Under the pieces are notes generated by a model. The model was not told where the DNA came from. It saw nothing but the letters and a program-made list of their open reading frames with translations, and ran no database searches. Below, piece by piece: positions 1 through 64,000 of a stretch of DNA of 64,000 nt; position 1 is the stretch's first letter; every line of letters begins with the position of its first letter. This stretch comes from Cyclobacterium xiamenense (GTDB lineage Bacteria > Bacteroidota > Bacteroidia > Cytophagales > Cyclobacteriaceae): assembly GCF_009467825.1 (NCBI RefSeq), contig NZ_WIOK01000009.1, positions 1 to 64,000 on the forward strand. Direction: 5' to 3'. The position numbers and the translations under genes were made by a program.

Positions 1-94
1 GGGTACCCTTGGGAAATAAGACAACTAAGGAGGTAATATCAAATAAATGAGTTAACTTAACGACTGATACTTTTGGTCCAACATATGGGGAGTA

Positions 95-964
95 TTATAC
101 AGGGAATCCGTCCTGTACCCTAAAGAACCTCCGGCTATTAACTGAATAACTGATCTCATCATAATTTTCGATCATATCCTTGCTTACCCCGACACATTCG
201 AGTCTTGTTTCAAAGTCCCGGATCAGTTCCGTATCATGGTTGATTAAATCCTTTACTTCATCTATAATGCCTGCAAGAGAATTCTGATTACCTGTGGTTT
301 CTGTTACTGAAATCAATCCAAGAAAAAGGTGATCCCATGCCATGAAATCAAGCTGCTGTTCATTGGAGATGTGTACGGAAGGGCTATTTCCTTTGGATGT
401 TTTAATCTCAACCGCATTTCGGTTGCGAGCAAAATCCTGATTCGCACTCTCAGCACCCCTCCAGGAGTGCATAGCTTCTTTTAGGTTGGAGGTATTCTGC
501 AGAAGTAGCTTTAAAAAGAACAGTTCTCCGAATAATCCCCTTTGCTTTTCAATAGATAATAGTTCTCCTGTTGCCCTTGAAAAGAGCTTTTTCCAATAGT
601 TTACCCTTTGGTTGATTAGGGTGAGCGCCTGTTGTGATTCTGAAACTGTATTGAGTTTTTCAATGATGTCCTCTATGAACATTGTGAAAATATCGGTCAG
701 CTCTTTTTCTAGGAGAATTATCGTGTATTCGGTTTGTGATTGGCTTAAGGGGATTGCCTGTATTTCAACACCCCGAAATTTTCTCAGAAAGTTCTTATGA
801 ACAGGTGCTGCAGAATCGAGTTCCAGTTGAAACATTCTTGCTCCTGTTGCACCGATCAGCCCGATAAAACAATTCAGCTCCGGAATGGAATCAATCCTCT
901 TTTTCACCACATTCTTTCCGGATGTAGATTCCTGATCAGTCCAAATTTGTCGTATATCAGTCAT
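95..964 (-). CDS. DUF4420 PD-(D/E)XK nuclease-like protein of the defence operon
   Basis: Last gene of the five-gene defence operon, 289 residues. I place the start at the ATG at 964 because it overlaps the stop of the upstream Z1 gene by 8 bases, the coupling style of the whole operon. The open frame continues to 1054, but that extension is basic and only reads the Z1 3' end in another frame. A conserved QRGLFGE segment (about residue 141) is followed by QDF (D177) and VEIK (E186, K188), the acidic/E-x-K arrangement of the PD-(D/E)XK nuclease fold. This matches proteins annotated as DUF4420 / PD-(D/E)XK motif protein, which are found beside Z1 ATPases. Likely role: DNA cleavage subunit. Nuclease activity is inferred from motifs only. 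Confidence 0.82.
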   Translation of the reverse strand: MTDIRQIWTDQESTSGKNVVKKRIDSIPELNCFIGLIGATGARMFQLELDSAAPVHKNFLRKFRGVEIQAIPLSQSQTEYTIILLEKELTDIFTMFIEDIIEKLNTVSESQQALTLINQRVNYWKKLFSRATGELLSIEKQRGLFGELFFLKLLLQNTSNLKEAMHSWRGAESANQDFARNRNAVEIKTSKGNSPSVHISNEQQLDFMAWDHLFLGLISVTETTGNQNSLAGIIDEVKDLINHDTELIRDFETRLECVGVSKDMIENYDEISYSVNSRRFFRVQDGFPV

Positions 965-3743
965 CTTCCTCCGTATCATCATCTTCCTGCAGAATTTCTT
1001 CAAATTCTGTCTGCTGAGGACGTGCAGCATATTCAAAAGTTTGTTCACCTTCAAATTCCGGGAAGATCAAACCGAATCCAACAAGAGGAATGTTTTCATC
1101 AAGGTCAGGAGATACCCTGGGATCCAATGGCATAATTACAAGAAGTGGTTTCCCTTCACTGTTTCGCTTATCCTTTATGTCCTGTTCGGTAGGTTCAGAT
1201 TTGAATTCGAGATCGATCATTCTCGCTCGCTTATCCAGTATGGCATTTTTGTTCCCTTTAACACTGAGTTCAGTAAGACCATTTTCAAGATTCCGTGCTG
1301 GCAATCCAGCTTTAATATCTCCATCACTCCAGGTAAACGCGTGTGATTTGACAGGTTTACCACTCAGATCACCTTTCGTAGTGATTGTTTTACCCGTATT
1401 CAGAATAACCGCAACAGACCACTCCTTCAGCTTGCCAATCTGATTTTGCTTTTCTATGTACGCTCTTAAAATATCACCGCGTATGTAACCGGAACGATAG
1501 GAGGCGATAAAATCAGACACAATATTTGCGTATACCTTGTTCCAAAGTAGTGCGTTTACTCCGCGGTTCGATTTCTGCTCTTCGGGTCCGGATAGGCGGC
1601 TCAGGAGATTCTTGAACGCCTGATAATTGGATTTGACTACTGAGGGAGATTTCTCAAATGCATAGGTCTGGATCAGTTTACCCGAGAATCCTACCTGAAT
1701 GCGCTCATGATCCCTCATTCTGGTTACAGATGTAATAAGCAGCATACCCGGATGTGTCCGTACCTTTAACTGAAAATCTTCAGGGCGAAGGTTCTTAGCT
1801 GCCATTTCATCAAAATCTGCCCGCATTTCCTCCGTAGCCATGGTAACATGCCGGTACCAGTTTACCAGTTGTTCAGTAGTATATAACCTGCACAGATCAA
1901 CATAACCGGGTCGGTAACCGAACCATCTACCCATCTGCATCAGGGAATCGTACATGCGTGTTGTTCGGAGATAATAACTGACCGACAAGCCTTCAAGGGT
2001 AATTCCACGGGCAAGCTTATTGCCCCCGACAGCAATTACCGAAAGGCTTGTGCCTGCATCTTCATACTTTTTGTAATTGATTTCTTCAATGTCGTGATAT
2101 TCCAGATTCCGTGTATTCTTGGTTCCATGCACAGCCCGGACTTCTATTTTGGTGACTGTATTGATCAATTCGGTTTTTACCACATCCCAGGAAAATGTTT
2201 TGATTTTCGGGTCGGTATAGGTCAGATTTTCAAGCACTTCTTCCGTTGTTGGAATGAAGTCGTTTTTATATAAGTCTTCCAGTTCTGAAAGAAGGCTTCC
2301 CTGGCCTGATTTGATCTGCCTTTTGTAATCTCTCAGGACTTCATTCACCAGCCAGGCAATACGGTCGATCCAGGCCACCCTGAGGGCAACGTGAATTAAC
2401 ATGGAATTGTGTTTTTTGTCCTGGCCTCTTAAGCGTCTCATGGCACAGGTCAGAATAAAGGCCCGCATTGATTCTTTTAATGATCCGGGAACATCATCCG
2501 GAAGGACATCTCTGTTTTCCCTGTTTATTGTTCGCGGGAACCAGGGTTCCTGATCTTCTGCAGGACGTATTATGTCCAACCCTTCAAACGTTTCTCCGGT
2601 TTTTTCATTCTCAAACCCGAATACTTGGGCTGCACCTATGTAATTGGATGGTGGTGGAATATTGACGATAAAATCCCTGGGAAACAGGTCTTCTCCCACT
2701 TTCAATTTCACATCCTTTACCATTGTCTCGAGTTCTTCGCTCCATTTTGAGGGGATGAACAGGTTTGCGTAAGGTGTCGCGGTATAGCCAATGAAAGTAT
2801 TCTGATTGAACAGGTTCAGCAATGTCCGGATGAGGCGGTTTATCGTCCTTACGTCTATTTCAGTCCCTGAATTGACAGATGCATTGTCCGCTTCATCATC
2901 AATAACCAGCACCGGAACATTGTGTATTTTTCTGTTTCCGGCTGAGTCGTCAACAGCAAATTGGTTTAACCAAAGTATAAGGTTTTCCAGCACACTCTTG
3001 TTCTTTTTTATTACCAGAACCGTAGGGCTGTTTCCTCCAATTGGTACATTCAAACGAGTGGCTATACCTCGGTTAAAATCACCTTTATCATCAGATGAGG
3101 TGTAAGAATATATCTCGGTATCCACTTTGAATTCCCCAACTCCTATCTTATTATTTTTCTTTCGCAGGATAAAATCTGCGCTGTTCCGGCCAATATAGCC
3201 TTCATCAATTCTGACCTGGGTTTGTGAACGAAGTGTGTTGTGTACGCCGGCAATGACAATAATGAGTTTATAACCTGCATCAGTAGCTTTGTTGATCAGG
3301 CCGGTGTAATTGGCTGTTTTACCTGACTGGACATTACCAACAACCATACCCCTGCGATCCCAGTTGCCTGGAGTTTTCGGATTAATACATTTATCGAGAA
3401 TTTTTTTTGTCAAGTCATCCAGGCTATCTACTGGAAAGGAACCATCTTTTGCCTTCAACCAACCTTTATACCTATCCCAAAGCTGCCATGGATAATTGCC
3501 CGGAATATCATGTAACCATGGTTTTACATTCTTATTGACTAATTGAGTTGCTTGCCCTTGAAAGACCTCAAAGTCATATTCTAATTGTTCAATCAGGTCA
3601 TTTAAGTCAACATTAGGATACTGTTGCTTTATTAAAGGATTTTCAGCTACTTCCTTAATATCTTCAGGTACGATATCACGGTCTCTTTTTATATCACCCA
3701 ATAAAATGTGACAGACATTACGAGCGCTTTCTAATTCTTTCAT
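957..3743 (-). CDS. Z1-domain superfamily II helicase-like ATPase
   Basis: 928-residue protein. Residues 136-143 are a Walker A motif (GNVQSGKT), 283-286 are DEAD (Walker B), and TATPYANLF near 321-329 resembles helicase motif III. The C-terminal half carries the Z1 signature: GGNKLARG at 573-580 and QMGRWFGYR at 603-611, which includes the arginine-finger region. The tail is acidic. Z1 proteins are predicted SF2-type ATPases that occur with GHKL ATPases, cytosine methylases and nucleases in restriction-modification loci. The start ATG overlaps the upstream ATPase stop by one base (TAATG). It probably couples ATP hydrolysis to DNA translocation or remodelling for the nuclease encoded next; that role is inferred. 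Confidence 0.9.
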   Translation of the reverse strand: MKELESARNVCHILLGDIKRDRDIVPEDIKEVAENPLIKQQYPNVDLNDLIEQLEYDFEVFQGQATQLVNKNVKPWLHDIPGNYPWQLWDRYKGWLKAKDGSFPVDSLDDLTKKILDKCINPKTPGNWDRRGMVVGNVQSGKTANYTGLINKATDAGYKLIIVIAGVHNTLRSQTQVRIDEGYIGRNSADFILRKKNNKIGVGEFKVDTEIYSYTSSDDKGDFNRGIATRLNVPIGGNSPTVLVIKKNKSVLENLILWLNQFAVDDSAGNRKIHNVPVLVIDDEADNASVNSGTEIDVRTINRLIRTLLNLFNQNTFIGYTATPYANLFIPSKWSEELETMVKDVKLKVGEDLFPRDFIVNIPPPSNYIGAAQVFGFENEKTGETFEGLDIIRPAEDQEPWFPRTINRENRDVLPDDVPGSLKESMRAFILTCAMRRLRGQDKKHNSMLIHVALRVAWIDRIAWLVNEVLRDYKRQIKSGQGSLLSELEDLYKNDFIPTTEEVLENLTYTDPKIKTFSWDVVKTELINTVTKIEVRAVHGTKNTRNLEYHDIEEINYKKYEDAGTSLSVIAVGGNKLARGITLEGLSVSYYLRTTRMYDSLMQMGRWFGYRPGYVDLCRLYTTEQLVNWYRHVTMATEEMRADFDEMAAKNLRPEDFQLKVRTHPGMLLITSVTRMRDHERIQVGFSGKLIQTYAFEKSPSVVKSNYQAFKNLLSRLSGPEEQKSNRGVNALLWNKVYANIVSDFIASYRSGYIRGDILRAYIEKQNQIGKLKEWSVAVILNTGKTITTKGDLSGKPVKSHAFTWSDGDIKAGLPARNLENGLTELSVKGNKNAILDKRARMIDLEFKSEPTEQDIKDKRNSEGKPLLVIMPLDPRVSPDLDENIPLVGFGLIFPEFEGEQTFEYAARPQQTEFEEILQEDDDTEEDD

Positions 3744-5227
3744 TATTCAAAATATTCTATTAGTTGTGTGTACTGGTTAAAAGGTTCTATATTGAAAATC
3801 TGCTTTATGGCCAGTTCACGATCCATTCCACTTGACGTCAATGAACTGTACATCATCCTCGCCAGTTCTATTGTACCGGAATCGGGTTCAGTCTGATTAT
3901 CTCTGAGTTCGTGGCTTTCCGGTTCTTCACTATGGTATTGGATAATAGCCTCTACAGGTGTGGTTTCACCAATCAGTTTAAGCACAGATTTGAATTCAGA
4001 AGCGGATATGGATTCCTTTTCCAGCAAACTTTTTACAACCGCATGCTCTTCATTTATGTAATAGTGTCTTACGTCATCCCGGCTCTTTTTTGCTTTCCAT
4101 ACCGGTTGAAAATCAAAACTTGTGATGGAATCATCCAGCATGATCTGATTACCTCTGAAACGGTGTACAGCACCGGCCGACTTCCGTGTCATTTTTCCGA
4201 GACGAACCAGATCTTTACGGACAGCAATGGAAGGGGTAGCTGTGGCTTTCTTTATGTCTATTTTCCAATCATGATCTAATCTGTTGGGGATATCGACAAG
4301 GATTCTGGCGTTCTTGAAATGTTCATTTTTTGGAAATAATCCAAGCCAGTCTCCGTAAAGCAACAAGCGACTATTGCGGTAAATGTAGAATCCCTGCAGA
4401 CGGTACCATTCATCTGTTTTTGCTTTTTTACGCTCTTCCGGATTCAGTTTGGATATGTGGGGCAGTACATAACATTTTACAATTACCTGGTTATTGTCAA
4501 GATTCTCATGTGCTATCAACTGACCTCCTTCTGATTCTTTCATAAACGGATCCCATGGTTCCAGTTTGTTACCATTCATCCAGATGGTCAGTTTCTTCCT
4601 TTCCATGTAGCGGTGAAAAACCAGACTGAGGTGATCTTCCACTCTTTCAAATTCTTCCAGGAAAACATTCTTTGCGGCCTCATTGTGGACGTTAGCATTG
4701 CCTACCAGTCTGTCGAGTTTTTCCCATAACACGGTTGTACCGTGACTGAGTTTTTCCAGAGGTTCCAGGAACATGTTGTCAGACAAATAATCCAGCAGAT
4801 TCCATTTGCCAGTTTCGTTCACGAAATCCAAGTCCCAATGTCTTTTAATAATGCTGTGATTTTCTTTCCTTGTCAGCACTGTCAGAGCTTTACATTGGGA
4901 AAAGGATGAGGTTTTTAATCCGAGTCCGAACCTGCCCAGGTCATGTTCCTCACGATCATCTTTCGGGTCTTTGCTGCCCGGTGTCATGGCTTCTATCAGA
5001 CCATCTCTATCCATTCCATCACCGTCATCTGTAATTGTCACCCATGACTTTTCACCGTCCCACTCGTACTGTATCCAGACATTATTTGCCCGGGCAGAAA
5101 TGCTGTTGTCGATTATATCGGCAATGGCGGTTTGCAGGTTGTACCCGAATGCCCTGAACGTATTGATCATGGCTCCGGCTTTTGGTGGAGTTTCTTCGGA
5201 TGGTATGTCTCTGAGATGATCGATCAC
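3743..5227 (-). CDS. GHKL ATPase, paraMORC/MORC-like
   Basis: 494-residue protein with an N-terminal GHKL (Hsp90/MutL/histidine kinase) ATP-binding domain: N-box IIDNSIS around residues 38-44, G1 box DDGDGM at 67-72, and G2 box GRFGLGLKTSSF at 98-109. The rest fits the S5-like transducer region of the family, which prokaryotic MORC/paraMORC proteins use to make an ATP-gated clamp on DNA. Translation starts at a GTG (5227-5225) that overlaps the methylase stop by four bases (GTGA). Neighbours are a cytosine methylase, Vsr, Z1 ATPase and DUF4420 nuclease, the association described for prokaryotic MORC relatives in restriction-modification systems. Likely a DNA-clamping or superstructure-manipulating subunit of the defence complex. 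Confidence 0.87.
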   Translation of the reverse strand: MIDHLRDIPSEETPPKAGAMINTFRAFGYNLQTAIADIIDNSISARANNVWIQYEWDGEKSWVTITDDGDGMDRDGLIEAMTPGSKDPKDDREEHDLGRFGLGLKTSSFSQCKALTVLTRKENHSIIKRHWDLDFVNETGKWNLLDYLSDNMFLEPLEKLSHGTTVLWEKLDRLVGNANVHNEAAKNVFLEEFERVEDHLSLVFHRYMERKKLTIWMNGNKLEPWDPFMKESEGGQLIAHENLDNNQVIVKCYVLPHISKLNPEERKKAKTDEWYRLQGFYIYRNSRLLLYGDWLGLFPKNEHFKNARILVDIPNRLDHDWKIDIKKATATPSIAVRKDLVRLGKMTRKSAGAVHRFRGNQIMLDDSITSFDFQPVWKAKKSRDDVRHYYINEEHAVVKSLLEKESISASEFKSVLKLIGETTPVEAIIQYHSEEPESHELRDNQTEPDSGTIELARMMYSSLTSSGMDRELAIKQIFNIEPFNQYTQLIEYFE

Positions 5228-6813
5228 TTTGAACTACTTGAAATCTTAAATACAATTTCTGCAATCTGTTTTGCCAAATAAGGTGGAACCGCGTTCCCAA
5301 CCTGATGGTATTGCGCAGTGCGAGATCCACAGAATAGGTAGTTATCCGGGAACGTCTGTATTCTCGCAGCCTCTCGCACGGTCAGACTGCGGCACTGATC
5401 CGGGTCGTAGTGGATGAAGTAATGTCCATCCTTGGAGATGTGACTCGTTACAGTGGTGGCCGGCTGATCCGGAACCTGTACCCGGAACCTATCGGCAAAC
5501 TTCCCTGTTTTGGCATTTTCGTGATCTGGTAGTAATGCCTCACTATGGGATTCAAATTCATGCAGTCGGGGAAACCGGGTGTAGGTCTTCGTGAACATGC
5601 TGGAAAACATATACCTTTTCAGGTCCTCCACCAGATGTACGCGCGACTCATGGTTGGCTACTCCTTTTAGATTCGGGTCATGGTACCAATCAAAAAGTGG
5701 ATTGGATTGGGAAGGTGTATTACAGGAAACGAACTCAGAACCTCTTCCATCCGGTGGAACATCAATGCCACTAGCCAAATACTCTCTTGCAAACCCATTC
5801 CAGGAAATAACCTCCGCCTTTAATGAATTGGTTAAACGCTCCCATGCATCATCTGAATCGGTTTCCTTTCTATAAAACCGCTTTTTCTTTCCAAGTACCA
5901 TTTCACTGCGAATAAAGGACCGGTTGATTCCGCTGCGAATTTTTGGCAAATCGCCGATGACGTCTGAAAGTGTAACGAGATTTTCTGACTTTTCGAGAGT
6001 TTTCGGTGGCTCTGATACGTCCTGACGTATACCAAGCAAGATTACTCGATGCCGATTCTGCGGAACGCCATAATTCTCCGCTTTTATCAAAAAATCGGAA
6101 TGATACTCATAATATGGGTTTCCCTTTCCATCAGTTTGACCACTTTTCGTCAGGGAAAAAATTTTATATTTAGGGGCTTTTCTATTCTTAAAAATAATCC
6201 CTGGATTTCTAAGGTCTCGGAGGATCTTGTCAAAAATTACCTCTCCGTTCAGTTTAGAGGATAAAATACCTCTGACATTTTCCATAACAAATACCGCCGG
6301 ATGATGGTCCGCTATGATTCGCAAATATTCCTTGTATAAATGAACACGATGGTCTTTTTCATCCAGATTTTCCTTCCATTGCCGCCTGGACCTTCCCACG
6401 ACAGAATATGCCTGACAGGGAGGACCTCCTATAAGCACCCAGTTTCTTTCTCCAGCCAGTGCTTTGGCAATCCTTTGATTAACTAATTCAGGCGGAAAAT
6501 CCGGCGATCCCAATGTACACCTCCATGCGATATCTTTAGCTTTTTCGTATTCCCGGGGATACCTTTCAAACAATTTCTGCTTTAATAAATCTCTTTTTGC
6601 GAGATTTGATTCCTCATACATCTCGTAGTAAGCTCCCGGCAATGCATGTTTTTCAAATTGATGAACAAAGCTTCTCAGTTCAAGAGTCTGGTGAGCTGCG
6701 ATATTGTTTTCAATTGATAATCTGATATCGAAGGCCTTTCCCTGATTGACTGCCGAGAACCCCTCCCCAAGACCCCCTGGGCCCGCAAATAGGTCAATTA
6801 CTGGAATCGCCAT
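5224..6813 (-). CDS. dcm: DNA (cytosine-5-)-methyltransferase
   Basis: 529-residue C5-cytosine methyltransferase with the family motifs in order: motif I FAGPGG (residues 9-14, SAM binding), motif IV PPCQ with catalytic Cys133, motif VI ENV (178-180), motif VIII QNRHR (252-256), a central target-recognition region, motif IX (LTVREAARIQTFP) and motif X (GNAVPP near 509). It overlaps the vsr gene by 20 bases at its start and the GHKL ATPase by 4 bases at its end. It should methylate host DNA at the recognition site of the operon's restriction module. The recognition sequence cannot be read from the protein. Slightly longer than E. coli Dcm, with an extended region before motif IV. Confidence 0.93.
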   Translation of the reverse strand: MAIPVIDLFAGPGGLGEGFSAVNQGKAFDIRLSIENNIAAHQTLELRSFVHQFEKHALPGAYYEMYEESNLAKRDLLKQKLFERYPREYEKAKDIAWRCTLGSPDFPPELVNQRIAKALAGERNWVLIGGPPCQAYSVVGRSRRQWKENLDEKDHRVHLYKEYLRIIADHHPAVFVMENVRGILSSKLNGEVIFDKILRDLRNPGIIFKNRKAPKYKIFSLTKSGQTDGKGNPYYEYHSDFLIKAENYGVPQNRHRVILLGIRQDVSEPPKTLEKSENLVTLSDVIGDLPKIRSGINRSFIRSEMVLGKKKRFYRKETDSDDAWERLTNSLKAEVISWNGFAREYLASGIDVPPDGRGSEFVSCNTPSQSNPLFDWYHDPNLKGVANHESRVHLVEDLKRYMFSSMFTKTYTRFPRLHEFESHSEALLPDHENAKTGKFADRFRVQVPDQPATTVTSHISKDGHYFIHYDPDQCRSLTVREAARIQTFPDNYLFCGSRTAQYHQVGNAVPPYLAKQIAEIVFKISSSSK

Positions 6814-7225
6814 TAGTAATTCTTTTTATAAGCCTCATTAATGTTTGTTGTCGATTGCCGGATTTCAGTTCGCACTCAAATACAGTGAGAACATTCCATC
6901 CTATATCTATTAGTTTATTTTCGTTTTCCCTATCCTTTCGTTTATTGGTAGTAATCTTATCCAGCCACCATTGCGTTCGTGTTTTTGGAACAACATAATA
7001 GTTACATCCTTCATGCCCATGCCAGAAACAACCGTGCACTTGAACTATCGTGTTGTATTTTGGCAAAACAATATCTGGCTTTCCAGGAAGCTTTTTATCA
7101 TGCAGTTTGTACCGAAACCCACGAGCATGGAGGAATTTCCGCACCAGCATTTCCGGTTTGGTATCCTTTCCTTTGATCCGGCTCATGTTATAGCTCCTTA
7201 CCTCCGGTTCGTGAACGTCTGCCAT
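6794..7225 (-). CDS. vsr: Very short patch repair (Vsr) endonuclease
   Basis: 143-residue Vsr-family protein, first gene of the operon. Residue numbering follows E. coli Vsr closely: Met14, Glu25, catalytic Asp51, and the HGCFWHGH segment giving Phe67, Trp68, His69 and His71. Cys66, Cys74 and Cys118 are near the positions of the zinc site. In the known family, Vsr nicks next to T:G mismatches produced by deamination of 5-methylcytosine, and the adjacent cytosine methylase fits that. In compact defence operons Vsr homologues may instead act as the restriction nuclease; sequence alone does not decide. It overlaps the methylase start by 20 bases, so translation is probably coupled. Confidence 0.93.
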   Translation of the reverse strand: MADVHEPEVRSYNMSRIKGKDTKPEMLVRKFLHARGFRYKLHDKKLPGKPDIVLPKYNTIVQVHGCFWHGHEGCNYYVVPKTRTQWWLDKITTNKRKDRENENKLIDIGWNVLTVFECELKSGNRQQTLMRLIKRITNGDSSN

Positions 7226-7527
7226 ACTGATATCCCTTTTTTTGTTCTCCTGTTTGGGTTGTGTTTTTTCGAGACTCTTTCTATTTGGTTGGTTTCCTGG
7301 ACGATATTTCCAGACTGTATCCGTTGAGATGGGGTTTTCTTTTTCTTTGACCCGAAAAAACGAATAAAACTTGATGCTATTCCCCTAACAAGATAGGGGA
7401 AAATTTTAGAATGAGGAAGTAGCGGGGCAGGAAAAATTACCCGAAGCCATGCCAGCAAACCCTGGCGTTTCCGGCAACAAACCAGTAAAGAAAATGCGAA
7501 AACCTAAGGGTAGCTTAGGGGACTTTG
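7226..7527. other. Gene-free leader upstream of vsr with three short hairpins
   Basis: About 300 bases between vsr and the repeat region with no convincing gene. Three perfect short inverted repeats lie close together: 7382-7399 (CCCCTA/TAGGGG, 6-nt loop), 7451-7466 (GCCAG/CTGGC) and 7503-7519 (CCTAAG/CTTAGG, 5-nt loop). None is followed by a clear T-run on the minus strand. The stretch must hold the promoter of the defence operon, but I cannot identify it. Confidence 0.4.
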
Positions 7528-7767
7528 CTAACCCTTTAAGAAACTAATCGTACGGTTTTCCAAGGATTTAACCGAAGAAACTGTACCATCACCCAAACCG
7601 ACTATTCGATAGGGCTCCATTTTTCGCCCCAGAGCTACACCGATTAGTTCCGGATTCCTTTTCCTAAACCAAGCCACCTGGCCTCTATCTATCTGTGTTA
7701 GCTGTGGTCCCTCTTTTTTCACCACAGATTCGCGCGGATTTACACAGATTTTTTTTCGTTTCCTCAA
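7528..7767 (-). CDS. Small unidentified ORF, possibly a gene remnant
   Basis: 79-residue open frame that I do not recognise. The first 28 or so residues are encoded by the CACAGATT repeat element and are probably not ancestral. The remainder, with segments such as WFRKRNPELIGVALGR and PYRIVGLGDGTVSS, reads like ordinary protein but matches no family I know. It lies between the defence operon and the repeat array. It may be the 3' end of a gene whose 5' part was replaced by repeats, or no gene at all. Confidence 0.22.
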   Translation of the reverse strand: MRKRKKICVNPRESVVKKEGPQLTQIDRGQVAWFRKRNPELIGVALGRKMEPYRIVGLGDGTVSSVKSLENRTISFLKG

Positions 7768-8827
7768 AGAGACCAGCCCATCCCTAACTTATCTGTGCTA
7801 ATCTGTGTTATCCCTGGTGCAACACTTTTTTCACCACAGATTCGCACGGATTTCCACAGATTTTCTTTGGGCTTTTTTTACCTAACCTTCCTATCCCTAT
7901 TTATCTGTGCTAATCTGTGTTATCTGTGGTGCAACACCTTTTTCACCACAGATTCGCGCGGATTTGCACAGATTTTTTGGTACATGGTTTACATGATTAT
8001 TCTTACGATTCCTTTTTTCATATCCTGTACATTAAAATTGAGCAACAACGCCAATTTCAAACCTGATAGTTTGAGATACGTCATCACTTGAGATTTATGA
8101 ATAGGTGCGAGTTCCTCAACCGACTTCAATTCAATGATAACCAGACCATTTACCAGTAGGTCTATTCGGTAACCTGCGTCGAGTTGAATCCCATCATAAC
8201 TTACCGGCAGGGGCTTTTGGCGTTCAACTGTTAACCCTAGCTTGAGTAATTCGTATTCCAAACAAATCTCATAGGTAGATTCCAGTAACCCTGGTCCCAA
8301 CTCGGAATGAACGTTATACACGCAGCCAATGATTTTGTAGGTTAAATCATTTAATTCCATAGGCATGAATCAAATAAATCTTAGGTGTATAGCTTTTTCA
8401 CCACAGATTCGCACGGATTTCCGTGGATTTTTTGGTTATTTAAGCTAAACCAAATTATCCCTAATCTATCTGTGCTAATCTGTGTTATCTGTGGTGAAAC
8501 ACCTTTTTCACCACAGATTCGCGCGGATTTACACAGATTTTCTTTGGGCTTTTTCTACCTTCCTATCCCTATTTATCTGTGCTAATCTGTGTTATCCGTG
8601 GTGAAACACCTTTTTCACCACAGATTCGCACGGATTTCCACAGATTTCTTTTCGTTTCCTCAAAGAGACTATCCCATCCCAAATTAATCTGTGCCTATCT
8701 GTGTTATCCGTGGTGAAACACCTTTTTCACCACAGATTCGCACGGATTTCCACAGATTTTTTTCGTTTCTTCAAGGGAGACTATCCCATCCCTAATTAAT
8801 CTGTGCTAATCTGTGTTATCTGTGGTG
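7690..8827. repeat. Array of ~100-bp palindromic CACAGATT repeats
   Basis: Full units lie at 7720-7819, 7832-7931, 8399-8496, 8509-8603, 8616-8715 and 8728-8827, with a tail fragment near 7690-7708 and one unit starting at 7944 that is interrupted by a gene. Each unit begins CACCACAGAT and ends ATCTGTGGTG, so its ends are inverted repeats. The left arm holds three copies of CACAGAT or CACGGAT at 10-base steps; the right arm holds three inverted copies at 9-10-base steps. Unit cores vary more than the ends. Linkers are about 12 bases (AAACACCTTTTT or close). This is not a CRISPR array: units are long, palindromic and lack unique spacers. The last unit ends 8 bases from the stop of the next gene. 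Confidence 0.9.
7989..8366 (-). CDS. GxxExxY family PD-(D/E)XK nuclease-like protein
   Basis: 125-residue protein with the family signature GLLESTY (residues 26-32) and a C-terminal D69 ... IIELK (E79, K81) arrangement typical of the PD-(D/E)XK fold. Members are annotated as GxxExxY proteins and have no settled function. The gene sits inside one unit of the surrounding palindromic repeat array: a left repeat arm at 7944-7978 lies just past its 3' end, and only a GGTG remnant of a right end (8384-8387) lies beyond its 5' end. A second ATG at 8360 is an alternative start. Its position resembles that of REP-associated transposases, suggesting it acts on these repeats; that is inference. Confidence 0.88.
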   Translation of the reverse strand: MPMELNDLTYKIIGCVYNVHSELGPGLLESTYEICLEYELLKLGLTVERQKPLPVSYDGIQLDAGYRIDLLVNGLVIIELKSVEELAPIHKSQVMTYLKLSGLKLALLLNFNVQDMKKGIVRIIM

Positions 8828-8834
8828 CATAAAA

Positions 8835-10676
8835 TTATTCGGTAGCTCCTCGATACGCCTCGGTACCGCCCACTACCGGCAGCCTCAGCGAACTGGCATC
8901 CAGATCCACCGTCAGCTCCGTGCCAGGCTCGGGCCAAAGTGTAAATTCCTTGTCGCTGGAAAAAACCAACAAGCCGATCTGCTGCCCCTTCGGAATGACC
9001 TGATCGTCGGGCTGCAAGGCAAAGCTAACCGTGTAAAACCGGCCCGGCTTCAAGGGCTCGCTTTCTGTCAGGGAGCGGTGATTCTGCGGGTCCGCCCATC
9101 CACGGGTGATGATATTGTCCGTGATCGTTGCATTTTTCCGCTCGTTCCAGGGCAGGGAGACCAACCAAACCGAAAGGTTGGCAGCGGGCTTGCTGGAGGC
9201 CAGGCGAATGGTCACCTCCGGCAGACCGGACAGGTGCAGGTCTTCCTTCAGTTCGGGACTCACAAACACTAGCCGATGATCGGTCAACTCCGCCCGCGCC
9301 AGCGAAGCCCCATCAAACGAAAAATTATCGATCAGAGTCTCCTTGCCTTGCCGGGCGGGTTTCTCCAGCTGCAGGCTACCAATGGCCGGGGCTGCTCCTT
9401 CCAGAAAGAGCTCCACGGGCTCGGATTGGGGATGGGGATAGGCTTCGTAGGGCGTGGGGTTGTCCTGACCATCGCCCTCTCGCACGATCCACACCCGGGG
9501 ATCGTCTTCCACGCCGTTTTCCTGACCGTGCAGGTAGCGGGTAAACCAGCGATTCATCATCCGCATGGGCGGTGGACCTCCGTGCCCGTCCTGATGGTAA
9601 TACAACTGCACCGGAAGTCCCATGTCCCGGGCTTTTTTGTAGATCCGGTAGCTGTGTTCGGGCATCACGTTCCAGTCATTGAACCCATGGGCCATCAGCA
9701 AGGCGGCTTTCATGGGCTCCATTTGGTTCAGGTAGTCCCTGCCCGCCCAGAAATCGTTGTAATCCCCGGTGACCCGGTCCATCCCGGCTTTCATTTCGGT
9801 ATCCCGGATGCGGGCGTTGTTTCCGGCCCGTTTGGCAGGATCCCCGCTATGGATAAAATCGTAGAGCACGTCAATGTCTTCGCCCAGGTAGCCACCCGGC
9901 GAGCGCACCAATCCATAGGAACGGTAATAATGGTAATAGGAGGTATTGGGGGCGATGGGGATGATGGCCTCCAATCCCTCCACCCCGGTGGTAGCCGCAG
10001 CCAAGGGCAGGGTGCCGTTATAGGAAGTTCCGGTCATGCCTACCTTGCCCGTGGACCAGTAGGCCTCCACCAATTCCCCGCCCTGTGGTTGGGTATAGCC
10101 TCTGGCCCTCCCGCAGAGCCAGTCGATCACGGCTTTAGGGGCCAAGGATTCGTTTTTGCCGCCCACGGTGGGAGCGCCCTGGGAAAGGCCCGTGCCGGGG
10201 GAAGAAGAGTGCACCACGATATAGCCCCGCGGTACCCAGGTGTGGATGTGGGAATCGGAGATAAAGGGGCGGTTATTGCGCGGAGTCACTTCCGGTGAAA
10301 CCCGGCTCGCTGGCGGAGATCCCAATTCATGGCGCACGTCCCAAAACAAGCCATCCACATCGGGTGCGACCCCGGCGAAATAGGGGCTACTGACGTAAAT
10401 CACGGGAAGTTTCAAGCCCTGGTATTCGGTCTGATAGGGACGCGTAACGGAAACGTGCATGCGATCGGGCTGCCCGTCTGCGTCGGAATCGAATTCGGTT
10501 TCTACCCAGAGATCATGCCGTACCCAACGGGCGGGGTCCTTGAAGGCCGCTACTTCCTGGGCTTCCCCATCCAGAAAATGGGGTTGGGCCTCCGATTGGG
10601 CGGCAAGGGGTGGTACAAAAATTCCGAATGCCAGCCAGAGGCAAAGGATCAATAGATGGGTTGTTTGCTTCTTCAT
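8835..10676 (-). CDS. CocE/NonD family hydrolase (Xaa-Pro dipeptidyl-peptidase S15-like)
   Basis: 613 residues with an N-terminal signal peptide (about 1-26, ending PPLAAQ). The alpha/beta-hydrolase domain has the nucleophile in GTSYNG (Ser218), the acid in HGFNDWN (Asp334) and the base in DGHGG (His365). The C-terminal half is the jelly-roll domain of the X-Pro dipeptidyl-peptidase S15/CocE family. Probably an exported peptidase or esterase that cleaves Xaa-Pro peptides or acyl esters; the exact substrate is not predictable. Its stop codon is only 8 bases from the repeat array. Read as a single-gene unit; the next gene is divergent. Confidence 0.85.
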   Translation of the reverse strand: MKKQTTHLLILCLWLAFGIFVPPLAAQSEAQPHFLDGEAQEVAAFKDPARWVRHDLWVETEFDSDADGQPDRMHVSVTRPYQTEYQGLKLPVIYVSSPYFAGVAPDVDGLFWDVRHELGSPPASRVSPEVTPRNNRPFISDSHIHTWVPRGYIVVHSSSPGTGLSQGAPTVGGKNESLAPKAVIDWLCGRARGYTQPQGGELVEAYWSTGKVGMTGTSYNGTLPLAAATTGVEGLEAIIPIAPNTSYYHYYRSYGLVRSPGGYLGEDIDVLYDFIHSGDPAKRAGNNARIRDTEMKAGMDRVTGDYNDFWAGRDYLNQMEPMKAALLMAHGFNDWNVMPEHSYRIYKKARDMGLPVQLYYHQDGHGGPPPMRMMNRWFTRYLHGQENGVEDDPRVWIVREGDGQDNPTPYEAYPHPQSEPVELFLEGAAPAIGSLQLEKPARQGKETLIDNFSFDGASLARAELTDHRLVFVSPELKEDLHLSGLPEVTIRLASSKPAANLSVWLVSLPWNERKNATITDNIITRGWADPQNHRSLTESEPLKPGRFYTVSFALQPDDQVIPKGQQIGLLVFSSDKEFTLWPEPGTELTVDLDASSLRLPVVGGTEAYRGATE

Positions 10677-10999
10677 GGCTTAAAAATAGCGATTTTTTGA
10701 AAGGTGCCGAAATGCATGGCCAACGCGCTTCCTGCCGTTTGTGGAAAAGATGCCCTGCGTAAAGCCCATTAACCAGTCAAATAGTTGTATCGGAGACACC
10801 TTTTTGCGACCGACTGATGGCCGGGCGAAGCTTCAAGACGAATTTGCCATCTTACTTCTCGGAACCCATACTACCGGCTACAGAATTTTTTTTCCTCCCA
10901 TTAGTGGTTCATAGGCGACGCTGAATGGGTTTTTTAAAAATTTTTAAACTATTCTGATTATCAGTTGTTTACTTGCCATACCAAAACCAACAATCAACT
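10677..10999. other. Divergent intergenic region, no gene
   Basis: 323 bases between the minus-strand CocE-like gene and the plus-strand fasciclin gene. It must contain both promoters. The part near 10930-10960 is AT-rich, but I see no motif convincing enough to name and no RNA gene. Confidence 0.5.
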
Positions 11000-11548
11000 A
11001 TGAAACGAATGATGTATGCATCCGCATTACCAGCACTTGCTATCTTGCTATGGGTGACGGCTTGCGGGAGTCCCCAAAAAGAAACAACGGAAGAAGAAAC
11101 GATGATGGAGGTGGAAGAAGCCGCACCTGAAGAAGCGGCACCATCCATTGTCGATATAGCGGTCGGTTCGCCGGACCACGGAACGCTGGTCACGGCATTA
11201 ACTACCGCCGAACTGGTAGAAACCCTAAGCGGTGACGGTCCATTCACCGTGTTTGCACCAACCGATGCGGCCTTTGCTGCCCTGCCGGAAGGAACAGTGG
11301 CCTCCTTGCTGGAGCCGGAAAACAAGGAACAACTAACCGGGATTTTGACCTACCACGTGGTCGCTGGAAATGTTTTAGCCGCCGATCTGTCCGACGGACA
11401 GGTAGTGGAAACACTAAATGGGAAAACCCTATTGGTATCGATCGCGGATGGCACAGTCAAAATCAATGGGGCCACGGTGACGGCCGCAGACTTGTCCGGA
11501 AGCAATGGCGTGATCCACGTGATCGATGGCGTACTAATACCGGAATAA
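11000..11548 (+). CDS. Fasciclin-domain lipoprotein
   Basis: 182 residues from the ATG at 11000. The open frame begins at 10973, but the signal peptide starts at this ATG (MKRMMYASALPALAILLWVTACG) and is followed by the lipobox Cys, so the protein should be lipidated and exported. A Glu/Ala-rich linker (about residues 27-50) leads into one fasciclin (FAS1) domain: the H1-type segment TLVTALTTAELVETL, FTVFAPTDAAFAAL, YHVVAGNV and the terminal NGVIHVIDGVLIP are all present. FAS1 domains mediate adhesion or ligand binding at the cell surface. Monocistronic, with a terminator at 11606. Confidence 0.92.
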   Translation: MKRMMYASALPALAILLWVTACGSPQKETTEEETMMEVEEAAPEEAAPSIVDIAVGSPDHGTLVTALTTAELVETLSGDGPFTVFAPTDAAFAALPEGTVASLLEPENKEQLTGILTYHVVAGNVLAADLSDGQVVETLNGKTLLVSIADGTVKINGATVTAADLSGSNGVIHVIDGVLIPE

Positions 11549-11605
11549 GTTTAATGAAAAACGGATGCGTTAAACGAATCCGTGACCACTATACCTAACC
11601 TGCGC

Positions 11606-11640
11606 AAGGCTGTCCATTTCGATGAGACGGCCTTTTTTTT
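11606..11640 (+). terminator. Intrinsic terminator after the fasciclin gene
   Basis: Stem 11606-11614 pairs with 11626-11634 (nine pairs including one G-T), 11-base loop, followed by a run of eight T on the plus strand. Confidence 0.8.
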
Positions 11641-11795
11641 TCCACCTGCAATACCGGACCGAGATGCTCCCGGTTCGCCGTAGAAATCACCGGTACCCGC
11701 CTAGTAGCGGATACGAATCTTGGCGAAAAAATCCTGTTCTGCATCCCAAAAGATGCATTAATTTCGTATGTTGGTAGCTGTAAATCCTTTCCCGC

Positions 11796-12602
11796 ATGAA
11801 CCGCAGATTCTTTCTTCACAAACTCAGTCTGGCCGGCGCACCGCTGCTGGCGTTGCCTTTGCTTTCGTTTGGAAATCGGGTAACTCCGAAGGTCGGCCGA
11901 TTGAAATTCATTACCGCTTCCGACGGGCATTGGGGGCAACCGGGAACGGACTACGAAACTTCTCACCGGGACCTGATCGAGGCCATCCACCGAGAAAACG
12001 GAGTGGATTTCGTGCTGTTCAACGGAGATTTGATCCACGACGATCCGAAGTTGCTTCCCGAGGTAAAAAGCGTTTACGATCAGCTACAGGTTCCCTACTA
12101 CCTGACACGAGGCAACCACGACCGGGTTCCCGCGGCGGATTTTTTGCGCGTCATGGGCCAACCGACCAACCATGCGTTTCTAGCCAAGGACGATGTGGGT
12201 GGGATTATCCTGGATTGTTCCAACGAAAAAGGGGAGTACCGCTGCGTAGACCTGGAATTGGCGAAAAACCTGCTCGACAACTACGCCAGCCTTTCGCATG
12301 TATTCGTCTTCGTGCACATCTCTCAAAACGATTGGACCCGGCACGGAATCGACTGCAAGCCCCTATTGGAACTGCTGGCCTCCTATCCGGCCGTGCGCTC
12401 TACCTTTCATGGCCACGACCACGATGTAGACGGGCAGATGATTTACCGCGACAAGCCCTTTCTCTGGTCCGGACACTTCGGTGGGTCCTGGGGCAATCCC
12501 TTCCCTTCCTATCGTGTTTGCGAAGTAGGCGAAGACGGCAAGGCAAGCACTTACCTCAAAACAGTGAAGGATGGAACGATCCTGAATGCACACAGCCTGT
12601 AA
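11796..12602 (+). CDS. Exported calcineurin-like metallophosphoesterase
   Basis: 268 residues. The N-terminus (MNRRFFLHKL then a hydrophobic Leu/Ala run to about residue 27) is a signal sequence, possibly Tat-like. All five metal-binding blocks of the calcineurin-like phosphoesterase superfamily are visible: ASDGHWG (D-x-H), NGDLIHDD, RGNHDR, FVHIS and GHDHD. It should hydrolyse a phosphomonoester or phosphodiester outside the cytoplasm; the substrate is unknown. It stands alone on the plus strand, convergent with the hydrolase operon that follows. Confidence 0.85.
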   Translation: MNRRFFLHKLSLAGAPLLALPLLSFGNRVTPKVGRLKFITASDGHWGQPGTDYETSHRDLIEAIHRENGVDFVLFNGDLIHDDPKLLPEVKSVYDQLQVPYYLTRGNHDRVPAADFLRVMGQPTNHAFLAKDDVGGIILDCSNEKGEYRCVDLELAKNLLDNYASLSHVFVFVHISQNDWTRHGIDCKPLLELLASYPAVRSTFHGHDHDVDGQMIYRDKPFLWSGHFGGSWGNPFPSYRVCEVGEDGKASTYLKTVKDGTILNAHSL

Positions 12603-12686
12603 ACGCTGTTGGTGTCATTGAATTGTTGATGAAAAAATGAGCAACACCGCTCCGAAACTGACACATGGGATGCGTCGAATTGATTT

Positions 12687-14102
12687 TCAATCGACCCGCC
12701 AGGCATCGTCCATGGCACCGCCCACTTTGCCTTTGACCGCCTCAAGTAGTTTTTGGGGATCGTAGCCCTTTCCGTCTTTGAAAACCAAGAACGGTTTTCG
12801 GATAACCCGGGGATCTTGCTCCAAGTCTCCATCAAGCAGAAGTAGGTTGGCACGCATTCCCGATTGAACTTTTCCGATATCCGTCCTTCCCAATAGCCGG
12901 GCCCCGTTGGCTGTCAGGATCTGTACCGCCACTTCTGGCTCGAATCCTGCCTCGATAAATAGCTCGTAATTCTTTTGGTCGCCGTATCCGGGCAATACGT
13001 GCAGACCGGGGTCAGGTCCCGCCGTCAAAAGCCCTCCGGCCCGGAAAAACGCCCGATCGAACTGCAGCGATCGAAGCAGCCAGGCTTCTTTAAAATACCC
13101 TTCGCTTCCGCGCGCCTCCCTTTCCTCCCGCCTGCGCTGATAAGCCCGGACATGAAAGGGGTCCATGGCTTCCAGGCTTGGTTGGTCGGCGTAGCCCCTG
13201 GCCTGGGCTTCCATAATGGCCGGGGTGCTGGAAATGGCCACCTCCCGATCGATCAGCAGCTGAATCAATTCCTGAACGGCCGGGTCGTTCGCATCCAGAT
13301 TCGATCGGAAATCCGTGCTGCCCGAGCAGGTTCCCGGCACCCTTCCCGCTGCGAAGTCGAACGCATGAATAAAGCCGTGCTCGATGGCATCGATCCCGAT
13401 TTGTGCTGCCTCGGCGTAGGTCGTTGCACAGAGGTGTACGGTGACTTTGGCCCCCTGCCGGTGTGCCTCGTCTACGATGATCCGAAGATCTTCCGGTCGG
13501 GTATTCCGGTACACTTTAAACCAAGCCACACCCTGTCGGGCCCAGTAGCGAATGCTGTCCCGAACTTGTTTTTCATTGGTGAAACGCACGAAATTATCCC
13601 TCCCCTCCGGCCCTGTAAAATAGGGAGAGGAGGGAATAATCTCCGGTCCCGGGTACCGTCCTTCCCCGATGGCGCGGGCCAATGCCAATTCTTCGGCCGG
13701 ATGACCCGTCCCGCAGGTTTGGATGGTGGTGACGCCACAGGCCAGGTATAGCTTTGGGCCGGTGTAGCGCATGGCTCGCTGGGGCAAGCGGAGGTGGTTA
13801 TGGGTGCCGATCAGGCCGGGCACCAGTGTCATGCCCGACGCATCCCAGGTTTCGTAACCTGCCGGTACAGCCAATTCTGCGCTAGCGCCTACTGCCAGAA
13901 TGCGGCCGTTTTCGATCAAGACCGTTTGATTCAAACGGGCGGGACTGCCCGTACCGTCGAAGATTTTGGCATGGACCAGCGCAATGGACTCCGCGGCTGT
14001 TTTGAGGTAATGCCGATCCGTCTTGTCTACTACCGGGGGATGGTTGGAAACCAGGCTTAGCAATAGGTGTGCGAGTAGGTAAAGTCCGGTAATGGGGTTC
14101 AT
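12687..14102 (-). CDS. Amidohydrolase family protein (imidazolonepropionase/prolidase-like)
   Basis: 471 residues with an N-terminal hydrophobic segment (about 5-20) likely to be a signal peptide. TIM-barrel amidohydrolase features: IGTHNHLRLP gives the HxH metal pair, a lysine in WFKVYRN may be the bridging residue, VTVHL supplies the next His, IEHGF another, and GPDPG is the Asp region. The C-terminal ILTANGARLLGR...GKVQSGMRANLLLLDGD part is the composite beta-sandwich end of the family. Likely an exported or periplasmic cyclic-amidase or dipeptidase-like enzyme, substrate unknown. Last gene of a three-gene operon; its ATG overlaps the upstream stop by four bases. Confidence 0.82.
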   Translation of the reverse strand: MNPITGLYLLAHLLLSLVSNHPPVVDKTDRHYLKTAAESIALVHAKIFDGTGSPARLNQTVLIENGRILAVGASAELAVPAGYETWDASGMTLVPGLIGTHNHLRLPQRAMRYTGPKLYLACGVTTIQTCGTGHPAEELALARAIGEGRYPGPEIIPSSPYFTGPEGRDNFVRFTNEKQVRDSIRYWARQGVAWFKVYRNTRPEDLRIIVDEAHRQGAKVTVHLCATTYAEAAQIGIDAIEHGFIHAFDFAAGRVPGTCSGSTDFRSNLDANDPAVQELIQLLIDREVAISSTPAIMEAQARGYADQPSLEAMDPFHVRAYQRRREEREARGSEGYFKEAWLLRSLQFDRAFFRAGGLLTAGPDPGLHVLPGYGDQKNYELFIEAGFEPEVAVQILTANGARLLGRTDIGKVQSGMRANLLLLDGDLEQDPRVIRKPFLVFKDGKGYDPQKLLEAVKGKVGGAMDDAWRVD

Positions 14103-15781
14103 TTTTTTGCGGTGAATTCGTCCAGGGTATTTCCATCCAAGTCGTAGGCGTTGAATTGCATCCGGGTGGAATCAACCTGCAGTATGCCGTAATGGTGTTT
14201 TTTGATCAGCCGGTCCATTTGGGGTGCCTGCGATTGTTCGCCCTGGGGCTCCAGGCCTCCCCCGGCCCCGCCTACTACGAGAAAATGTACCGAATTACCG
14301 GAAAATTCCAGAGACAATCGCTCGTAATCGTGTGTATGGCCCGCTACGACGAGATCCACGAGACCTTGATGAAAAAAGGGTTCCAATAGCTGTCGAATCG
14401 TCCATTCCCCCGCGTAGGCAGGCCATCCCTGAGAATAGGGAGGCTGGTGCAGGAGCAGCATTTTCCACCGGGCATTTTGCCAGGCTTCGGACTGCATCTG
14501 TTTCTCCAGCCATTCCCGCTGCCGGGTACCTTCCGGAATGGATACGGGAAAATTTACGTTCGGATCCAGGCTAAGAATGGCCAGGGGACCAAAAACCTGC
14601 ATGGCAAAGGTGGGCGTTTCCGGCAAAAACAGGTAGTGATGGAGCTGTCTGGCCTGCAAGTCGTCGTAATATCCGTCGTAATCGTGATTACCAGGCACGA
14701 GCAATTGGGGGGTTTGCATGCGGGAAAGCAGCTGCAAAAATCGCGGGTAGGCCCACGCTTCCGAACCATTGTTTACCAAATCTCCCGCACCAATACTGAG
14801 ATCGACCTGCTTTGAACGAATGGAATCGGCAATTTTTCGAAAGGTTTTCCATCCCCCCTGCGAATCTCCCCATAGCGCCATGCGGATATTGGCCTCGGAT
14901 GGATCCGGAGCGGTCAGGCTAAAATTCCCCTGATACGATTTGTTTTGGTGTAGGTCAAACGAAAACGTTTCTCCCGGATTTACTTGTTGGGTAAACACAC
15001 CGTCGCTGGACGCCACCCGGAGTACCTCTCCGCCTTCGGTTCGCAGCAAGGCTGTCCCGGCAGATTCACTCACCCAGCGGATAAAGGGGATCCCAGCCGT
15101 TCCCCAGATCAGAACGGGTTCAGTAAATAAAATGGGGTATTCGGCCAAACGTTCTTTCAGTTCGGGGAAAGGCAATTCTTCGCATTTTTTCAGGTGTTCC
15201 GGGTCTTGCAGCAACTCCATTTTCCGGTCCGCCAGAAAGCCTTCCCGGATTTGGTCCCTCTTTTCCTGCCAGGCCAGGTAGTCTGCCTGAGAAAGAAAGT
15301 GCACCTGCCGCAAGCCTCCGGACATGGCATTGTTGACCACCCGAAGACCCAGCTCGGTTTTCCCGCTGGCAGGTACCACAAAATAATCCCCCTCCTCGGC
15401 TCGGCGAATACGCGTTCCGTTGAGCCAGCATTGAACGCCATCGTCTGCATCAATCAGCAGAACTCCAGGTTTCAGCATCCCTTCCCAGCGGTACCAAAGG
15501 GAATGATTGGGTAGGGGAAGGCGGTGGGGCAAGGATACGGGCTGGGGTTCTAAGAAACGATCGGGCCATTCCCGATCTATCCCGGGTAAGGAATCGCTGG
15601 CCAGATACATCCAGCCGGAATCCAGGGCCTGCAGCGCATCTTCTGGCAATCGGGGGTGAAAAAAACCTTCGGCCTTCCGATCATCGTGCAAAAAGACCTC
15701 TTTGAAGGTCGGGGTTTCGGGTCCGGAATGGCAGGCCGAAAAAACAAAAAGCAGGCATGCAAAGGCGATCCGAAAGCTCAT
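14099..15781 (-). CDS. Metallophosphoesterase, likely lipoprotein
   Basis: 560 residues. The first 18 residues are hydrophobic and end FVFSACHSG, a lipobox, so it is probably a lipoprotein. The first half (to about 290) looks like beta-rich accessory domains. The second half is a calcineurin-like phosphoesterase resembling the purple-acid-phosphatase group: ALWGDSQGG, GAGDLVNNG, VPGNHDYDG, LLLHQPPYS and VAGHTHDYERL. It overlaps its neighbours by four bases on each side (ATGA), so the three hydrolases are one transcriptional unit. Substrate not predictable from sequence. Confidence 0.84.
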   Translation of the reverse strand: MSFRIAFACLLFVFSACHSGPETPTFKEVFLHDDRKAEGFFHPRLPEDALQALDSGWMYLASDSLPGIDREWPDRFLEPQPVSLPHRLPLPNHSLWYRWEGMLKPGVLLIDADDGVQCWLNGTRIRRAEEGDYFVVPASGKTELGLRVVNNAMSGGLRQVHFLSQADYLAWQEKRDQIREGFLADRKMELLQDPEHLKKCEELPFPELKERLAEYPILFTEPVLIWGTAGIPFIRWVSESAGTALLRTEGGEVLRVASSDGVFTQQVNPGETFSFDLHQNKSYQGNFSLTAPDPSEANIRMALWGDSQGGWKTFRKIADSIRSKQVDLSIGAGDLVNNGSEAWAYPRFLQLLSRMQTPQLLVPGNHDYDGYYDDLQARQLHHYLFLPETPTFAMQVFGPLAILSLDPNVNFPVSIPEGTRQREWLEKQMQSEAWQNARWKMLLLHQPPYSQGWPAYAGEWTIRQLLEPFFHQGLVDLVVAGHTHDYERLSLEFSGNSVHFLVVGGAGGGLEPQGEQSQAPQMDRLIKKHHYGILQVDSTRMQFNAYDLDGNTLDEFTAKK

Positions 15782-16866
15782 GGCAACAGGGCGTCAATCG
15801 CGGAGTCTGCACCTTCTCCTGGATAAGACAATCCCAGCAGCTGGAAAATGGTCCTCGGAATCATTGCCGCATACAGTTGCGCATCGTTTTCTAACGCACC
15901 CAGGGCCGGGCTGTCGGGCCCGATCGCTGCTATCCAGATTTCACGGGAGCGGGGAATGGCCGTTCCATGGCCCGTCCAGGTAGCTTTGTCGACTCCTCTC
16001 CCATGATCCGTGGTGACGATCATCGTTGTTTTGTCTTTGTAGCCCGGAGTCGACTGAATGTATTCCCATAGATCCTTCAGGTACGCGTCAAATTGGCGAA
16101 TGGAATGCAGGTATTCGTCGTAGCGGTTGTCGTGCGCCCAATCGTCGGGCTCTCCATAGGCGATCAACACTGCCCTGGGCCGCTGCTTTTTGATTGCTTC
16201 CATGGCATAGTGGTGGGTAAAGGGATCGAGCCTCACGCCTGCCCAGGGACCTCGAATTTCCTTCTGGAGGCGATTGATCAGACGTTCTCCTTCAGTCAGG
16301 TCGGGTCCCTGCGCCATGTCAAATCCGGCGTTGACGGGAATTCCGCTCCGCTCGGTATTGACAATATAGGGAAACACATCCCAGCTGCCAAAAGCCAATA
16401 CCTTCCCCTGGTAGGCCGGCATCCGCTGCAGGTATTCAAGTAAGGTAACGTTCGGATTGTTGTTTTTATCGTTGGAATTGATGCGCGCATCATCTGCCCT
16501 ACCGGTCAATATCTCGTTGTAACCCGGATAGGAAAAAAGCATGGTATTTCGCAAATCTACCCGATTACCCTGGTAACGATTGCCGTGGATTTGTCCCTCT
16601 TTGGCCAGCGTGGACCAGGTAAACGGCATCAGTAGTTCCCGGCGCCGCTCAGGATCTGTATCCCAGTATTCCTCAAGAAGTGCCCCTTGCTTTTCGATCA
16701 TCCCGGTATCGTCGACGAAAAGGGAATCGGCGCCACGAAAAAGCTCCTGCCAACGCAGACCATCTACGGTGATAAGGAAAACGTTTTCTGTCTGAGTCGT
16801 TTTTTGTGCGTGGACAATGCAAAGCGGTAGCGTAAAGCCAATCAGGAGTAGGGATATTTTTTTCAT
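15778..16866 (-). CDS. Alkaline phosphatase superfamily protein (sulfatase/phosphodiesterase-like)
   Basis: 362 residues with a signal peptide (about 1-20, ending CIVHAQ). The N-terminal VFLITVDGLRWQELFRG contains the first metal-binding Asp of the alkaline phosphatase/sulfatase superfamily. GEPDDWAHDNRYDEY and TTDHGRG, followed by TGHGTA, supply the remaining Asp and His metal ligands. The family hydrolyses phosphate or sulfate esters in the periplasm. First gene of the three-gene hydrolase operon, ending four bases into the metallophosphoesterase start. The combination suggests processing of a common external phosphorylated compound, but which one is unknown. Confidence 0.82.
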   Translation of the reverse strand: MKKISLLLIGFTLPLCIVHAQKTTQTENVFLITVDGLRWQELFRGADSLFVDDTGMIEKQGALLEEYWDTDPERRRELLMPFTWSTLAKEGQIHGNRYQGNRVDLRNTMLFSYPGYNEILTGRADDARINSNDKNNNPNVTLLEYLQRMPAYQGKVLAFGSWDVFPYIVNTERSGIPVNAGFDMAQGPDLTEGERLINRLQKEIRGPWAGVRLDPFTHHYAMEAIKKQRPRAVLIAYGEPDDWAHDNRYDEYLHSIRQFDAYLKDLWEYIQSTPGYKDKTTMIVTTDHGRGVDKATWTGHGTAIPRSREIWIAAIGPDSPALGALENDAQLYAAMIPRTIFQLLGLSYPGEGADSAIDALLP

Positions 16867-17086
16867 CGGTTTATACGTGGTTTTTAGCGGGAGTACCTTA
16901 GCCCAGACCGTATACGCGGATAGCTTCTCACAGGGTTGGCGTTCATCCCACTGTGTGGGGCTGACGGCAGGTGCTGGTTTATCCGTTTAAATATAGGAAT
17001 TTAGGCGGTTGAAATTCCCGTAAAGGGGATTTTTTCTGCCAATTTCATCCCTGGGATAGCGAAAAAAGATTCGACGATTCTTTTCA

Positions 17087-17104
17087 GCAGCAACCATTTG
17101 CTGC
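17087..17104 (-). terminator. Possible terminator hairpin after the beta-oxidation/DinB unit
   Basis: Perfect 7-bp stem (GCAGCAA/TTGCTGC) with a 4-base loop, 27 bases past the DinB stop. A T-run appears only some 20 bases further on in the minus direction, so it is an imperfect terminator. Confidence 0.35.
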
Positions 17105-17130
17105 ATCAAAAGTAGCGGTGAATTCAGCTA

Positions 17131-17652
17131 CTACTCACCAGACGGAGCTTGTCGGGTTTTCAAAACCGTTGCGGTTACCAATAGCTGCCCCAAATGCCGC
17201 TGGCTGTGTTCGGCAGCATGAAAATAGAGACCCAGGACCGTGCTTGGGAGTTTTTTTCGGCCCACCAGACGGGACTGCCGAAGTGTGGGCTCGCTGCTTC
17301 GTTTAAAAATTTCCAGCGTCTCCAATACCTTTTGCTCAAAGCGATAAACAAGGGATTCGCTGCTGAGATCCGGGTGGGGTTTCGACTCGCGCTGGAGGTA
17401 TTCCAGTTGGGCCTCATTCAATTGCTTTCCATCTGCATAGGTAAGCAAGCGGTCCAGTACGCCAGCTAGGTGCAGCAGATGGAATCCTACCGAAGCCCTT
17501 CCTGCGGTACGTTCCCACAAACGTTCTTCAGGAAAATCCTGCAAGCAGGCAGGTACCTCTTCCAGGGTTTGTAGCAAGGCATGGGCTGCCGGCTGCAAAA
17601 GAAACGGGATATCGGGAATGGGTCCGCGCAACCATACTTCGGGCTTACTCAT
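17131..17652 (-). CDS. DinB family protein
   Basis: 173 residues, predicted four-helix DinB/YfiT-like fold. The metal-binding histidines are visible as FHLLHL (about residue 57-62) and the C-terminal HAAEHSQRHLGQL. The family includes putative metal-dependent thiol transferases (bacillithiol or mycothiol type in Gram-positives); the function in Bacteroidota is undefined. It follows the acyl-CoA dehydrogenase gene by 39 bases, so it is likely co-transcribed with the beta-oxidation genes, without an obvious functional link. Confidence 0.83.
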   Translation of the reverse strand: MSKPEVWLRGPIPDIPFLLQPAAHALLQTLEEVPACLQDFPEERLWERTAGRASVGFHLLHLAGVLDRLLTYADGKQLNEAQLEYLQRESKPHPDLSSESLVYRFEQKVLETLEIFKRSSEPTLRQSRLVGRKKLPSTVLGLYFHAAEHSQRHLGQLLVTATVLKTRQAPSGE

Positions 17653-17691
17653 GAGTTTCTGGCTTGACTGGTTTGTGCAGGTGTGTATCCA

Positions 17692-19503
17692 TCAGGCGTG
17701 GAAGAAGAAATACTTACCTTCGGCTATCAGTGCCTGAGCAATATCTCTTCTGAGCTTGGTAGGATTGATTTGCTCTCCGTAGCGGGTAAATCGCTTCAAT
17801 CCCAGCAGAAGAAATTTTTGTTCGTCTCCGGTAGCGAACGATAGAATGGCTTCCTTCCCGGCTGCCTGAATTCGTTCAACGGCTTCATACAAGTACACAG
17901 TACTTACGGCACGCTGGTAGTTCACCGCTTCTTCGCCTTTTTCGGCGAGAAGTTTTTCCGTACGCAGCAGGGTGGATTCGGCCGCGTAGATTTCGATCAG
18001 GATATCGGCCAGGTGCATCAATAACTCTTGCTCCCGCTCCAGTTTTTCACCCAGGCTATTGGTGGCCTGTCCGCCGATCATCAAAAATACTTTTTTCAGA
18101 TTTTTCAGCAGCTCTTTTTCCGCTGAAAACGGTTGGGAAAAATCGGGTTGGGAAAAGTCCGGTACACCCTTCAGTTCTTCCGCCACCTCTTTGGCAGCTC
18201 CCATAATGGCCAGTTCCCCTTTCAAAGCCCGTTTGAGCAACATGCTTACCATTAGCATCCGGTTAATCTCGTTGGTCCCTTCGTAAATTCGGGAAATACG
18301 CGCATCCCGGTAGGCCCGTTCCATGGGAGCTTCCGCAGAATAGCCCATGCCTCCGTAGATCTGTACACCCTGATCCACGACGTAATCCAGCACCTCGGAG
18401 CCATGTACTTTTGCAATGGCACACTCAATGGCAAATTGCTCCACGCCTTTTAAGCGGGCCTTTGCCGGATCCATGCCTTCCGCTTCCAGCGCGTCAATGC
18501 GGTCTTCGATATCCTGACCCGCCCGGTAACAGAGGGATTCGCAAGCGTAGGTGCGAATCGCCATTTCAGCCAGCTTGGCTTGTATGGCACCAAATGAATC
18601 AATGGTAACACCAAACTGTTTTCGTTGGGAAGCATAACGGATGGCGAGACCCAATACCCGACGGCAACCACCCAACACCCCGGCACCCAATTTGATGCGG
18701 CCAATATTCAGAATGTTTACTGCGATTTTAAACCCATTGCCCCGTTCGGAAAGCATATTTTCCACCGGTACCGGGCAATCATTAAAAAATACCTGGCGGG
18801 TAGAACTGCCCTTAATGCCCATTTTGTGTTCTTCTTCGTTCATGGAGATTCCGCCAAACCCTTTTTCTACCAAGAACGCGGACAGGTTGGCATCGTCTTC
18901 CACCTTTGCAAAAACGATGAAAAAATCTGCAAATCCTGCATTGGAAATCCACATTTTCTGTCCGTTGATCAGGTAATGGGTCCCTTCTGGATTTAGGGTA
19001 GCCTTTGTTTTCCCGCTATTCGCATCCGAACCTGCATCCGGCTCGGTAAGGCAATAGCAGGCAGCCCATTCGGCATTGGAAAGCTTGGGAAGGTATTTTT
19101 CTTTTTGGGCATCATTTCCGTAGTACAATACAGGAAGTATGCCGATTCCAGTGTGCGCGCCATACGTCGTGGAAAACGAACCGGCGGCTCCAATGATATC
19201 GGCTATTAGCATGGAGGTGTTGAAGCTCATCCCCAATCCCCCATAGGTTTCGGGAACGGAAATGGCCAGTAGGCCCAATTCCCCCGCCTTTTTCAAAATG
19301 GAAGGCACCAAATCCGGATGCTCCATGCTATCAATTTCGTCCATTCGGGCCAGGATTTCCCGATCCATAAAATCCTGGCAGGCTTCCGCCATCATCATTT
19401 GTTCTTCACTAAATGATTCTGGAATAAAAATATCGGTGGCCGCGGTTTCCTTGATAAGGAATTCGCCACCATTCAAACTGTTTTTCTTGCGTAATTCTTC
19501 CAT
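17692..19503 (-). CDS. Acyl-CoA dehydrogenase, VLCAD-like
   Basis: 603 residues. The acyl-CoA dehydrogenase core occupies roughly residues 25-420: the CYCLTEPDAGSDANS segment is the FAD/substrate-contacting loop, and RIYEGTNEINRM contains the position of the catalytic Glu in medium-chain enzymes. About 180 extra C-terminal helical residues make it resemble very-long-chain (VLCAD/ACAD9) enzymes. It carries out the first, FAD-dependent oxidation of fatty acyl-CoA. Genes for steps 2-4 lie directly upstream (thiolase 55 bases away, then the hydratase/dehydrogenase fusion), with a MarR regulator at the head. Confidence 0.93.
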   Translation of the reverse strand: MEELRKKNSLNGGEFLIKETAATDIFIPESFSEEQMMMAEACQDFMDREILARMDEIDSMEHPDLVPSILKKAGELGLLAISVPETYGGLGMSFNTSMLIADIIGAAGSFSTTYGAHTGIGILPVLYYGNDAQKEKYLPKLSNAEWAACYCLTEPDAGSDANSGKTKATLNPEGTHYLINGQKMWISNAGFADFFIVFAKVEDDANLSAFLVEKGFGGISMNEEEHKMGIKGSSTRQVFFNDCPVPVENMLSERGNGFKIAVNILNIGRIKLGAGVLGGCRRVLGLAIRYASQRKQFGVTIDSFGAIQAKLAEMAIRTYACESLCYRAGQDIEDRIDALEAEGMDPAKARLKGVEQFAIECAIAKVHGSEVLDYVVDQGVQIYGGMGYSAEAPMERAYRDARISRIYEGTNEINRMLMVSMLLKRALKGELAIMGAAKEVAEELKGVPDFSQPDFSQPFSAEKELLKNLKKVFLMIGGQATNSLGEKLEREQELLMHLADILIEIYAAESTLLRTEKLLAEKGEEAVNYQRAVSTVYLYEAVERIQAAGKEAILSFATGDEQKFLLLGLKRFTRYGEQINPTKLRRDIAQALIAEGKYFFFHA

Positions 19504-19558
19504 AGTTTGTTCATTTAGTAACCTACATTGGCTTCAAACTGCTGTGGTGTTCGGTATT

Positions 19559-20731
19559 TCAATAGCGCTCGAAGACGCCAGCTACCCCTTGCCCACCTCC
19601 AACACAGGCGGTTACCAGTCCGTATTTTTTCTGGCGTTTTTTCAATTCATTCAGTATCTGAACCGATAGCTTGGCACCGGTACAACCCAATGGATGCCCC
19701 AATGCAACGGCTCCCCCGTTTACGTTGACGATGTCCGGATCAAAATCCAATGCCCGGATTACGGTCAATGCCTGAGCTGCGAACGCTTCATTCAATTCGA
19801 TCAAATCGATGTCCTGCAACGATAGCCCTGCTTGCTTCAGGGCTTTGGGGACGGCATACTTGGGTCCGATTCCCATGATTCGGGGCTCAACGCCTGCTAC
19901 CGAATAGGAAAGTAGGCGAGCCATGGGTTCCAGGCTCAGTTCTTTCATCATTCGTTCCGACATCACCACCACAAAAGCGGCGCCATCAGATGTCTGGGAA
20001 GAGTTGCCGGCGGTAACCTGTCCTCCTTGTTTAAACACCGGTTTCAATTTTGCCAATACTTCCATACTGGTCCCCGGTCGGGGTCCTTCGTCTGTGTCCA
20101 CGGTAAACGTCCGCGTCTGTCTTTTTTCGTTGGCATCCAGGTAGGTTTCTTCCACTTTCACGGGCACAATCTCGTCTTTGAAACGTCCTTCCCCGATGGC
20201 TTTTAAGGCCTTTTCATGGGATTGGACAGAAAATTGATCGGAATCTTCCCTACTCACCTGGTAATCTTTGGCCAATTCTTCGGCTGTCAATCCCATACTT
20301 AGGTAATAATCCGGGTTTTGCCGGGCTATGGAATAATTTAAGGCTGTCTTGTGTCCCATCATTGGCAACAGGGACATGGATTCCGTCCCGCCAGCAATGA
20401 TGCAATCTGCCATGCCCATGTTGATCTTTGCGGTTGCCAATGCGATCGCCTCCAAGCCGGAACCACAATAGCGATTGACTATAAAACCGGGAGTTTCTTC
20501 TCCAAGGGCAAGCAGGGAGATCATTCGCCCCATCTGCATCCCTTGTTCCGCCTCGGGAATGGCATTTCCTACGATCAGGTCGTCCACCCGTTTACTTTCC
20601 AAACCCGGTGTATGGGCGAGTAGGTATTTGATAACATCCGCCGCCAGGTCGTCCGGACGGTAGAATCGAAAACTGCCTTTCTTTGCTTTTCCTACTGCGG
20701 ATCTGTAACCGTTTATGATGTATGCATCCAT
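19559..20731 (-). CDS. fadA: Acetyl-CoA C-acyltransferase (3-ketoacyl-CoA thiolase)
   Basis: 390 residues, the normal thiolase length. The nucleophilic Cys lies in VNRYCGSGLEAI; the GGAVALGHPLGCTGA and CVGGGQGVA segments give the catalytic His and second Cys. It cleaves 3-ketoacyl-CoA to acetyl-CoA and a shortened acyl-CoA in beta-oxidation. It lies 123 bases downstream of the hydratase/dehydrogenase gene and 55 upstream of the acyl-CoA dehydrogenase, all on the minus strand. The symbol follows function; a degradative rather than biosynthetic role is inferred from the neighbours. Confidence 0.93.
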   Translation of the reverse strand: MDAYIINGYRSAVGKAKKGSFRFYRPDDLAADVIKYLLAHTPGLESKRVDDLIVGNAIPEAEQGMQMGRMISLLALGEETPGFIVNRYCGSGLEAIALATAKINMGMADCIIAGGTESMSLLPMMGHKTALNYSIARQNPDYYLSMGLTAEELAKDYQVSREDSDQFSVQSHEKALKAIGEGRFKDEIVPVKVEETYLDANEKRQTRTFTVDTDEGPRPGTSMEVLAKLKPVFKQGGQVTAGNSSQTSDGAAFVVVMSERMMKELSLEPMARLLSYSVAGVEPRIMGIGPKYAVPKALKQAGLSLQDIDLIELNEAFAAQALTVIRALDFDPDIVNVNGGAVALGHPLGCTGAKLSVQILNELKKRQKKYGLVTACVGGGQGVAGVFERY

Positions 20732-20854
20732 TTTTTCTTCGTTTGGTGTGGCACTAGTTTGTCGGTAAACTGAATGTGCTGCCGACCCCTTGCTTCCAAA
20801 GCAAAAACCAGGGAAGAGCTAACTCCGGTTTCAGTTGACCGTTTTTTCGGTGAA

Positions 20855-23260
20855 TCAGTTTCTTAAGGGTTTGCCTTTAAACAAAATGCTGTGAATCCGT
20901 TCGAGTGTTTTCTGCTCCCCTGTCAAACTCAGAAAAGCTTCCCGCTCCAAATCCAATAGGTAACGTTCGCTTACGGTTATCGGTGCGGACAAGTCCCCAC
21001 CACTCATGACCCAGGCCAATTTTTGCGCAATCTTCGCATCGTGTTCGGAAATGTACTTGCCGTAACGCATGCCCGTAATGCCGGCTTCGATCAAGGCCAG
21101 GGACGATTTTCCCAGAACACGGATCGCGGTATTTTCTACCGGCTGTGTATAGCCTGCATCGGCAAGCAACAATACCTGTTCTTTCGCTGCCGCAAGCTGC
21201 CGCTTTCTATTTATTGACACGGCATCTTTTTGTTCCAGGTAACCGAGGGATCTTGCCTCCGCCGCAGAAGTGGATACCTTTGCCGTTGCGATATTCATAA
21301 AGACTTCCTGCAGCCGGTTCAATTCCACATCTCCGGCGACCAAGTTTTTTGACACCCTGGCTACCATTTCTTTGGTACCTCCTCCAGCTGGAATCAAGCC
21401 AACACCTACTTCTACCAGGCCCATGTACAATTCGGCATGGGCTTGAATTTTGTCGGCATGTAAGGAAAGTTCGCATCCTCCGCCAAGCGCCATATTATGA
21501 GGTGCGACCACTACCGGGACAGAAGAGTACCGGGCACGCATCATCGTATTTTGAAACTGGGCGATCATCAGATTGATCTCATCGAAATCCCTATCTCCTG
21601 CAAACATGTAGAGCATGGCCAGATTGGCCCCCGCAGAGAAGTTGGCGCCCTCATTACCGATTACCAGTCCTTTGTAGGATTTCTCTGCCATGCTAATGGC
21701 CGTGTTAATCCCGGCTACCACTTCTTGACCGATGGAATTCATTTTCGTATGAAATTCCAGACCGAGTACATCGTCACCCAAATCAAATAACGTTGCACCC
21801 TCATTTCCCCAGACTTTCTTACCAGCCGCTTTCAACGTATCCAGCAGTATAAATTCCTCCAGTCCGGGAATTTCCTTATAAGCCTTGGAGGTCTGGTCGT
21901 AGTAATGGCGCTTGCCGTCTTCCACTTTGTAAAACGACCCAATCCCCGCTTCAATCATTTCGTAAACCCAGGGCGCCGGCTTTTGCCCAGCTGCTTCCAT
22001 TTTAGAAAGCGTGTCTTTGACACCTAAAATATCCCAGTTTTCGAAAGGTCCGTATTCCCAACCAAAACCTGCAGATACGGCCTGATCTATGCGGTACAAC
22101 TCATCGGCTATTTCAGGAATGCGGAAAGAACAATAGCGAAATAGATCGTAAAATGTGGCCCGGTAAAATTCTCCGGCCTTGTCCTGGTAATTTACCAAAA
22201 ACCGTATCCGCTCTTTTAACTGATCGATCCCTTTAGCCTTTTCCAGGGCTTCTATTTTTGGTTTTTCAGCCGGTTTGTATTCATACGTCTGAAAATCAAT
22301 TTCTTTTAATTCTTTTTGTCCGTTTTCATGCCGAATCATGTGAAAGAAACCCTTTCCACTTTTGTCGCCGTACCAGTTGTTTTCACTCAGCACCTGCACA
22401 CTTTTGGGGAGTTTGAAGGCATCACGTGATTCATCGTGCTCAAGTACCTTGTAAAGATTCGTCGCCACATGTACTGTGGTATCTAATCCGACGACATCCA
22501 GCGTTCTAAAAGTGGCCGATTTTGCTCGTCCTATCACCGTTCCCGTCATTTTGTCCACTTCGGATACGCCTAGTCCCATTTTTTCTATCTGGTGGATAGC
22601 TGCCATGATCGCATATACTCCTATCCGGTTGGCGATAAAAGCAGGTGTGTCTTTGCAAAGCACTGTTTCCTTTCCCAAATACCGACTTCCATAATCCATC
22701 AAAAAAGACACATGTTCGGGCAGGGTAGCCGGACCTGGAATAATTTCCAACAACTGCAAATACCGGGGTGGGTTAAAAAAGTGCGTTCCGGCAAAACACT
22801 CCTGAAAATCCCGGGAACGGGAGTCAGCCATTAAATGAATGGGTATACCCGAAGTGTTGGAGGTAATTAATGTTCCCGGTTTACGATGTTTCTCGACCTT
22901 TTCAAAGAGACCCTGTTTTATTTCTAAATTCTCGATGATCACTTCAATGATCCAATCACAGGCGGAGATGCCCGATAGGTCATCGTCAAAATTTCCGGTT
23001 TTTATCCGCTTAGCGTCGTCGGACAAATAAATGGGTGAGGGCTTTGACGCAAGGGCTTGCTGCAACGCCTCGTTGACTATGCGATTCCGTACGGCTTTGT
23101 CCTCCAGAGTCAAGCCCTTTTCCTGCTCTTTTTCGGAGGGGGCCTTGGGTACCATGTCTAACAGCAAGACTTCCACCCCGATATTTGCAAAATGACAGGC
23201 GATTCTCGATCCCATTATTCCGGAACCTAAAACAGCTACTTTTTTAATCGTTTGTTTCAT
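20855..23260 (-). CDS. 3-hydroxyacyl-CoA dehydrogenase/enoyl-CoA hydratase fusion
   Basis: 801 residues from the ATG at 23260, chosen because VAVLGSGIMGSRIA, the NAD-binding Rossmann motif, begins a few residues later. The open frame extends to 23302, but that extension is repeat-associated. Dehydrogenase domains come first (NAD domain to about 190, then C-terminal 3HCDH domains), and a crotonase domain follows (about 500-700, with HNMALGGGCELSLHAD). It catalyses beta-oxidation steps 2 and 3. This order, dehydrogenase before hydratase, is opposite to E. coli FadB and common in Bacteroidota and archaea. Its start codon is the right-hand edge of the downstream tandem repeat copies. Confidence 0.92.
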   Translation of the reverse strand: MKQTIKKVAVLGSGIMGSRIACHFANIGVEVLLLDMVPKAPSEKEQEKGLTLEDKAVRNRIVNEALQQALASKPSPIYLSDDAKRIKTGNFDDDLSGISACDWIIEVIIENLEIKQGLFEKVEKHRKPGTLITSNTSGIPIHLMADSRSRDFQECFAGTHFFNPPRYLQLLEIIPGPATLPEHVSFLMDYGSRYLGKETVLCKDTPAFIANRIGVYAIMAAIHQIEKMGLGVSEVDKMTGTVIGRAKSATFRTLDVVGLDTTVHVATNLYKVLEHDESRDAFKLPKSVQVLSENNWYGDKSGKGFFHMIRHENGQKELKEIDFQTYEYKPAEKPKIEALEKAKGIDQLKERIRFLVNYQDKAGEFYRATFYDLFRYCSFRIPEIADELYRIDQAVSAGFGWEYGPFENWDILGVKDTLSKMEAAGQKPAPWVYEMIEAGIGSFYKVEDGKRHYYDQTSKAYKEIPGLEEFILLDTLKAAGKKVWGNEGATLFDLGDDVLGLEFHTKMNSIGQEVVAGINTAISMAEKSYKGLVIGNEGANFSAGANLAMLYMFAGDRDFDEINLMIAQFQNTMMRARYSSVPVVVAPHNMALGGGCELSLHADKIQAHAELYMGLVEVGVGLIPAGGGTKEMVARVSKNLVAGDVELNRLQEVFMNIATAKVSTSAAEARSLGYLEQKDAVSINRKRQLAAAKEQVLLLADAGYTQPVENTAIRVLGKSSLALIEAGITGMRYGKYISEHDAKIAQKLAWVMSGGDLSAPITVSERYLLDLEREAFLSLTGEQKTLERIHSILFKGKPLRN

Positions 23261-23638
23261 GTGTTTATAATTGTCCCTAAGTTGCCACATGGAATCTCGC
23301 ATGCTTTCTAATCATCCCTCCGTGGGTCGCTTGCGTCATGCCTGCCTGTCCGGTAGGCAGGCTAGATTTCATGTGTTTATAATTGTTTTTAATGGTCAGA
23401 TGCCTGTCCCGATCACATCGAGGGAATCTTCGCATGGTTAGTAATCGCTCCTCTGTGTGACGGGAACGTCAGGCCTGCCTGTCCAGTAGGCAGGCTCGAT
23501 TTCATCTGTTTATACTTGTTTTTAATGGTCAGATGCCTGTCCCGATCACATCGGGGGAATCTTCGCATGGTTAGTAATCGTTCCTTTGTATGCCGTTTGC
23601 GTCATGCCATGCCTGTCTGCTAAGCAGGCTAGATTTCA
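23255..23638. repeat. Tandem repeats duplicating the fadB-type start region
   Basis: Three successive copies begin at 23255, 23367 and 23500, with a fragment at 23634. The two complete upstream copies are about 133 bases apart; the gene-proximal copy is diverged and about 112 long. Each copy starts with the leader and initiator ATG of the dehydrogenase gene (minus-strand TATAAACACATGAAA or close) and ends in a GCCTGCCT/AGGCAGGC hairpin (23340-23362, 23473-23495; a degenerate one at 23611-23629). The extra ATGs open only short frames. This fills the 423-base gap between marR and the dehydrogenase gene, so it contains the promoter and presumably any operators. Confidence 0.85.
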
Positions 23639-23683
23639 AGTATAGTTTGGGTATTTTCGGCAAATCACGTCCAATACCTGCGG

Positions 23684-24115
23684 TTATTTTTGAATCAAGT
23701 CTATTACTCGATGAAGTTTATCAAACAATGAAAAGAAGTTCGTCATCTCCTTTTCTGTTAACGCATTCCGCACTTTTTCGTTAAACTCTTTTATCGTTTT
23801 TACCGCTACTACCTTTTTTTGCTTTCCCAGATCGGTTAAGAAAATACGAACCGAGCGCCTATCCAGCTCATCGGGTTGTTTGAGTATCAATTTTCGCTCC
23901 TCCATTGACTTTAGGATCCGTGTCAGACTTCTGCTTTCCAATCCCATCATGGGAGCTATTTTCGTCGCTGCTGTTCCCTCCGTAGAGTGGATATTTATCA
24001 ATACAAACCCCATGGATGCGGTAATTCCTTCCTTTTGCGCTTGCTGGTTGTAAATTCTAGAAATGGAGTGCCAACAGGTTTTAATATGGTAATCGATGGT
24101 TTCTTCTTTTTTCAT
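23684..24115 (-). CDS. MarR family transcriptional regulator
   Basis: 143 residues, the standard MarR length. The winged helix-turn-helix covers about residues 35-100, with MGLESRSLTRILKSMEERKLI as recognition helix region and DELDRRSVRIFLTDLGKQ as the wing, including the family's D-x-R-S pattern. MarR proteins are usually ligand-responsive repressors. It lies directly upstream of, and in the same direction as, the beta-oxidation genes, so it probably controls them in response to fatty acyl-CoA; that is inferred from position. Read from the single clear ATG. Confidence 0.88.
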   Translation of the reverse strand: MKKEETIDYHIKTCWHSISRIYNQQAQKEGITASMGFVLINIHSTEGTAATKIAPMMGLESRSLTRILKSMEERKLILKQPDELDRRSVRIFLTDLGKQKKVVAVKTIKEFNEKVRNALTEKEMTNFFSLFDKLHRVIDLIQK

Positions 24116-24780
24116 CGTGACATTGATTCCATCAATTTACAAAAAATAATTAGGCATGCATAATAAATAGGCTCTTTTTCTGCAGATGAATTCGTTTGCA
24201 TCAGAGCTGTGACTGTGCCCCTCGAAAAACAGCTGGTTCAAACAAAAATCGTTTACCTTTTGCAAAAGACTGAACGGATGCTGTAGCTTTTGTACCAGCT
24301 TTTTTGTTAAAAAGCCAATGATCAAAAATGAGCGGCGCATTAGGCTTATGCACATCTCTATTGTAATTTGAGTTTTAATCTTAAAGAAAATAGTTGGTAC
24401 TATTAAGGAGTGGATAAGTGGGTAACTGAATGGATATAGCGGTTGTTGACAGTTTGTTGGTGTTAGGCAGTGTGTACGCACATATTATCCACCGTAGTTG
24501 TTTGGGTAAATTTCTTGAAATGAGTAGGTTATTTCATTGGTGGGTGGAATGTGGAAAAAAAGGGTAAGGGCTTATCTGGATAACGTTTTGTGGGTAGGTT
24601 GGTGGAAACCTGTTTATAAATGGAGGATTATCCCCAGCAAATTTCTCGTGTCTTTTTTCGTGTTGTTCCGGGGTAGTTGCGGTGTGTACGGCAGCATGAG
24701 TTTGTAAAGTTATCCCCGTTGGCCTGGTGGTTGTCAACACTTTTAGAAATGGGTGTCTATATACCTTATATTATTGATAG
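24116..24780. other. Candidate replication origin: gene-free region with DnaA-box cluster
   Basis: 665 bases without a believable gene, the longest such gap in the window. It holds a perfect DnaA box TTATGCACA (24346-24354) and close variants: reverse TTATCCACT (24409-24417), TTATCCACC (24485-24493), reverse TTTTCCACA (24550-24558), reverse TTATCCAGA (24575-24583), TTATCCCCA (24628-24636) and TTATCCCCG (24710-24718). AT-rich stretches lie at 24140-24170 and 24360-24392. mnmG, often an origin neighbour, and two parS-like sites are 3-5 kb away. Against it: genes on both sides run in the same direction, so the strand switch expected at an origin is absent. Confidence 0.4.
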
Positions 24781-26532
24781 TCAATTGTTTAGATCTTCTT
24801 CGGTAATATCTAGTACATCTAGAGGGATTTTAATCGGTTGGTGCTTGTGGAGTACAGGTTCCGGTCGCGGGAATCCGGTTTTTGGTCGTGGGCTAATAAG
24901 CAGGTCTTCTAATGTCCAGCCCCCACGTACAATTAATTCCTCGCTCTCTGTCTCTGGATCGTAGAAATAATATATCGGCTCAGGCTGGACCGATCGACGA
25001 TAGTTACCGGGGTCCCATCGTTTATTGCGGTTGAGATCAACAATAACCTGGATCTTGTAGGTGGTGGCTTCAATGCCGGTGAAAGAAAAAGTATTTGTAT
25101 CAATGAGGTAGCGTTCAGCTACCAGGTTGCCGTTTCGATCGAGGAGTTGAACAATAAGCGGTCTTTCGTTCGTGGCCACCGTGCCCGATATGCCGTCAGC
25201 GAGGTTATCTGTTTTTAATTTGGAATAGGTCGCCTTTACCGGTTCTGAGTTCCATTGGTCGTCAATGTCCTGGAAGGTGGAATCGCTTGCGTGTAATGTA
25301 AGGGTATTTATGGTAAGTGTATCTGCTAATGGGTGGGTAATTATCAGTTCGGTTCGGGTTTTACTGCTGTCGGTAAGGCTGGTCATGTTAGGCGTTATCG
25401 GGATTCTTCCAGCGGTGTCGTAAGAGAAGTAAAGGGAGTCATACGCTATTCGATACAAAGGTTTATTGAATGTGAGAACAGCCTTTACTTCATTCAAGTA
25501 GTCGGTTCCAGTATTGGTGGTTATTTGTAAAGCTTCCTTGTTTCGGTCACTTTCCAGAAAAGTTGCGTACAAGAGGGTGTCTAGTTGGGTGCCAATGGAA
25601 TCGGTGAGCTGAATGCGAACCTGTGTGCTGTCTTGACGAAGGTTCCTATGGTAAAGGCGCAGGGTATTTTCTTTGATTCGGTAAAAAAGGCTCTGGTTTT
25701 TCTCGGGATGGTCAATGGATAAATCTACGATCGGTTTACTGAGTAGGATGTCGTAGTTTGTCCCGCTGCTGGAAGATCGATTGATTTTTAGTTCGGAGAG
25801 ATTGGCTTTCGAAAGGTTGATGTGCAGGTTTTCTAGGTTGGTGTTAATGGTAAGTGTGTCGTTGACGAACCCATATGCTTCGTTCCGGTATTCGGCCTTT
25901 GATGAGTTATTATCGTCGTACCAGGCATATGCTCGAAATTTACCTGACTTGATGTTGGTGATGGTAAAGTTTCCTGCTGAGTCCGGTTGGGTGATATAGT
26001 AAGGAGTTGCCGTAAACAGGTCCGTTGTGTCCGAGGCGCGGTAAAGCCCTACCAGTACATCCTCGACGTTCGGTCGGTCATAGGGTTGTATAAAATCGAC
26101 GGTGCCCGATAGTGTAAGGCTATCAATAGTGGGACCCGTAGAAAAGACGAGTTTAAGGCGTTCTGCGGGGTTCTTTTCGGTTATGTCCTGGACACTTTTT
26201 TGGAAGTTAAACAGGTAGGTGGTGGTGTCTTCCAGTTCCTGATTTAATGTGATGGTCACGCGATTTTTGTTAGCCAGGAATTCGACCTTATCGGTATCGA
26301 TTTTTGGAGTAATAATAATGGACTGGCTGGGATTTTCCAGGTTAACGTATTCGTCAAAATCGAGGGTGATCTCTTTAGGTTTCACGTTCGTGCTTTGATC
26401 CGCTGGAGTAGAACCGAGCAAAATAGGAGGGTCTTCGTCTTTAGGTCCGCCCATCGGTGAGCTTTGCTTGGCGCAAGCGCTCAGTAGGAGTAGGAATGTA
26501 TAAGCCAGCAGGTATCGTAGTGCGATTGTCAT
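24781..26532 (-). CDS. Ig-like domain lipoprotein
   Basis: 583 residues. The signal peptide ends LLLLLSACAKQ, a clear lipobox, so it is anchored in a membrane. An early bacterial Ig-like (Big_5-type) domain follows (about residues 25-125, with PPILLGSTPADQSTNVKPKEI), and the remainder is beta-rich. A C-terminal segment with IEATTYKIQVIVDLNRNKRWDPG resembles a carboxypeptidase-regulatory-like fold. Proteins of this type are widespread in Bacteroidota, with no defined function. Its start overlaps the methyltransferase stop by four bases; last gene of the mnmG operon. Confidence 0.85.
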   Translation of the reverse strand: MTIALRYLLAYTFLLLLSACAKQSSPMGGPKDEDPPILLGSTPADQSTNVKPKEITLDFDEYVNLENPSQSIIITPKIDTDKVEFLANKNRVTITLNQELEDTTTYLFNFQKSVQDITEKNPAERLKLVFSTGPTIDSLTLSGTVDFIQPYDRPNVEDVLVGLYRASDTTDLFTATPYYITQPDSAGNFTITNIKSGKFRAYAWYDDNNSSKAEYRNEAYGFVNDTLTINTNLENLHINLSKANLSELKINRSSSSGTNYDILLSKPIVDLSIDHPEKNQSLFYRIKENTLRLYHRNLRQDSTQVRIQLTDSIGTQLDTLLYATFLESDRNKEALQITTNTGTDYLNEVKAVLTFNKPLYRIAYDSLYFSYDTAGRIPITPNMTSLTDSSKTRTELIITHPLADTLTINTLTLHASDSTFQDIDDQWNSEPVKATYSKLKTDNLADGISGTVATNERPLIVQLLDRNGNLVAERYLIDTNTFSFTGIEATTYKIQVIVDLNRNKRWDPGNYRRSVQPEPIYYFYDPETESEELIVRGGWTLEDLLISPRPKTGFPRPEPVLHKHQPIKIPLDVLDITEEDLNN

Positions 26533-27416
26533 TTCTTTTTTAGGACAAAAAGTAAACTGGAATAATTAGTTGCGTTTTTTTTGGCTTCCCGGTTAGAACG
26601 ATATCCCTCCCTGATTGCCTTGTAAAAACGGTTTGGTGATCCGATGTACTGATGGCTGAGTAAGGAAACGTAATAGGCATCGAATTTCATTGGTAGGATT
26701 TCGACGATCCTACAGCCGTGTCGTTCGGCCAGGTGCTGCATGGAACGGGTATTGAAATGGTAGAGGTGTCGGGGTACATCCCATGCCGCCCAGTTTTCCT
26801 TGAATGCAGTGGCGTCAGCTGAATCCCTATTAGGAACGGCGATGAAAAGGAGGCCTCTTTTTTTCAAGCGATCCAGGAGTAGTTTCAGTGTTTTGTTCAG
26901 TGAATGTATGTGTTCGAGTACATGAAATAGGGTAATGATATCAAATTTCTTTTGCTGTGCGAGCGCAGGTAAATCGGCAATTAATGGTATTCCCAGGGTA
27001 TTTGTTGCAATTGCTGCAGCGGTTGGGTTGGGTTCGATTCCGAAGGCATTCCACCCGTTGGTCTGGCAGGCTTTGACAAAGTGACCTACGCCGCAGCCAA
27101 AGTCGAGTAGTCTTCCTTTCCTCGGATACCGGTCGGTAATCCACCGCATCTTCTGGCGCATGGTATACCTTCGAACAAGCTTATAGACCAGATCGGTTAT
27201 TCCTTTGCTTTGTTTTTGATGGGAAATGTATCGATCAGAGGAATAGTAGTGGATACTGTTTTCGGGGTCTGGGCGGGGGTTGGTAAACCACAGCTCGCAA
27301 TTCTTACAGGCACAGATGATAAACGATTCCTTACTTATGGCTTTATCCTCTACGATGATGTGATTAATAAATAGCCCGCTTTTGCACAATGGGCATTTGG
27401 TTAATCGTTCGTACAT
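26529..27416 (-). CDS. Class I SAM-dependent methyltransferase with N-terminal zinc ribbon
   Basis: 295 residues. The N-terminus has two Cys pairs, CPLC (8-11) and CKNC (about 37-40), forming a likely zinc ribbon. The methyltransferase core includes GRLLDFGCGVGHFVKAC (SAM-binding motif I), the acidic loop FGIEPNP, and FDIITLFHVLEHIHSL (motif IV area). This is the UbiG/Methyltransf_23 type. The substrate is unknown. It sits one base downstream of mnmG and overlaps the lipoprotein gene by four bases. Confidence 0.88.
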   Translation of the reverse strand: MYERLTKCPLCKSGLFINHIIVEDKAISKESFIICACKNCELWFTNPRPDPENSIHYYSSDRYISHQKQSKGITDLVYKLVRRYTMRQKMRWITDRYPRKGRLLDFGCGVGHFVKACQTNGWNAFGIEPNPTAAAIATNTLGIPLIADLPALAQQKKFDIITLFHVLEHIHSLNKTLKLLLDRLKKRGLLFIAVPNRDSADATAFKENWAAWDVPRHLYHFNTRSMQHLAERHGCRIVEILPMKFDAYYVSLLSHQYIGSPNRFYKAIREGYRSNREAKKNATNYSSLLFVLKKK

Positions 27417-27417
27417 G

Positions 27418-29286
27418 TTACCTTCCTAAATAAATGGTCAAAATAGACATATCGGCGGGTGATACCCCGCTTATTCTGGACGCTTGACCCAAGGTCTCGG
27501 GCCGGATCCGTCCTAATTTTTGTCGGCCTTCGGCGGAAAGGGCCTTTATGGCTGCGTAGTCCAAGCTTGAGGGGATATTCAGGTTTTCCAGGTGGCTCAT
27601 TTTATCGACCATTTGTCGTTCCTTTTCGATATAGGATGCATATTTGATTTGGATCTCTGCCTGTTCGCGTGCCGGTTGCGAATAGCTAGAGAGTTCATCT
27701 TGAATAGTAGAAGGACTATTTTCGATCAGTTCCTTTAGGCCGATGTGTGGGCGTTTAAGAAGCTTATCGGCCGTAGTTTTTTCCTTGATAGTGGCCGTTC
27801 CCAGTTTTTCCAATTGGCTATTGATGTCGTCAGGGCTGTAGCGAATTTGCTGTAGTTTGCTTACGAGTGCTTCGGTTTCTTGTTCTTTTTCCTTCATTTG
27901 CTGGTAGTGTTCTTCTTCGGCTAGTCCTTGTGCGTATCCCAATGCCGTAAGGCGTAGATCAGCGTTGTCCTGGCGTAGAAGGAGTCGGAATTCGGCCCGT
28001 GAAGTGAACATGCGGTAGGGTTCTTCGGTACCTTTATTGATCAGGTCATCGATAAGTACGCCGATGTAAGCTTCGGATCGTTTGATGATAAACGGATCTT
28101 TTTCGGTTACTTTATTGTGCGCGTTCATGCCAGCGATGAGTCCCTGGCATGCTGCCTCTTCGTATCCAGTGGTACCGTTTATTTGTCCGGCAAAAAAGAG
28201 GTTTTCAACCAGTTGGGTCTCTAGGGTTAGTTTCAGTTGTGTTGGCGGGAAGTAATCGTATTCGATGGCATACCCTGGCCGGAACATTTTTGCGTTTTCG
28301 AATCCCTGAATTTTCCGCAGGGCTTTGTACTGTACGTCTTCGGGTAGGGACGTAGAAAAGCCGTTTACGTAGATTTCCACCGTGTTCCATCCCTCCGGTT
28401 CTACAAAGATCTGGTGGCGTTCCCGCTCGGCAAAACGATTGATTTTATCTTCAATGGATGGACAATACCGGGGGCCGATGCCTTGAATCCGCCCATTGAA
28501 CATGGGTGATCGGTCGAAACCGGTTTCCAGCTGTTCGTGTACAGCTTTGTTGGTATAGGTGATCCAGCAGTTTCGCTGTTGGGTAACCGGGGAGGTTTCG
28601 GAGGAGTAGGAGAATTTTTCCGGGCGAGCATCCCCTTCCTGTACTTCCATGCGTTTGTAATTTAGGCTGCGGCCGTCGACACGTGGCGGTGTTCCGGTTT
28701 TCATGCGCCCCGATTCAAAACCAAGGGACACGAGTGTTTCGGTGATACCTTTAGCGGCCCGTTCACCGGTTCGCCCCCCTCCCATTTGCTTTTCACCGAT
28801 ATGAATGATACCGTTTAAAAAGGTACCGTTGGTCAGCACAACCGACTTTCCCCGTATTTCCAATCCCAGGCTGGTTTTAACACCAAGTACCCGATGGTCC
28901 TTCACGAGTAAATCCGTGATCATTTCCTGCCAGAAGTCAACACCTTCCGTCGCCTCCAGGCTGAGCCGCCACTCCTCCGCAAAGCGCATGCGGTCATTTT
29001 GGGTTCGCGGAGACCACATGGCCGGACCCTTGGATCGATTCAGCATGCGGAATTGAATCGTGGATTTATCTGAAATGATACCCGACTTGCCACCAAGTGC
29101 GTCGATCTCCCGTACGATTTGCCCTTTAGCCACCCCTCCCATAGCGGGGTTACAGGACATTTGAGCGATGGTGTTCATGTTCATGGTACAGAGCAAAACG
29201 CGGGAACCCATCTTGGCTGCCGCATGGGCAGCTTCACATCCCGCGTGTCCCGCTCCTACTACTATTACATCGTATATTGGAAACAT
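27418..29286 (-). CDS. mnmG: tRNA uridine-5-carboxymethylaminomethyl modification enzyme MnmG (GidA)
   Basis: 622 residues from the ATG at 29286, the usual MnmG size. The open frame continues to 29445, but that extension translates the two parS-like palindromes (CSTWNT twice) and is not part of the protein. The FAD-binding GxGxxG lies in VVGAGHAGCEAAHAAAKMG at the start, followed by the conserved SCNPAMGGVAKGQIV. MnmG acts with MnmE to modify the wobble uridine of several tRNAs. It lies between ybeY and the methyltransferase gene. mnmG is frequently near the chromosomal origin. Confidence 0.96.
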   Translation of the reverse strand: MFPIYDVIVVGAGHAGCEAAHAAAKMGSRVLLCTMNMNTIAQMSCNPAMGGVAKGQIVREIDALGGKSGIISDKSTIQFRMLNRSKGPAMWSPRTQNDRMRFAEEWRLSLEATEGVDFWQEMITDLLVKDHRVLGVKTSLGLEIRGKSVVLTNGTFLNGIIHIGEKQMGGGRTGERAAKGITETLVSLGFESGRMKTGTPPRVDGRSLNYKRMEVQEGDARPEKFSYSSETSPVTQQRNCWITYTNKAVHEQLETGFDRSPMFNGRIQGIGPRYCPSIEDKINRFAERERHQIFVEPEGWNTVEIYVNGFSTSLPEDVQYKALRKIQGFENAKMFRPGYAIEYDYFPPTQLKLTLETQLVENLFFAGQINGTTGYEEAACQGLIAGMNAHNKVTEKDPFIIKRSEAYIGVLIDDLINKGTEEPYRMFTSRAEFRLLLRQDNADLRLTALGYAQGLAEEEHYQQMKEKEQETEALVSKLQQIRYSPDDINSQLEKLGTATIKEKTTADKLLKRPHIGLKELIENSPSTIQDELSSYSQPAREQAEIQIKYASYIEKERQMVDKMSHLENLNIPSSLDYAAIKALSAEGRQKLGRIRPETLGQASRISGVSPADMSILTIYLGR

Positions 29287-29300
29287 AGATTTCTTGTTGG

Positions 29301-29316
29301 TGTTCCACGTGGAACA
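29301..29316. promoter_or_regulatory. parS-like site 1
   Basis: Perfect 16-bp palindrome TGTTCCACGTGGAACA, which fits the chromosomal ParB-binding consensus TGTTNCACGTGNAACA exactly. It lies 14 bases upstream of the mnmG start. Confidence 0.85.
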
Positions 29317-29318
29317 GT

Positions 29319-29783
29319 CTAGATCTGGTTTTGGTTCTTTGGTGTTCCACGTGGAACAGTTAGATTTGAGTACCGTGCCAAAGCTTTGTCTTCCTCGGTC
29401 CGCATGCGTTGTTTGTCGGCAGCGGTTTTGTCTTTGTATCCGCACAGGTGCAATAGACCGTGGACGATCACGCGAAGAAGCTCGGTACCGTAAGGCTCAG
29501 CCTGTTTGTTTGCGTTGTCGCTTACACGGTCCACACTAATAAATACATCGCCTTCAAGTGTCCCTTCTTGTTCGGATTGGTCAAAGGTAATAATATCGGT
29601 ATACGTATCGTGCTTTAGGTAGGCTCGATTGATATCGTACAAATAGTCGTCGGAACAAAACACATAATTTAACGAGTGTATCCGAAATCCTTTCTCTGCA
29701 GCGATTTCCTTTACCCACTGTTTTATTTGCCTTCGCTGCTTGAGCTTTGCGTTTATCCCTTCTTCGAAGAAGTTGATAGCCAT
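29319..29783 (-). CDS. ybeY: Endoribonuclease YbeY (rRNA maturation)
   Basis: 154 residues. The metal-binding signature VIVHGLLHLCGYKDKT (H-x3-H-x5 then acidic) is diagnostic of YbeY/UPF0054, and DIITFDQSE is the conserved upstream strand. YbeY is a single-strand-specific RNase for 16S rRNA 3' end maturation and ribosome quality control. It is one base downstream of the RsbW-like gene and 32 bases upstream of mnmG. Its last residues (LTVPRGTPKNQNQI) are encoded across a parS-like palindrome, so that DNA appears to be both coding and a partition site. Confidence 0.95.
   Translation of the reverse strand: MAINFFEEGINAKLKQRRQIKQWVKEIAAEKGFRIHSLNYVFCSDDYLYDINRAYLKHDTYTDIITFDQSEQEGTLEGDVFISVDRVSDNANKQAEPYGTELLRVIVHGLLHLCGYKDKTAADKQRMRTEEDKALARYSNLTVPRGTPKNQNQI
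29343..29358. promoter_or_regulatory. parS-like site 2, inside ybeY
   Basis: Second perfect copy of the 16-bp palindrome TGTTCCACGTGGAACA, 42 bases centre-to-centre from the first (about four helical turns). It is inside the ybeY coding sequence, where it encodes VPRGT. Confidence 0.85.
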
Positions 29784-29784
29784 C

Positions 29785-30186
29785 TTAATTCATGTAGAAA
29801 GTGAGAATGATCCGGCTTCCCTCCTTCTCAAATTGAATTTCGTCACAGAGATGCTTCATGATAAATACTCCCCTTCCCCCGGATTTTTCCAGGTTCTCCG
29901 GAGCGGTCGGATCGTTTAGGTGATGGTAGTCGTACCCATCTCCCTCATCCTCGATAATGAATTTTAATTGATCCTCCAGAAATTTTAATTCCAAACGAAC
30001 GTTCTTCTTTTTGTTTTCTTTGTTGCCGTGAATGATGGCATTGCTCACACACTCCGTTACGGAAATCATGATATTGCCATAAATATCATCGTTGATATGA
30101 AATTTTTCTTTGGCATTATCAATGAAACTCTCAATGATTGTAATATTTTCAATCAAAGATGGGATTGATATTTTTATTGATTTCAT
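29785..30186 (-). CDS. Anti-sigma-factor/RsbW-type histidine-kinase-like ATPase
   Basis: 133 residues comprising a single GHKL ATP-binding domain: N-box VTECVSNAIIHGNKEN, G1 box EDEGDGYD and G2 box GGRGVFIMKHL. This is the layout of RsbW/SpoIIAB anti-sigma kinases. In Bacteroidota the gene is commonly found with ybeY and mnmG, and the partner (an anti-anti-sigma protein or other) is not encoded here. It may act in a partner-switching signalling pathway. Part of the minus-strand operon, with one base to ybeY. Confidence 0.88.
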   Translation of the reverse strand: MKSIKISIPSLIENITIIESFIDNAKEKFHINDDIYGNIMISVTECVSNAIIHGNKENKKKNVRLELKFLEDQLKFIIEDEGDGYDYHHLNDPTAPENLEKSGGRGVFIMKHLCDEIQFEKEGSRIILTFYMN

Positions 30187-30211
30187 TGATGGTTTAGGCT
30201 TTAATCATGAT

Positions 30212-30985
30212 TTATTTAGTAATATCTCCTAACGTTAGCTGTATGGGGCAATGATCGGAATGGTCGGCTGCTGTTAAAATGTCCACTCCTGTCACACGCT
30301 CGCTTATCGATGGAGTAGTCATGTGGTAATCAATGCGCCATCCTTTGTTATTCGCCCGGGAATTGGCCCGGTAGCTCCACCAGGTGTACTGATCGGCCGA
30401 TTGGTTAAGAAGTCGGAAACTGTCCGTAAAACCGGAATTGGTAAACTTATCCATCCATGCGCGTTCCTCAGGTAAAAACCCAGAGGTATTTTTATTCGCA
30501 ATGGGATTGTGTATGTCAATCGGCTTGTGGCAAATATTATAATCCCCACTAAGAATCAAATTTGGATGCTCGCCGATCAAATCCTGGCTGTATCCGTAAA
30601 TATCATGGAGGAAGCGGTACTTGAAATCTTGCCGTACGTCTCCGGTGGTGCCCGAAGGAAAATAGGCACTGATAAATGAGAAATCAGAATAATCCGCCCG
30701 AATCATCCTCCCCTCGTCATCGTAGTCAGCGATGCCCATTCCATAGGTAATCTGTGAAGGTTTCTGTTTCGTTAAAATAGCTACGCCACTGTACCCTTTC
30801 TTCACCGCCGGGTACCAGTATACGTGATAACCCAGGTCTTCAAACACCGATACATCAATTTGGTTCTCGAGCGATTTGATTTCCTGCAAACCAAGGATAT
30901 CTGGATCGCTCGCCTTAAGCCAGTCAAGAAAGCCTTTTTTCATGGCCGCCCGAATTCCATTGACATTGTAGGATACGATCTTCAT
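30212..30985 (-). CDS. xth: Exodeoxyribonuclease III
   Basis: 257 residues of the endonuclease/exonuclease/phosphatase superfamily. The first strand MKIVSYNVNGIRAA carries the metal-binding Asn, ILGLQEIK the catalytic Glu, SGDYNI the Asp/Asn pair, and ADHSDHCPIQL the C-terminal Asp-His. Exonuclease III/AP endonucleases incise DNA at abasic sites and remove 3' blocking groups in base-excision repair. It starts four bases inside the end of the preceding small gene and is followed by the RsbW-like gene after 25 bases. Confidence 0.94.
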   Translation of the reverse strand: MKIVSYNVNGIRAAMKKGFLDWLKASDPDILGLQEIKSLENQIDVSVFEDLGYHVYWYPAVKKGYSGVAILTKQKPSQITYGMGIADYDDEGRMIRADYSDFSFISAYFPSGTTGDVRQDFKYRFLHDIYGYSQDLIGEHPNLILSGDYNICHKPIDIHNPIANKNTSGFLPEERAWMDKFTNSGFTDSFRLLNQSADQYTWWSYRANSRANNKGWRIDYHMTTPSISERVTGVDILTAADHSDHCPIQLTLGDITK

Positions 30986-31350
30986 TTGATGTCTATTTCA
31001 AATTCCTCTTCAAAATATTCCAACACATGGATTTTGAGCATTTTTTCCTGTTGTGCTGCATCCAAATGTGGCAAGGTTTTTTCTAATTTCCAATGCGGCC
31101 ACCCGTCCTGATCAATAAAATCCAGGGAGTAAAACCCCGATTGACTAAGCACCCGGCATACAGCGATATGCATCAAATCCTGTTTTTCTTCTTTGGAAAA
31201 ATTTTTGGGTCCGCTTCCCAACTCCTGTACGCCGATGATAAACAATACGGCATTTAAGTCGCTGGGTTTTTTTCCAAGCAATTGCTGTAAACCCTCCAGC
31301 AGTTTACCCCACCGCTTTTCAAGGTCCAAATCTTTTTTTATCAATGCCAT
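30982..31350 (-). CDS. Conserved hypothetical protein
   Basis: 122 residues, soluble, no signal peptide or membrane segment. Segments such as DLNAVLFIIGVQELG and the acidic C-terminus (LEYFEEEFEID) look like a real folded protein. I do not recognise the family. It is the first gene of the exonuclease III-mnmG operon, overlapping the exonuclease III start by four bases, and the neighbouring comF gene is divergent with a 140-base gap that should contain both promoters. Confidence 0.78.
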   Translation of the reverse strand: MALIKKDLDLEKRWGKLLEGLQQLLGKKPSDLNAVLFIIGVQELGSGPKNFSKEEKQDLMHIAVCRVLSQSGFYSLDFIDQDGWPHWKLEKTLPHLDAAQQEKMLKIHVLEYFEEEFEIDIK

Positions 31351-31490
31351 ACGTGTAAATTTCTTCCGTTGGTTTATCGCCGAAATGCCTCTTTTATCTG
31401 TTGGGTATTTTTGCTACCTTCATTTGTACGAATGCAATACAAAGATAACAGGTTAAACGGCTCAATACGTATAAACAACCCATTTTAGGT

Positions 31491-32183
31491 ATGCGTTTCA
31501 ATTATTGGCAGGATTTTATGTCTTTGGTTTTTCCCGAAACCTGTTGTATCTGCAAACGCAGCCTCTTCCCCTTTGAAAATCAGCTTTGCAGGTTCTGTAT
31601 TGCTCGTCTTCCCCGCACGGATTATCACCTGCTTCCCGAAGATAATGACCTTAAAAACAAGGTATTGGGTCTTGCTCCGGTAACCAAAGTCATTTCGTAC
31701 CTTCGGTTTTCCAAAAACGGAATGAGTCAGAAAATTCTGCATCACATTAAATACAAAAACAAGCCTTTTCTGGCCCGGCGCTTGGGATACATGTATGGGG
31801 ATTTACTGAAGGAGCATGGGTACGACAACTGCTGGGACGCACTGGTACCGGTGCCATTGCATGCGAAAAAGCGGAAAGCAAGGGGTTACAACCAAAGCGA
31901 GGAATTGGCCCTGGGAATGGCGGAATCCCTGGCCCTGTCTTGCAGGAGTCTCTTGATTCGCGAAATACCCACCCAGAGCCAAACGAACAAGAATCGAATG
32001 GAACGATGGGAGAATGTAAGTGACGTATTTACCGTCTCCTTTCCTAAAGAGGTTTTGGATCAGCGTTTGTTGATAGTGGACGACGTTATGACCACGGGCG
32101 CTACGCTTGCCGCCTGCGCACTCGCTATACAGCAATATGAGCCTGAAAGCATTGATTTTGCCGTATTGGCTGCCGGAAAATGA
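31491..32183 (+). CDS. comF: ComF family protein (phosphoribosyltransferase fold)
   Basis: 230 residues. The N-terminal Cys cluster CCICKRSLFPF...LCRFC is the zinc-binding part of ComF proteins. The C-terminal domain has RGYNQSEELA and the PRPP-binding loop LLIVDDVMTTGATLAAC of type I phosphoribosyltransferases. ComF proteins act in natural transformation of competent bacteria and, more widely, in DNA uptake or recombination. It is a single plus-strand gene ending three bases from a convergent nuclease gene. Confidence 0.93.
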   Translation: MRFNYWQDFMSLVFPETCCICKRSLFPFENQLCRFCIARLPRTDYHLLPEDNDLKNKVLGLAPVTKVISYLRFSKNGMSQKILHHIKYKNKPFLARRLGYMYGDLLKEHGYDNCWDALVPVPLHAKKRKARGYNQSEELALGMAESLALSCRSLLIREIPTQSQTNKNRMERWENVSDVFTVSFPKEVLDQRLLIVDDVMTTGATLAACALAIQQYEPESIDFAVLAAGK

Positions 32184-32186
32184 TTG

Positions 32187-32960
32187 CTAGCCAAACAACT
32201 CGTTTAAAATTCCTGCCAATCGGATCCCTGCTGCCAATAAACGTTCTTCGATTACTGGATAGCATCGGTACCCGTACTCGTAAAAAATTCGTTTATCTTC
32301 CGGTAAATCGTAAATCAGTGGGCGTAAATCCACGGCCTCCTGAAGCCATTTTTCCAGGGGATCGCTTTGGTAGGACCGTATGAGCTCGCTGTTCGCTCTC
32401 CGATTCAGGTGTTCGGCAAGTTCCGTGTAGCTCAGATTCTTGCCATCGATGATTCGGGTATCCCAGACGGCATGTAGGTTGGTAGGCTGATTGAAATAGC
32501 TCAGTTTTACCTCGTTTCCTCCCCGGTCTTCTCCCGTACCCACATGAAGCGGTTGGTGAAGGTCTCCCACCAGATGAACGAGCATTTTGACGTATTCAAC
32601 GTTGGATGTTGGATCCAATTTCCCTTCGCGAAGGGCGGAGATGATCTTTTTGGTTTGGCTAAAGGCATCGCCTCCCGCCTCCTGCAGGGAGGGATCGTAA
32701 CCGTCTGCTCCTGTCTTGACGGTCAGGTAATGCCAGGGATCCATAAAGCGGTAATCTGGATCAGACTTGATCTCGTCCATCCAATTGGCTACCATGGCCA
32801 AGGATTCGGGGCCGAGGAGTTGCTGTAGCGTACGTTCGGCTTTTTTATTCAGGTGCCAGGTAGCGATTTGCCCCACGACGCGGTGTCCGGTCTGGCCCCA
32901 TCCAAAACTACTAACGACCAGGCTGGTACCCAACAGGACGGTAAGTGTGATTTTTTTCAT
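32187..32960 (-). CDS. S1/P1 family nuclease
   Basis: 257 residues. The signal peptide (about 1-19) precedes WGQTGHRVVGQIA, in which the mature N-terminal Trp and His are zinc ligands in the S1/P1 nuclease/phospholipase C fold. MDPWHYLTV, LVHLVGDLHQPLHVG and HAVWDTRII supply the remaining His and Asp ligands. Members are secreted, three-zinc nucleases that cleave single-stranded DNA or RNA and release nucleotides for uptake. Convergent with comF. Confidence 0.93.
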   Translation of the reverse strand: MKKITLTVLLGTSLVVSSFGWGQTGHRVVGQIATWHLNKKAERTLQQLLGPESLAMVANWMDEIKSDPDYRFMDPWHYLTVKTGADGYDPSLQEAGGDAFSQTKKIISALREGKLDPTSNVEYVKMLVHLVGDLHQPLHVGTGEDRGGNEVKLSYFNQPTNLHAVWDTRIIDGKNLSYTELAEHLNRRANSELIRSYQSDPLEKWLQEAVDLRPLIYDLPEDKRIFYEYGYRCYPVIEERLLAAGIRLAGILNELFG

Positions 32961-32986
32961 GACTGTGCGTGTACTAGCGAAGATTA

Positions 32987-34180
32987 TCAGGGAAGGTGAT
33001 TCAACTCCTCAAGTGCCAACCAGGCCATTAAACCGGTGCTGAGACCCAGGGCATCTTCGTCTATATCAAAGGTAGGCGTGTGTACTCCGGAAACAATGCC
33101 CCTGGCCTCGTTTCGAATACCCAGCCGGTAAAAACACCCGTCCATCTCCTGCGTATAGTAGGAAAAATCCTCAGCAGCCATCCAAATATCCAGATCTACC
33201 ACGTTTTCCTCACCAAGGTAGGCTTTCGCTGCCTGTATGGAGCGTTCGGTAAGTTCGGGTTCGTTTTTCAGGAAAGGGTAGCCCCTACGCACCTCAAAAT
33301 CTACCGATCCACCCATCCCTTCCGCAATGCCGGTAGCAATCCGAATCATTTGCTCGTGCGCCTTTTTCCGCCAATCTTCGTTCAACGTCCGGAAAGTACC
33401 CTCAATTTTCACTTCATTTGGTATCACGTTGGTGGCTCCTTCGGCCATCACCCTTCCAAAAGAAAGAACGGATGGGGTTTTGGGATCGGCTTTCCGGCTG
33501 ACCACTTGTTGCAAAGCAACCAAAATATGTGCGCTGATTAGCACCGGATCGACCAGTGTTTCCGGCATGGCCCCGTGCCCTCCTTTTCCCTTTACCGTCA
33601 GGTACAGTTCATCGGCACTGGCCATGTACATACCCTTTCGAAACCCAACTTTTCCTACGGGTATGAGCGGCATGACGTGCTGTCCCATGATCGCGGCAGG
33701 ACGGGGATTGGCCAGCGCGTTGTCCGCAATCATCATGGAAGCACCCCCGGGAACCTTTTCTTCTCCCGGTTGGAAGAGCAGTTTGACGGTTCCTTCAAAA
33801 CTATCTTTCAAGTCGTTTAAAATCCGCGCGGTCCCTAATAACGAGGAAGTGTGTACGTCGTGTCCACAGGCATGCATCACTCCCGTCCGGGTGGATTTGT
33901 AGGGTACGTCATTGGCTTCGGTTATGGGTAGTGCATCCATGTCTGCCCGTAAGGCGACAACTTTTTTAGCGGGATTTTTACCTTCAATCAAGGCCACCAA
34001 TCCGGTTTTTGCTTTCGGTTCGATAGTGTCGACCCCAATGGATCGGAGCGTGTCTGCTACGAAAGCAACGGTATTTTCCTCCTGAAAGGATAGCTCCGGA
34101 TGGGCGTGTAAATGCCTTCTGATGCGAATGGTGTCTGCTTTGTATGCCGCTGCGAGTTTCTGGATTTTATCTTTCAGCAT
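32987..34180 (-). CDS. M20 family metallopeptidase (amidohydrolase)
   Basis: 397 residues from the ATG at 34180; the open frame starts six bases earlier at a TTG. Features of the M20D/HipO group are present: RRHLHAHPELSFQE, ALRADMDALPI, HACGHDVHTSSLLG (metal ligands), QPGEEKVPGG (catalytic Glu) and GQHVMPLIPVG. It should deacylate an N-acyl amino acid or a dipeptide, probably in the cytoplasm, since no signal peptide is visible. It overlaps the upstream lipoprotein gene by 14 bases. Confidence 0.92.
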   Translation of the reverse strand: MLKDKIQKLAAAYKADTIRIRRHLHAHPELSFQEENTVAFVADTLRSIGVDTIEPKAKTGLVALIEGKNPAKKVVALRADMDALPITEANDVPYKSTRTGVMHACGHDVHTSSLLGTARILNDLKDSFEGTVKLLFQPGEEKVPGGASMMIADNALANPRPAAIMGQHVMPLIPVGKVGFRKGMYMASADELYLTVKGKGGHGAMPETLVDPVLISAHILVALQQVVSRKADPKTPSVLSFGRVMAEGATNVIPNEVKIEGTFRTLNEDWRKKAHEQMIRIATGIAEGMGGSVDFEVRRGYPFLKNEPELTERSIQAAKAYLGEENVVDLDIWMAAEDFSYYTQEMDGCFYRLGIRNEARGIVSGVHTPTFDIDEDALGLSTGLMAWLALEELNHLP

Positions 34181-34718
34181 TTTCAATTTTTTCTTCTTCT
34201 TTTTTCTGGAGCTCCCGGTCCTTCAGGTACCGATCGGAAATGATTCGGGAACCGGGAAAAACGCCTTTCATTTTTTCATAGGTGGCCAACGCCTCTATTT
34301 TATTGATGTATCGCCCTACTTTTACCAGGTACCGGGGTTGTTCGTATTCCATATACGTCTGGATATCCGGAATTTCGGTATAGGCCTCGTTACGTATTTC
34401 AAATGCAGCCTCCCTGTCTACCCCACTGTAAATCAGTATGGTGTATCCGGTCAGAAACATCTCCTTATCGTTTTCAGCAATGATTTCGTTGATCTTTCTG
34501 CCTAGTTCCTGATCTATGGGCGAGGCCTCTTCACTGAATGCCAGTTCCGAATCTTCCGGATCTGGCAGCGGATCAAATTGGATTCGGGAGCTTTCGAGAT
34601 CTTCGGAATAGTTCGCATACATTTCGGCACTTCCCCCGCTAGTGCGGATATTGATAATCCCACAGCTACTGAGAAGAACGGCACACACGAGAATTGAAAG
34701 ACTGGTTTTTCCTGCCAT
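34167..34718 (-). CDS. SPOR-like domain lipoprotein
   Basis: 183 residues from the ATG at 34718, where a signal peptide begins (MAGKTSLSILVCAVLLSSCG) with a clear lipobox. The open frame extends to 34754, but that adds only a basic stretch before the signal. The middle is acidic. The C-terminal part (TGYTILIYSGVDREAAFEIR ... YLVKVGRYINKIEAL) has the beta-alpha-beta pattern of a SPOR domain, which binds peptidoglycan denuded of stem peptides. It is 14 bases downstream of secA and overlaps the M20 gene. Confidence 0.82.
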   Translation of the reverse strand: MAGKTSLSILVCAVLLSSCGIINIRTSGGSAEMYANYSEDLESSRIQFDPLPDPEDSELAFSEEASPIDQELGRKINEIIAENDKEMFLTGYTILIYSGVDREAAFEIRNEAYTEIPDIQTYMEYEQPRYLVKVGRYINKIEALATYEKMKGVFPGSRIISDRYLKDRELQKKEEEKIENAER

Positions 34719-34732
34719 GGGTCGTCTGCTTA

Positions 34733-37700
34733 TTAATTTTCGATGATGATGCACTTTGCATCCGAAAGATCTTGTTCGATGCTTTTATATTTCACGTCCT
34801 TTTTCACCTTTCCATCCACGTATTTGACGGTCACTTTGTCGTTTCGTCCGTAGGTTTTATCCGATTTCCGGGGTTTTACCGGTTCCCGGGATTGGGTTGC
34901 CCGGCTACTTGCAATAGCGGCTCGCTGACCGGAGGGATTTCCAAGGCTGCTTGCTACTTCTTCCTTGGAAGCGGTCACCCTTGGTTCCGCCTTCTGTTGG
35001 CTTTGCGCGGCAGCCACCTGTTCCGGGTTTTGCTTTGGTAGATCGGACTTGGAAATAAACGAGACGATATCATCGTTCAGTTTGCCCAGAAAGCGTTTAA
35101 ACATTTCAAAAGCCTCAAACTTGTAAATCAGCAAGGGGTCTTTTTGTTCGTACACGGCATTCTGAACAGACTGCTTCAGATCGTCCATATCCCGTAGGTG
35201 TTCTTTCCAATTTTGGTCGATTATAGCCAGGGTTACCGTTTTTTCGATGGCCCGGATCAGTTCCCGCCCCTCGTTTTTCAGGGTAGATTCCAGGTTGACC
35301 ACTACGCCGATTTGTTTGATGCCGTCCGAAATAGGCACCATGATTTCCTTTACCGTAGCTCCCCTGTTTTTATGGACGTCCCGAAGGATAGGCATGGCCC
35401 TTTCCAGAATGGATTGGTTTTTCTTCCGGTAATTTTCGTAGGCGGCATTAAACAGCTCCTTGGTCAACGAGGGCAGGTCTTTCTCTTTCAGGTCGCTTTC
35501 CGAGAATTGAAAATCGATTCCCAGGGAGCTGAATACGTTCATGCGAAAGTTGTCGAGGTCCTCGGTCGATTTGGCCATTTCTATCAGGTCTTCCGAAACG
35601 TCGTACATGATGTTTAGGATGTCCAATTCGAGGCGGTCACCGATCAGGGCATTTTTCCTTCGTCTGTACACCACTTCCCGCTGGCTGTTCATCACGTCAT
35701 CGTATTCCAACAAGCGCTTTCGTACACCAAAGTTGTTTTCCTCAACCTTCCGCTGGGCCCTTTCGATGGACTTGGTAATCATGGAATGCTGGATGACCTC
35801 ACCTTCTTCCAGCCCCATCCGGTCCATCAGCTTGGCGATTCGCTCCGAACCAAAAAGGCGCATGAGGTTGTCTTCCAGGGAGACGAAAAACTGCGAGGAG
35901 CCCGGGTCTCCCTGCCTTCCGGATCGACCCCGAAGCTGCCGGTCTACCCGCCTCGATTCGTGCCGTTCGGTACCAATGATGGCCAGACCGCCTGCCTGCT
36001 TCGATTCGGGGGTCAGCTTGATGTCGGTACCCCTACCCGCCATGTTGGTGGCAATGGTGACGGTCTTCGGTTTTCCCGCCTCTGCTACCACGTCGGCTTC
36101 GCGGGCGTGTTGCTTCGCATTTAGTACCTGGTGTTTGATTTTTCGGATGGTCAACATCCGGCTCAGTAGTTCGGAAATTTCCACCGAAGTGGTACCTACG
36201 AGTACCGGGCGGTTTGCTTCGGTCAACTCGTTAATCTCATCGGCCACAGCGTTGAATTTCTCGCGGACGGTCTTGTACACCTTGTCCTCCCGATCTTTCC
36301 GCTGAATGGGTTTGTTGGTCGGAACCACAATGACATCCAGTTTGTAAATCTCCCAGAACTCACCTGCCTCTGTTTCCGCAGTCCCTGTCATCCCGGAAAG
36401 TTTGTGGTACATGCGGAAATAGTTTTGCAGCGTGACAGTGGCATAGGTTTGGGTGGCATCTTCTACCTTCACGTTTTCCTTTGCCTCGATGGCCTGGTGC
36501 AGGCCATCGGAATACCTTCGGCCTTCCATCACCCGGCCGGTTTGCTCGTCGACGATTTTCACCTTTCCATCCACCAAGATGTATTCGGTGTCCTTTTCAA
36601 ACATGCAATAGGCCTTGAGAAGCTGGTTGACGGTGTGTATCCGCTGTGCCTTAACCCCGTAGTCCTTGATCAGTTCCTCTTTTCGTACCAGTTTTTCCCG
36701 GTCATCAATGGACTCGTCCTTTTCCAGATCGGCGATTTCACTACCAATATCGGGTAAAATAAAGAAGCTGGCGTTTTCGTTTTTTCGGGTAATGGTTTCG
36801 ATGCCATTGTCCGTCAGGTCCACGCTATTGGATTTCTCGTCAATGGTGAACAAGAGGGGCTCGTCCGCTTCCGGCATGTTTCGTTTGTTATCCTGCAGGT
36901 AAAAATTTTCTGTTTTCTGCAGAATGACCCGAATTCCCGGTTCGGACAGGTATTTGATCAAGGGCTTGTATTTTGGCAGGCCGCGGAAGGCGCGGAATAG
37001 TGCCAGGCCCCCCTCTTTCTCCTTACCTTCCTTGATCAATCTTTTTGCGTCGGTCAGGTAATTCTGCACCAATTTTCGCTGTTCGTCCACCAGCGTAGAC
37101 ACCCGGGGCTTCATCTCGTAAAACTCATGTTGATCTCCCCGGGGTATGGGGCCGGAGATGATCAGCGGCGTTCGTGCATCATCGATCAAGACGGAATCGA
37201 CCTCATCAATCATGGCGAAGTGGTGTTTTCCCTGTACCAGGTCTCTGGCATCCCGGGCCATGTTGTCTCTCAGGTAATCAAAGCCAAATTCATTGTTGGT
37301 TCCGTAGACAATATCGGATGCGTAGGCCTTTCTGCGGCCTTCGGAATTGGGCGGGTATTTGTCAATGCAGTCTACCGTTAAGCCATGAAATTCAAACAAG
37401 GGAGCATTCCATTCGGAATCTCGTTTTGCCAGGTAGTCGTTGACGGTGACGATGTGTACCCCTCTCCCGGAGAGGGCATTGAGGTAGGCAGGTAGGGTGG
37501 ATACCAGCGTTTTACCTTCACCGGTCGCCATTTCTGCGATGTTTCCCCGGTGAAGCGCTACGCCGCCTAGTAGCTGTACGTCGTAGTGGAGCATATCCCA
37601 GGTAACTTCCACGCCAGCGGCCATCCAGTGGTTGTGCCAGATGGCCTGCTCACCGGCAATTTCCACATAGGATTTGGTGGCCGCCATTTCCTGGTCGGTA

Positions 37701-38113
37701 TCCGTGGCGTTGACGGTAAGTTTTTTATTTTCTTTCAGGCGCCTTGCTGTTTCTTTTACCACCGCAAAGGCCCTGGGCAACACCTTTTCCAGGCTCACCT
37801 CCAGTGCCTCGTCCCGTTCTTTTTCTACCCGGTCGATTTCATTAAACAACGCGTCCTTGGCCTGAACCTGATCGGGATTCAAGGCCTCAATATCCACTTT
37901 CAACTGGGCAATACGCTCGTCGAAGGTTTTCAAATCTTCTTCGACTATACCCCGGATAAGCTGGGTTTCTTTCCGTAGTTCGTCGTCGGAAAGACTTCCT
38001 AATTTCTCGTAAGCGGCGTTAACAAGGCCTACCACCGGACTGAGTGTCTTGATGTCCCGGTCAGATTTGGTGCCAAAAACTTTTGCTAACCCTTTTGCTA
38101 TTGCTTCTATCAT
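34733..38113 (-). CDS. secA: Preprotein translocase subunit SecA
   Basis: 1,126 residues, the long form usual in Bacteroidota. The Walker A motif is MATGEGKTLV; FAMIDEVDSVLIDDARTPLIISGP is motif II/III. The helicase C-terminal half contains GMTGTAETEAGEF, ATNMAGRGTDIKL and the conserved GTERHESRRVDRQLRGRSGRQGD region. It drives protein export through SecYEG with ATP. The C-terminus is basic and lacks the Cys-rich zinc motif of E. coli SecA. It precedes the SPOR-like lipoprotein gene on the same strand. Confidence 0.97.
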   Translation of the reverse strand: MIEAIAKGLAKVFGTKSDRDIKTLSPVVGLVNAAYEKLGSLSDDELRKETQLIRGIVEEDLKTFDERIAQLKVDIEALNPDQVQAKDALFNEIDRVEKERDEALEVSLEKVLPRAFAVVKETARRLKENKKLTVNATDTDQEMAATKSYVEIAGEQAIWHNHWMAAGVEVTWDMLHYDVQLLGGVALHRGNIAEMATGEGKTLVSTLPAYLNALSGRGVHIVTVNDYLAKRDSEWNAPLFEFHGLTVDCIDKYPPNSEGRRKAYASDIVYGTNNEFGFDYLRDNMARDARDLVQGKHHFAMIDEVDSVLIDDARTPLIISGPIPRGDQHEFYEMKPRVSTLVDEQRKLVQNYLTDAKRLIKEGKEKEGGLALFRAFRGLPKYKPLIKYLSEPGIRVILQKTENFYLQDNKRNMPEADEPLLFTIDEKSNSVDLTDNGIETITRKNENASFFILPDIGSEIADLEKDESIDDREKLVRKEELIKDYGVKAQRIHTVNQLLKAYCMFEKDTEYILVDGKVKIVDEQTGRVMEGRRYSDGLHQAIEAKENVKVEDATQTYATVTLQNYFRMYHKLSGMTGTAETEAGEFWEIYKLDVIVVPTNKPIQRKDREDKVYKTVREKFNAVADEINELTEANRPVLVGTTSVEISELLSRMLTIRKIKHQVLNAKQHAREADVVAEAGKPKTVTIATNMAGRGTDIKLTPESKQAGGLAIIGTERHESRRVDRQLRGRSGRQGDPGSSQFFVSLEDNLMRLFGSERIAKLMDRMGLEEGEVIQHSMITKSIERAQRKVEENNFGVRKRLLEYDDVMNSQREVVYRRRKNALIGDRLELDILNIMYDVSEDLIEMAKSTEDLDNFRMNVFSSLGIDFQFSESDLKEKDLPSLTKELFNAAYENYRKKNQSILERAMPILRDVHKNRGATVKEIMVPISDGIKQIGVVVNLESTLKNEGRELIRAIEKTVTLAIIDQNWKEHLRDMDDLKQSVQNAVYEQKDPLLIYKFEAFEMFKRFLGKLNDDIVSFISKSDLPKQNPEQVAAAQSQQKAEPRVTASKEEVASSLGNPSGQRAAIASSRATQSREPVKPRKSDKTYGRNDKVTVKYVDGKVKKDVKYKSIEQDLSDAKCIIIEN

Positions 38114-38170
38114 GTGTATTACTGCTTTATCGCGCTCGTTCTTATAACTACTGTACTCCTGTACTTGGGA

Positions 38171-38956
38171 TTAAGTTGCCTCCGGCAGGGAAATCTTGCC
38201 GGAAAACACCTGCTTGGCCGGACCTGACAAAACAATTTGTTCGAATCCACCCGCGGGGTTTTTTACAAACCCTACTTCCAGGTTTCCACCCAAGGTGGTA
38301 ATTTTTATGGATTGTTGGTTGCGTTGTGCGCCGTAGACAAGGGCACAGGCAGTGACCCCCGTACCGCAAGACAAGGTTTCATCTTCTACCCCCCGCTCGA
38401 ATGTTCGCACTTGTATCTCGGTATCGGACAGGGGTTTCATGAAATTCACATTGGTGCCTCGGGGATAGGTAGCCAGGTCGTTTCGAATCGCTCTTCCTTC
38501 CCCCAGGACATCGTATTGATCCAGGTCGTCTACCTGCCGCACGTGGTGTGGAGACCCAGTGTCCACGAAAAAGTCCTGTCCCGCTGGTTGAATCGCTTCG
38601 ACATTTCCCATTTCCAGTGCCACCCAATCACCCGAAATCTTTGCACGATGAGGCCCATCAATTGCCAGAAAATGGGTATCCTCCGAAATTATTCCCAGAA
38701 ATTTAGCGAAGGCCACCGCACAACGCGCCCCATTTCCACACATACTCTGTGTGCCGTCAGCATTGTAGTAGAACATTTCAAAATCGTAGCCGGATTTGTT
38801 CTGCAACAGAATCAAACCATCCGCGCCAATTCCGAATCTTCGGTGGCAAAGTGCGTGGATACGGGAAACGGGATCCGCACCCAGGGAAAATGCACGCCCA
38901 TCCACCATAATGAAATCATTGCCGGTACCCTGGTATTTGTAAAAGGTTATATCCAT
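38171..38956 (-). CDS. dapF: Diaminopimelate epimerase
   Basis: 261 residues. The two active-site cysteines are present: MCGNGARCAVAF (first) and LSCGTGVTACALV (second). FYKYQGTGNDFIMVD is the conserved N-terminal strand. DapF interconverts LL- and meso-diaminopimelate for lysine and peptidoglycan synthesis. It ends 57 bases upstream of secA in the same direction, so co-transcription is possible. Confidence 0.96.
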   Translation of the reverse strand: MDITFYKYQGTGNDFIMVDGRAFSLGADPVSRIHALCHRRFGIGADGLILLQNKSGYDFEMFYYNADGTQSMCGNGARCAVAFAKFLGIISEDTHFLAIDGPHRAKISGDWVALEMGNVEAIQPAGQDFFVDTGSPHHVRQVDDLDQYDVLGEGRAIRNDLATYPRGTNVNFMKPLSDTEIQVRTFERGVEDETLSCGTGVTACALVYGAQRNQQSIKITTLGGNLEVGFVKNPAGGFEQIVLSGPAKQVFSGKISLPEAT

Positions 38957-39384
38957 TTGAATTTAAAGCGCTTACGTTTCCATTCGCCCGGAAGTAATCC
39001 CTAAAATAACTTCTCAAATCGGATCATTGACACCGCAAAAACCCAACCAATACGCGAATGGAATACAAAAATAATCATCTTGTTCGAAATTATGGGTTTA
39101 TATCGAATTAACTGTGGCAAATACCGGGGAAACCCGCAGGAACGGCCCCTGGCATGATCAACCTTGCCCGCGGCTGCCCCGGATGGCTGTCGTTGACGGG
39201 AATAAAAAAAAGGTCCTATTGACAAGAACGCCGCTGTCGAACGGAGGACAAAAGGCGGGGGTCTTCGTTGGTATTTTGCTGTGGCGATTCCCGAGGAATT
39301 TCTTCCCTTTGACCAAATTAACCCGAAAGGACTTGCTTCCTAGTCAGGGTTTTTTTTATTTGGTAGCCTATACCGTATGTCCCC
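38957..39384. other. Gene-free region between dapF and the pyrophosphohydrolase gene
   Basis: 428 bases. It contains the divergent promoters, a GC-rich patch at 39130-39190 and, at its right end, a terminator-like hairpin in plus orientation. I see no reliable ORF on either strand and no tRNA, SRP, 6S, tmRNA or RNase P signature. Confidence 0.5.
39320..39357 (+). terminator. Orphan intrinsic terminator
   Basis: AACCC (39320-39324) pairs with GGGTT (39347-39351) around a smaller AAGGA/TTCCT stem, followed by eight T on the plus strand. No plus-strand gene precedes it, so it would end an unannotated transcript or act as a leader attenuator for the next gene, 27 bases downstream. Confidence 0.5.
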
Positions 39385-39855
39385 ATGAAAGATCCCCAAA
39401 GCCTCTCGGCCGTAGCCCGTTTTCACCAGACGTTCAAGCACCCGGTTTTACCTGATCCGGCAATTCCTTCTGCGGAACGCTGCCAACTCCGCCTTTCACT
39501 TATCAGCGAGGAGTTGCAGGAATTGGAAACAGCCATAGCCAATCAAAATCTGGTGGAAGTTGCAGACGCGTTGTGCGACATTCAATACGTTCTTTCCGGT
39601 GCCATCCTGGAGTTTGGCCTGGCAGAAAAATTTCAGCAGCTCTTTGAGGAGGTGCAGCGCTCGAATATGAGCAAAGCCTGCAAAAACAAGCAAGAAGCCG
39701 AAGAAACCGTAAACCACTACAAGCGGCTGGGAACGGATTGCTATTTTGTAGAATCGGACGGTGTGTACCTGGTGTACCGATCGGAAGATAACAAGACCTT
39801 AAAGTCCATTCATTATTCACCGGCTGATTTGGCCTCCATTCTAGTTAAATCCTAA
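39385..39855 (+). CDS. Nucleoside triphosphate pyrophosphohydrolase family protein (MazG-like)
   Basis: 156 residues. The all-alpha pyrophosphohydrolase core has the Mg-binding pattern RLSLISEELQELE ... VEVADALCDIQYVLSG (E-x-x-E and D-x-x-D type), typical of MazG/HisE-like enzymes. A short C-terminal region (CYFVESDGVYLVYRSED) is an extra strand-rich segment found in Bacteroidota members. It probably removes non-canonical NTPs or an unknown nucleotide. It is 3 bases upstream of the P1 peptidase gene. Confidence 0.84.
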   Translation: MKDPQSLSAVARFHQTFKHPVLPDPAIPSAERCQLRLSLISEELQELETAIANQNLVEVADALCDIQYVLSGAILEFGLAEKFQQLFEEVQRSNMSKACKNKQEAEETVNHYKRLGTDCYFVESDGVYLVYRSEDNKTLKSIHYSPADLASILVKS

Positions 39856-39858
39856 ACC

Positions 39859-40953
39859 ATGCGCCTGTCCCTTGCATTGATCGTATTGTCCGTATGCTCA
39901 CATACGTTGGTTTCGGCGCAAAATAGTGCCAGAAATTATGGAATTTCCCTGGGTGTGTTGAGTCCGGGGGAGTGGAACGCCATTACCGATGTTCCGGGGG
40001 TGGCCGTGGGACATGCAACCTTGCTCGAAGGAACTCAGGTACGTACCGGAGTCACGGCCATTTTGCCCCATCAGGAAAATTTATTTCAGATGAAAGTTCC
40101 TGCTGCGGTGTACGTGGGCAATGGGTTTGGCAAATTAGCCGGTAGCACCCAAATCCAGGAATTGGGAAACCTGGAATCGCCCATCGTCCTGACGAATACG
40201 CTGAGCGTTGCCGCAGGGATGGAGGGCATTCTGGATTACATGTTGTTTCTGGAGGGAAACGAAGAAGTCGGCTCGCTCAATGCCGTGGTAGGCGAAACCA
40301 ACGACGGCTACCTGAACGATATCAGAGGGAGGCATGTCCGGCCGGAGCACGTGGTAGAAGCTATCAAGAAAGCAAAAAATGGCCCGGTACGGGAAGGAAA
40401 TGTGGGTGCCGGCACCGGCACCATTTGCTTTGGCTTTAAGGGAGGAATTGGCACCTCGTCACGAAAATTGCCTGCCAATTTGGGAGGCTACACCGTAGGG
40501 GTATTGGTGCAAAGCAATTTTGGTGGCGTTTTGCAGATCGCTGGGCAGCCAGTCGGAAAGATTCTCGGCCAATACAGTTTCAGAAACCAATTGGAGTCTG
40601 CCGATGGGTCCTGCATGATCGTCGTCGCAACCGATGCCCCCGTGGACTCGCGTAACCTGGAACGCATTGCCAAAAGAGCGATGATGGGACTGGCACGGAC
40701 GGGAGGAATCGCCTCTAACGGAAGCGGTGATTACGTGATTGCCTTCAGCACCGCCAGGCAGCTGCTCGCTTCCCCAGCCACGGTAACTCCCTTGGACAAT
40801 GGTGCCGTTACCCCCTTATTTTTAGCCGCTATCGAGGCCACCGAAGAAGCAATTATCAATTCCCTGTTTGCTGCAGAAGACATGAAGGGAAAAAATGGCA
40901 GGCAGGTTAAGGCCTTGCCCAAGGAAAGAGTCCGTCAGTTGTTTCTCGAATAA
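39859..40953 (+). CDS. P1 family peptidase (DmpA-like aminopeptidase)
   Basis: 364 residues with a signal peptide (about 1-20, SHTLVSAQ). NAITDVPGVAVGHATL and the TGVTAILPH segment are the family N-terminal strands. The precursor should self-cleave before the catalytic Ser in ESADGSCMIVVATDAPVD, the Gly-Ser autoprocessing site of DmpA/BapA enzymes. These are N-terminal-nucleophile hydrolases that release N-terminal residues from D- or beta-amino acid-containing peptides. The exact specificity is not readable. It follows the MazG-like gene closely, probably as one operon. Confidence 0.91.
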   Translation: MRLSLALIVLSVCSHTLVSAQNSARNYGISLGVLSPGEWNAITDVPGVAVGHATLLEGTQVRTGVTAILPHQENLFQMKVPAAVYVGNGFGKLAGSTQIQELGNLESPIVLTNTLSVAAGMEGILDYMLFLEGNEEVGSLNAVVGETNDGYLNDIRGRHVRPEHVVEAIKKAKNGPVREGNVGAGTGTICFGFKGGIGTSSRKLPANLGGYTVGVLVQSNFGGVLQIAGQPVGKILGQYSFRNQLESADGSCMIVVATDAPVDSRNLERIAKRAMMGLARTGGIASNGSGDYVIAFSTARQLLASPATVTPLDNGAVTPLFLAAIEATEEAIINSLFAAEDMKGKNGRQVKALPKERVRQLFLE

Positions 40954-41066
40954 GCCGCAAGCCGGGTACGTTTCTGTTTTGGAGAAGTTTTATTTTATTA
41001 GGTAAATCGGCTTCCAATCAATATTTCTTTGTATACTTGAATACGAGAACGTAATTTCCTTTTCGG

Positions 41067-44000
41067 GTGCTTCGTACGCAAAGAAATCATATCAACGGTT
41101 GGCGAAAAGTGGTCCTCCTGGTGCTTGCTTGCCTGACACTTCAGGTACTGCCGGGTCCTGCGCAGGTGCTGCAGCCTTTTTTGCCCCGGGTTGCGCCCAA
41201 CGGGCCAAGCACCTCCATTTACAATATCAACGGGGATTTTACCATCATCGGAAACACCAACCTCACGCTCGAGGACTACAGCCTGAATTTCCAGAACAAC
41301 TATCCGATGGTGTACATCGACGAAGACAACGACCCGCAAACGTTTAATTCCTCGGCATCAACCCTGGTCTTTTCCAATGAAAACGGAGCGGATCCCAGCT
41401 GCTCCCGGGTATTATTTGCCGGCCTTTACTGGACAGGGCGTTCCTCAGAGGAGATGGAGTTTCAGGTAACCAAATCCGGGATTACCCAAACCCTCGACAA
41501 ACGAGAAGTGAAAATCAAAGCGCCGGGACAGGCGGACTACACCCGGATCCGCGCCCAAAACGACCAAATATGGTTTCCGGAATCTTACCAGGAGCAAGAT
41601 GGATTGTATGTAGGCTATGCGGACGTCACCGATCTGGTACAGGCAGCCGGCGCCGGTGAGTATTGGCTTGCCGATGTGGCGCTGCTCGAGGGAACGGGTG
41701 GTTCCATTGGGTTTTATGGCGGCTGGGGTATGGTGGTCGTTTACGAAAATGCTGCGATGCAGGCCCGGGATGTGGTGGTTTTTGATGGGTTTGCCTACGT
41801 GGAATCCTACCTGAACCAAAATAACATCCTTGACTTGCAGGGTTTTTCCGCGGTTGCCTCAGGTCCGGTATCCGTCAAACTGGGCGTTATGGCTGCCGAG
41901 GGTGAACGGGGAGGAACCGGGGATTTTTTTAAATTGAGCGGGGCGTCAACTCCGGGGAGTTTATACGCCTGGAACACGAACTGAACGATACCTTTAACTT
42001 TTTCAATTCCAGTATTTACACGGGGGGGAATCCGCGAAACCCGGAATTAATTAATAACACAGGCATGGACCTGGCCGTCTTCGAACTTCCAAATGAGGGA
42101 AATGGCATCATTGGCAACGGCCAAACCCGCACCCGTTTTAATTATGCCTCCGTTATCGATACCTACGCGATTTTTAACATCACCTTCTCCATTTCGGCAC
42201 GAAGGACCCAATTGGAGGCAATTCAGCAGTTTTCCGGTAACAATCCCCAATTGGAAGAGGTGTACCAGGTAGAAAGCAGTGAACCCCTGGATTTTCGTGT
42301 GGAAATCAGAAATAAAGGGCAGGAATCCGTCACAGAAGGAAAACTGGAAATCCCAATTCCCCAAAATGTGGTTTTTGACGAAGTAGGGGCTACCTGGCTT
42401 GCCCCAAGTGGAAATCCTGCCGAGCCGGTTTACGACGCCTCCCTGGGTCCCGGCGGAACGCTGGTTTGGGAGATGGGTGAGGTCGCCGTTCCGGAAGACC
42501 CGGATGCCTTGCTTGGTTACCTGGAATACCGCCTGTTGGCTCCGGACAATTGCTCCGGTCCCGCAGGGTTTCAATGCGCCGCGTCCTTTAACCTGAGCGG
42601 AGAGGTAACCGGAAAAAATGCGACTACGGAGGTTCCCTTTGCGAATCCCGTTATCCAGGGGTACGGCAGCGATCAGACCTGTGTTTTCACCCCATTGACC
42701 GAACCACTTCGGTTTGAAGCACGAGGGGAATTTGGTTCTTGCGAGGATTCGGAGGATCCCCTGGCCATTCAGCTTTGCAATGTGAGCGGAGACGAAATAC
42801 CCGTTTCCGAAGTAGTCGGCTATTTCCCGGCAGCTACCCGGTTTTACGACAGCTATCCGGTGGAAGCCGGATCGGTGGAATACAGCGCCGAAAATCCTTT
42901 TCCCAAACTGGAGGAAGCGCAGCCGTATGTGGCAGTGCTTGACGGTGAAGGCGATTGTTTTCGTCCTTTCACACTTAGTCACCAAACCATGGAGGCACTT
43001 CCTACCGTGACTTCCTCCTACAACGGGGCACAATTGTCCTGCTTTGGTGCGGCCGATGGGGCAGTGGTTGCCTTGGTCGAAGGTGGTGTTCCTCCGTATA
43101 CGTACCAGTGGGACGATCCTGGAAATTCGACCACGCGCAGTGTGGAAAACCTCCCCGCAGGCACGTATACGGTGATTGTCACCGACAGCCAGGACTGCAG
43201 GGCAACCGGCAGCGTCACGCTGGAGAACCCGGCAGCCCTCGAAATAACACTCGATGAGCAATTGTCCAACCTGAATCCCGGTTGTGATCCCGGAGATGCC
43301 GCATCGGTAGCCTTTGAAGTTTCCGGTGGCAGTTTGCCTGTGAGCGCCGAATTGCTCCGCCTCAATGATGACGGCACCGAAGAAACCGTCCAGACCCTGG
43401 ATTTTGGCATGAACCGGAATCGGAGCTTTGACGGGCTGCTTTCGGGGGATTACTTGATCCGGGTATCGGATACAAATGCCTGTCAACAAGAGACCGCGTT
43501 TCAGGTCACCGGGGCCGAGCCGCTCGTGTATACCCATGTGATCACCCCCGTTCAGCGCTGCGAAGATCTTGAATCGGCTTCCATAGAAATTTTACCAGAG
43601 GGTGATCCGGATGCTTTGAGCTACGAATGGTCTACCGGAGCCACCACTGCCCGCTTATCCGATATCGGTCCGGGAAGCTATTCGGTGATCATTTCCAACG
43701 AATCCGGTTGCAGTCAGGAGGAAGTATTTGTAATTGAAGCCCCGGAACCTCCCGTATTTACCATCGCTTCTTCTACCGAAGTGCTCTGTGGCGAACCCGG
43801 CTTGAAAACCACCTTTCTGGTAATTTCGGAGCAAAATGAAACAGGTCTAACGATTACATGGAGCGGTGGAGAAATCACAGACAATGGATTTACGATGAGC
43901 AGTTCGCAGCCTGGAACCTACACCGTTACCTTGACGGACGAGAAAGGCTGTGCGTCTACCGAAGAAGTAGCCGTGCTTCCCTATGCATTGGATGCGTCAT

Positions 44001-44518
44001 TTACCTATTCCGGGCCGGGGGTATCAACCGATGTGTTTATTGGAGAAACGGTATCCTTTGAACCGCAGTTTAACGGAAATGTGGTCTCCTTTCGCTGGGA
44101 TTTTGGAGACGGAAACGAGGCGACAGAAATGAGTCCAACCCATGCCTTCCGGCAACAAGGTACCTACCTGGTGCGTCTGGAATTACTGGATGGGAATGGT
44201 TGCACCGCGGAATACACCCGCGAAGTCACCATTTTGGCTTTCGAAGTGCGCATGCCCGATGCCTTTACTCCGGACGCTGCGGACGGCAGCAATAGTCATT
44301 ATTTTCCTGTTTTCACCAAAGTAGACGGGCTGGAATTCTGGGTGTTTAATAAATGGGGTGAAGTGATTTTTTACACCAACGATGCGCAGTCGGCAGGATG
44401 GAACGGCGACTATCAGGGCGACGCAGCTCCTGCCGGTAGTTACGTGTACCGGGTTAACTATACCGCTCCCAATGGAGGTACCGAAACGCAATCCGGTTCC
44501 TTTCTACTGCTTCGCTAG
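41067..44518 (+). pseudogene. Frameshifted T9SS/gliding-motility surface protein
   Basis: One gene in two frames. The first frame (41067-41984, GTG start, about 305 residues) has a signal peptide ending LPGPAQ. The second resumes near 41958 and runs to 44518; coding continues in that frame well before the first internal ATG at 42065 (FIRLEHELNDTFNFF). A missing G in the GGGG run at 41954-41957 would account for it: restoring one base gives a 1,150-residue protein. Domains: an N-terminal beta-rich repeated domain, a DUF11-like domain (about 42260-42560), SprB-type repeats (about 43010-43500), a PKD domain (RWDFGDGNE) and a type B sorting C-terminus (FEVRMPDAFTPD ... GSFLLLR). It would be exported by the type IX system. 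Confidence 0.8.
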
Positions 44519-44781
44519 TAGAAATAAGAATTGTAGATGAACGTCAGCGAGATTGGCAAGTTGGTATCCAATCTCCCTATCAGGTGGGATGTATCGTTCC
44601 TAACAGTGGGGAGCAGGTTGAACCCCTACCTATGGTGGCCAATGACGAAACCGTGCTTTCTTTGGATAGCCTGGGAGCGGGCCGTTGAGAATAAGTTCCG
44701 GACACATCCGCGGTTGGTTGTCAGGGCCTGGATGCTTCCGAAAACAGCGCGAGGGACATCGTTTTCTATCGAACCCGTAGC

Positions 44782-45417
44782 CTAGTTGTTTTTTTCGTCG
44801 ATAAATTGCTTCTGTATGTCGTCTTCCTCTTCGGTGTGTTTTGCTTCGTCAAAAAAGCGCTTTTGGTAGAGAAGAATAATGGCTACTCCAACGAAAATTG
44901 AGGCATCGGCTATATTGAAGATGGGCCAGAGGGCCGTGTAGCTTCCTCCCAAAAGCGGGACCCACTCCGGAACAAAGCCCTCCCAGATATCGATGTAAAA
45001 CATGTCGACTACCTGACCGTGAAACCAGGGACTGGGCGCATCAAAGGGAGCGTTTCCCAACCAAACGCCGTAGAATACGCTATCAATTAGATTGCCGATG
45101 GCTCCTCCCAAAATCATGGAGATGCAAAATATGTATCCGGGATGCGCTTTTTTCTGAATCAGGGCATACAGGTAGTAGCCAATGCCAAACATGGCGATCA
45201 ACCGAAAACTGGTTAAAATCAATTTTCCGTACTCCGAGCCCAGTTGCATGCCAAAGGCCATTCCCGGGTTGGTGGTATAGTGGAGTTTAAACCAATCTCC
45301 GAACACCTTTATTTGTCCTGCGGTACCAAAATCCATACCGTTGTGCACCAGCATTTTAACCGCCTGGTCCAAGAGGATCACGACCAGGGTAATGCCAAAA
45401 TATTTGAAATACTTCAT
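44782..45417 (-). CDS. lspA: Lipoprotein signal peptidase (SPase II)
   Basis: 211 residues, four predicted membrane segments. Conserved aspartyl-protease parts are present: LDQAVKMLVH (first), NPGMAFG, GGAIGNLIDSVFYG (first catalytic Asp) and FNIADASIFVG (second Asp). It cleaves the signal peptide from prolipoproteins after Cys lipidation. The C-terminus is longer and acidic (AKHTEEEDDIQ), as is common in Bacteroidota. It is 3 bases downstream of ileS, so the two are co-transcribed. Confidence 0.95.
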   Translation of the reverse strand: MKYFKYFGITLVVILLDQAVKMLVHNGMDFGTAGQIKVFGDWFKLHYTTNPGMAFGMQLGSEYGKLILTSFRLIAMFGIGYYLYALIQKKAHPGYIFCISMILGGAIGNLIDSVFYGVWLGNAPFDAPSPWFHGQVVDMFYIDIWEGFVPEWVPLLGGSYTALWPIFNIADASIFVGVAIILLYQKRFFDEAKHTEEEDDIQKQFIDEKNN

Positions 45418-45420
45418 AGC

Positions 45421-48400
45421 CTAAACTTTCTCTACAGCGACGGAGAGTGTAAACTCGTCCATGTCTAGTACGGTTGGATGGATAATTTCGTTCGCTAATT
45501 CCAATGCCATTGCCTGGGTTTCGGTCTTGATATAGTCCGAAAAATGGGTCAGGGCATCGGTTACTACTTGCTCCGAGGCGGCAGCTTGTATGCGGATTTT
45601 GTCTTGCACTTCCATTCCCAGATCTTTTCGCAGGTTCTGAATGCGGTTGACAAAATCCCGCGCGATGCCTTCTTCCTTTAGTTCGGTGGTAAGCGTGACG
45701 TCCAAAGCAACGGTAATTCCGTTATCACTGGCCACGGACCAACCAGGAATGTCCTGGGATTGGATCAGCACCTCTTCCAGCGAGATGATTTCTTCGGCCT
45801 CGTCCACCAGGATTTTCAGTTGCCCGGCTTTCTCGATTGCGGCGATTTCTTCTTTGCCCCATTTTTGGATGGCTTGGTTGACCAGCTTCATTTTGGGGCC
45901 AAATCGTTTCCCCAAAACCGCGAAATTGGGTTTGATGCTTTTTACCAGAATTCCGGAGGTATCGTCGATGTATTCGATCGATTTGACGTTCACTTCGGAT
46001 TTGATCGGTTCTTCCACATGTTGAATATACGCCTGGGTTTCGGGTTGCAGTACCGGAATCAGGATTTTCTGCAAGGGTTGCCGGACTTTCAGCTTTTCCT
46101 TTTTTCGAAGCGAATGAACCAGGGAGGAGATTTCCTGGGCCAGTTGCATGCTGCTTTCGAGCGGTTTCTGGATCAGGTTTTCGTCCGCATCCTGCCAGTC
46201 GGTTAGGTGTACCGACTGGGCGGCTCCCGTTTGGCTGGCCGTCAGGTTTTTGAACAACCAATCCGCATAAAACGGAGCCACTGGCGCCATTAATTTACAG
46301 AGTGTTTCCAGGCATTCATAAAGGGTTTCGTAGGCAGCCTGTTTGTCGGCGTTCAGTTCACCCCTCCAAAACCGCTTTCTGGCCAGGCGAACGTACCAAT
46401 TGGAGAGTTGGTCTACTGTAAAGTTCATGATTCCCCGGGTGGCGGGGGTCACGTCGTAGGCTTCGTAAGCCTTGCCGGTTTCCTGGATTAGGGATTGCAA
46501 TTTGGACAGAATCCATCGGTCCAGTTCCGGCCGGTCTTGTACCGGAATTTTGCTTTCCTTCCGGTACACAAAATCGTCCAGATTGGCATAGAGTGCGAAG
46601 AAGTTATAAGTGTTTTGGAGGGTTCCAAAAAACCGCCGTTGTACCTCCGCAACCCCCTCCTTATTGAATTTTAGGTTGTCCCAGGGATTGGCGTTGCTGA
46701 GCATGTACCAGCGCAGCGCATCCGGGCCAAATTCCTTCAACGTCTGAAAAGGATCCACTGCATTTCCCAGGCGTTTGGACATCTTGTTGCCATTTTTGTC
46801 CAGGACCAAGCCGTTCGCAATCACGTTTTTAAAGGCCACGCTATCAAAAAGCATTACCGCCAAGGTGTGTAGGGTAAAAAACCAACCCCGGGTCTGGTCG
46901 ACGCCCTCCGCGATAAAATCGGCCGGGTAATTGGCGTTGAATAATTCCTCGTTTTCGAAGGGGTAGTGCCACTGCGCATAGGGCATGGCCCCAGAATCGA
47001 ACCAAACGTCGATTAGGTCCGGCTCCCGGAATAGTTGGTCGCCGTTGTCCCCTACCAAAACGATCTCGTCCACATAGGGGCGGTGCAGGTCGGGTGTCTT
47101 CCCCTTAAAAGGGGATGCGGTCATGAAGCCGGCCTCGATGGCCCGGTCGATTTCTGCCTGCAGTTCGGCTATGGAGCCGATACACCGGGTCTGCGTGCCG
47201 GCTTTGTTTCTCCAGATTGGCAGGGGCGTTCCCCAGTAGCGGGACCGGCTGAGGTTCCAGTCCACCAGGTTTTCCAGCCAATTGCCAAAGCGCCCTGTTC
47301 CGGTTGATTCTGGCTTCCAGTTGATGGTCCGGTTATGGGCTACCAATTGCTCCTTGTAAGCGGTTGTTTTGATAAACCAGCTTTCCAGGGGATAATACAG
47401 AATGGGCATGTCGGTACGCCAGCAGTGGGGATAGCTGTGTTCGTACTTCTCTACTTTAAAGGCCTTGTTTTCATTTTTCAGGATGATGGAAATGATGACG
47501 TCGGTGCTTTTGTACGCCTTGTTTTCTTCGTCTTCCAGCGTATAATTCTTGACGTAGAAATCATTCTCGCTCAGGATTTTGTGTGCCTGAATCCCATGGG
47601 CCTCCATTTTGGTTTTTAGGTACTTGCCGACAAAGGGCAGGAATTTGCCTTTTTTGTCTACGATGGGGATCTCCTGACCCCGTTCGTCTTTGACAAAAAC
47701 GCCTGGAATGTGCTGCTGGGTCAAAGTTCGAAAGTCGTCTGCACCGAATGCTTTCGCCAGGTGGACGATTCCTGTACCGTCTTCGGTGGTCACGTAATCT
47801 CCAGCAATGACGGTAAATGCGGGATCGGGAAGAGACAATTCGGGTATCGGAAACAATTGCTCGTACTGCAGCCCCAGCAGGGCCTTGCCTTTGACTTGCT
47901 CCAGTATCTGATAGGGAATAATTTTATCTCCCGGTTTATAGTCGTCAAGTTCCCTTTTGGCACCCTCCGGATGAAAATAGGCGGACAACCGCTCTTTTGC
48001 CAGAATGACCGTTTCCGGCTCAAAAGTATAGGGGTTGAAGGTTCGTACGTAGATGTAATCGAGTTTTTCTCCAATGGCCAGTGCCGAATTGGAGGGCAGG
48101 GTCCAGGGTGTGGTGGTCCAGGCCAGGATGTAAAGGTCCTTTTCGCCCTGGACTTTAAACTGAGCCGTGATGGAGGTATCTTTTACGTCCCGGTAACAAC
48201 CGGGCTGGTTAAGTTCGTGCGAACTCAGTCCGGTTCCTGCGGCAGGAGAGTAGGGCTGTATGGTATAGCCTTTGTACAGCAGGTCTTTTTCGTAGAGTTT
48301 TTTCAGCAGGTACCAGAGACTCTCTACATAGTTGGCGTCAAAGGTGATGTAGGGATCGTTGAGGTCTACCCAATAACCTATTTTTTCTGTCAAATCGTCC

Positions 48401-48795
48401 CATTCATCCTTGAAGCGCATCACGGTTTCCCGGCACTTTTGGTTGTAGGCCTCTACAGAAATCTTGCTGCCAATATCTTCTTTGGTAATGCCCAGTTCTT
48501 TTTCTACCTGTAGTTCTACGGGAAGGCCGTGTGTGTCCCAGCCGCCTTTTCGTTTTACCTGAAACCCTTTTTGAGTTTTGTAGCGACAGAAAACATCTTT
48601 GATCGCCCGGGCCATCACGTGGTGAATTCCGGGGGTTCCGTTGGCAGAGGGTGGTCCTTCGTAAAAGGTATACGTGGGAGCCCCTTGCCTGTTGGCGACC
48701 GATTTTTCAAAAATTCCGTTGCTTTTCCAAAAAGCCAATATATCTTCCCCAATGCTGGGATATGCTACTTGTTTGTATTCCTGATATTTTTTCAC
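45421..48795 (-). CDS. ileS: Isoleucyl-tRNA synthetase
   Basis: 1,124 residues with a GTG start (48795-48793). The HIGH-type signature is GTPGIHHVMAR and the KMSKS-type loop is GNKMSKRLGNAV. A CP1 editing domain lies between them, and an anticodon-binding domain is at the C-terminus. This long form, with a HIGH motif ending in IHH, resembles the eukaryote-like IleS clade. It charges tRNA-Ile with isoleucine and edits valine. It is followed 3 bases later by lspA. Confidence 0.96.
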   Translation of the reverse strand: MKKYQEYKQVAYPSIGEDILAFWKSNGIFEKSVANRQGAPTYTFYEGPPSANGTPGIHHVMARAIKDVFCRYKTQKGFQVKRKGGWDTHGLPVELQVEKELGITKEDIGSKISVEAYNQKCRETVMRFKDEWDDLTEKIGYWVDLNDPYITFDANYVESLWYLLKKLYEKDLLYKGYTIQPYSPAAGTGLSSHELNQPGCYRDVKDTSITAQFKVQGEKDLYILAWTTTPWTLPSNSALAIGEKLDYIYVRTFNPYTFEPETVILAKERLSAYFHPEGAKRELDDYKPGDKIIPYQILEQVKGKALLGLQYEQLFPIPELSLPDPAFTVIAGDYVTTEDGTGIVHLAKAFGADDFRTLTQQHIPGVFVKDERGQEIPIVDKKGKFLPFVGKYLKTKMEAHGIQAHKILSENDFYVKNYTLEDEENKAYKSTDVIISIILKNENKAFKVEKYEHSYPHCWRTDMPILYYPLESWFIKTTAYKEQLVAHNRTINWKPESTGTGRFGNWLENLVDWNLSRSRYWGTPLPIWRNKAGTQTRCIGSIAELQAEIDRAIEAGFMTASPFKGKTPDLHRPYVDEIVLVGDNGDQLFREPDLIDVWFDSGAMPYAQWHYPFENEELFNANYPADFIAEGVDQTRGWFFTLHTLAVMLFDSVAFKNVIANGLVLDKNGNKMSKRLGNAVDPFQTLKEFGPDALRWYMLSNANPWDNLKFNKEGVAEVQRRFFGTLQNTYNFFALYANLDDFVYRKESKIPVQDRPELDRWILSKLQSLIQETGKAYEAYDVTPATRGIMNFTVDQLSNWYVRLARKRFWRGELNADKQAAYETLYECLETLCKLMAPVAPFYADWLFKNLTASQTGAAQSVHLTDWQDADENLIQKPLESSMQLAQEISSLVHSLRKKEKLKVRQPLQKILIPVLQPETQAYIQHVEEPIKSEVNVKSIEYIDDTSGILVKSIKPNFAVLGKRFGPKMKLVNQAIQKWGKEEIAAIEKAGQLKILVDEAEEIISLEEVLIQSQDIPGWSVASDNGITVALDVTLTTELKEEGIARDFVNRIQNLRKDLGMEVQDKIRIQAAASEQVVTDALTHFSDYIKTETQAMALELANEIIHPTVLDMDEFTLSVAVEKV

Positions 48796-48983
48796 TGCAA
48801 CTAGAAACTATTTTCGGTTAAGGTGATTCCCTGTTCACGGATTTTGGGCATCTGACAACTGCCTCAAAAGGAGGCGTAAAGTTAATAGAAAACCAGGGGA
48901 TATGTATGGCAATTGTGTAAAAACTGCTACAAGCCCAATCAACGCGGAAAAAGACGGAAACCAAAAGAAATTTTCAGCAAAGA

Positions 48984-48997
48984 CTGCCTCCAGGCAG
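48984..48997 (-). terminator. Possible terminator hairpin after the GH140-like gene
   Basis: CTGCC/GGCAG stem with a 4-base loop directly past the stop of the sugar operon's last gene; the downstream minus strand is only loosely T-rich. Confidence 0.35.
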
Positions 48998-49000
48998 CAG

Positions 49001-50305
49001 TTAGCTTTCAAGAATTGGGGTATATACCCAATTTTTCAGACTGTCCCGATCGAGTAGGAGTAGCAGCCAATCTCTTCGGGGATCGGGAACGCGGAATACG
49101 GCGGTCAGTTTGCCCCGAACATCCGTTTGTTCTCCCGTTTCGGGATTCAGCCAAAAGGCTACCTTTTCTCTTTTTTTAAGCAGGGAGGACCGGATCCTGA
49201 TGGATTTTCCCTGTGGGCTATATACCAGCACCCAACTTTTGTCCGGGTTGGCGAGCACGGTTTTCAGGGGGCTTACTTTCCAGTTGATGCTGGCAATCAG
49301 CGATGGGGCCGGTTCCATTTGCTGCCAGGGCAAACAGTCGAAAATCCTCCGAAGAACGCCCATTTGGCTGGCGCCGGGAAGGTCCAGCGCTTCTTTCCAG
49401 GAAAATTGCGCCCCAAACCGGGGATCGGTTTTCCCATCGTACATTTGCCAGATTTCGTTGCACCCGTAGGTATGTCCTGCAGCTCCGGACAGCAGGTTCC
49501 AGTAGGCAGCCCTCCGGATGTCGCTGGCATCCAGGCGCTGAAAGTGCCACTTGTTTAGCATGTTTGGAATATTTTCGTAGCCCGGTTCTCCATCGATTAC
49601 GGGCCTTGGCGGATTGCGTTTTCTTCCTTTACGGGTAAATCGATATTCTCGGAAACCTTTCTGATGGCGGCTTTGGAAGAGGTCCACGTCCAGCCAATCG
49701 GAATCTCCGAAGTGGTCGCTGGCCAGGTTTCCTCCATTCGGATGGTAGCTTAGGAGGCTGTGGCCTTGCTGATCCCGGATCCCTGCTGCCATTTGCTCAA
49801 TGATTTCCCGGTGCAGGGACGTTTCAGGAATCCGGTCCCCACCCAGAATCCAAACAATGTGCGGAAATCCGGCATACCGCTTCCCAAGAAATTCCCCGAA
49901 GCTTCGGGCATTTTCGGGTGTGAAGATTTCCGGGCCATCCCCCCATTTTTTATTAAACTTATCGCCCCAGGTGGGTAGCAATCCAAGGTATAGGCCCATC
50001 TCTTCCGCCAGGGCCACTACCTGATCCACGTGCCGGAAATATCCTTCGTTGGGTCGGGCCGGGTCATCGTCATGTAGGGGGATTTCTCCATGGGCATTGG
50101 GGTGGTGCAAGCCGTCCAATTCAGCCAGGATCACGGTTTGAATCAGGGAAAAGCCTTTTTCTTTGCGGTTCCGAAAGTAAAGCCTGGTTTCGTCCAGGCT
50201 CGCTCGGTGTATGAGTTCCCAGGCGGTATCTCCCACCCATAAAAAGGGGTCTCCGGAAGTAGTTTCCAGGTACCTTCGGTTGGCCGTTATCCGCAGCGGT
50301 TTCAT
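49001..50305 (-). CDS. GH140-like apiosidase (DUF4038 family glycoside hydrolase)
   Basis: 434 residues from the ATG at 50305, which overlaps the esterase stop by four bases; the open frame extends to 50353. The N-terminal TIM-barrel domain has WVGDTAWELIHR and FPHIVWILGGD ... IDGEPGYENI, conserved in DUF4038/GH140. The C-terminal beta-sandwich (about 350-430, VLVYSPQGKSIRI ... AVFRVPDPRRDWLLLL) is the associated domain. GH140 enzymes release apiose from side chains of the pectin rhamnogalacturonan II. No signal peptide is visible, so it may act in the cytoplasm. Last gene of the minus-strand sugar locus. Confidence 0.83.
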   Translation of the reverse strand: MKPLRITANRRYLETTSGDPFLWVGDTAWELIHRASLDETRLYFRNRKEKGFSLIQTVILAELDGLHHPNAHGEIPLHDDDPARPNEGYFRHVDQVVALAEEMGLYLGLLPTWGDKFNKKWGDGPEIFTPENARSFGEFLGKRYAGFPHIVWILGGDRIPETSLHREIIEQMAAGIRDQQGHSLLSYHPNGGNLASDHFGDSDWLDVDLFQSRHQKGFREYRFTRKGRKRNPPRPVIDGEPGYENIPNMLNKWHFQRLDASDIRRAAYWNLLSGAAGHTYGCNEIWQMYDGKTDPRFGAQFSWKEALDLPGASQMGVLRRIFDCLPWQQMEPAPSLIASINWKVSPLKTVLANPDKSWVLVYSPQGKSIRIRSSLLKKREKVAFWLNPETGEQTDVRGKLTAVFRVPDPRRDWLLLLLDRDSLKNWVYTPILES

Positions 50306-51234
50306 GGGGAGGTAGGTAAATGCTGGATCCAGGTGATGAGACTCTCCATCCATCCTTTTTGCGTACCCTCCTTGTTTATGGAAAGGGAAAACCCATGTCC
50401 GCCTGTCGGGTACAGGTGCATTTCCACGGGGATTTGTTTTTCCAGCAGGCCCTGGTACATGAGTAAGCTGTGTTCCACCGGTACGGCCTTATCGTCCTGG
50501 GAATGAAAGAGAAAGGTGGGCGGACTGTCGGCCCGAACCTGGGTTTCGTTGCTAAAATAGCTGACCCATTGTGGATCGGGTTCTTTTCCAAGCAGGTTGT
50601 TTCGGGATCCGATATGGGTAATGTGTTCGGTAAAGGAAATCACCGGATAGCCAAGAACCATAAAATCCGGTCGGCTGGATTGGTGCTCAACGGCATCCGC
50701 GTCGCCCGGGTTACCCGAATCGAAATGTGTGCCCAGCGTGGAAGCCAGGTGCCCCCCCGCGGAGAATCCCATAATCCCAATTTGATCCGGGTCAATTCCC
50801 CATTCCCCGGCATGGTGCCGTACCAGGCGAATGGCCCGCTGTCCATCGGACATGGGTACCACATGTGGTCGTGTCTGGGTTGCTGCAGAGGGCAGGCGGT
50901 ATTTCAGAACGATTGCAGCGATGCCATGACTGTTTAGCCATTTGGCAATGTCGAGTCCTTCCCAATCGTACGCCAGTACCCCGTATCCACCGCCCGGGCA
51001 AATGATCACGGCTTTTCCGGTGGCAGATCGTTTGGCGGGAAGAAACACCTGGATTTGGGGAAGCTGAACCTTGCTGATGACCAGTATGTCGTTTTGTTGA
51101 ACGACTTCTGTGATGTCCGTTTCCTTCTGGAACGGCACCTCTCCCGGGTAGATCGTCAGCGTAAGGGGTCCGGTTTGTCCCATAGACAGGTTGGTAAGCA
51201 TAAGCACGCAGGTCAGGAGGAGCAGAGAACGCAT
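50302..51234 (-). CDS. Secreted alpha/beta-hydrolase (acetylxylan-esterase/BD-FAE-like)
   Basis: 310 residues with a signal peptide (about 1-19, LTNLSMGQ). PGGGYGVLAYDWEG is the oxyanion-hole region; GIMGFSAGGHLAS contains the nucleophile Ser, DDKAVPVEHS the acid and GGHGFS the catalytic His. This is the carbohydrate-esterase-like group near bifunctional feruloyl/acetyl xylan esterases. It would deacetylate or de-esterify plant cell-wall polysaccharides, and the GH140-like gene overlapping its end supports a pectin-related role. Confidence 0.86.
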   Translation of the reverse strand: MRSLLLLTCVLMLTNLSMGQTGPLTLTIYPGEVPFQKETDITEVVQQNDILVISKVQLPQIQVFLPAKRSATGKAVIICPGGGYGVLAYDWEGLDIAKWLNSHGIAAIVLKYRLPSAATQTRPHVVPMSDGQRAIRLVRHHAGEWGIDPDQIGIMGFSAGGHLASTLGTHFDSGNPGDADAVEHQSSRPDFMVLGYPVISFTEHITHIGSRNNLLGKEPDPQWVSYFSNETQVRADSPPTFLFHSQDDKAVPVEHSLLMYQGLLEKQIPVEMHLYPTGGHGFSLSINKEGTQKGWMESLITWIQHLPTSP

Positions 51235-51253
51235 GGGTTGTGGGGTATAAAGA

Positions 51254-52585
51254 TTACGAATAAGCTTTGAGCATCAAGGCAGCACCGTAGGCAGAACCCA
51301 GGGGGAAATCAGAAAACTCCAATTCATAGCCCTCCAATAATTCCGTTAGGAATCGGATAAATACCTTGTTGTGTACAAAGCCACCGTCAATATACACTTT
51401 TTTTGTATCCGACCCACCCTTTGCGAGCAAGAGGGAAGCCACCTGCATTTTTGCCAGCCCGTAGACCAGGTGGTGGTAGGCTGTTTCAAAATCGGGAAAA
51501 CCCGAAACATCCCAGTGGTTTTCCGGGAAAATCGATGCCACCAACGGAGTTCTCGCGATGGTTTCCGGATAAAACTTACCCGGGGTCTTTTCCTGCAGTA
51601 AGCCTTGCACCATCGCTTCGTCGGGAAGGATGTCCTTGTAATACTTGCTTTCTTTGCTAAAGGCGGCATTCATTTTTTCCAATTGATGGTCCAGTTCGTA
51701 GCCCAGAAAAAACCGGCTGGCTTTGACGGTTTGTCCATGGATGGAAAGAAAATTCAGGCAGTCGTTTTGCAACTCCTCCAGGCGTAGTTCCTCGTTGGGA
51801 AAGGGATTGAGCGTGATGCTCCAGGTGCCGGTTGAAATCAGGATAAACGGTTCCTTGATTTTGATCAGGTAGGAAGCCAGTGCGGACGAGCTGTCGTGGA
51901 TGCCCACGCCCACTTGGACTTTTTTGCCGCAAATCACCCGTTCGAAGCTATGGGTGGTCGGTACCTGACGGGCTAACTTTGCGTCTATCCCTTCCTTGTA
52001 TACCCACTCGTGGTAATCTTTTTTTGGAAAATCCCAAAGTTTGGTGTGGCAACCGATGGAGGTGGGTTCGCTCACCGCTTCACCGCTAAACAAAAAAGAA
52101 ATGTACTGGGGCAGGTGCAGGGAATAAGCGATCTTCTTGAAAACTTCGGGCTTTTTTCGTTTCAACCAATACAATTGCAGACCTGAATTGAGCATACCCA
52201 AGGTAGGAGAAGCGGTGGCCAGATTAATCGTCGCTTCCGGATAGGCATCGTAAAACTCCCGGTGCAGGTCTTCCGGAAAATCTTTCAGGTAGTTGTAAAT
52301 TGGCGTAAGCGGCTTGCCATTTTCATCGATGGACACAAAGGAAGCTCCGTAGGTGGAGAAGTTAAGGGCCTTGACTTCAAACTCCGGATTATTGCATAGT
52401 GCTTCCACGGTGTCTCTGGCCCAGGTGGTAATTTTCTCCAAATCATCGCACTCGTCCCCATCCTCGTCGGTGATCGTCGGAAACTTTATGTATTCTTCGT
52501 TTATTTCATTCAGGTCTTCATCGAAAAGAAAAAACTTTTTGTTGGTTTTTCCTATATCAAAGATGGCGATTACCGGTTTGGGCAT
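51254..52585 (-). CDS. FGGY family carbohydrate kinase (rhamnulokinase-like)
   Basis: 443 residues. The N-terminal phosphate motif IAIFDIGKTNKKFFLFD is of FGGY/actin-fold type; GVGIHDSSSALASYLIK and ILISTGTWSITLNPF are the ADENOSINE/phosphate-2 region, and VYIDGGFVHNKVFIRFL the C-terminal nucleotide site. The gene lies between a RhaI-type isomerase/RhaEW-like aldolase pair and the esterase, so the substrate is most likely L-rhamnulose or another ketose (L-fuculose, L-xylulose). The family alone does not decide which sugar. 19 bases upstream of the esterase gene. Confidence 0.87.
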   Translation of the reverse strand: MPKPVIAIFDIGKTNKKFFLFDEDLNEINEEYIKFPTITDEDGDECDDLEKITTWARDTVEALCNNPEFEVKALNFSTYGASFVSIDENGKPLTPIYNYLKDFPEDLHREFYDAYPEATINLATASPTLGMLNSGLQLYWLKRKKPEVFKKIAYSLHLPQYISFLFSGEAVSEPTSIGCHTKLWDFPKKDYHEWVYKEGIDAKLARQVPTTHSFERVICGKKVQVGVGIHDSSSALASYLIKIKEPFILISTGTWSITLNPFPNEELRLEELQNDCLNFLSIHGQTVKASRFFLGYELDHQLEKMNAAFSKESKYYKDILPDEAMVQGLLQEKTPGKFYPETIARTPLVASIFPENHWDVSGFPDFETAYHHLVYGLAKMQVASLLLAKGGSDTKKVYIDGGFVHNKVFIRFLTELLEGYELEFSDFPLGSAYGAALMLKAYS

Positions 52586-52618
52586 TGGGTGGTTGGTTTA
52601 ACGAAAAGAAAGGTTACA

Positions 52619-53902
52619 TTAAAGGCCGGTGGCCAAGCTTTTGGATCCTCGTTCCCGAATCAGTTTTTTACGAACTTCCAGTTTGCGAAAAACGCTAACA
52701 GGGTGCAGGGCCGCACCGGACTGAACCCGGGCTTCTGCAATCAGTGGCCTCAGATCTGTTCGGAAGGCCTCCTGTAGGATTTCCTGCGCCAATACGGGAT
52801 CGTTATTGTCCCGAGCGTTTTCCAGTGCTAAACGGTCTACGATCAAAGCTTGCGCATACGCCAGTTGAATGGCTTCCACGGATTGCAACAGGTCCTCCAT
52901 GGGATCCTTTAAGTTATGGCTGGCATCGATCATCCACGCAGGGGACGGATTAGACGAATTGGGATCCTCCATTCCTTCAACCAATTCGTTGAAAATCAGA
53001 AATAACTGGTACGGTTTCATGGCGCCTACCGTGAGGTCGTCGTCTCCGAATTTGGAATCGTTGAAGTGAAATCCCCCCAGTTTTCCTTGCATCATCAGTG
53101 TCGCTACTACCTGCTCAATATTGGTATTGGGCAGGTGGTGCCCCAGGTCTACAAGGGTGTACGCCCGCTCTCCAAGTTGGGAAGCCAGCCAATGAGAGGT
53201 ACCCCAATCCTGAATGACCGTGTGGTAAAAATAGGGTTCGTAGGGTTTGTATTCCACGAACAGTTTCCAGTCGGAGGGCATGCTATCGTAGATTTCTCTC
53301 AGGGAGTCCAGCGTACGCTGTAGGGCTTTTCGGAAATTCATTTGCCCTGGAAAGGAGGAGCCGTCCGCCAGCCAGACCGTAAGGGATTTGGATCCGAGCA
53401 TTTTCCCGTATTGAATCACTTCCAGGTTGTGGTTTACCGCTTGTTTTCGCACACGGGCATCCGTGTGACAGAGCGAGCCAAACTTGTACGAAAACTCCTG
53501 ATCGGGTTGGTCCTGAAACGTATTCGAGTTCACGGCATCAAACAGCAATCCATTGGCCGCAGCATGGTGCCGGATTTTTTCCACGTTGTCCGGAATATCC
53601 CAGGGAATGTGCAGGGAGATGGCCCCGGATCCGGCATTCAGGGCGTGCAGGGTACCCACATCCGAGATTTTTTCTTCCAGAGAACGGGGTTCGCCGCCTC
53701 CGGGAAATCGACCAAAGCGCGTGCCCCCGGTGCCCAGGGCCCAACTGGGGATGGCCACCTGAAATTCCTGGATTTTTTTGATCAGCTCGTTTGTTTTGAC
53801 GCCTCTGCGCGACAACCGTTGGCTTAGATACTCAAAACTCTCCCGGTGGTCCGGGAGAGCTTGGTCATTGAGTGTATGGATTTGGTTTTTATCGAATAGC
53901 AT
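52619..53902 (-). CDS. rhaI: L-rhamnose isomerase, RhaI type (TIM-barrel sugar isomerase)
   Basis: 427 residues, TIM-barrel. GTGGTRFGRFPGGGEPRS, KLFVEYKPYEPYFYH, LVDLGHHLPNTNIEQVV and GGFHFNDSKFGDDDLTVGA are the metal- and substrate-binding strands seen in the Pseudomonas stutzeri-type L-rhamnose isomerases, which differ in sequence from E. coli RhaA. It should convert L-rhamnose to L-rhamnulose. It lies between the RhaEW-like gene (9 bases) and the FGGY kinase (33 bases), the standard order for an isomerase-kinase-aldolase rhamnose set. Confidence 0.86.
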   Translation of the reverse strand: MLFDKNQIHTLNDQALPDHRESFEYLSQRLSRRGVKTNELIKKIQEFQVAIPSWALGTGGTRFGRFPGGGEPRSLEEKISDVGTLHALNAGSGAISLHIPWDIPDNVEKIRHHAAANGLLFDAVNSNTFQDQPDQEFSYKFGSLCHTDARVRKQAVNHNLEVIQYGKMLGSKSLTVWLADGSSFPGQMNFRKALQRTLDSLREIYDSMPSDWKLFVEYKPYEPYFYHTVIQDWGTSHWLASQLGERAYTLVDLGHHLPNTNIEQVVATLMMQGKLGGFHFNDSKFGDDDLTVGAMKPYQLFLIFNELVEGMEDPNSSNPSPAWMIDASHNLKDPMEDLLQSVEAIQLAYAQALIVDRLALENARDNNDPVLAQEILQEAFRTDLRPLIAEARVQSGAALHPVSVFRKLEVRKKLIRERGSKSLATGL

Positions 53903-53911
53903 GGTACTAGT

Positions 53912-56020
53912 TTATCGTACAAACGCGGCAGCTACTCCACCGTCCACATTCAGGATGTTTCCGGTACTCTTGCCGAGGTGTCCGCCGACAAAGGCAAAAA
54001 CGCCATTGGCAATGTCGTCCACGCCTATGATTTCGTTCATAATGGTTCGCTTGGCGTAGAAGGCCGGAAGTTCTTCCACGGTAATGCCGTAGGCTTTGGC
54101 GCGGCCTTTGGCCCATTCGCCTTCCCAGATCTTGCTGCCTTCGATCACCGCATCCGGGTTGACTACGTTGACGCGAATTTTATCCGGTCCAAGCTCGGCG
54201 GCCAGAAGCCGGCTCATGTGCACCTGCGCTGCTTTTGCGGTGCCGTAGCCAACATTGTTCGGTCCGGATACCAGCGCATTTTTGCTGGCAATGTTGATGA
54301 TATCCCCGCCTTTGTTTTGCGCACGTAGGATGGCAACAGCTGCTTTGGAAACGGCAAACTGACCTTTTACCAAAACGTTTTGCAGGATGTCCCAGTCTTT
54401 TTCAGTGGTTTGATCGATGGGTTTGGATATGGCCAGTCCGGCGCAGTTGACGATGATATCCACGCCACCAAATTTCAGACAGGCTGCCTGCAACGCAGCT
54501 TCGATGTCTTCCATCTTGGTCACGTCCATCAGGGAACCAGCACCTGTGTCCCGGTTGTAGCTGTTCAGCGCTTCTTCCAGATTTCCCTGATTGATGTCGG
54601 TGATAAATACACAGGCGCCTTCTTTGGCAAGTTTATCGGCAATGGCTTTGCCGATACCTCCCGCACCGCCGGTTACAAAGGCCACTTTTCGGGAAAGCGG
54701 TTGTTCTTTGGGCATGCGCTGTAACTTGGCCTCTTCCAACAACCAATATTCTATATCAAATGCTTCCTGCAAGGGAAGCGAAACGTATTCGGAAATCGCT
54801 TCTGCACCCTTCATCACGTTGATGGCGTTGGTGTAGAATTCACTGGCCACGCGCGCCGTTTGCTTGTTTTTGGCATAGGAAAACATGCCCACGCCTGGCC
54901 AAAGAATCACCACCGGGTTGGAATCCCGAATGCCGGGGCTATTGTCCCGTTTGTGATCTTCGTAATACTTGGTGTAATACTGCCGGTAGTCTTCAAATTC
55001 TTTTTCCAAATAAGCGGTGACATCGCTCATATCGGTTAGGTCCTTATCGGCGGGAATGTCCAGTACAAGGGGGCGGATCTTGGTTCGTAGAAAGTGGTCG
55101 GGACAGCTGGTTCCCAGGGGTGCCAGTTTCGCAAGGTCGTTGCTGTTGATGAACTCCAATACCCGTTCGTCGTCCGAAAAATGACCGATCATGCGGTTAA
55201 AGCTCGAAGCAAGTCCTCGTAAATGGGGGGCAAGTTTAGCTGCTTGTAATTTTCGATCGGCCTCTGGAAGGGATTGAACCTTCTGACCGCCAAAAACCGG
55301 GCGATTTTTTCCGTAGTTTTCTTCCAGGTACTGAGAGGCTTTGTCGATTACCTCCAGGCTGTTGATGTAGCACTCGTAGGAAGTCTCTGCCCAGGTAAAG
55401 AGTCCATGGCCTCCCAGCATGATGCCGCGAATTCCCGGGTTCGCTTTCAAGGCTTCATCAAGTTTCAGTGCCAAATCGAAGCCGGGTCGCTGCCAGGGGA
55501 CCCATGCGATTTGCCCCTCAAATAATTCCTCCGTTATTTTTTCTCCATCTTTGGAGGCGGCGATGGCGATGGCCGCGTCCGGATGCAGGTGATCGATGTG
55601 CTTGAATGGTAAAAATGCGTGAAGCGGGGTATCGATCGAAGGTGCCTTCGAGTCCAGGTCGTAGATGCAGTGATTGAAAAGCGCTACCATTTCATCTTCA
55701 AATTCCAGCCCCCTGTATACGTTTTTCAACGAAAGCAACTTGTCCATGTACAACCCAGCCAGGCCATTTCGTTTCAAGGTACCGATATCTCCACCGGATC
55801 CCTTGATCCACATTACTTCGGTATCTTTCTTGGTGAGGGGATCTTTTTCGATAGTCTTGCAACTGGTATTGCCACCCCCGTAGTTGGTTATCCGTAAGTC
55901 CGCACCCAATATATTGGACCTGTAAAGCAGCAGGGCGACCTGATCGTCTCCCAGTGATTTTGCTTTTTCCTCATCCCATAGGTAATCTACGTGCTTAAAC
56001 GTGTCTTTTGTAATTGCCAT
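53912..56020 (-). CDS. Bifunctional rhamnulose-1-phosphate aldolase/short-chain dehydrogenase (RhaEW-like)
   Basis: 702 residues with two domains. The N-terminal class II aldolase (about 1-420) has the zinc-type segments HPDAAIAIAASKDG and MLGGHGLFTWAE. The C-terminal classical SDR (about 440-700) has FVTGGAGGIGKAIADKLAKEG and YGTAKAAQVHMSRLL with the Tyr-x3-Lys catalytic pair. RhaEW proteins split rhamnulose-1-phosphate to dihydroxyacetone phosphate and L-lactaldehyde and oxidise the latter. It is followed 9 bases later by rhaI. Separated by 242 bases from the SDR gene upstream, so it likely has its own promoter. Confidence 0.9.
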   Translation of the reverse strand: MAITKDTFKHVDYLWDEEKAKSLGDDQVALLLYRSNILGADLRITNYGGGNTSCKTIEKDPLTKKDTEVMWIKGSGGDIGTLKRNGLAGLYMDKLLSLKNVYRGLEFEDEMVALFNHCIYDLDSKAPSIDTPLHAFLPFKHIDHLHPDAAIAIAASKDGEKITEELFEGQIAWVPWQRPGFDLALKLDEALKANPGIRGIMLGGHGLFTWAETSYECYINSLEVIDKASQYLEENYGKNRPVFGGQKVQSLPEADRKLQAAKLAPHLRGLASSFNRMIGHFSDDERVLEFINSNDLAKLAPLGTSCPDHFLRTKIRPLVLDIPADKDLTDMSDVTAYLEKEFEDYRQYYTKYYEDHKRDNSPGIRDSNPVVILWPGVGMFSYAKNKQTARVASEFYTNAINVMKGAEAISEYVSLPLQEAFDIEYWLLEEAKLQRMPKEQPLSRKVAFVTGGAGGIGKAIADKLAKEGACVFITDINQGNLEEALNSYNRDTGAGSLMDVTKMEDIEAALQAACLKFGGVDIIVNCAGLAISKPIDQTTEKDWDILQNVLVKGQFAVSKAAVAILRAQNKGGDIINIASKNALVSGPNNVGYGTAKAAQVHMSRLLAAELGPDKIRVNVVNPDAVIEGSKIWEGEWAKGRAKAYGITVEELPAFYAKRTIMNEIIGVDDIANGVFAFVGGHLGKSTGNILNVDGGVAAAFVR

Positions 56021-56190
56021 ATTGTAACTAGAATAGATTTGAATACGTTTTAATTTAGCGAATATAATTTATCATTAGTTTTTAACTGTCCTGTTCTATG
56101 CTGATTAGGGATAAAAAAACGCCGAGACCATCTGCCAGATCCTAGCCTCTCTTTTAACACAAACTTACCTGAAATCATCAAAAATCTTGC

Positions 56191-56226
56191 TTTTTCGGCC
56201 GGATTTCACCGAATTTGACCGAAAAA
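56191..56226. promoter_or_regulatory. Inverted repeat in the leader of the RhaEW-like gene
   Basis: TTTTTCGG (56191-56198) and CCGAAAAA (56219-56226) form an 8-base inverted repeat around a 20-base centre, in the 242-base gap between the SDR and the RhaEW-like gene. It could be an operator or a hairpin; no matching regulator gene is in the window. Confidence 0.35.
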
Positions 56227-56262
56227 TCTCGCTTACGCGGTAACCTTTCGTAAATAAACGGA

Positions 56263-57039
56263 TTACGTATACGGAGACGGACTGGTTGCCGTCCACCCTC
56301 CATCGATCACCAGGCTTTGCCCGGTAATGTGTCTTGCCCGGGGGGATACCAGAAATGCTACGGCTTCTGCGATATCCTGGGGACGCGCTGGTCTGCCCAT
56401 GGGGGTGATCCGGGACCAGGTTTCCGCATAGCCCGCTTCCTGAGCAGTACGTTCGGTAATGGTAGCTCCCGGAGCGACGGTGTTTACGTTGATTTTGTAC
56501 GGGGATAGTTCCAGTACCAGGGTCTTGGCCAACATCTCCAATGCCGCTTTGCTCATGCCATAGGCCGCCAGGTTTTTGTGTGCCTGATGTCCTGTTACCG
56601 AAGACATGAACAAGAGGCTGCCTCCCCTGTTCTGTGCGATCATTTGGCGGGAAGCTTGTTGAGCCAGGAAAAAGGTTCCGGCCAGGTTGAGCTGCATCAC
56701 CTTGTGAAAATCTGCTTCCTTATAGTTAAGAAACTCTCCGAATAGGGTGATCCCCGCATTGGCCACCACCAGGTCCAGGGAGCCAAATTCCCTAACCGTT
56801 TCCCGGACCATCTGGACAATAAAGTCGGTATCCCCGGCGTCTCCCGGACACCCTTTGCAAAAACCTGGATAGGCTTTGTTGATCGTTTGGCTCGCCTTTT
56901 CGGTGAGCAAAGGGTCCACGTCGTTGAGCATCACGTAGACTCCCTGGGATGCTAGCAGGCGGCATATTTCAAACCCGATGCCGGTTCCGGCTCCGGTGAT
57001 CAGCGCTACCAGCTGATCAGGTTGGTCGTGCATATTCAT
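56263..57039 (-). CDS. SDR family oxidoreductase
   Basis: 258 residues, classical short-chain dehydrogenase. ITGAGTGIGFEICRLLASQG is the NAD(P)-binding glycine motif, LVVANAGITLFGEF the NAG motif, and YGMSKAALEMLAKTL contains the catalytic Tyr/Lys; GQSLVIDGGWTAT closes the domain. Adjacent to an IlvD/Edd dehydratase, it could be a sugar 1-dehydrogenase or a later dehydrogenase in a non-phosphorylated aldose pathway. The exact substrate is not assignable from sequence. Separated from the dehydratase gene by a 24-bp palindrome. Confidence 0.86.
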   Translation of the reverse strand: MNMHDQPDQLVALITGAGTGIGFEICRLLASQGVYVMLNDVDPLLTEKASQTINKAYPGFCKGCPGDAGDTDFIVQMVRETVREFGSLDLVVANAGITLFGEFLNYKEADFHKVMQLNLAGTFFLAQQASRQMIAQNRGGSLLFMSSVTGHQAHKNLAAYGMSKAALEMLAKTLVLELSPYKINVNTVAPGATITERTAQEAGYAETWSRITPMGRPARPQDIAEAVAFLVSPRARHITGQSLVIDGGWTATSPSPYT

Positions 57040-57053
57040 CGTGTGTTTGGGAT

Positions 57054-57102
57054 AAAATAGGTGTTTGGGTAGATCGGTCCGATCTACCCAAACACCTATT
57101 TT
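57054..57102. repeat. Perfect 24-bp inverted repeat with a 1-base centre
   Basis: 57054-57077 pairs perfectly with 57079-57102. It fills most of the 68-base gap between the dehydratase stop and the SDR start. Ends are A/T-rich (AAAATAGG ... CCTATTTT), so it could serve as a bidirectional terminator or an mRNA-stabilising hairpin between the two genes. Confidence 0.9.
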
Positions 57103-57107
57103 CGGGG

Positions 57108-58823
57108 TTAATGAGAATCTTTGGTGACTTCACTTCCGGAATTTCCTTTCAGAAAATCCAGATCTGCCCCCAGGTTGGCTTGTTCTACGTGTTTGACATA
57201 CAGACTTACATAACCCCTGTCAGTCATTGCAGCGGGTTTTTGCCAGGCCGCTTTTCGTTTGCCCAGCTCTTCTTCTGATACCAGCAGGTTCAGTTTTCGC
57301 TGTTCTACATCCAATTCGATCAGATCTCCCGTTTGCACGACGGCAAAGTTTCCTCCTTCGGCGGCTTCGGGTGTGGCATGTAGCACCACGGTACCAAATC
57401 CGGTGCCGCTCATGCGGCCATCCGAAATGCGGATCATGTCTTTGATTCCTTTTGCCAGGACTTTTGGAGGCAAGCCCATATTCCCTACTTCGGGCATACC
57501 GGGGTAGCCCTTGGGCCCTACGTTCTTTAGGACCATGATGCTATGCTCGTCGATATCCAGGTCCGGATCGTCAATTTTGTTTTTGTAATCGTCGATGTCT
57601 TCAAAGACCACTGCTTTGCCGGTGTGTTTCATCAGTTCCGGGCTTGCCGCTGATGGTTTGATAATGGCTCCGGTTTCGCAAAGGTTTCCTTTGAGAACCA
57701 CGATTCCGGACAGCGTATTGAACGGGCGATCGATTGAGGCAATTACCTTGTCGTTGTAATTTTCAAAGCGTTCGTTGATTTTACCGATTTCCTGACCTGT
57801 AACGGTGATGGCTTGATTATTCAGACGATCTTTAAGTTGGCGAATTACCGGGGGCAGGCCACCCGCATAGTAAAAATCCTCCATGAAGTAGCTCCCGGAA
57901 GGCTGAAGGTTGGCCAGTAGTGGAATATTGGAAGAAAAGGTATCAAAATCCTCCAGCGTAAGCGGGATACCCATTCTACCTGCAATGGCCAGCAGGTGGA
58001 TCACAAAATTGGTCGAGCCGCCGATGGCGGCATTTACCATGATCGCATTTTCAAAAGCTTCGCGGGTGAGGATGTCGGATAGTTTCAGGTCGTTTTCTAC
58101 CATCTTTACGATTTCCATGCCGGAAAGATGAGCCAATACTTTTCGGCCGGTGTCCGGTGCCGGAATTGCCGCATTCCCGGGTAAGGAGAGACCGAGCGAT
58201 TCCACCATGCAGGCCATGGTGGAGGCGGTACCCATGACCCCACAATGCCCGTCGCTACGGCACAGTCCCGATTCGGCCACGTAAAGGTCTTCCTGGGTCA
58301 TTTTGCCAGATCGGGCCTCTTCGCTGAATCGCCAGATATCGCTGGTGCTCACCTCTGTCCCCCGGTACCTGCCCGTAAGCATCGGTCCGCCTGACACCAC
58401 GATGGTGGGGAGGTTTACACTGGCGGCGCCCATGACCAGCGAGGGCGTCGTCTTGTCGCAGCCGCAGAGTAATACCACGCCGTCCAAAGGATTGGCTCGG
58501 ATCGACTCTTCTGTATCCATGCTGGCCAGGTTGCGGTACAACATGGCGGTCGGTTTCATAAGCGTCTCTCCAAGTGACATCACCGGAAACTCTACCGGAT
58601 AGCCGCCGGCTTCCAGCACACCTTTTTTAACAAACTCAGCCAATTCCCTGAAATGGGAATTGCAGGGCGTTAGCTCTGACCAGGTATTGCATATGCCAAT
58701 CATGGGTTTTCCGCCCAGTTCGTGGGTGGGAATCCCCTGTTTTTTAAACCAGGACCTGTAAATCAGGCCATCTTTGCCGGTTTTCCCAAACCAGCCCTGG
58801 CTTCGCCTTTCCGTTTTCTTCAT
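57108..58823 (-). CDS. IlvD/Edd family sugar-acid dehydratase
   Basis: 571 residues from the ATG at 58823; the open frame extends to 58892, but family homology starts with the WFGKTGKDGLIYRSWF segment. The Fe-S cysteines and active-site loops are visible: LCGCDKTTPSL, SGLCRSDGHCGVMGTAST and ISDGRMSGTG. The family covers dihydroxy-acid dehydratase and pentonate/hexonate dehydratases (L-arabonate, xylonate, L-rhamnonate-type). With an SDR next to it and no other ilv genes nearby, a sugar-acid dehydratase is the better guess. Head gene of the minus-strand sugar locus. Confidence 0.84.
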   Translation of the reverse strand: MKKTERRSQGWFGKTGKDGLIYRSWFKKQGIPTHELGGKPMIGICNTWSELTPCNSHFRELAEFVKKGVLEAGGYPVEFPVMSLGETLMKPTAMLYRNLASMDTEESIRANPLDGVVLLCGCDKTTPSLVMGAASVNLPTIVVSGGPMLTGRYRGTEVSTSDIWRFSEEARSGKMTQEDLYVAESGLCRSDGHCGVMGTASTMACMVESLGLSLPGNAAIPAPDTGRKVLAHLSGMEIVKMVENDLKLSDILTREAFENAIMVNAAIGGSTNFVIHLLAIAGRMGIPLTLEDFDTFSSNIPLLANLQPSGSYFMEDFYYAGGLPPVIRQLKDRLNNQAITVTGQEIGKINERFENYNDKVIASIDRPFNTLSGIVVLKGNLCETGAIIKPSAASPELMKHTGKAVVFEDIDDYKNKIDDPDLDIDEHSIMVLKNVGPKGYPGMPEVGNMGLPPKVLAKGIKDMIRISDGRMSGTGFGTVVLHATPEAAEGGNFAVVQTGDLIELDVEQRKLNLLVSEEELGKRKAAWQKPAAMTDRGYVSLYVKHVEQANLGADLDFLKGNSGSEVTKDSH

Positions 58824-58936
58824 TGTTAGGTTTGTATGGTCAATTAGGTTTTCGTTTCTACCCGAGGCAGGTAGTACATTTATTTCTTTCAAAGTATAAG
58901 ATTAGTAAATGTTTGGCCAAAATAAAATTTTCCGAT

Positions 58937-58965
58937 TCAAAAAACCCCTGCCCAGGTTGGGGGTT
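58937..58965 (-). terminator. Terminator-like hairpin in the dehydratase leader
   Basis: On the minus strand AACCCC (58965-58960) pairs with GGGGTT (58948-58943), followed by a run of T (to 58939). It lies 110 bases upstream of the dehydratase start, and no minus-strand gene precedes it, so it may be an attenuator. The rest of the 329-base gap to the GMC gene shows nothing else I can name. Confidence 0.45.
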
Positions 58966-59152
58966 ACAGGTTCAAAACACAAATTCCCTACGCTGGCAGC
59001 CCATTGGTTTTGGGCCCCGTATATGGGGGCGGTCGGCAAAGCGAAGCGTTTTCGGAGGGGCTCCAAACGATTCTCGAATGAAATGGTGAAAGTTTAGGGA
59101 TAATCCCCTATTTTAGGCAGTCAATTACTAAAAAACGTCAAATCAATAACCA

Positions 59153-60895
59153 ATGAGTTTTGAAATAAAATCATCCATGGATACCTACGATGTAATCATC
59201 GTAGGATCCGGTGCCGGGGGTGGCATGGCCAGTAAAATCCTTTCGGAGTCGGGGTTAAGTGTAGCGGTGGTGGAAGCGGGAAGTGACTTTGATCCAGCGC
59301 TGGAGGAATACCGCACCCAACTTCGCTGGCCCTGGGAGTCTCCGCGCCGGGGAGCCAACACGGTTCGTGCGTTTGGCGATTTCGATGCGGCATACGGCGG
59401 ATGGGAAATAGAAGGAGAACCTTACACCCGCAAGGATGGCACCCAATTTGACTGGTTCCGTTCGCGGATGGTGGGCGGAAGGACCAACCACTGGGGCCGA
59501 ATTTCCCTACGTTTCGGTCCGGATGATTTCAAGAGAAAAAGCATAGACGGCCTGGGCGACGATTGGCCCATTGGCTACGAGGATGTAAAGCCCTACTACG
59601 ACCGGGTGGATCAAATAGTAGGTGTTTTCGGTACCAAAGAGGGAATTCGGAACGAGCCCGATGGGTTTTTTCTTCCCCCACCCAAGCCCCGACTCCACGA
59701 GTTGGCATTTATGAAAGGAGGAAAAAAGATCAACCTGCCCGTCATTCCTTCACGTATATCCGTGTTGACGCGTCCGGTGAACAACGAGCGGGGCGCCTGC
59801 TTTTTTTGCGCCCAGTGCAACCGCGCCTGCCAGGTATACGGGGATTTTTCTTCCGGGACAGTTTTGGTAAAACCGGCCATCAAAAAGGGAAAGGTGGATT
59901 TGTACACCTACGCCATGGTTCGCAAGGTAACCACCGACGAAAAAGGAGAAGCCACGGGGATATCTTATGTGAGTAAGGTGGACATGCAGGAGTACAAGCT
60001 CAAAGCGCGCGTGGTGGTTTTGGGTGCTTCCGCCTGCGAGACTGCCCGGATTATGATGAACTCCAGTTCCCCCCAGCATCCAAACGGAATATCTAATAGC
60101 AGCGGAACCCTGGGTCGGTACCTGCACGATTCCACCGGAGCCAGCCGCTCGGCATTAATGCCCGAGTTTTTGGGCCGGGACAAATACAACGAAGACGGTG
60201 TGGGCTCCATGCACGTGTACACTCCCTGGTGGCTGGACAACAAAAAACTGGATTTTCCCAGAGGATACCACCTGGAATTTGGTGGGGGCATGCGCATGCC
60301 AAATTATGGCTTTGGTTTCGGCATGGATTCCATGCGAAGTTACCTCAAAGATGAATTTGGAAAACCCCGGCCGAATGGTGGCTACGGGGAAGGATTGAAA
60401 AAAGATATCCGCAGCGTTTATGGAGCCACGGTGGGTATTGCCGGAAGGGGCGAAAGCGTGCCGCAGTATGACAATTATTGTGAAATAGACCCGCAAACCG
60501 TGGACAAATTTGGGATTCCGGTGTTGCGCTTCCATTACAAATGGACCGATTACGAAGTAAAGCAAGCCCGCCACATGCAGGAGACGTTTGAGGAGATTTT
60601 CGACGCCATGGGTGCTCAGGTGATGGGTAAAAAGCCCGGGGCGGAGACACAATACGGCCTGGCTGCACCGGGACGTATCATCCATGAAGTAGGTACTACC
60701 CGTATGGGGAAAGACCCCAAGACGTCCGTCTTGAATCCCTATTCCCAGGCCCACGAATGCAAAAACCTGTTTGTCGTAGACGCAGGGCCTTTTGTATCCC
60801 AGGCAGACAAAAATCCTACCTGGACGATCATGGCCCTCTCCATTCGCACATCGGAGTACATTGTCGACCAGTTAAAAAAGAAGAATATCGGGTAA
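59153..60895 (+). CDS. GMC family FAD-dependent oxidoreductase
   Basis: 580 residues. The FAD-binding [17 protein letters not shown] starts near residue 14; [14 protein letters not shown] is a GMC signature region, and the C-terminal [17 protein letters not shown] and [17 protein letters not shown] match the His-containing GMC_oxred_C part. A Cys cluster [14 protein letters not shown] (about residues 214-227) resembles the membrane-bound gluconate/sorbitol dehydrogenase group. Such enzymes oxidise sugars or polyols and usually pair with a gluconate 2-dehydrogenase subunit 3, which is not encoded next to this gene. No signal peptide is visible. A terminator follows at 60914. Confidence 0.9.
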
Positions 60896-60913
60896 AATTT
60901 CCGAACAGGTATC

Positions 60914-60956
60914 AAAATCAGAAAGTCTTCGCGCCTGGGGGCTTTCTGATTTTTTT
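60914..60956 (+). terminator. Intrinsic terminator after the GMC oxidoreductase gene
   Basis: AAAATCAGAAAG pairs with CTTTCTGATTTT around a GC-rich loop, followed by T-run on the plus strand. Confidence 0.88.
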
Positions 60957-60985
60957 ATGTTGGGTATTTATCCCAATTTCAAGCC

Positions 60986-61609
60986 GTGAATTGGCAATAC
61001 ATCGTAAATGGGCTGACGGTTGGTCTGCAGGAAATGAGTTGGCTGGAAGCGATTGCCGTTTTCTTCGGTCTGGCATCTGTGTACTATTCCATGCGGGAGA
61101 ATATACGTGTATTTCCTACCGGCATTATCAGTACGCTTATTTATGTCTGGATATGCTTGCAGGTGGGCTTATACGCAGACATGGGAATCAATGCCTATTA
61201 TTTCTCCATGTCCATTTTCGGCTGGTACGTTTGGACCCACCCCAAACCCGGAAAGGCGGCGGTTCCGGTCACCTGGATGCAGGGAAGGGAATTAGTGCAG
61301 GCCTTAGGTTTGTTCCTGGCGGCCTATGCCTTGCTTTATTTCCTGCTGCGTTACTATACAGACAGCGACGTGCCGTATTGGGATTCGTTTACCACTGCCG
61401 CGGCATTTGTGGGCATGTGGCTCATGGCTCGAAAGAAAGTAGAGAATTGGATCGCCTGGATCGTCACCGATTTGGTTTCTGTTCCTTTGTATTTTTACAA
61501 AGGACTTATTTTGACCTCGTTCCAATTTCTGGTTTTTACCGTTTTGGCGGTTTTGGGCCTGATAGCCTGGATCCATGCCGCCCGAAAATACGCAGCATTG
61601 GATGAATAA
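60986..61609 (+). CDS. pnuC: Nicotinamide riboside transporter PnuC
   Basis: 207 residues, GTG start at 60986. About seven membrane segments are visible. LEAIAVFFGLASVYYSMREN and WYVWTHPKPGK are typical of the PnuC family, as is the conserved ENWIAWIVTDLVSVPLY. PnuC imports nicotinamide riboside by facilitated diffusion, trapped by phosphorylation. The following NadR-like kinase gene overlaps it by eight bases and supplies that step, which supports the assignment. Confidence 0.92.
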   Translation: MNWQYIVNGLTVGLQEMSWLEAIAVFFGLASVYYSMRENIRVFPTGIISTLIYVWICLQVGLYADMGINAYYFSMSIFGWYVWTHPKPGKAAVPVTWMQGRELVQALGLFLAAYALLYFLLRYYTDSDVPYWDSFTTAAAFVGMWLMARKKVENWIAWIVTDLVSVPLYFYKGLILTSFQFLVFTVLAVLGLIAWIHAARKYAALDE

Positions 61610-62138
61610 AGTCGTGATCATCGGTCCGGAATCTACCGGCAAAAGCTCGCTCAGTGCCGCTCTTGCAGCGTATTGCAACGAACCCTGGGTTCCGGAGTAT
61701 GCCCGGGAATACCTGCAGGAGCTGAATCGCCCGTATACCTACGAAGACCTGCTGCAAATCGCCCGAGGCCAACTGCAAGCGGAAAGGGAAAAGGCGGAAC
61801 TGGCGAATGAATTGCTGTTTTGTGATACCGATCTGCGGGTAATAAAAATCTGGAGTGATTACAAATACGGGAAGACCGATCCCTGGATTCGTGAGCAAAT
61901 AGCCTCACGAGTCTATGACCTGTACCTGCTGACCGATATCGACATTCCCTGGCAGGAAGACCCGCTGCGGGAACATCCCGATCCGGTTCTCCGACACTAC
62001 TTTCTCGGGCAATACGAACAGGAGTTGGATTCCTCAGGGTCTCCCTGGGTAAAAGTATCTGGGACGCACGAGGAGCGGCTGAAGTCTGCAGTACGGGCCA
62101 TCGAAGGAATTCTCGGAAGAAGCCCGGCGGGATCCTGA
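61602..62138 (+). CDS. NadR-like nicotinamide riboside kinase (AAA/P-loop)
   Basis: 178 residues from the ATG at 61602, which overlaps the pnuC stop by eight bases; the frame itself opens at 61575. The P-loop is VVIIGPESTGKSSLS, WVPEYAREYLQEL carries the substrate-side residues of the NadR kinase domain, and LFCDTDLRVIKIWSDYK is the Walker B/lid region. It matches the C-terminal ribosylnicotinamide kinase domain of NadR; the nucleotidyltransferase and HTH domains are absent. It should phosphorylate nicotinamide riboside imported by PnuC to NMN. Confidence 0.9.
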   Translation: MNKVVIIGPESTGKSSLSAALAAYCNEPWVPEYAREYLQELNRPYTYEDLLQIARGQLQAEREKAELANELLFCDTDLRVIKIWSDYKYGKTDPWIREQIASRVYDLYLLTDIDIPWQEDPLREHPDPVLRHYFLGQYEQELDSSGSPWVKVSGTHEERLKSAVRAIEGILGRSPAGS

Positions 62139-62274
62139 GGGTAAGAACCAATTATCTTGCTCTTTCGCCGAATCTGGGATAATTTGCAGGGATTCCCTGA
62201 ATCATGCTGTTGGTTACGGAATTTTTGAATATTTTCAGGATTATTCTCCAACAATAAACCAAACATACCGCTAC

Positions 62275-62538
62275 ATGCCTACCCACAAGGAACAAATGAA
62301 AAAGTACTGGAAACGCAACATCCGCACGGTATTGATACTGCTGTCGGTATGGTTTGTCGTCTCTTTTGGTTTTGGTATCCTCCTGGCTGAGCCGCTGAAT
62401 GCCATTAAGATTGGCGGGTACCAACTGGGCTTTTGGTTTGCCCAACAAGGCTCTATATTCACCTTTGTAATTTTAATTTTTGTTTATGTATACCGCATGA
62501 ACAAACTGGATGAAGAATTTGATGTCAACGAAAAATAA
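62275..62538 (+). CDS. DUF4212 symporter small subunit
   Basis: 87 residues, two membrane segments (about 16-38 and 55-78), with LLSVWFVVSFGFGILLAEPLN and FVILIFVYVYRMNKLDEEFD. These are typical of the DUF4212 proteins that precede a sodium:solute symporter large subunit. The next gene, 24 bases downstream, is such a symporter, so the two form one transporter, probably for acetate or another organic acid. Confidence 0.91.
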   Translation: MPTHKEQMKKYWKRNIRTVLILLSVWFVVSFGFGILLAEPLNAIKIGGYQLGFWFAQQGSIFTFVILIFVYVYRMNKLDEEFDVNEK

Positions 62539-62562
62539 CCCTATAAACCTACTGACCCAGCT

Positions 62563-64000
62563 ATGGATATTTTAACCTGGACCTATATTTTGGTAGGCTT
62601 GTCTTTTGCCCTGTACATAGGCATTGCCATTTACACGCGCGCAGGGTCCACGAAAGAATTTTATACCGCAGGCGGCGGTGTCTCACCATTGGCCAACGGA
62701 ATGGCTACAGCGGCCGACTGGATGTCGGCGGCATCTTTTATTTCGATGGCGGGGATCATTGCTTTCTCCGGCTACGATGGCTCCGTGTACCTGATGGGCT
62801 GGACCGGTGGCTACGTTTTATTGGCCCTTTTGCTGGCTCCCTACCTGCGCAAGTTCGGAAAATTTACGGTCCCGGACTTTGTAGGCGATCGGTATTACAG
62901 CAACAAAGCCCGCGTCGTGGCGGTGTTTTGCGCCTTGTTTATCTCGTTTACCTATGTGGCGGGACAAATGCGCGGGGTCGGAATTGTATTTTCCAGGTAC
63001 CTGGAAGTAGACATCGAAAAGGGCGTGATCATCGGGATGACCATCGTGTTTTTCTATGCGGTATTGGGGGGCATGAAGGGCATCACGTATACCCAGGTGG
63101 CACAATACTGCGTATTGATTTTTGCCTTTATGGTCCCTGCCATTTTTATTTCCATTCAGCTCACGGGAAATCCCGTGCCGCAGCTTGGTCTTGGAGGAAC
63201 GGTGCAGGACGGCAGCTACCTGCTGGATAAGCTGGATGGTATCTTGGTGGATTTGGGTTTTCACCAGTACACAGCGGGGAGAAAGTCGGTAGTGGATATT
63301 TTTGCGATCACTCTCGCGCTGATGGTCGGTACGGCCGGATTGCCTCACGTCATCGTTCGGTTTTTTACCGTGCCCCGGGTAAAGGATGCGCGGCTTTCGG
63401 CGGGTTATGCGTTGGTTTTCATTGCCATTCTGTACACGACGGCCCCAGCAGTGGCCGCCTTCGGGATTTACAATGCCATCGATACAGTAGCCGGGCAACC
63501 GGTGGATCAATTACCGGATTGGGTGGGAAATTGGCAAAAGACAAACCTGATTGTGGTGGATGACGTGAATCAGGACGGGGTGGTACAATACCTGGCCGAT
63601 CCCGAAAAGAACGAACTTACCGTGGACAAAGATATCATGGTCCTGGCGGCCCCGGAAATCGCCGAGTTGCCCAATTGGGTGGTGGGGCTGGTGGCGGCCG
63701 GAGGCATGGCTGCGGCCTTATCCACGGCAGCAGGATTGCTTCTGGTTATTTCTACTTCCGTTTCCCGTGATTTGTTTCGAACGTTTGTTCCTCAGATGAC
63801 GGAAAAAACGGAATTGATTATTGCCCGGGTATCTGCTGCAGTGGCAGTGGTCATCGCTGGTTATTTTGGCATCAATCCCCCCGGATTTGTGGCGGAGGTA
63901 GTGGCGTTTGCTTTTGGGCTGGCAGCGGCTTCGTTTTTTCCAGTAATCATCATGGGTATTTTCTCTACCCGAATGAACAAGGAAGGAGCCATTGCGGGAA
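62563..64000 (+). CDS. Sodium:solute symporter (SSS family), partial
   Basis: Starts at the ATG at 62563 and runs off the right end of the window (479 codons seen), so the C-terminus is missing. Several membrane segments, with FYTAGGGVSPLANGMATAA and ADWMSAASFISMAGIIAF at the front, then FTYVAGQMRGVGIVFSRYL, ALMVGTAGLPHVIVRFFTVP and AAGGMAAALSTAAGLLLVIS. This is the ActP/DUF4212-partnered group of SSS transporters. It imports a small organic acid with sodium; the exact solute is not predictable. An insertion of about 60 hydrophilic residues lies near residue 305. Confidence 0.92.
   Translation, partial: MDILTWTYILVGLSFALYIGIAIYTRAGSTKEFYTAGGGVSPLANGMATAADWMSAASFISMAGIIAFSGYDGSVYLMGWTGGYVLLALLLAPYLRKFGKFTVPDFVGDRYYSNKARVVAVFCALFISFTYVAGQMRGVGIVFSRYLEVDIEKGVIIGMTIVFFYAVLGGMKGITYTQVAQYCVLIFAFMVPAIFISIQLTGNPVPQLGLGGTVQDGSYLLDKLDGILVDLGFHQYTAGRKSVVDIFAITLALMVGTAGLPHVIVRFFTVPRVKDARLSAGYALVFIAILYTTAPAVAAFGIYNAIDTVAGQPVDQLPDWVGNWQKTNLIVVDDVNQDGVVQYLADPEKNELTVDKDIMVLAAPEIAELPNWVVGLVAAGGMAAALSTAAGLLLVISTSVSRDLFRTFVPQMTEKTELIIARVSAAVAVVIAGYFGINPPGFVAEVVAFAFGLAAASFFPVIIMGIFSTRMNKEGAIAG

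Follow-up and report, generated by a model that had tools for sequence, protein, structure and literature searches.

The analysed locus is likely a six-gene restriction-type defence operon of the MORC/Z1 (MZA-like) kind, with the order vsr, C5-methylase, MORC ATPase, Z1 ATPase, DUF4420 nuclease and AIPR, and probably represents an anti-virus gene cluster of known type. The host genome probably belongs to the Bacteroidota, judging by named relatives. The locus is an ordinary, damaged copy: which genes are present, their order and motifs, the joint inheritance of the last four and the interruption of the DUF4420 gene by an IS3-family element can all be read from the sequence. Comparison with related loci gave a new result, namely that the methylase is exchanged largely independently of the remaining machinery. 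The window is the whole stretch of 64,000 nucleotides, of which the first 12 kb were analysed. The following features were assigned.

1..99, no strand: end of an IS3-family insertion element (terminal repeat, and element ends at contig borders)
95..964, minus strand: truncated DUF4420 PD-(D/E)XK nuclease, MzaD homologue (Pfam PF14390, 2.5e-57; PADLOC MzaD, 1.7e-15)
957..3743, minus strand: Z1-domain SF2 ATPase of 928 aa, MzaC homologue (Pfam PF10593, 2e-79; PADLOC MzaC, 2.1e-162)
3743..5227, minus strand: prokaryotic MORC GHKL ATPase of 494 aa with a GTG start, MzaB homologue (HATPase_c_3, 1.1e-32; PADLOC MzaB, 6.2e-96)
5224..6813, minus strand: C5-cytosine DNA methyltransferase of the long (about 525 aa) class (Pfam PF00145, DNA_methylase, 3e-49; TIGR00675 above cut-off)
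6794..7225, minus strand: Vsr very-short-patch repair endonuclease, first gene of the operon (Pfam PF03852, 2.3e-32; TIGR00632, 136 bits, above cut-off)
contig C28, start 216 nt from the contig end: AIPR of 791 aa, MzaE homologue, sixth gene (PADLOC MzaE, 1.8e-87)

Operon layout and encoded proteins

A check of the ORFs against the sequence bore out the initial annotation of five overlapping genes on one strand between 95 and 7225. The overlaps range from 1 to 20 nt: 20 nt for Vsr/methylase, 4 nt for methylase/GHKL, 1 nt for GHKL/Z1 and 8 nt for Z1/DUF4420, the last measured from the homology-supported DUF4420 start at ATG 964. An alternative start at TTG 1054 (319-aa ORF) was rejected, as relatives align from ATG 964. 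All five proposed family assignments (Z1, DUF4420, GHKL, methylase and Vsr) hold in Pfam. The gene set, described as complete, lacked the sixth gene, AIPR, which lies on another contig and was invisible to the earlier reader. The catalytic motifs said to be intact in every member are indeed present, but the DUF4420 gene is cut by the IS3-family element. No Rfam match above gathering thresholds was found in window 1–12000, and a sigma-70 promoter scan found no minus-strand site within 6900–8900.

The GHKL protein contains all four ATP-binding motifs (DIIDN, DDGDGM, GRFGLGLKT and GTTVLW), most positions of which are invariant or nearly so in 19 sequences. It also carries, as GFYIYRNSRLL, the MORC-defining motif GhXhhpXXRhl, which the available text of PMC2292703 assigns to the S5 domain in prokaryotic MORCs and by the absence of which it defines paraMORC1–5. 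By this motif criterion the protein is a true prokaryotic MORC, and the earlier label "paraMORC" names the wrong subfamily. The motif occurs in all 45 GHKL proteins with a Z1 partner (this one and 44 relatives) and in 2 of 335 other ORFs of at least 300 aa from the same loci; since 5 of 6 GHKL proteins lacking Z1 have it too, it is by itself no marker of this operon type. In a search of solved structures with the GHKL family profile, the best matches were MORC3, MORC4 and MORC2 (2.6e-11 for MORC3). Bacterial MORCs have been proposed as the source of the eukaryotic MORC chromatin ATPases (PMC2292703, available text).

The Z1 protein has the motifs GNVQSGKT, DDEAD, TATP and DSLMQMGRWFG, and the DThhQXuRhFG motif (T or S allowed) was found in 43 of 45 Z1 proteins, including this one. 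The methylase motifs are GPPCQAY, MENVRG, QNRHR and GNAVP. The E-D-[EQ]xK pattern is present in all 41 DUF4420 proteins. The predicted DUF4420 structure (mean pLDDT 86.5) had no match among PDB folds at E ≤ 0.001, and kinases headed the list, so that the nuclease fold is assigned from Pfam and motifs. Sequence searches of solved structures with DUF4420 and Z1 returned weak unrelated matches alone (E 0.27 or worse).

The AIPR frame on C28 is open and full length (791 aa). In six relatives (L050, L051, L052, L055, L057 and L061) the DUF4420 and AIPR genes overlap by 4 nt, which suggests coupled translation there. The AIPR model (pTM 0.39) matched no solved fold at E ≤ 0.001, the best being FokI at 0.49, and a sequence search of solved structures gave no match at E ≤ 1. 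The HEPN RNase activity proposed for AIPR in PMC3506569 (available text) found no support, the sole invariant His (H329 in a 10-row alignment) having no invariant Arg 5–7 residues before it. A ParB/DndB-like nucleotide switch, an idea taken in part from PMC12704722, was considered as a candidate activity. Judged from the sequences, AIPR is a regular fourth member of a MORC-Z1-DUF4420-AIPR block.

The IS3-family insertion and the probable contig join

The window begins at the contig edge (base 1 of C97) inside the IS3-family element inserted in the DUF4420 gene. Positions 1–99 are IS sequence, to which the stop codon at 95–97 belongs; the terminal repeat TATAATACTCCCC is read on the minus strand at 99–87, a 3-bp target duplication lies at 100–102, and the remainder of the element falls in an assembly gap. 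Seven left ends of this element and five right ones lie on contig borders in this genome or close to them, and each of the five right ends pairs through its 3-bp flanks with exactly one of the seven left ends, the C97–C28 pair having CAG. On C33 a diverged copy carries the gene for an IS3 transposase (NCBIfam NF033516, 215 bits against a cut-off of 160).

Native DUF4420 sequence in the window covers 100–964 (288 residues), and the last 39 residues are on C28 (about C28:68297-68416), where they share 74% identity with the 39 C-terminal residues of L055 and the AIPR gene comes directly after them. Aligned separately, the N and C pieces occupy adjacent columns 361/362 in an alignment of 18 homologues, and in the same-genus genome G006 genes from both flanks lie on one contig, 13.4 kb apart. 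Since the 3-bp duplications match, the alignment columns are adjacent and the G006 contig has both flanks, we infer that C97 and C28 join through one IS copy, a junction spanned by no read. The element removes the last 39 residues of DUF4420 and separates the first five genes from AIPR.

With a truncated nuclease and AIPR cut off by the IS, restriction is probably lost or weakened in this genome. The methylase and Vsr may still work, in which case the cell would be marked but unarmed. It is quite improbable that the operon still functions here, with the truncated DUF4420 catalytic and AIPR transcribed from the IS or an internal promoter. IS elements can supply promoters to neighbouring genes, the AIPR frame is open over its full length, and the truncated DUF4420 could retain activity, since its E-D-ExK residues (equivalents of E147, D177, E186 and K188) precede the break. 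Against this, the missing stretch holds the position equivalent to Tyr305, which does not vary among 12 sequences, and in the DUF4420 model of L055 it takes in the final strand and helices; the overlap of the two genes in the six relatives points to translation that would be coupled.

A co-inherited block and an exchangeable methylase

One search matched seventeen other genomes, of which 11 were fetched and six weak ones (E above 1e-7) were left out; from further searches two incomplete GHKL hits, each at the end of a contig (G736 and G780), were likewise omitted. After removal of L056, L109 and L110 as duplicates of L045, L050 and L052, 50 of 53 loci were retained. Z1 was next to GHKL in 44, among which 40 had DUF4420, 40 had AIPR and 37 had both, so the genes are conserved together; all loci were collected via the GHKL protein, and these partner counts are conditional on it. 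Identities of GHKL, Z1, DUF4420 and AIPR correlate strongly among themselves (rho 0.74–0.95), and these four co-evolve as one block. A matched specificity pair of DUF4420 and methylase was rejected, because DUF4420 follows the block.

The methylase is far less tied to it. Methylase and block identities correlate at rho 0.19–0.23 in 31 loci, although only 0–7 of 500 permutations were as high. In the 14 loci with Vsr rho was −0.05 to 0.01 (0.08–0.17 without L118), and within the long class the methylase and DUF4420 correlate at about 0.6; in these two analyses some proteins were represented by their first matched stretch (the L118 methylase, 41 aa; Z1 of L053, L054, L061 and L119; AIPR of L060). 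The two methylase size classes change at least 9 times on the 31-tip tree, not clearly fewer than under shuffled labels (mean 10.6; 226 of 1,000 as low). This genome and its congener G004 share the methylase (84%) and Vsr (86%), whereas their blocks are 32–41% identical; conversely, L055 and L045 have Z1 proteins 88% and methylases 40% identical. L055 is the locus of Algoriphagus iocasae, an intact homologue. A same-strand methylase lies upstream in 35 of the 44 Z1-bearing loci. In the other nine it is downstream (three), on the other strand (three) or not present in the stretch (one), and the remaining two (L058 and L059) have little upstream sequence.

In the restriction-modification scheme favoured here, the methylase would mark host DNA with 5-methylcytosine and Vsr would mend T:G mismatches arising from its deamination. 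The MORC ATPase may be an ATP-driven clamp holding or looping DNA, the Z1 ATPase may move along or remodel it, by analogy with the nuclease-coupled Z1 N-proteins of CglI/NgoAVII, and DUF4420 would cut DNA lacking the methyl mark. The weak tie between methylase and block is awkward for such a matched model: either the simple form of it is in question, or the methylases are isospecific.

Tentatively, and aware that it is unlikely, we propose that the block itself lacks sequence specificity and that the adjoining C5 methylase supplies target choice or self-marking. An ordinary matched system acting at one fixed site, in which both methylase classes are isospecific and swaps never break protection, is doubtful, though a possibility to be taken seriously. 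The published Z1-associated sites are alike, GCSGC for CglI/NgoAVII (PMC4267653) and GCWGC for the m5C methylase of a five-gene segment of the P. intermedia Z1/AIPR locus, which actively methylates it (PMC5608340), in the available text of both. With target-region bounds chosen by the analyst, short-class methylases are fairly well conserved in the presumed region (mean identity 49%, versus 58% elsewhere in the protein), but among long-class ones the mean is 36%, with values down to 21% in comparison with the methylase studied here, which seems low for one shared site. We also think it unlikely that methylase and Vsr are not cognate partners at all, the four-gene module being self-contained and responding to a signal other than absent methylation, such as the topology, ends or replication of phage DNA, with methylases merely lodging beside it. 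The weak correlations, the frequent class changes, the nine loci without an upstream same-strand methylase, the pair with G004 and a Thalassospira marina plasmid locus with its methylase after AIPR would all agree with this. The upstream methylase in 35 loci, the overlapping genes here, the permutation result and the long-class correlation argue against it, the last being evidence against full uncoupling.

If the block indeed borrows its specificity from the methylase, methylases of unrelated class or site would be swappable, even in place at one chromosomal site, and the nuclease would not have to be retuned; bacterial MORC ATPases would then drive a modular defence of the "bring your own methylase" sort. 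In the available text of the cited MORC/Z1 literature (PMC2292703, PMC9523054), the action of bacterial MORCs in defence is uncharacterised, and so, as the initial annotation held, is the sharing of work between two ATPases and two nucleases. The comparative result amounts to a clean experiment, since methylase swaps between similar blocks (L055/L045) and block swaps between similar methylases (this genome/G004) already exist in nature. Such pairs could separate a block that reads a fixed site from one that reads methylation via its partner or ignores methylation.

Comparison with known systems

The MZA system, MzaABCDE, was reportedly described by Gao et al. in 2020. Homologues of MzaB, MzaC, MzaD and MzaE occur here in the same order (AIPR/MzaE on C28), but the NCBIfam MzaB–E scores fall well short of the equivalog thresholds (396/850, 634/1500, 91/420 and 379/1050 bits), so that "MZA" means family resemblance and the operon is, by sequence comparison, a divergent relative. 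There is no MzaA sigma factor at the locus. The sole MzaA match in the genome (C29:43858-44616, model positions 412-665) reads as an ordinary sigma factor, since the model also matches in 10 of 14 control genomes. The Thalassospira marina plasmid locus encodes a sigma factor, ATPase, Z1, PD-(D/E)XK and MzaE, followed by genes for a restriction endonuclease and a cytosine methylase; its methylase is thus downstream, whereas here methylase and Vsr are upstream. Only mzaE is annotated there under an mza name.

DISARM is defined by DrmA, DrmB and DrmC. The methylase has DrmMII of class 2 DISARM as its best PADLOC match (2.8e-88), and the PADLOC families listed for the six operon proteins, in the case of the methylase the 25 best of 56, include no DrmA, DrmB or DrmC.

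CglI/NgoAVII (PMC4267653, available text) likewise combines a C5 methylase with a Z1 SF2 ATPase, in which hydrolysis is coupled to a nuclease that is a separate protein. That system consists of three genes with a PLD-B3 nuclease, while the Z1 neighbours here are MORC and DUF4420 instead of a PLD-B3 R-protein, with AIPR in addition. In the accessible text of Miller, Stern and Burstein 2022 (PMC9523054), Z1 with PD-(D/E)XK and C5 methylase, together with AIPR and MORC, is a putative defence system; its type II, with a Z1 of 925 aa (928 here), matches the present operon by gene content and description at the type level, above the split into II-A and II-B. Iyer, Abhiman and Aravind 2008 (PMC2292703, available text) described operons in which MORC stands with this SF2 helicase and a protein of the RE fold, Dcm and Vsr being frequent companions, and listed AIPR as common in them. 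The present operon therefore belongs to a kind already described in these two papers. The prediction of a defence operon stands, backed by the PADLOC and NCBIfam MzaB–E matches and by conservation, and its standing as a little-described system gives way to a published operon type that covers the gene set. By its motifs, the operon fits the third MORC operon type of Iyer et al. (PMC2292703, available text), with GhXhhpXXRhl in MORC, DThhQXuRhFG in the SF2 helicase (Z1) and E-D-ExK in the RE-fold protein; the Dcm-type methylase, Vsr and AIPR of their MORC neighbourhoods are present as well, and nothing differs in kind, the present copy being split by an IS3-family element.

Operon genes and their interruption

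The five genes lie on the minus strand with successive overlaps, from Vsr to DUF4420, of 20, 4, 1 and 8 nt, the last measured from the ATG at 964, where the DUF4420 proteins of relatives begin. This arrangement, proposed in the initial annotation, was confirmed by ORF calling, and Pfam backed all five families. PADLOC families named MzaB, MzaC, MzaD and Vsr, and grouped the methylase with DrmMII and type II methylases. The claim that the gene set is complete did not hold, since the AIPR gene, the single PF10592 match in the whole genome, is sited on another contig, C28; the earlier view stopped at the contig edge because the window begins at base 1 of its contig, C97.

Genes of the operon (window genes by ORF call and Pfam) and AIPR
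6794-7225, minus strand, Vsr
5224-6813, minus strand, C5 methylase
3743-5227, minus strand, GHKL ATPase
957-3743, minus strand, Z1 ATPase
ends at 95, ATG at 964, minus strand, DUF4420
contig C28, start 216 nt from the contig end, minus strand, AIPR (PF10592), 791 aa, MzaE match at 1.8e-87

The end of C28 and the start of C97 are both contained in one repeated element, and the flanks of its copies part ways at TATAATACTCCCC. Exact left borders were found on seven contigs (C28, C12, C52, C47, C42, C19, and C68) and exact right borders on five (C97, C73, C39, C37, and C54); every exact border is a contig end, except that of C12, which lies 305 nt from the end. The assembly is broken at twelve contig ends by one IS3-family element. 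A diverged copy on C33 comprises two overlapping ORFs, the larger being an IS3 transposase with an NCBIfam score above the cut-off. In the three bases outside the borders, each of the five right ends pairs with exactly one of the seven left ends, and these 3-bp duplications suggest the joins C97-C28 (CAG), C73-C42 (TAC), C39-C12 (GGG), C37-C68 (AAT), and C54-C19 (GTT). The left ends of C52 and C47 had no partner among the five right ends in this comparison.

The stop codon of the window's DUF4420 gene lies inside the insertion sequence, and on the C28 side 39 DUF4420 residues are followed by a stop codon overlapping the start of AIPR. When each piece was placed on its own in an alignment with 18 homologues, the window piece stopped at column 361 and the C28 piece started at the adjacent column, 362; the C28 tail shares 74% identity with the final 39 residues of its counterpart from Algoriphagus iocasae (locus L055). 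The truncated protein retains the E-D-ExK residues, while the lost part spans the Tyr305 position, which does not vary among 12 sequences, and corresponds to the final strand and helices in the DUF4420 model of L055. Motif search found the motifs of the ATPases, methylase, and nuclease in the operon proteins. Of the claim of intact catalytic motifs in every member, the motifs stand, but the DUF4420 gene is broken.

The chromosomal site in congeners

In the congener G006, the gene adjacent to the operon (window 8835-10676), which we take to be a hydrolase, and the C28 gene beyond AIPR are found on one contig, 13.4 kb apart, which provides an independent check of the C97-C28 join. The interval (locus L149) contains a Vsr-like ORF, matching residues 1-102 of 143 at 87%, and a fragment of AIPR that matches residues 273-315 at 72%; ORFs of 126 and 1046 aa separate the two. 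G001 (L151) has the same arrangement inverted, with an additional 420-aa PDDEXK_4 gene adjoining; its 126-aa protein is a NUDIX protein and its 1046-aa protein a PLD-helicase with a type IV methyl-directed enzyme as the best PADLOC match, both assignments coming from the G001 proteins rather than those of G006. Vsr matches in G003 (L150), G005 (L153), and G011 (L152) are limited to the first 37-39 residues. These same-site remnants of Vsr and, in G001 and G006, of AIPR mark the location as a defence turnover site in this genus.

G004 carries the full six-gene set adjoining the same hydrolase. Its Vsr and methylase are 86% and 85% identical to those studied here, whereas GHKL, Z1, DUF4420, and AIPR share just 31-41%, a pattern that points to in-place replacement of either this four-gene block or the methylase pair.

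A small PDDEXK_3 gene (window 7989-8366) lies upstream of the operon; since copies 79-93% identical are present at the corresponding position in G006, G001, and G008, it is part of the site rather than of the system. At this site another congener, G008 (L154:13136-17008), has an MrcB_N/AAA_5 gene and a DUF2357/PDDEXK_7 gene, presumably a McrBC-like pair.

Conservation of the block and its linkage to the methylase

The GHKL protein was used to gather 53 loci, of which 50 were examined after removal of three duplicates. Z1 lies next to GHKL in 44, and these include DUF4420 in 40 cases, AIPR in 40 and both in 37, which bears out the expectation that the genes are conserved together. An AAA-type ATPase occupies the DUF4420 slot in L039 and L040, L098 has no DUF4420, L047, L106, and L121 have no AIPR, and L059, also counted among the misses, is a contig of 3.2 kb. 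Of the 44 loci, 35 have a C5 methylase upstream on the same strand, and 16 have Vsr. At E <= 1e-60, the GHKL family was found in 15/395 phylum genomes and 22/395 class genomes sampled, with the studied genome in both sets.

Variable extra genes occur between or before the methylase and MORC genes in L055, L041, L054, and L050, that of L050 encoding a KaiC-like ATPase. L055 (4559-9465) and L057 (3990-8856) encode a 1220-1225 aa protein and a 400-409 aa partner between methylase and MORC; the large L055 protein matches the PADLOC CARF-STK-AAA model (1592 bits), and its partner matched no Pfam or PADLOC family. The ATPase replacing DUF4420 (L039:3559-5481, L040:14418-16193) is AAA/SMC-like, with weak AriA/LmuB/GajA-type matches, and the rest of the block is kept. 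Near Vsr and methylase, L041 (5848-9151) and L054 (4143-7647) encode 728-735 aa proteins with two Pfam GHKL ATPase domains, each with a partner lacking a Pfam family; these pairs resemble the HEF_HK/Response_reg_2 pairs of PMC8011034.

Across the 31 loci with all five proteins, including the studied one, pairwise identities of GHKL, Z1, DUF4420, and AIPR correlate among themselves (rho 0.74-0.95), and those of the methylase correlate weakly with the block (rho 0.19-0.23; 0-7 of 500 permutations as high). For the 14 loci also carrying Vsr, the values were -0.05 to 0.01 for methylase and block and 0.22 for methylase and Vsr. Most methylases belong to a short class of about 410 aa or a long class of about 525 aa. 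The intact A. iocasae locus L055 has a long-class methylase and L045 a short-class one, although their Z1 proteins are 88% identical. A tree built with FastTree from concatenated GHKL, Z1, and AIPR (31 tips, 16 long and 15 short) requires at least 9 class changes, while shuffled labels average 10.6 (226 of 1,000 shuffles as low). Within the long class (15 loci), the methylase-DUF4420 correlation is about 0.6, whether taken over the presumed target region or over the remainder; this counts against free exchange, so the linkage is loose rather than absent.

Possible mechanism and comparison with known systems

The sequence shows the gene parts, order, motifs, and block inheritance. In the proposed mechanism, the methylase and Vsr would maintain the self mark, MORC and Z1 would position the DNA, DUF4420 would cut it, and AIPR would complete the block. 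In the studied genome the weapon is probably disabled, with the mark persisting. Among the papers listed by searches of the open-licence literature, no experimental study of restriction by the GHKL-Z1-DUF4420-AIPR block was seen. According to PMC4267653, the Z1 ATPases of CglI and NgoAVII hydrolyze ATP on DNA carrying unmethylated sites, working jointly with a separate nuclease; MORC as a looper of DNA is a proposal of PMC2292703.

In that paper, Iyer et al. (2008) define MORCs by the motif GhXhhpXXRhl and paraMORCs by its absence. The motif is present in the operon's GHKL protein, in 44/44 relatives with a Z1 partner and in 5/6 GHKL proteins without one, against a background of 2/335 ORFs, so by this criterion the paraMORC label had to be abandoned. 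Among the best 60 of 122 matches to solved structures, the family profile placed MORC3, MORC4, and MORC2 at the top, above MutL and Hsp90. NCBIfam scores for MzaB-E were significant, yet under the equivalog cut-offs, and a genome search found no MzaA at the operon locus. In Thalassospira, a plasmid locus whose mzaE is annotated has the same core order, with the methylase placed after AIPR. The operon's Z1 carries the DThhQXuRhFG signature of the third MORC operon type, with an RE-fold partner, and MORC neighbourhoods include methylases and Vsr, with AIPR given in the Figure 2 legend, according to PMC2292703. In Miller et al. (2022; PMC9523054), the same core is called a putative defence system and mzaA is noted as a sigma factor. 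Therefore, by motif, operon type, and literature, the operon is not the little-described system initially supposed but a further member of a kind already described in these two papers.
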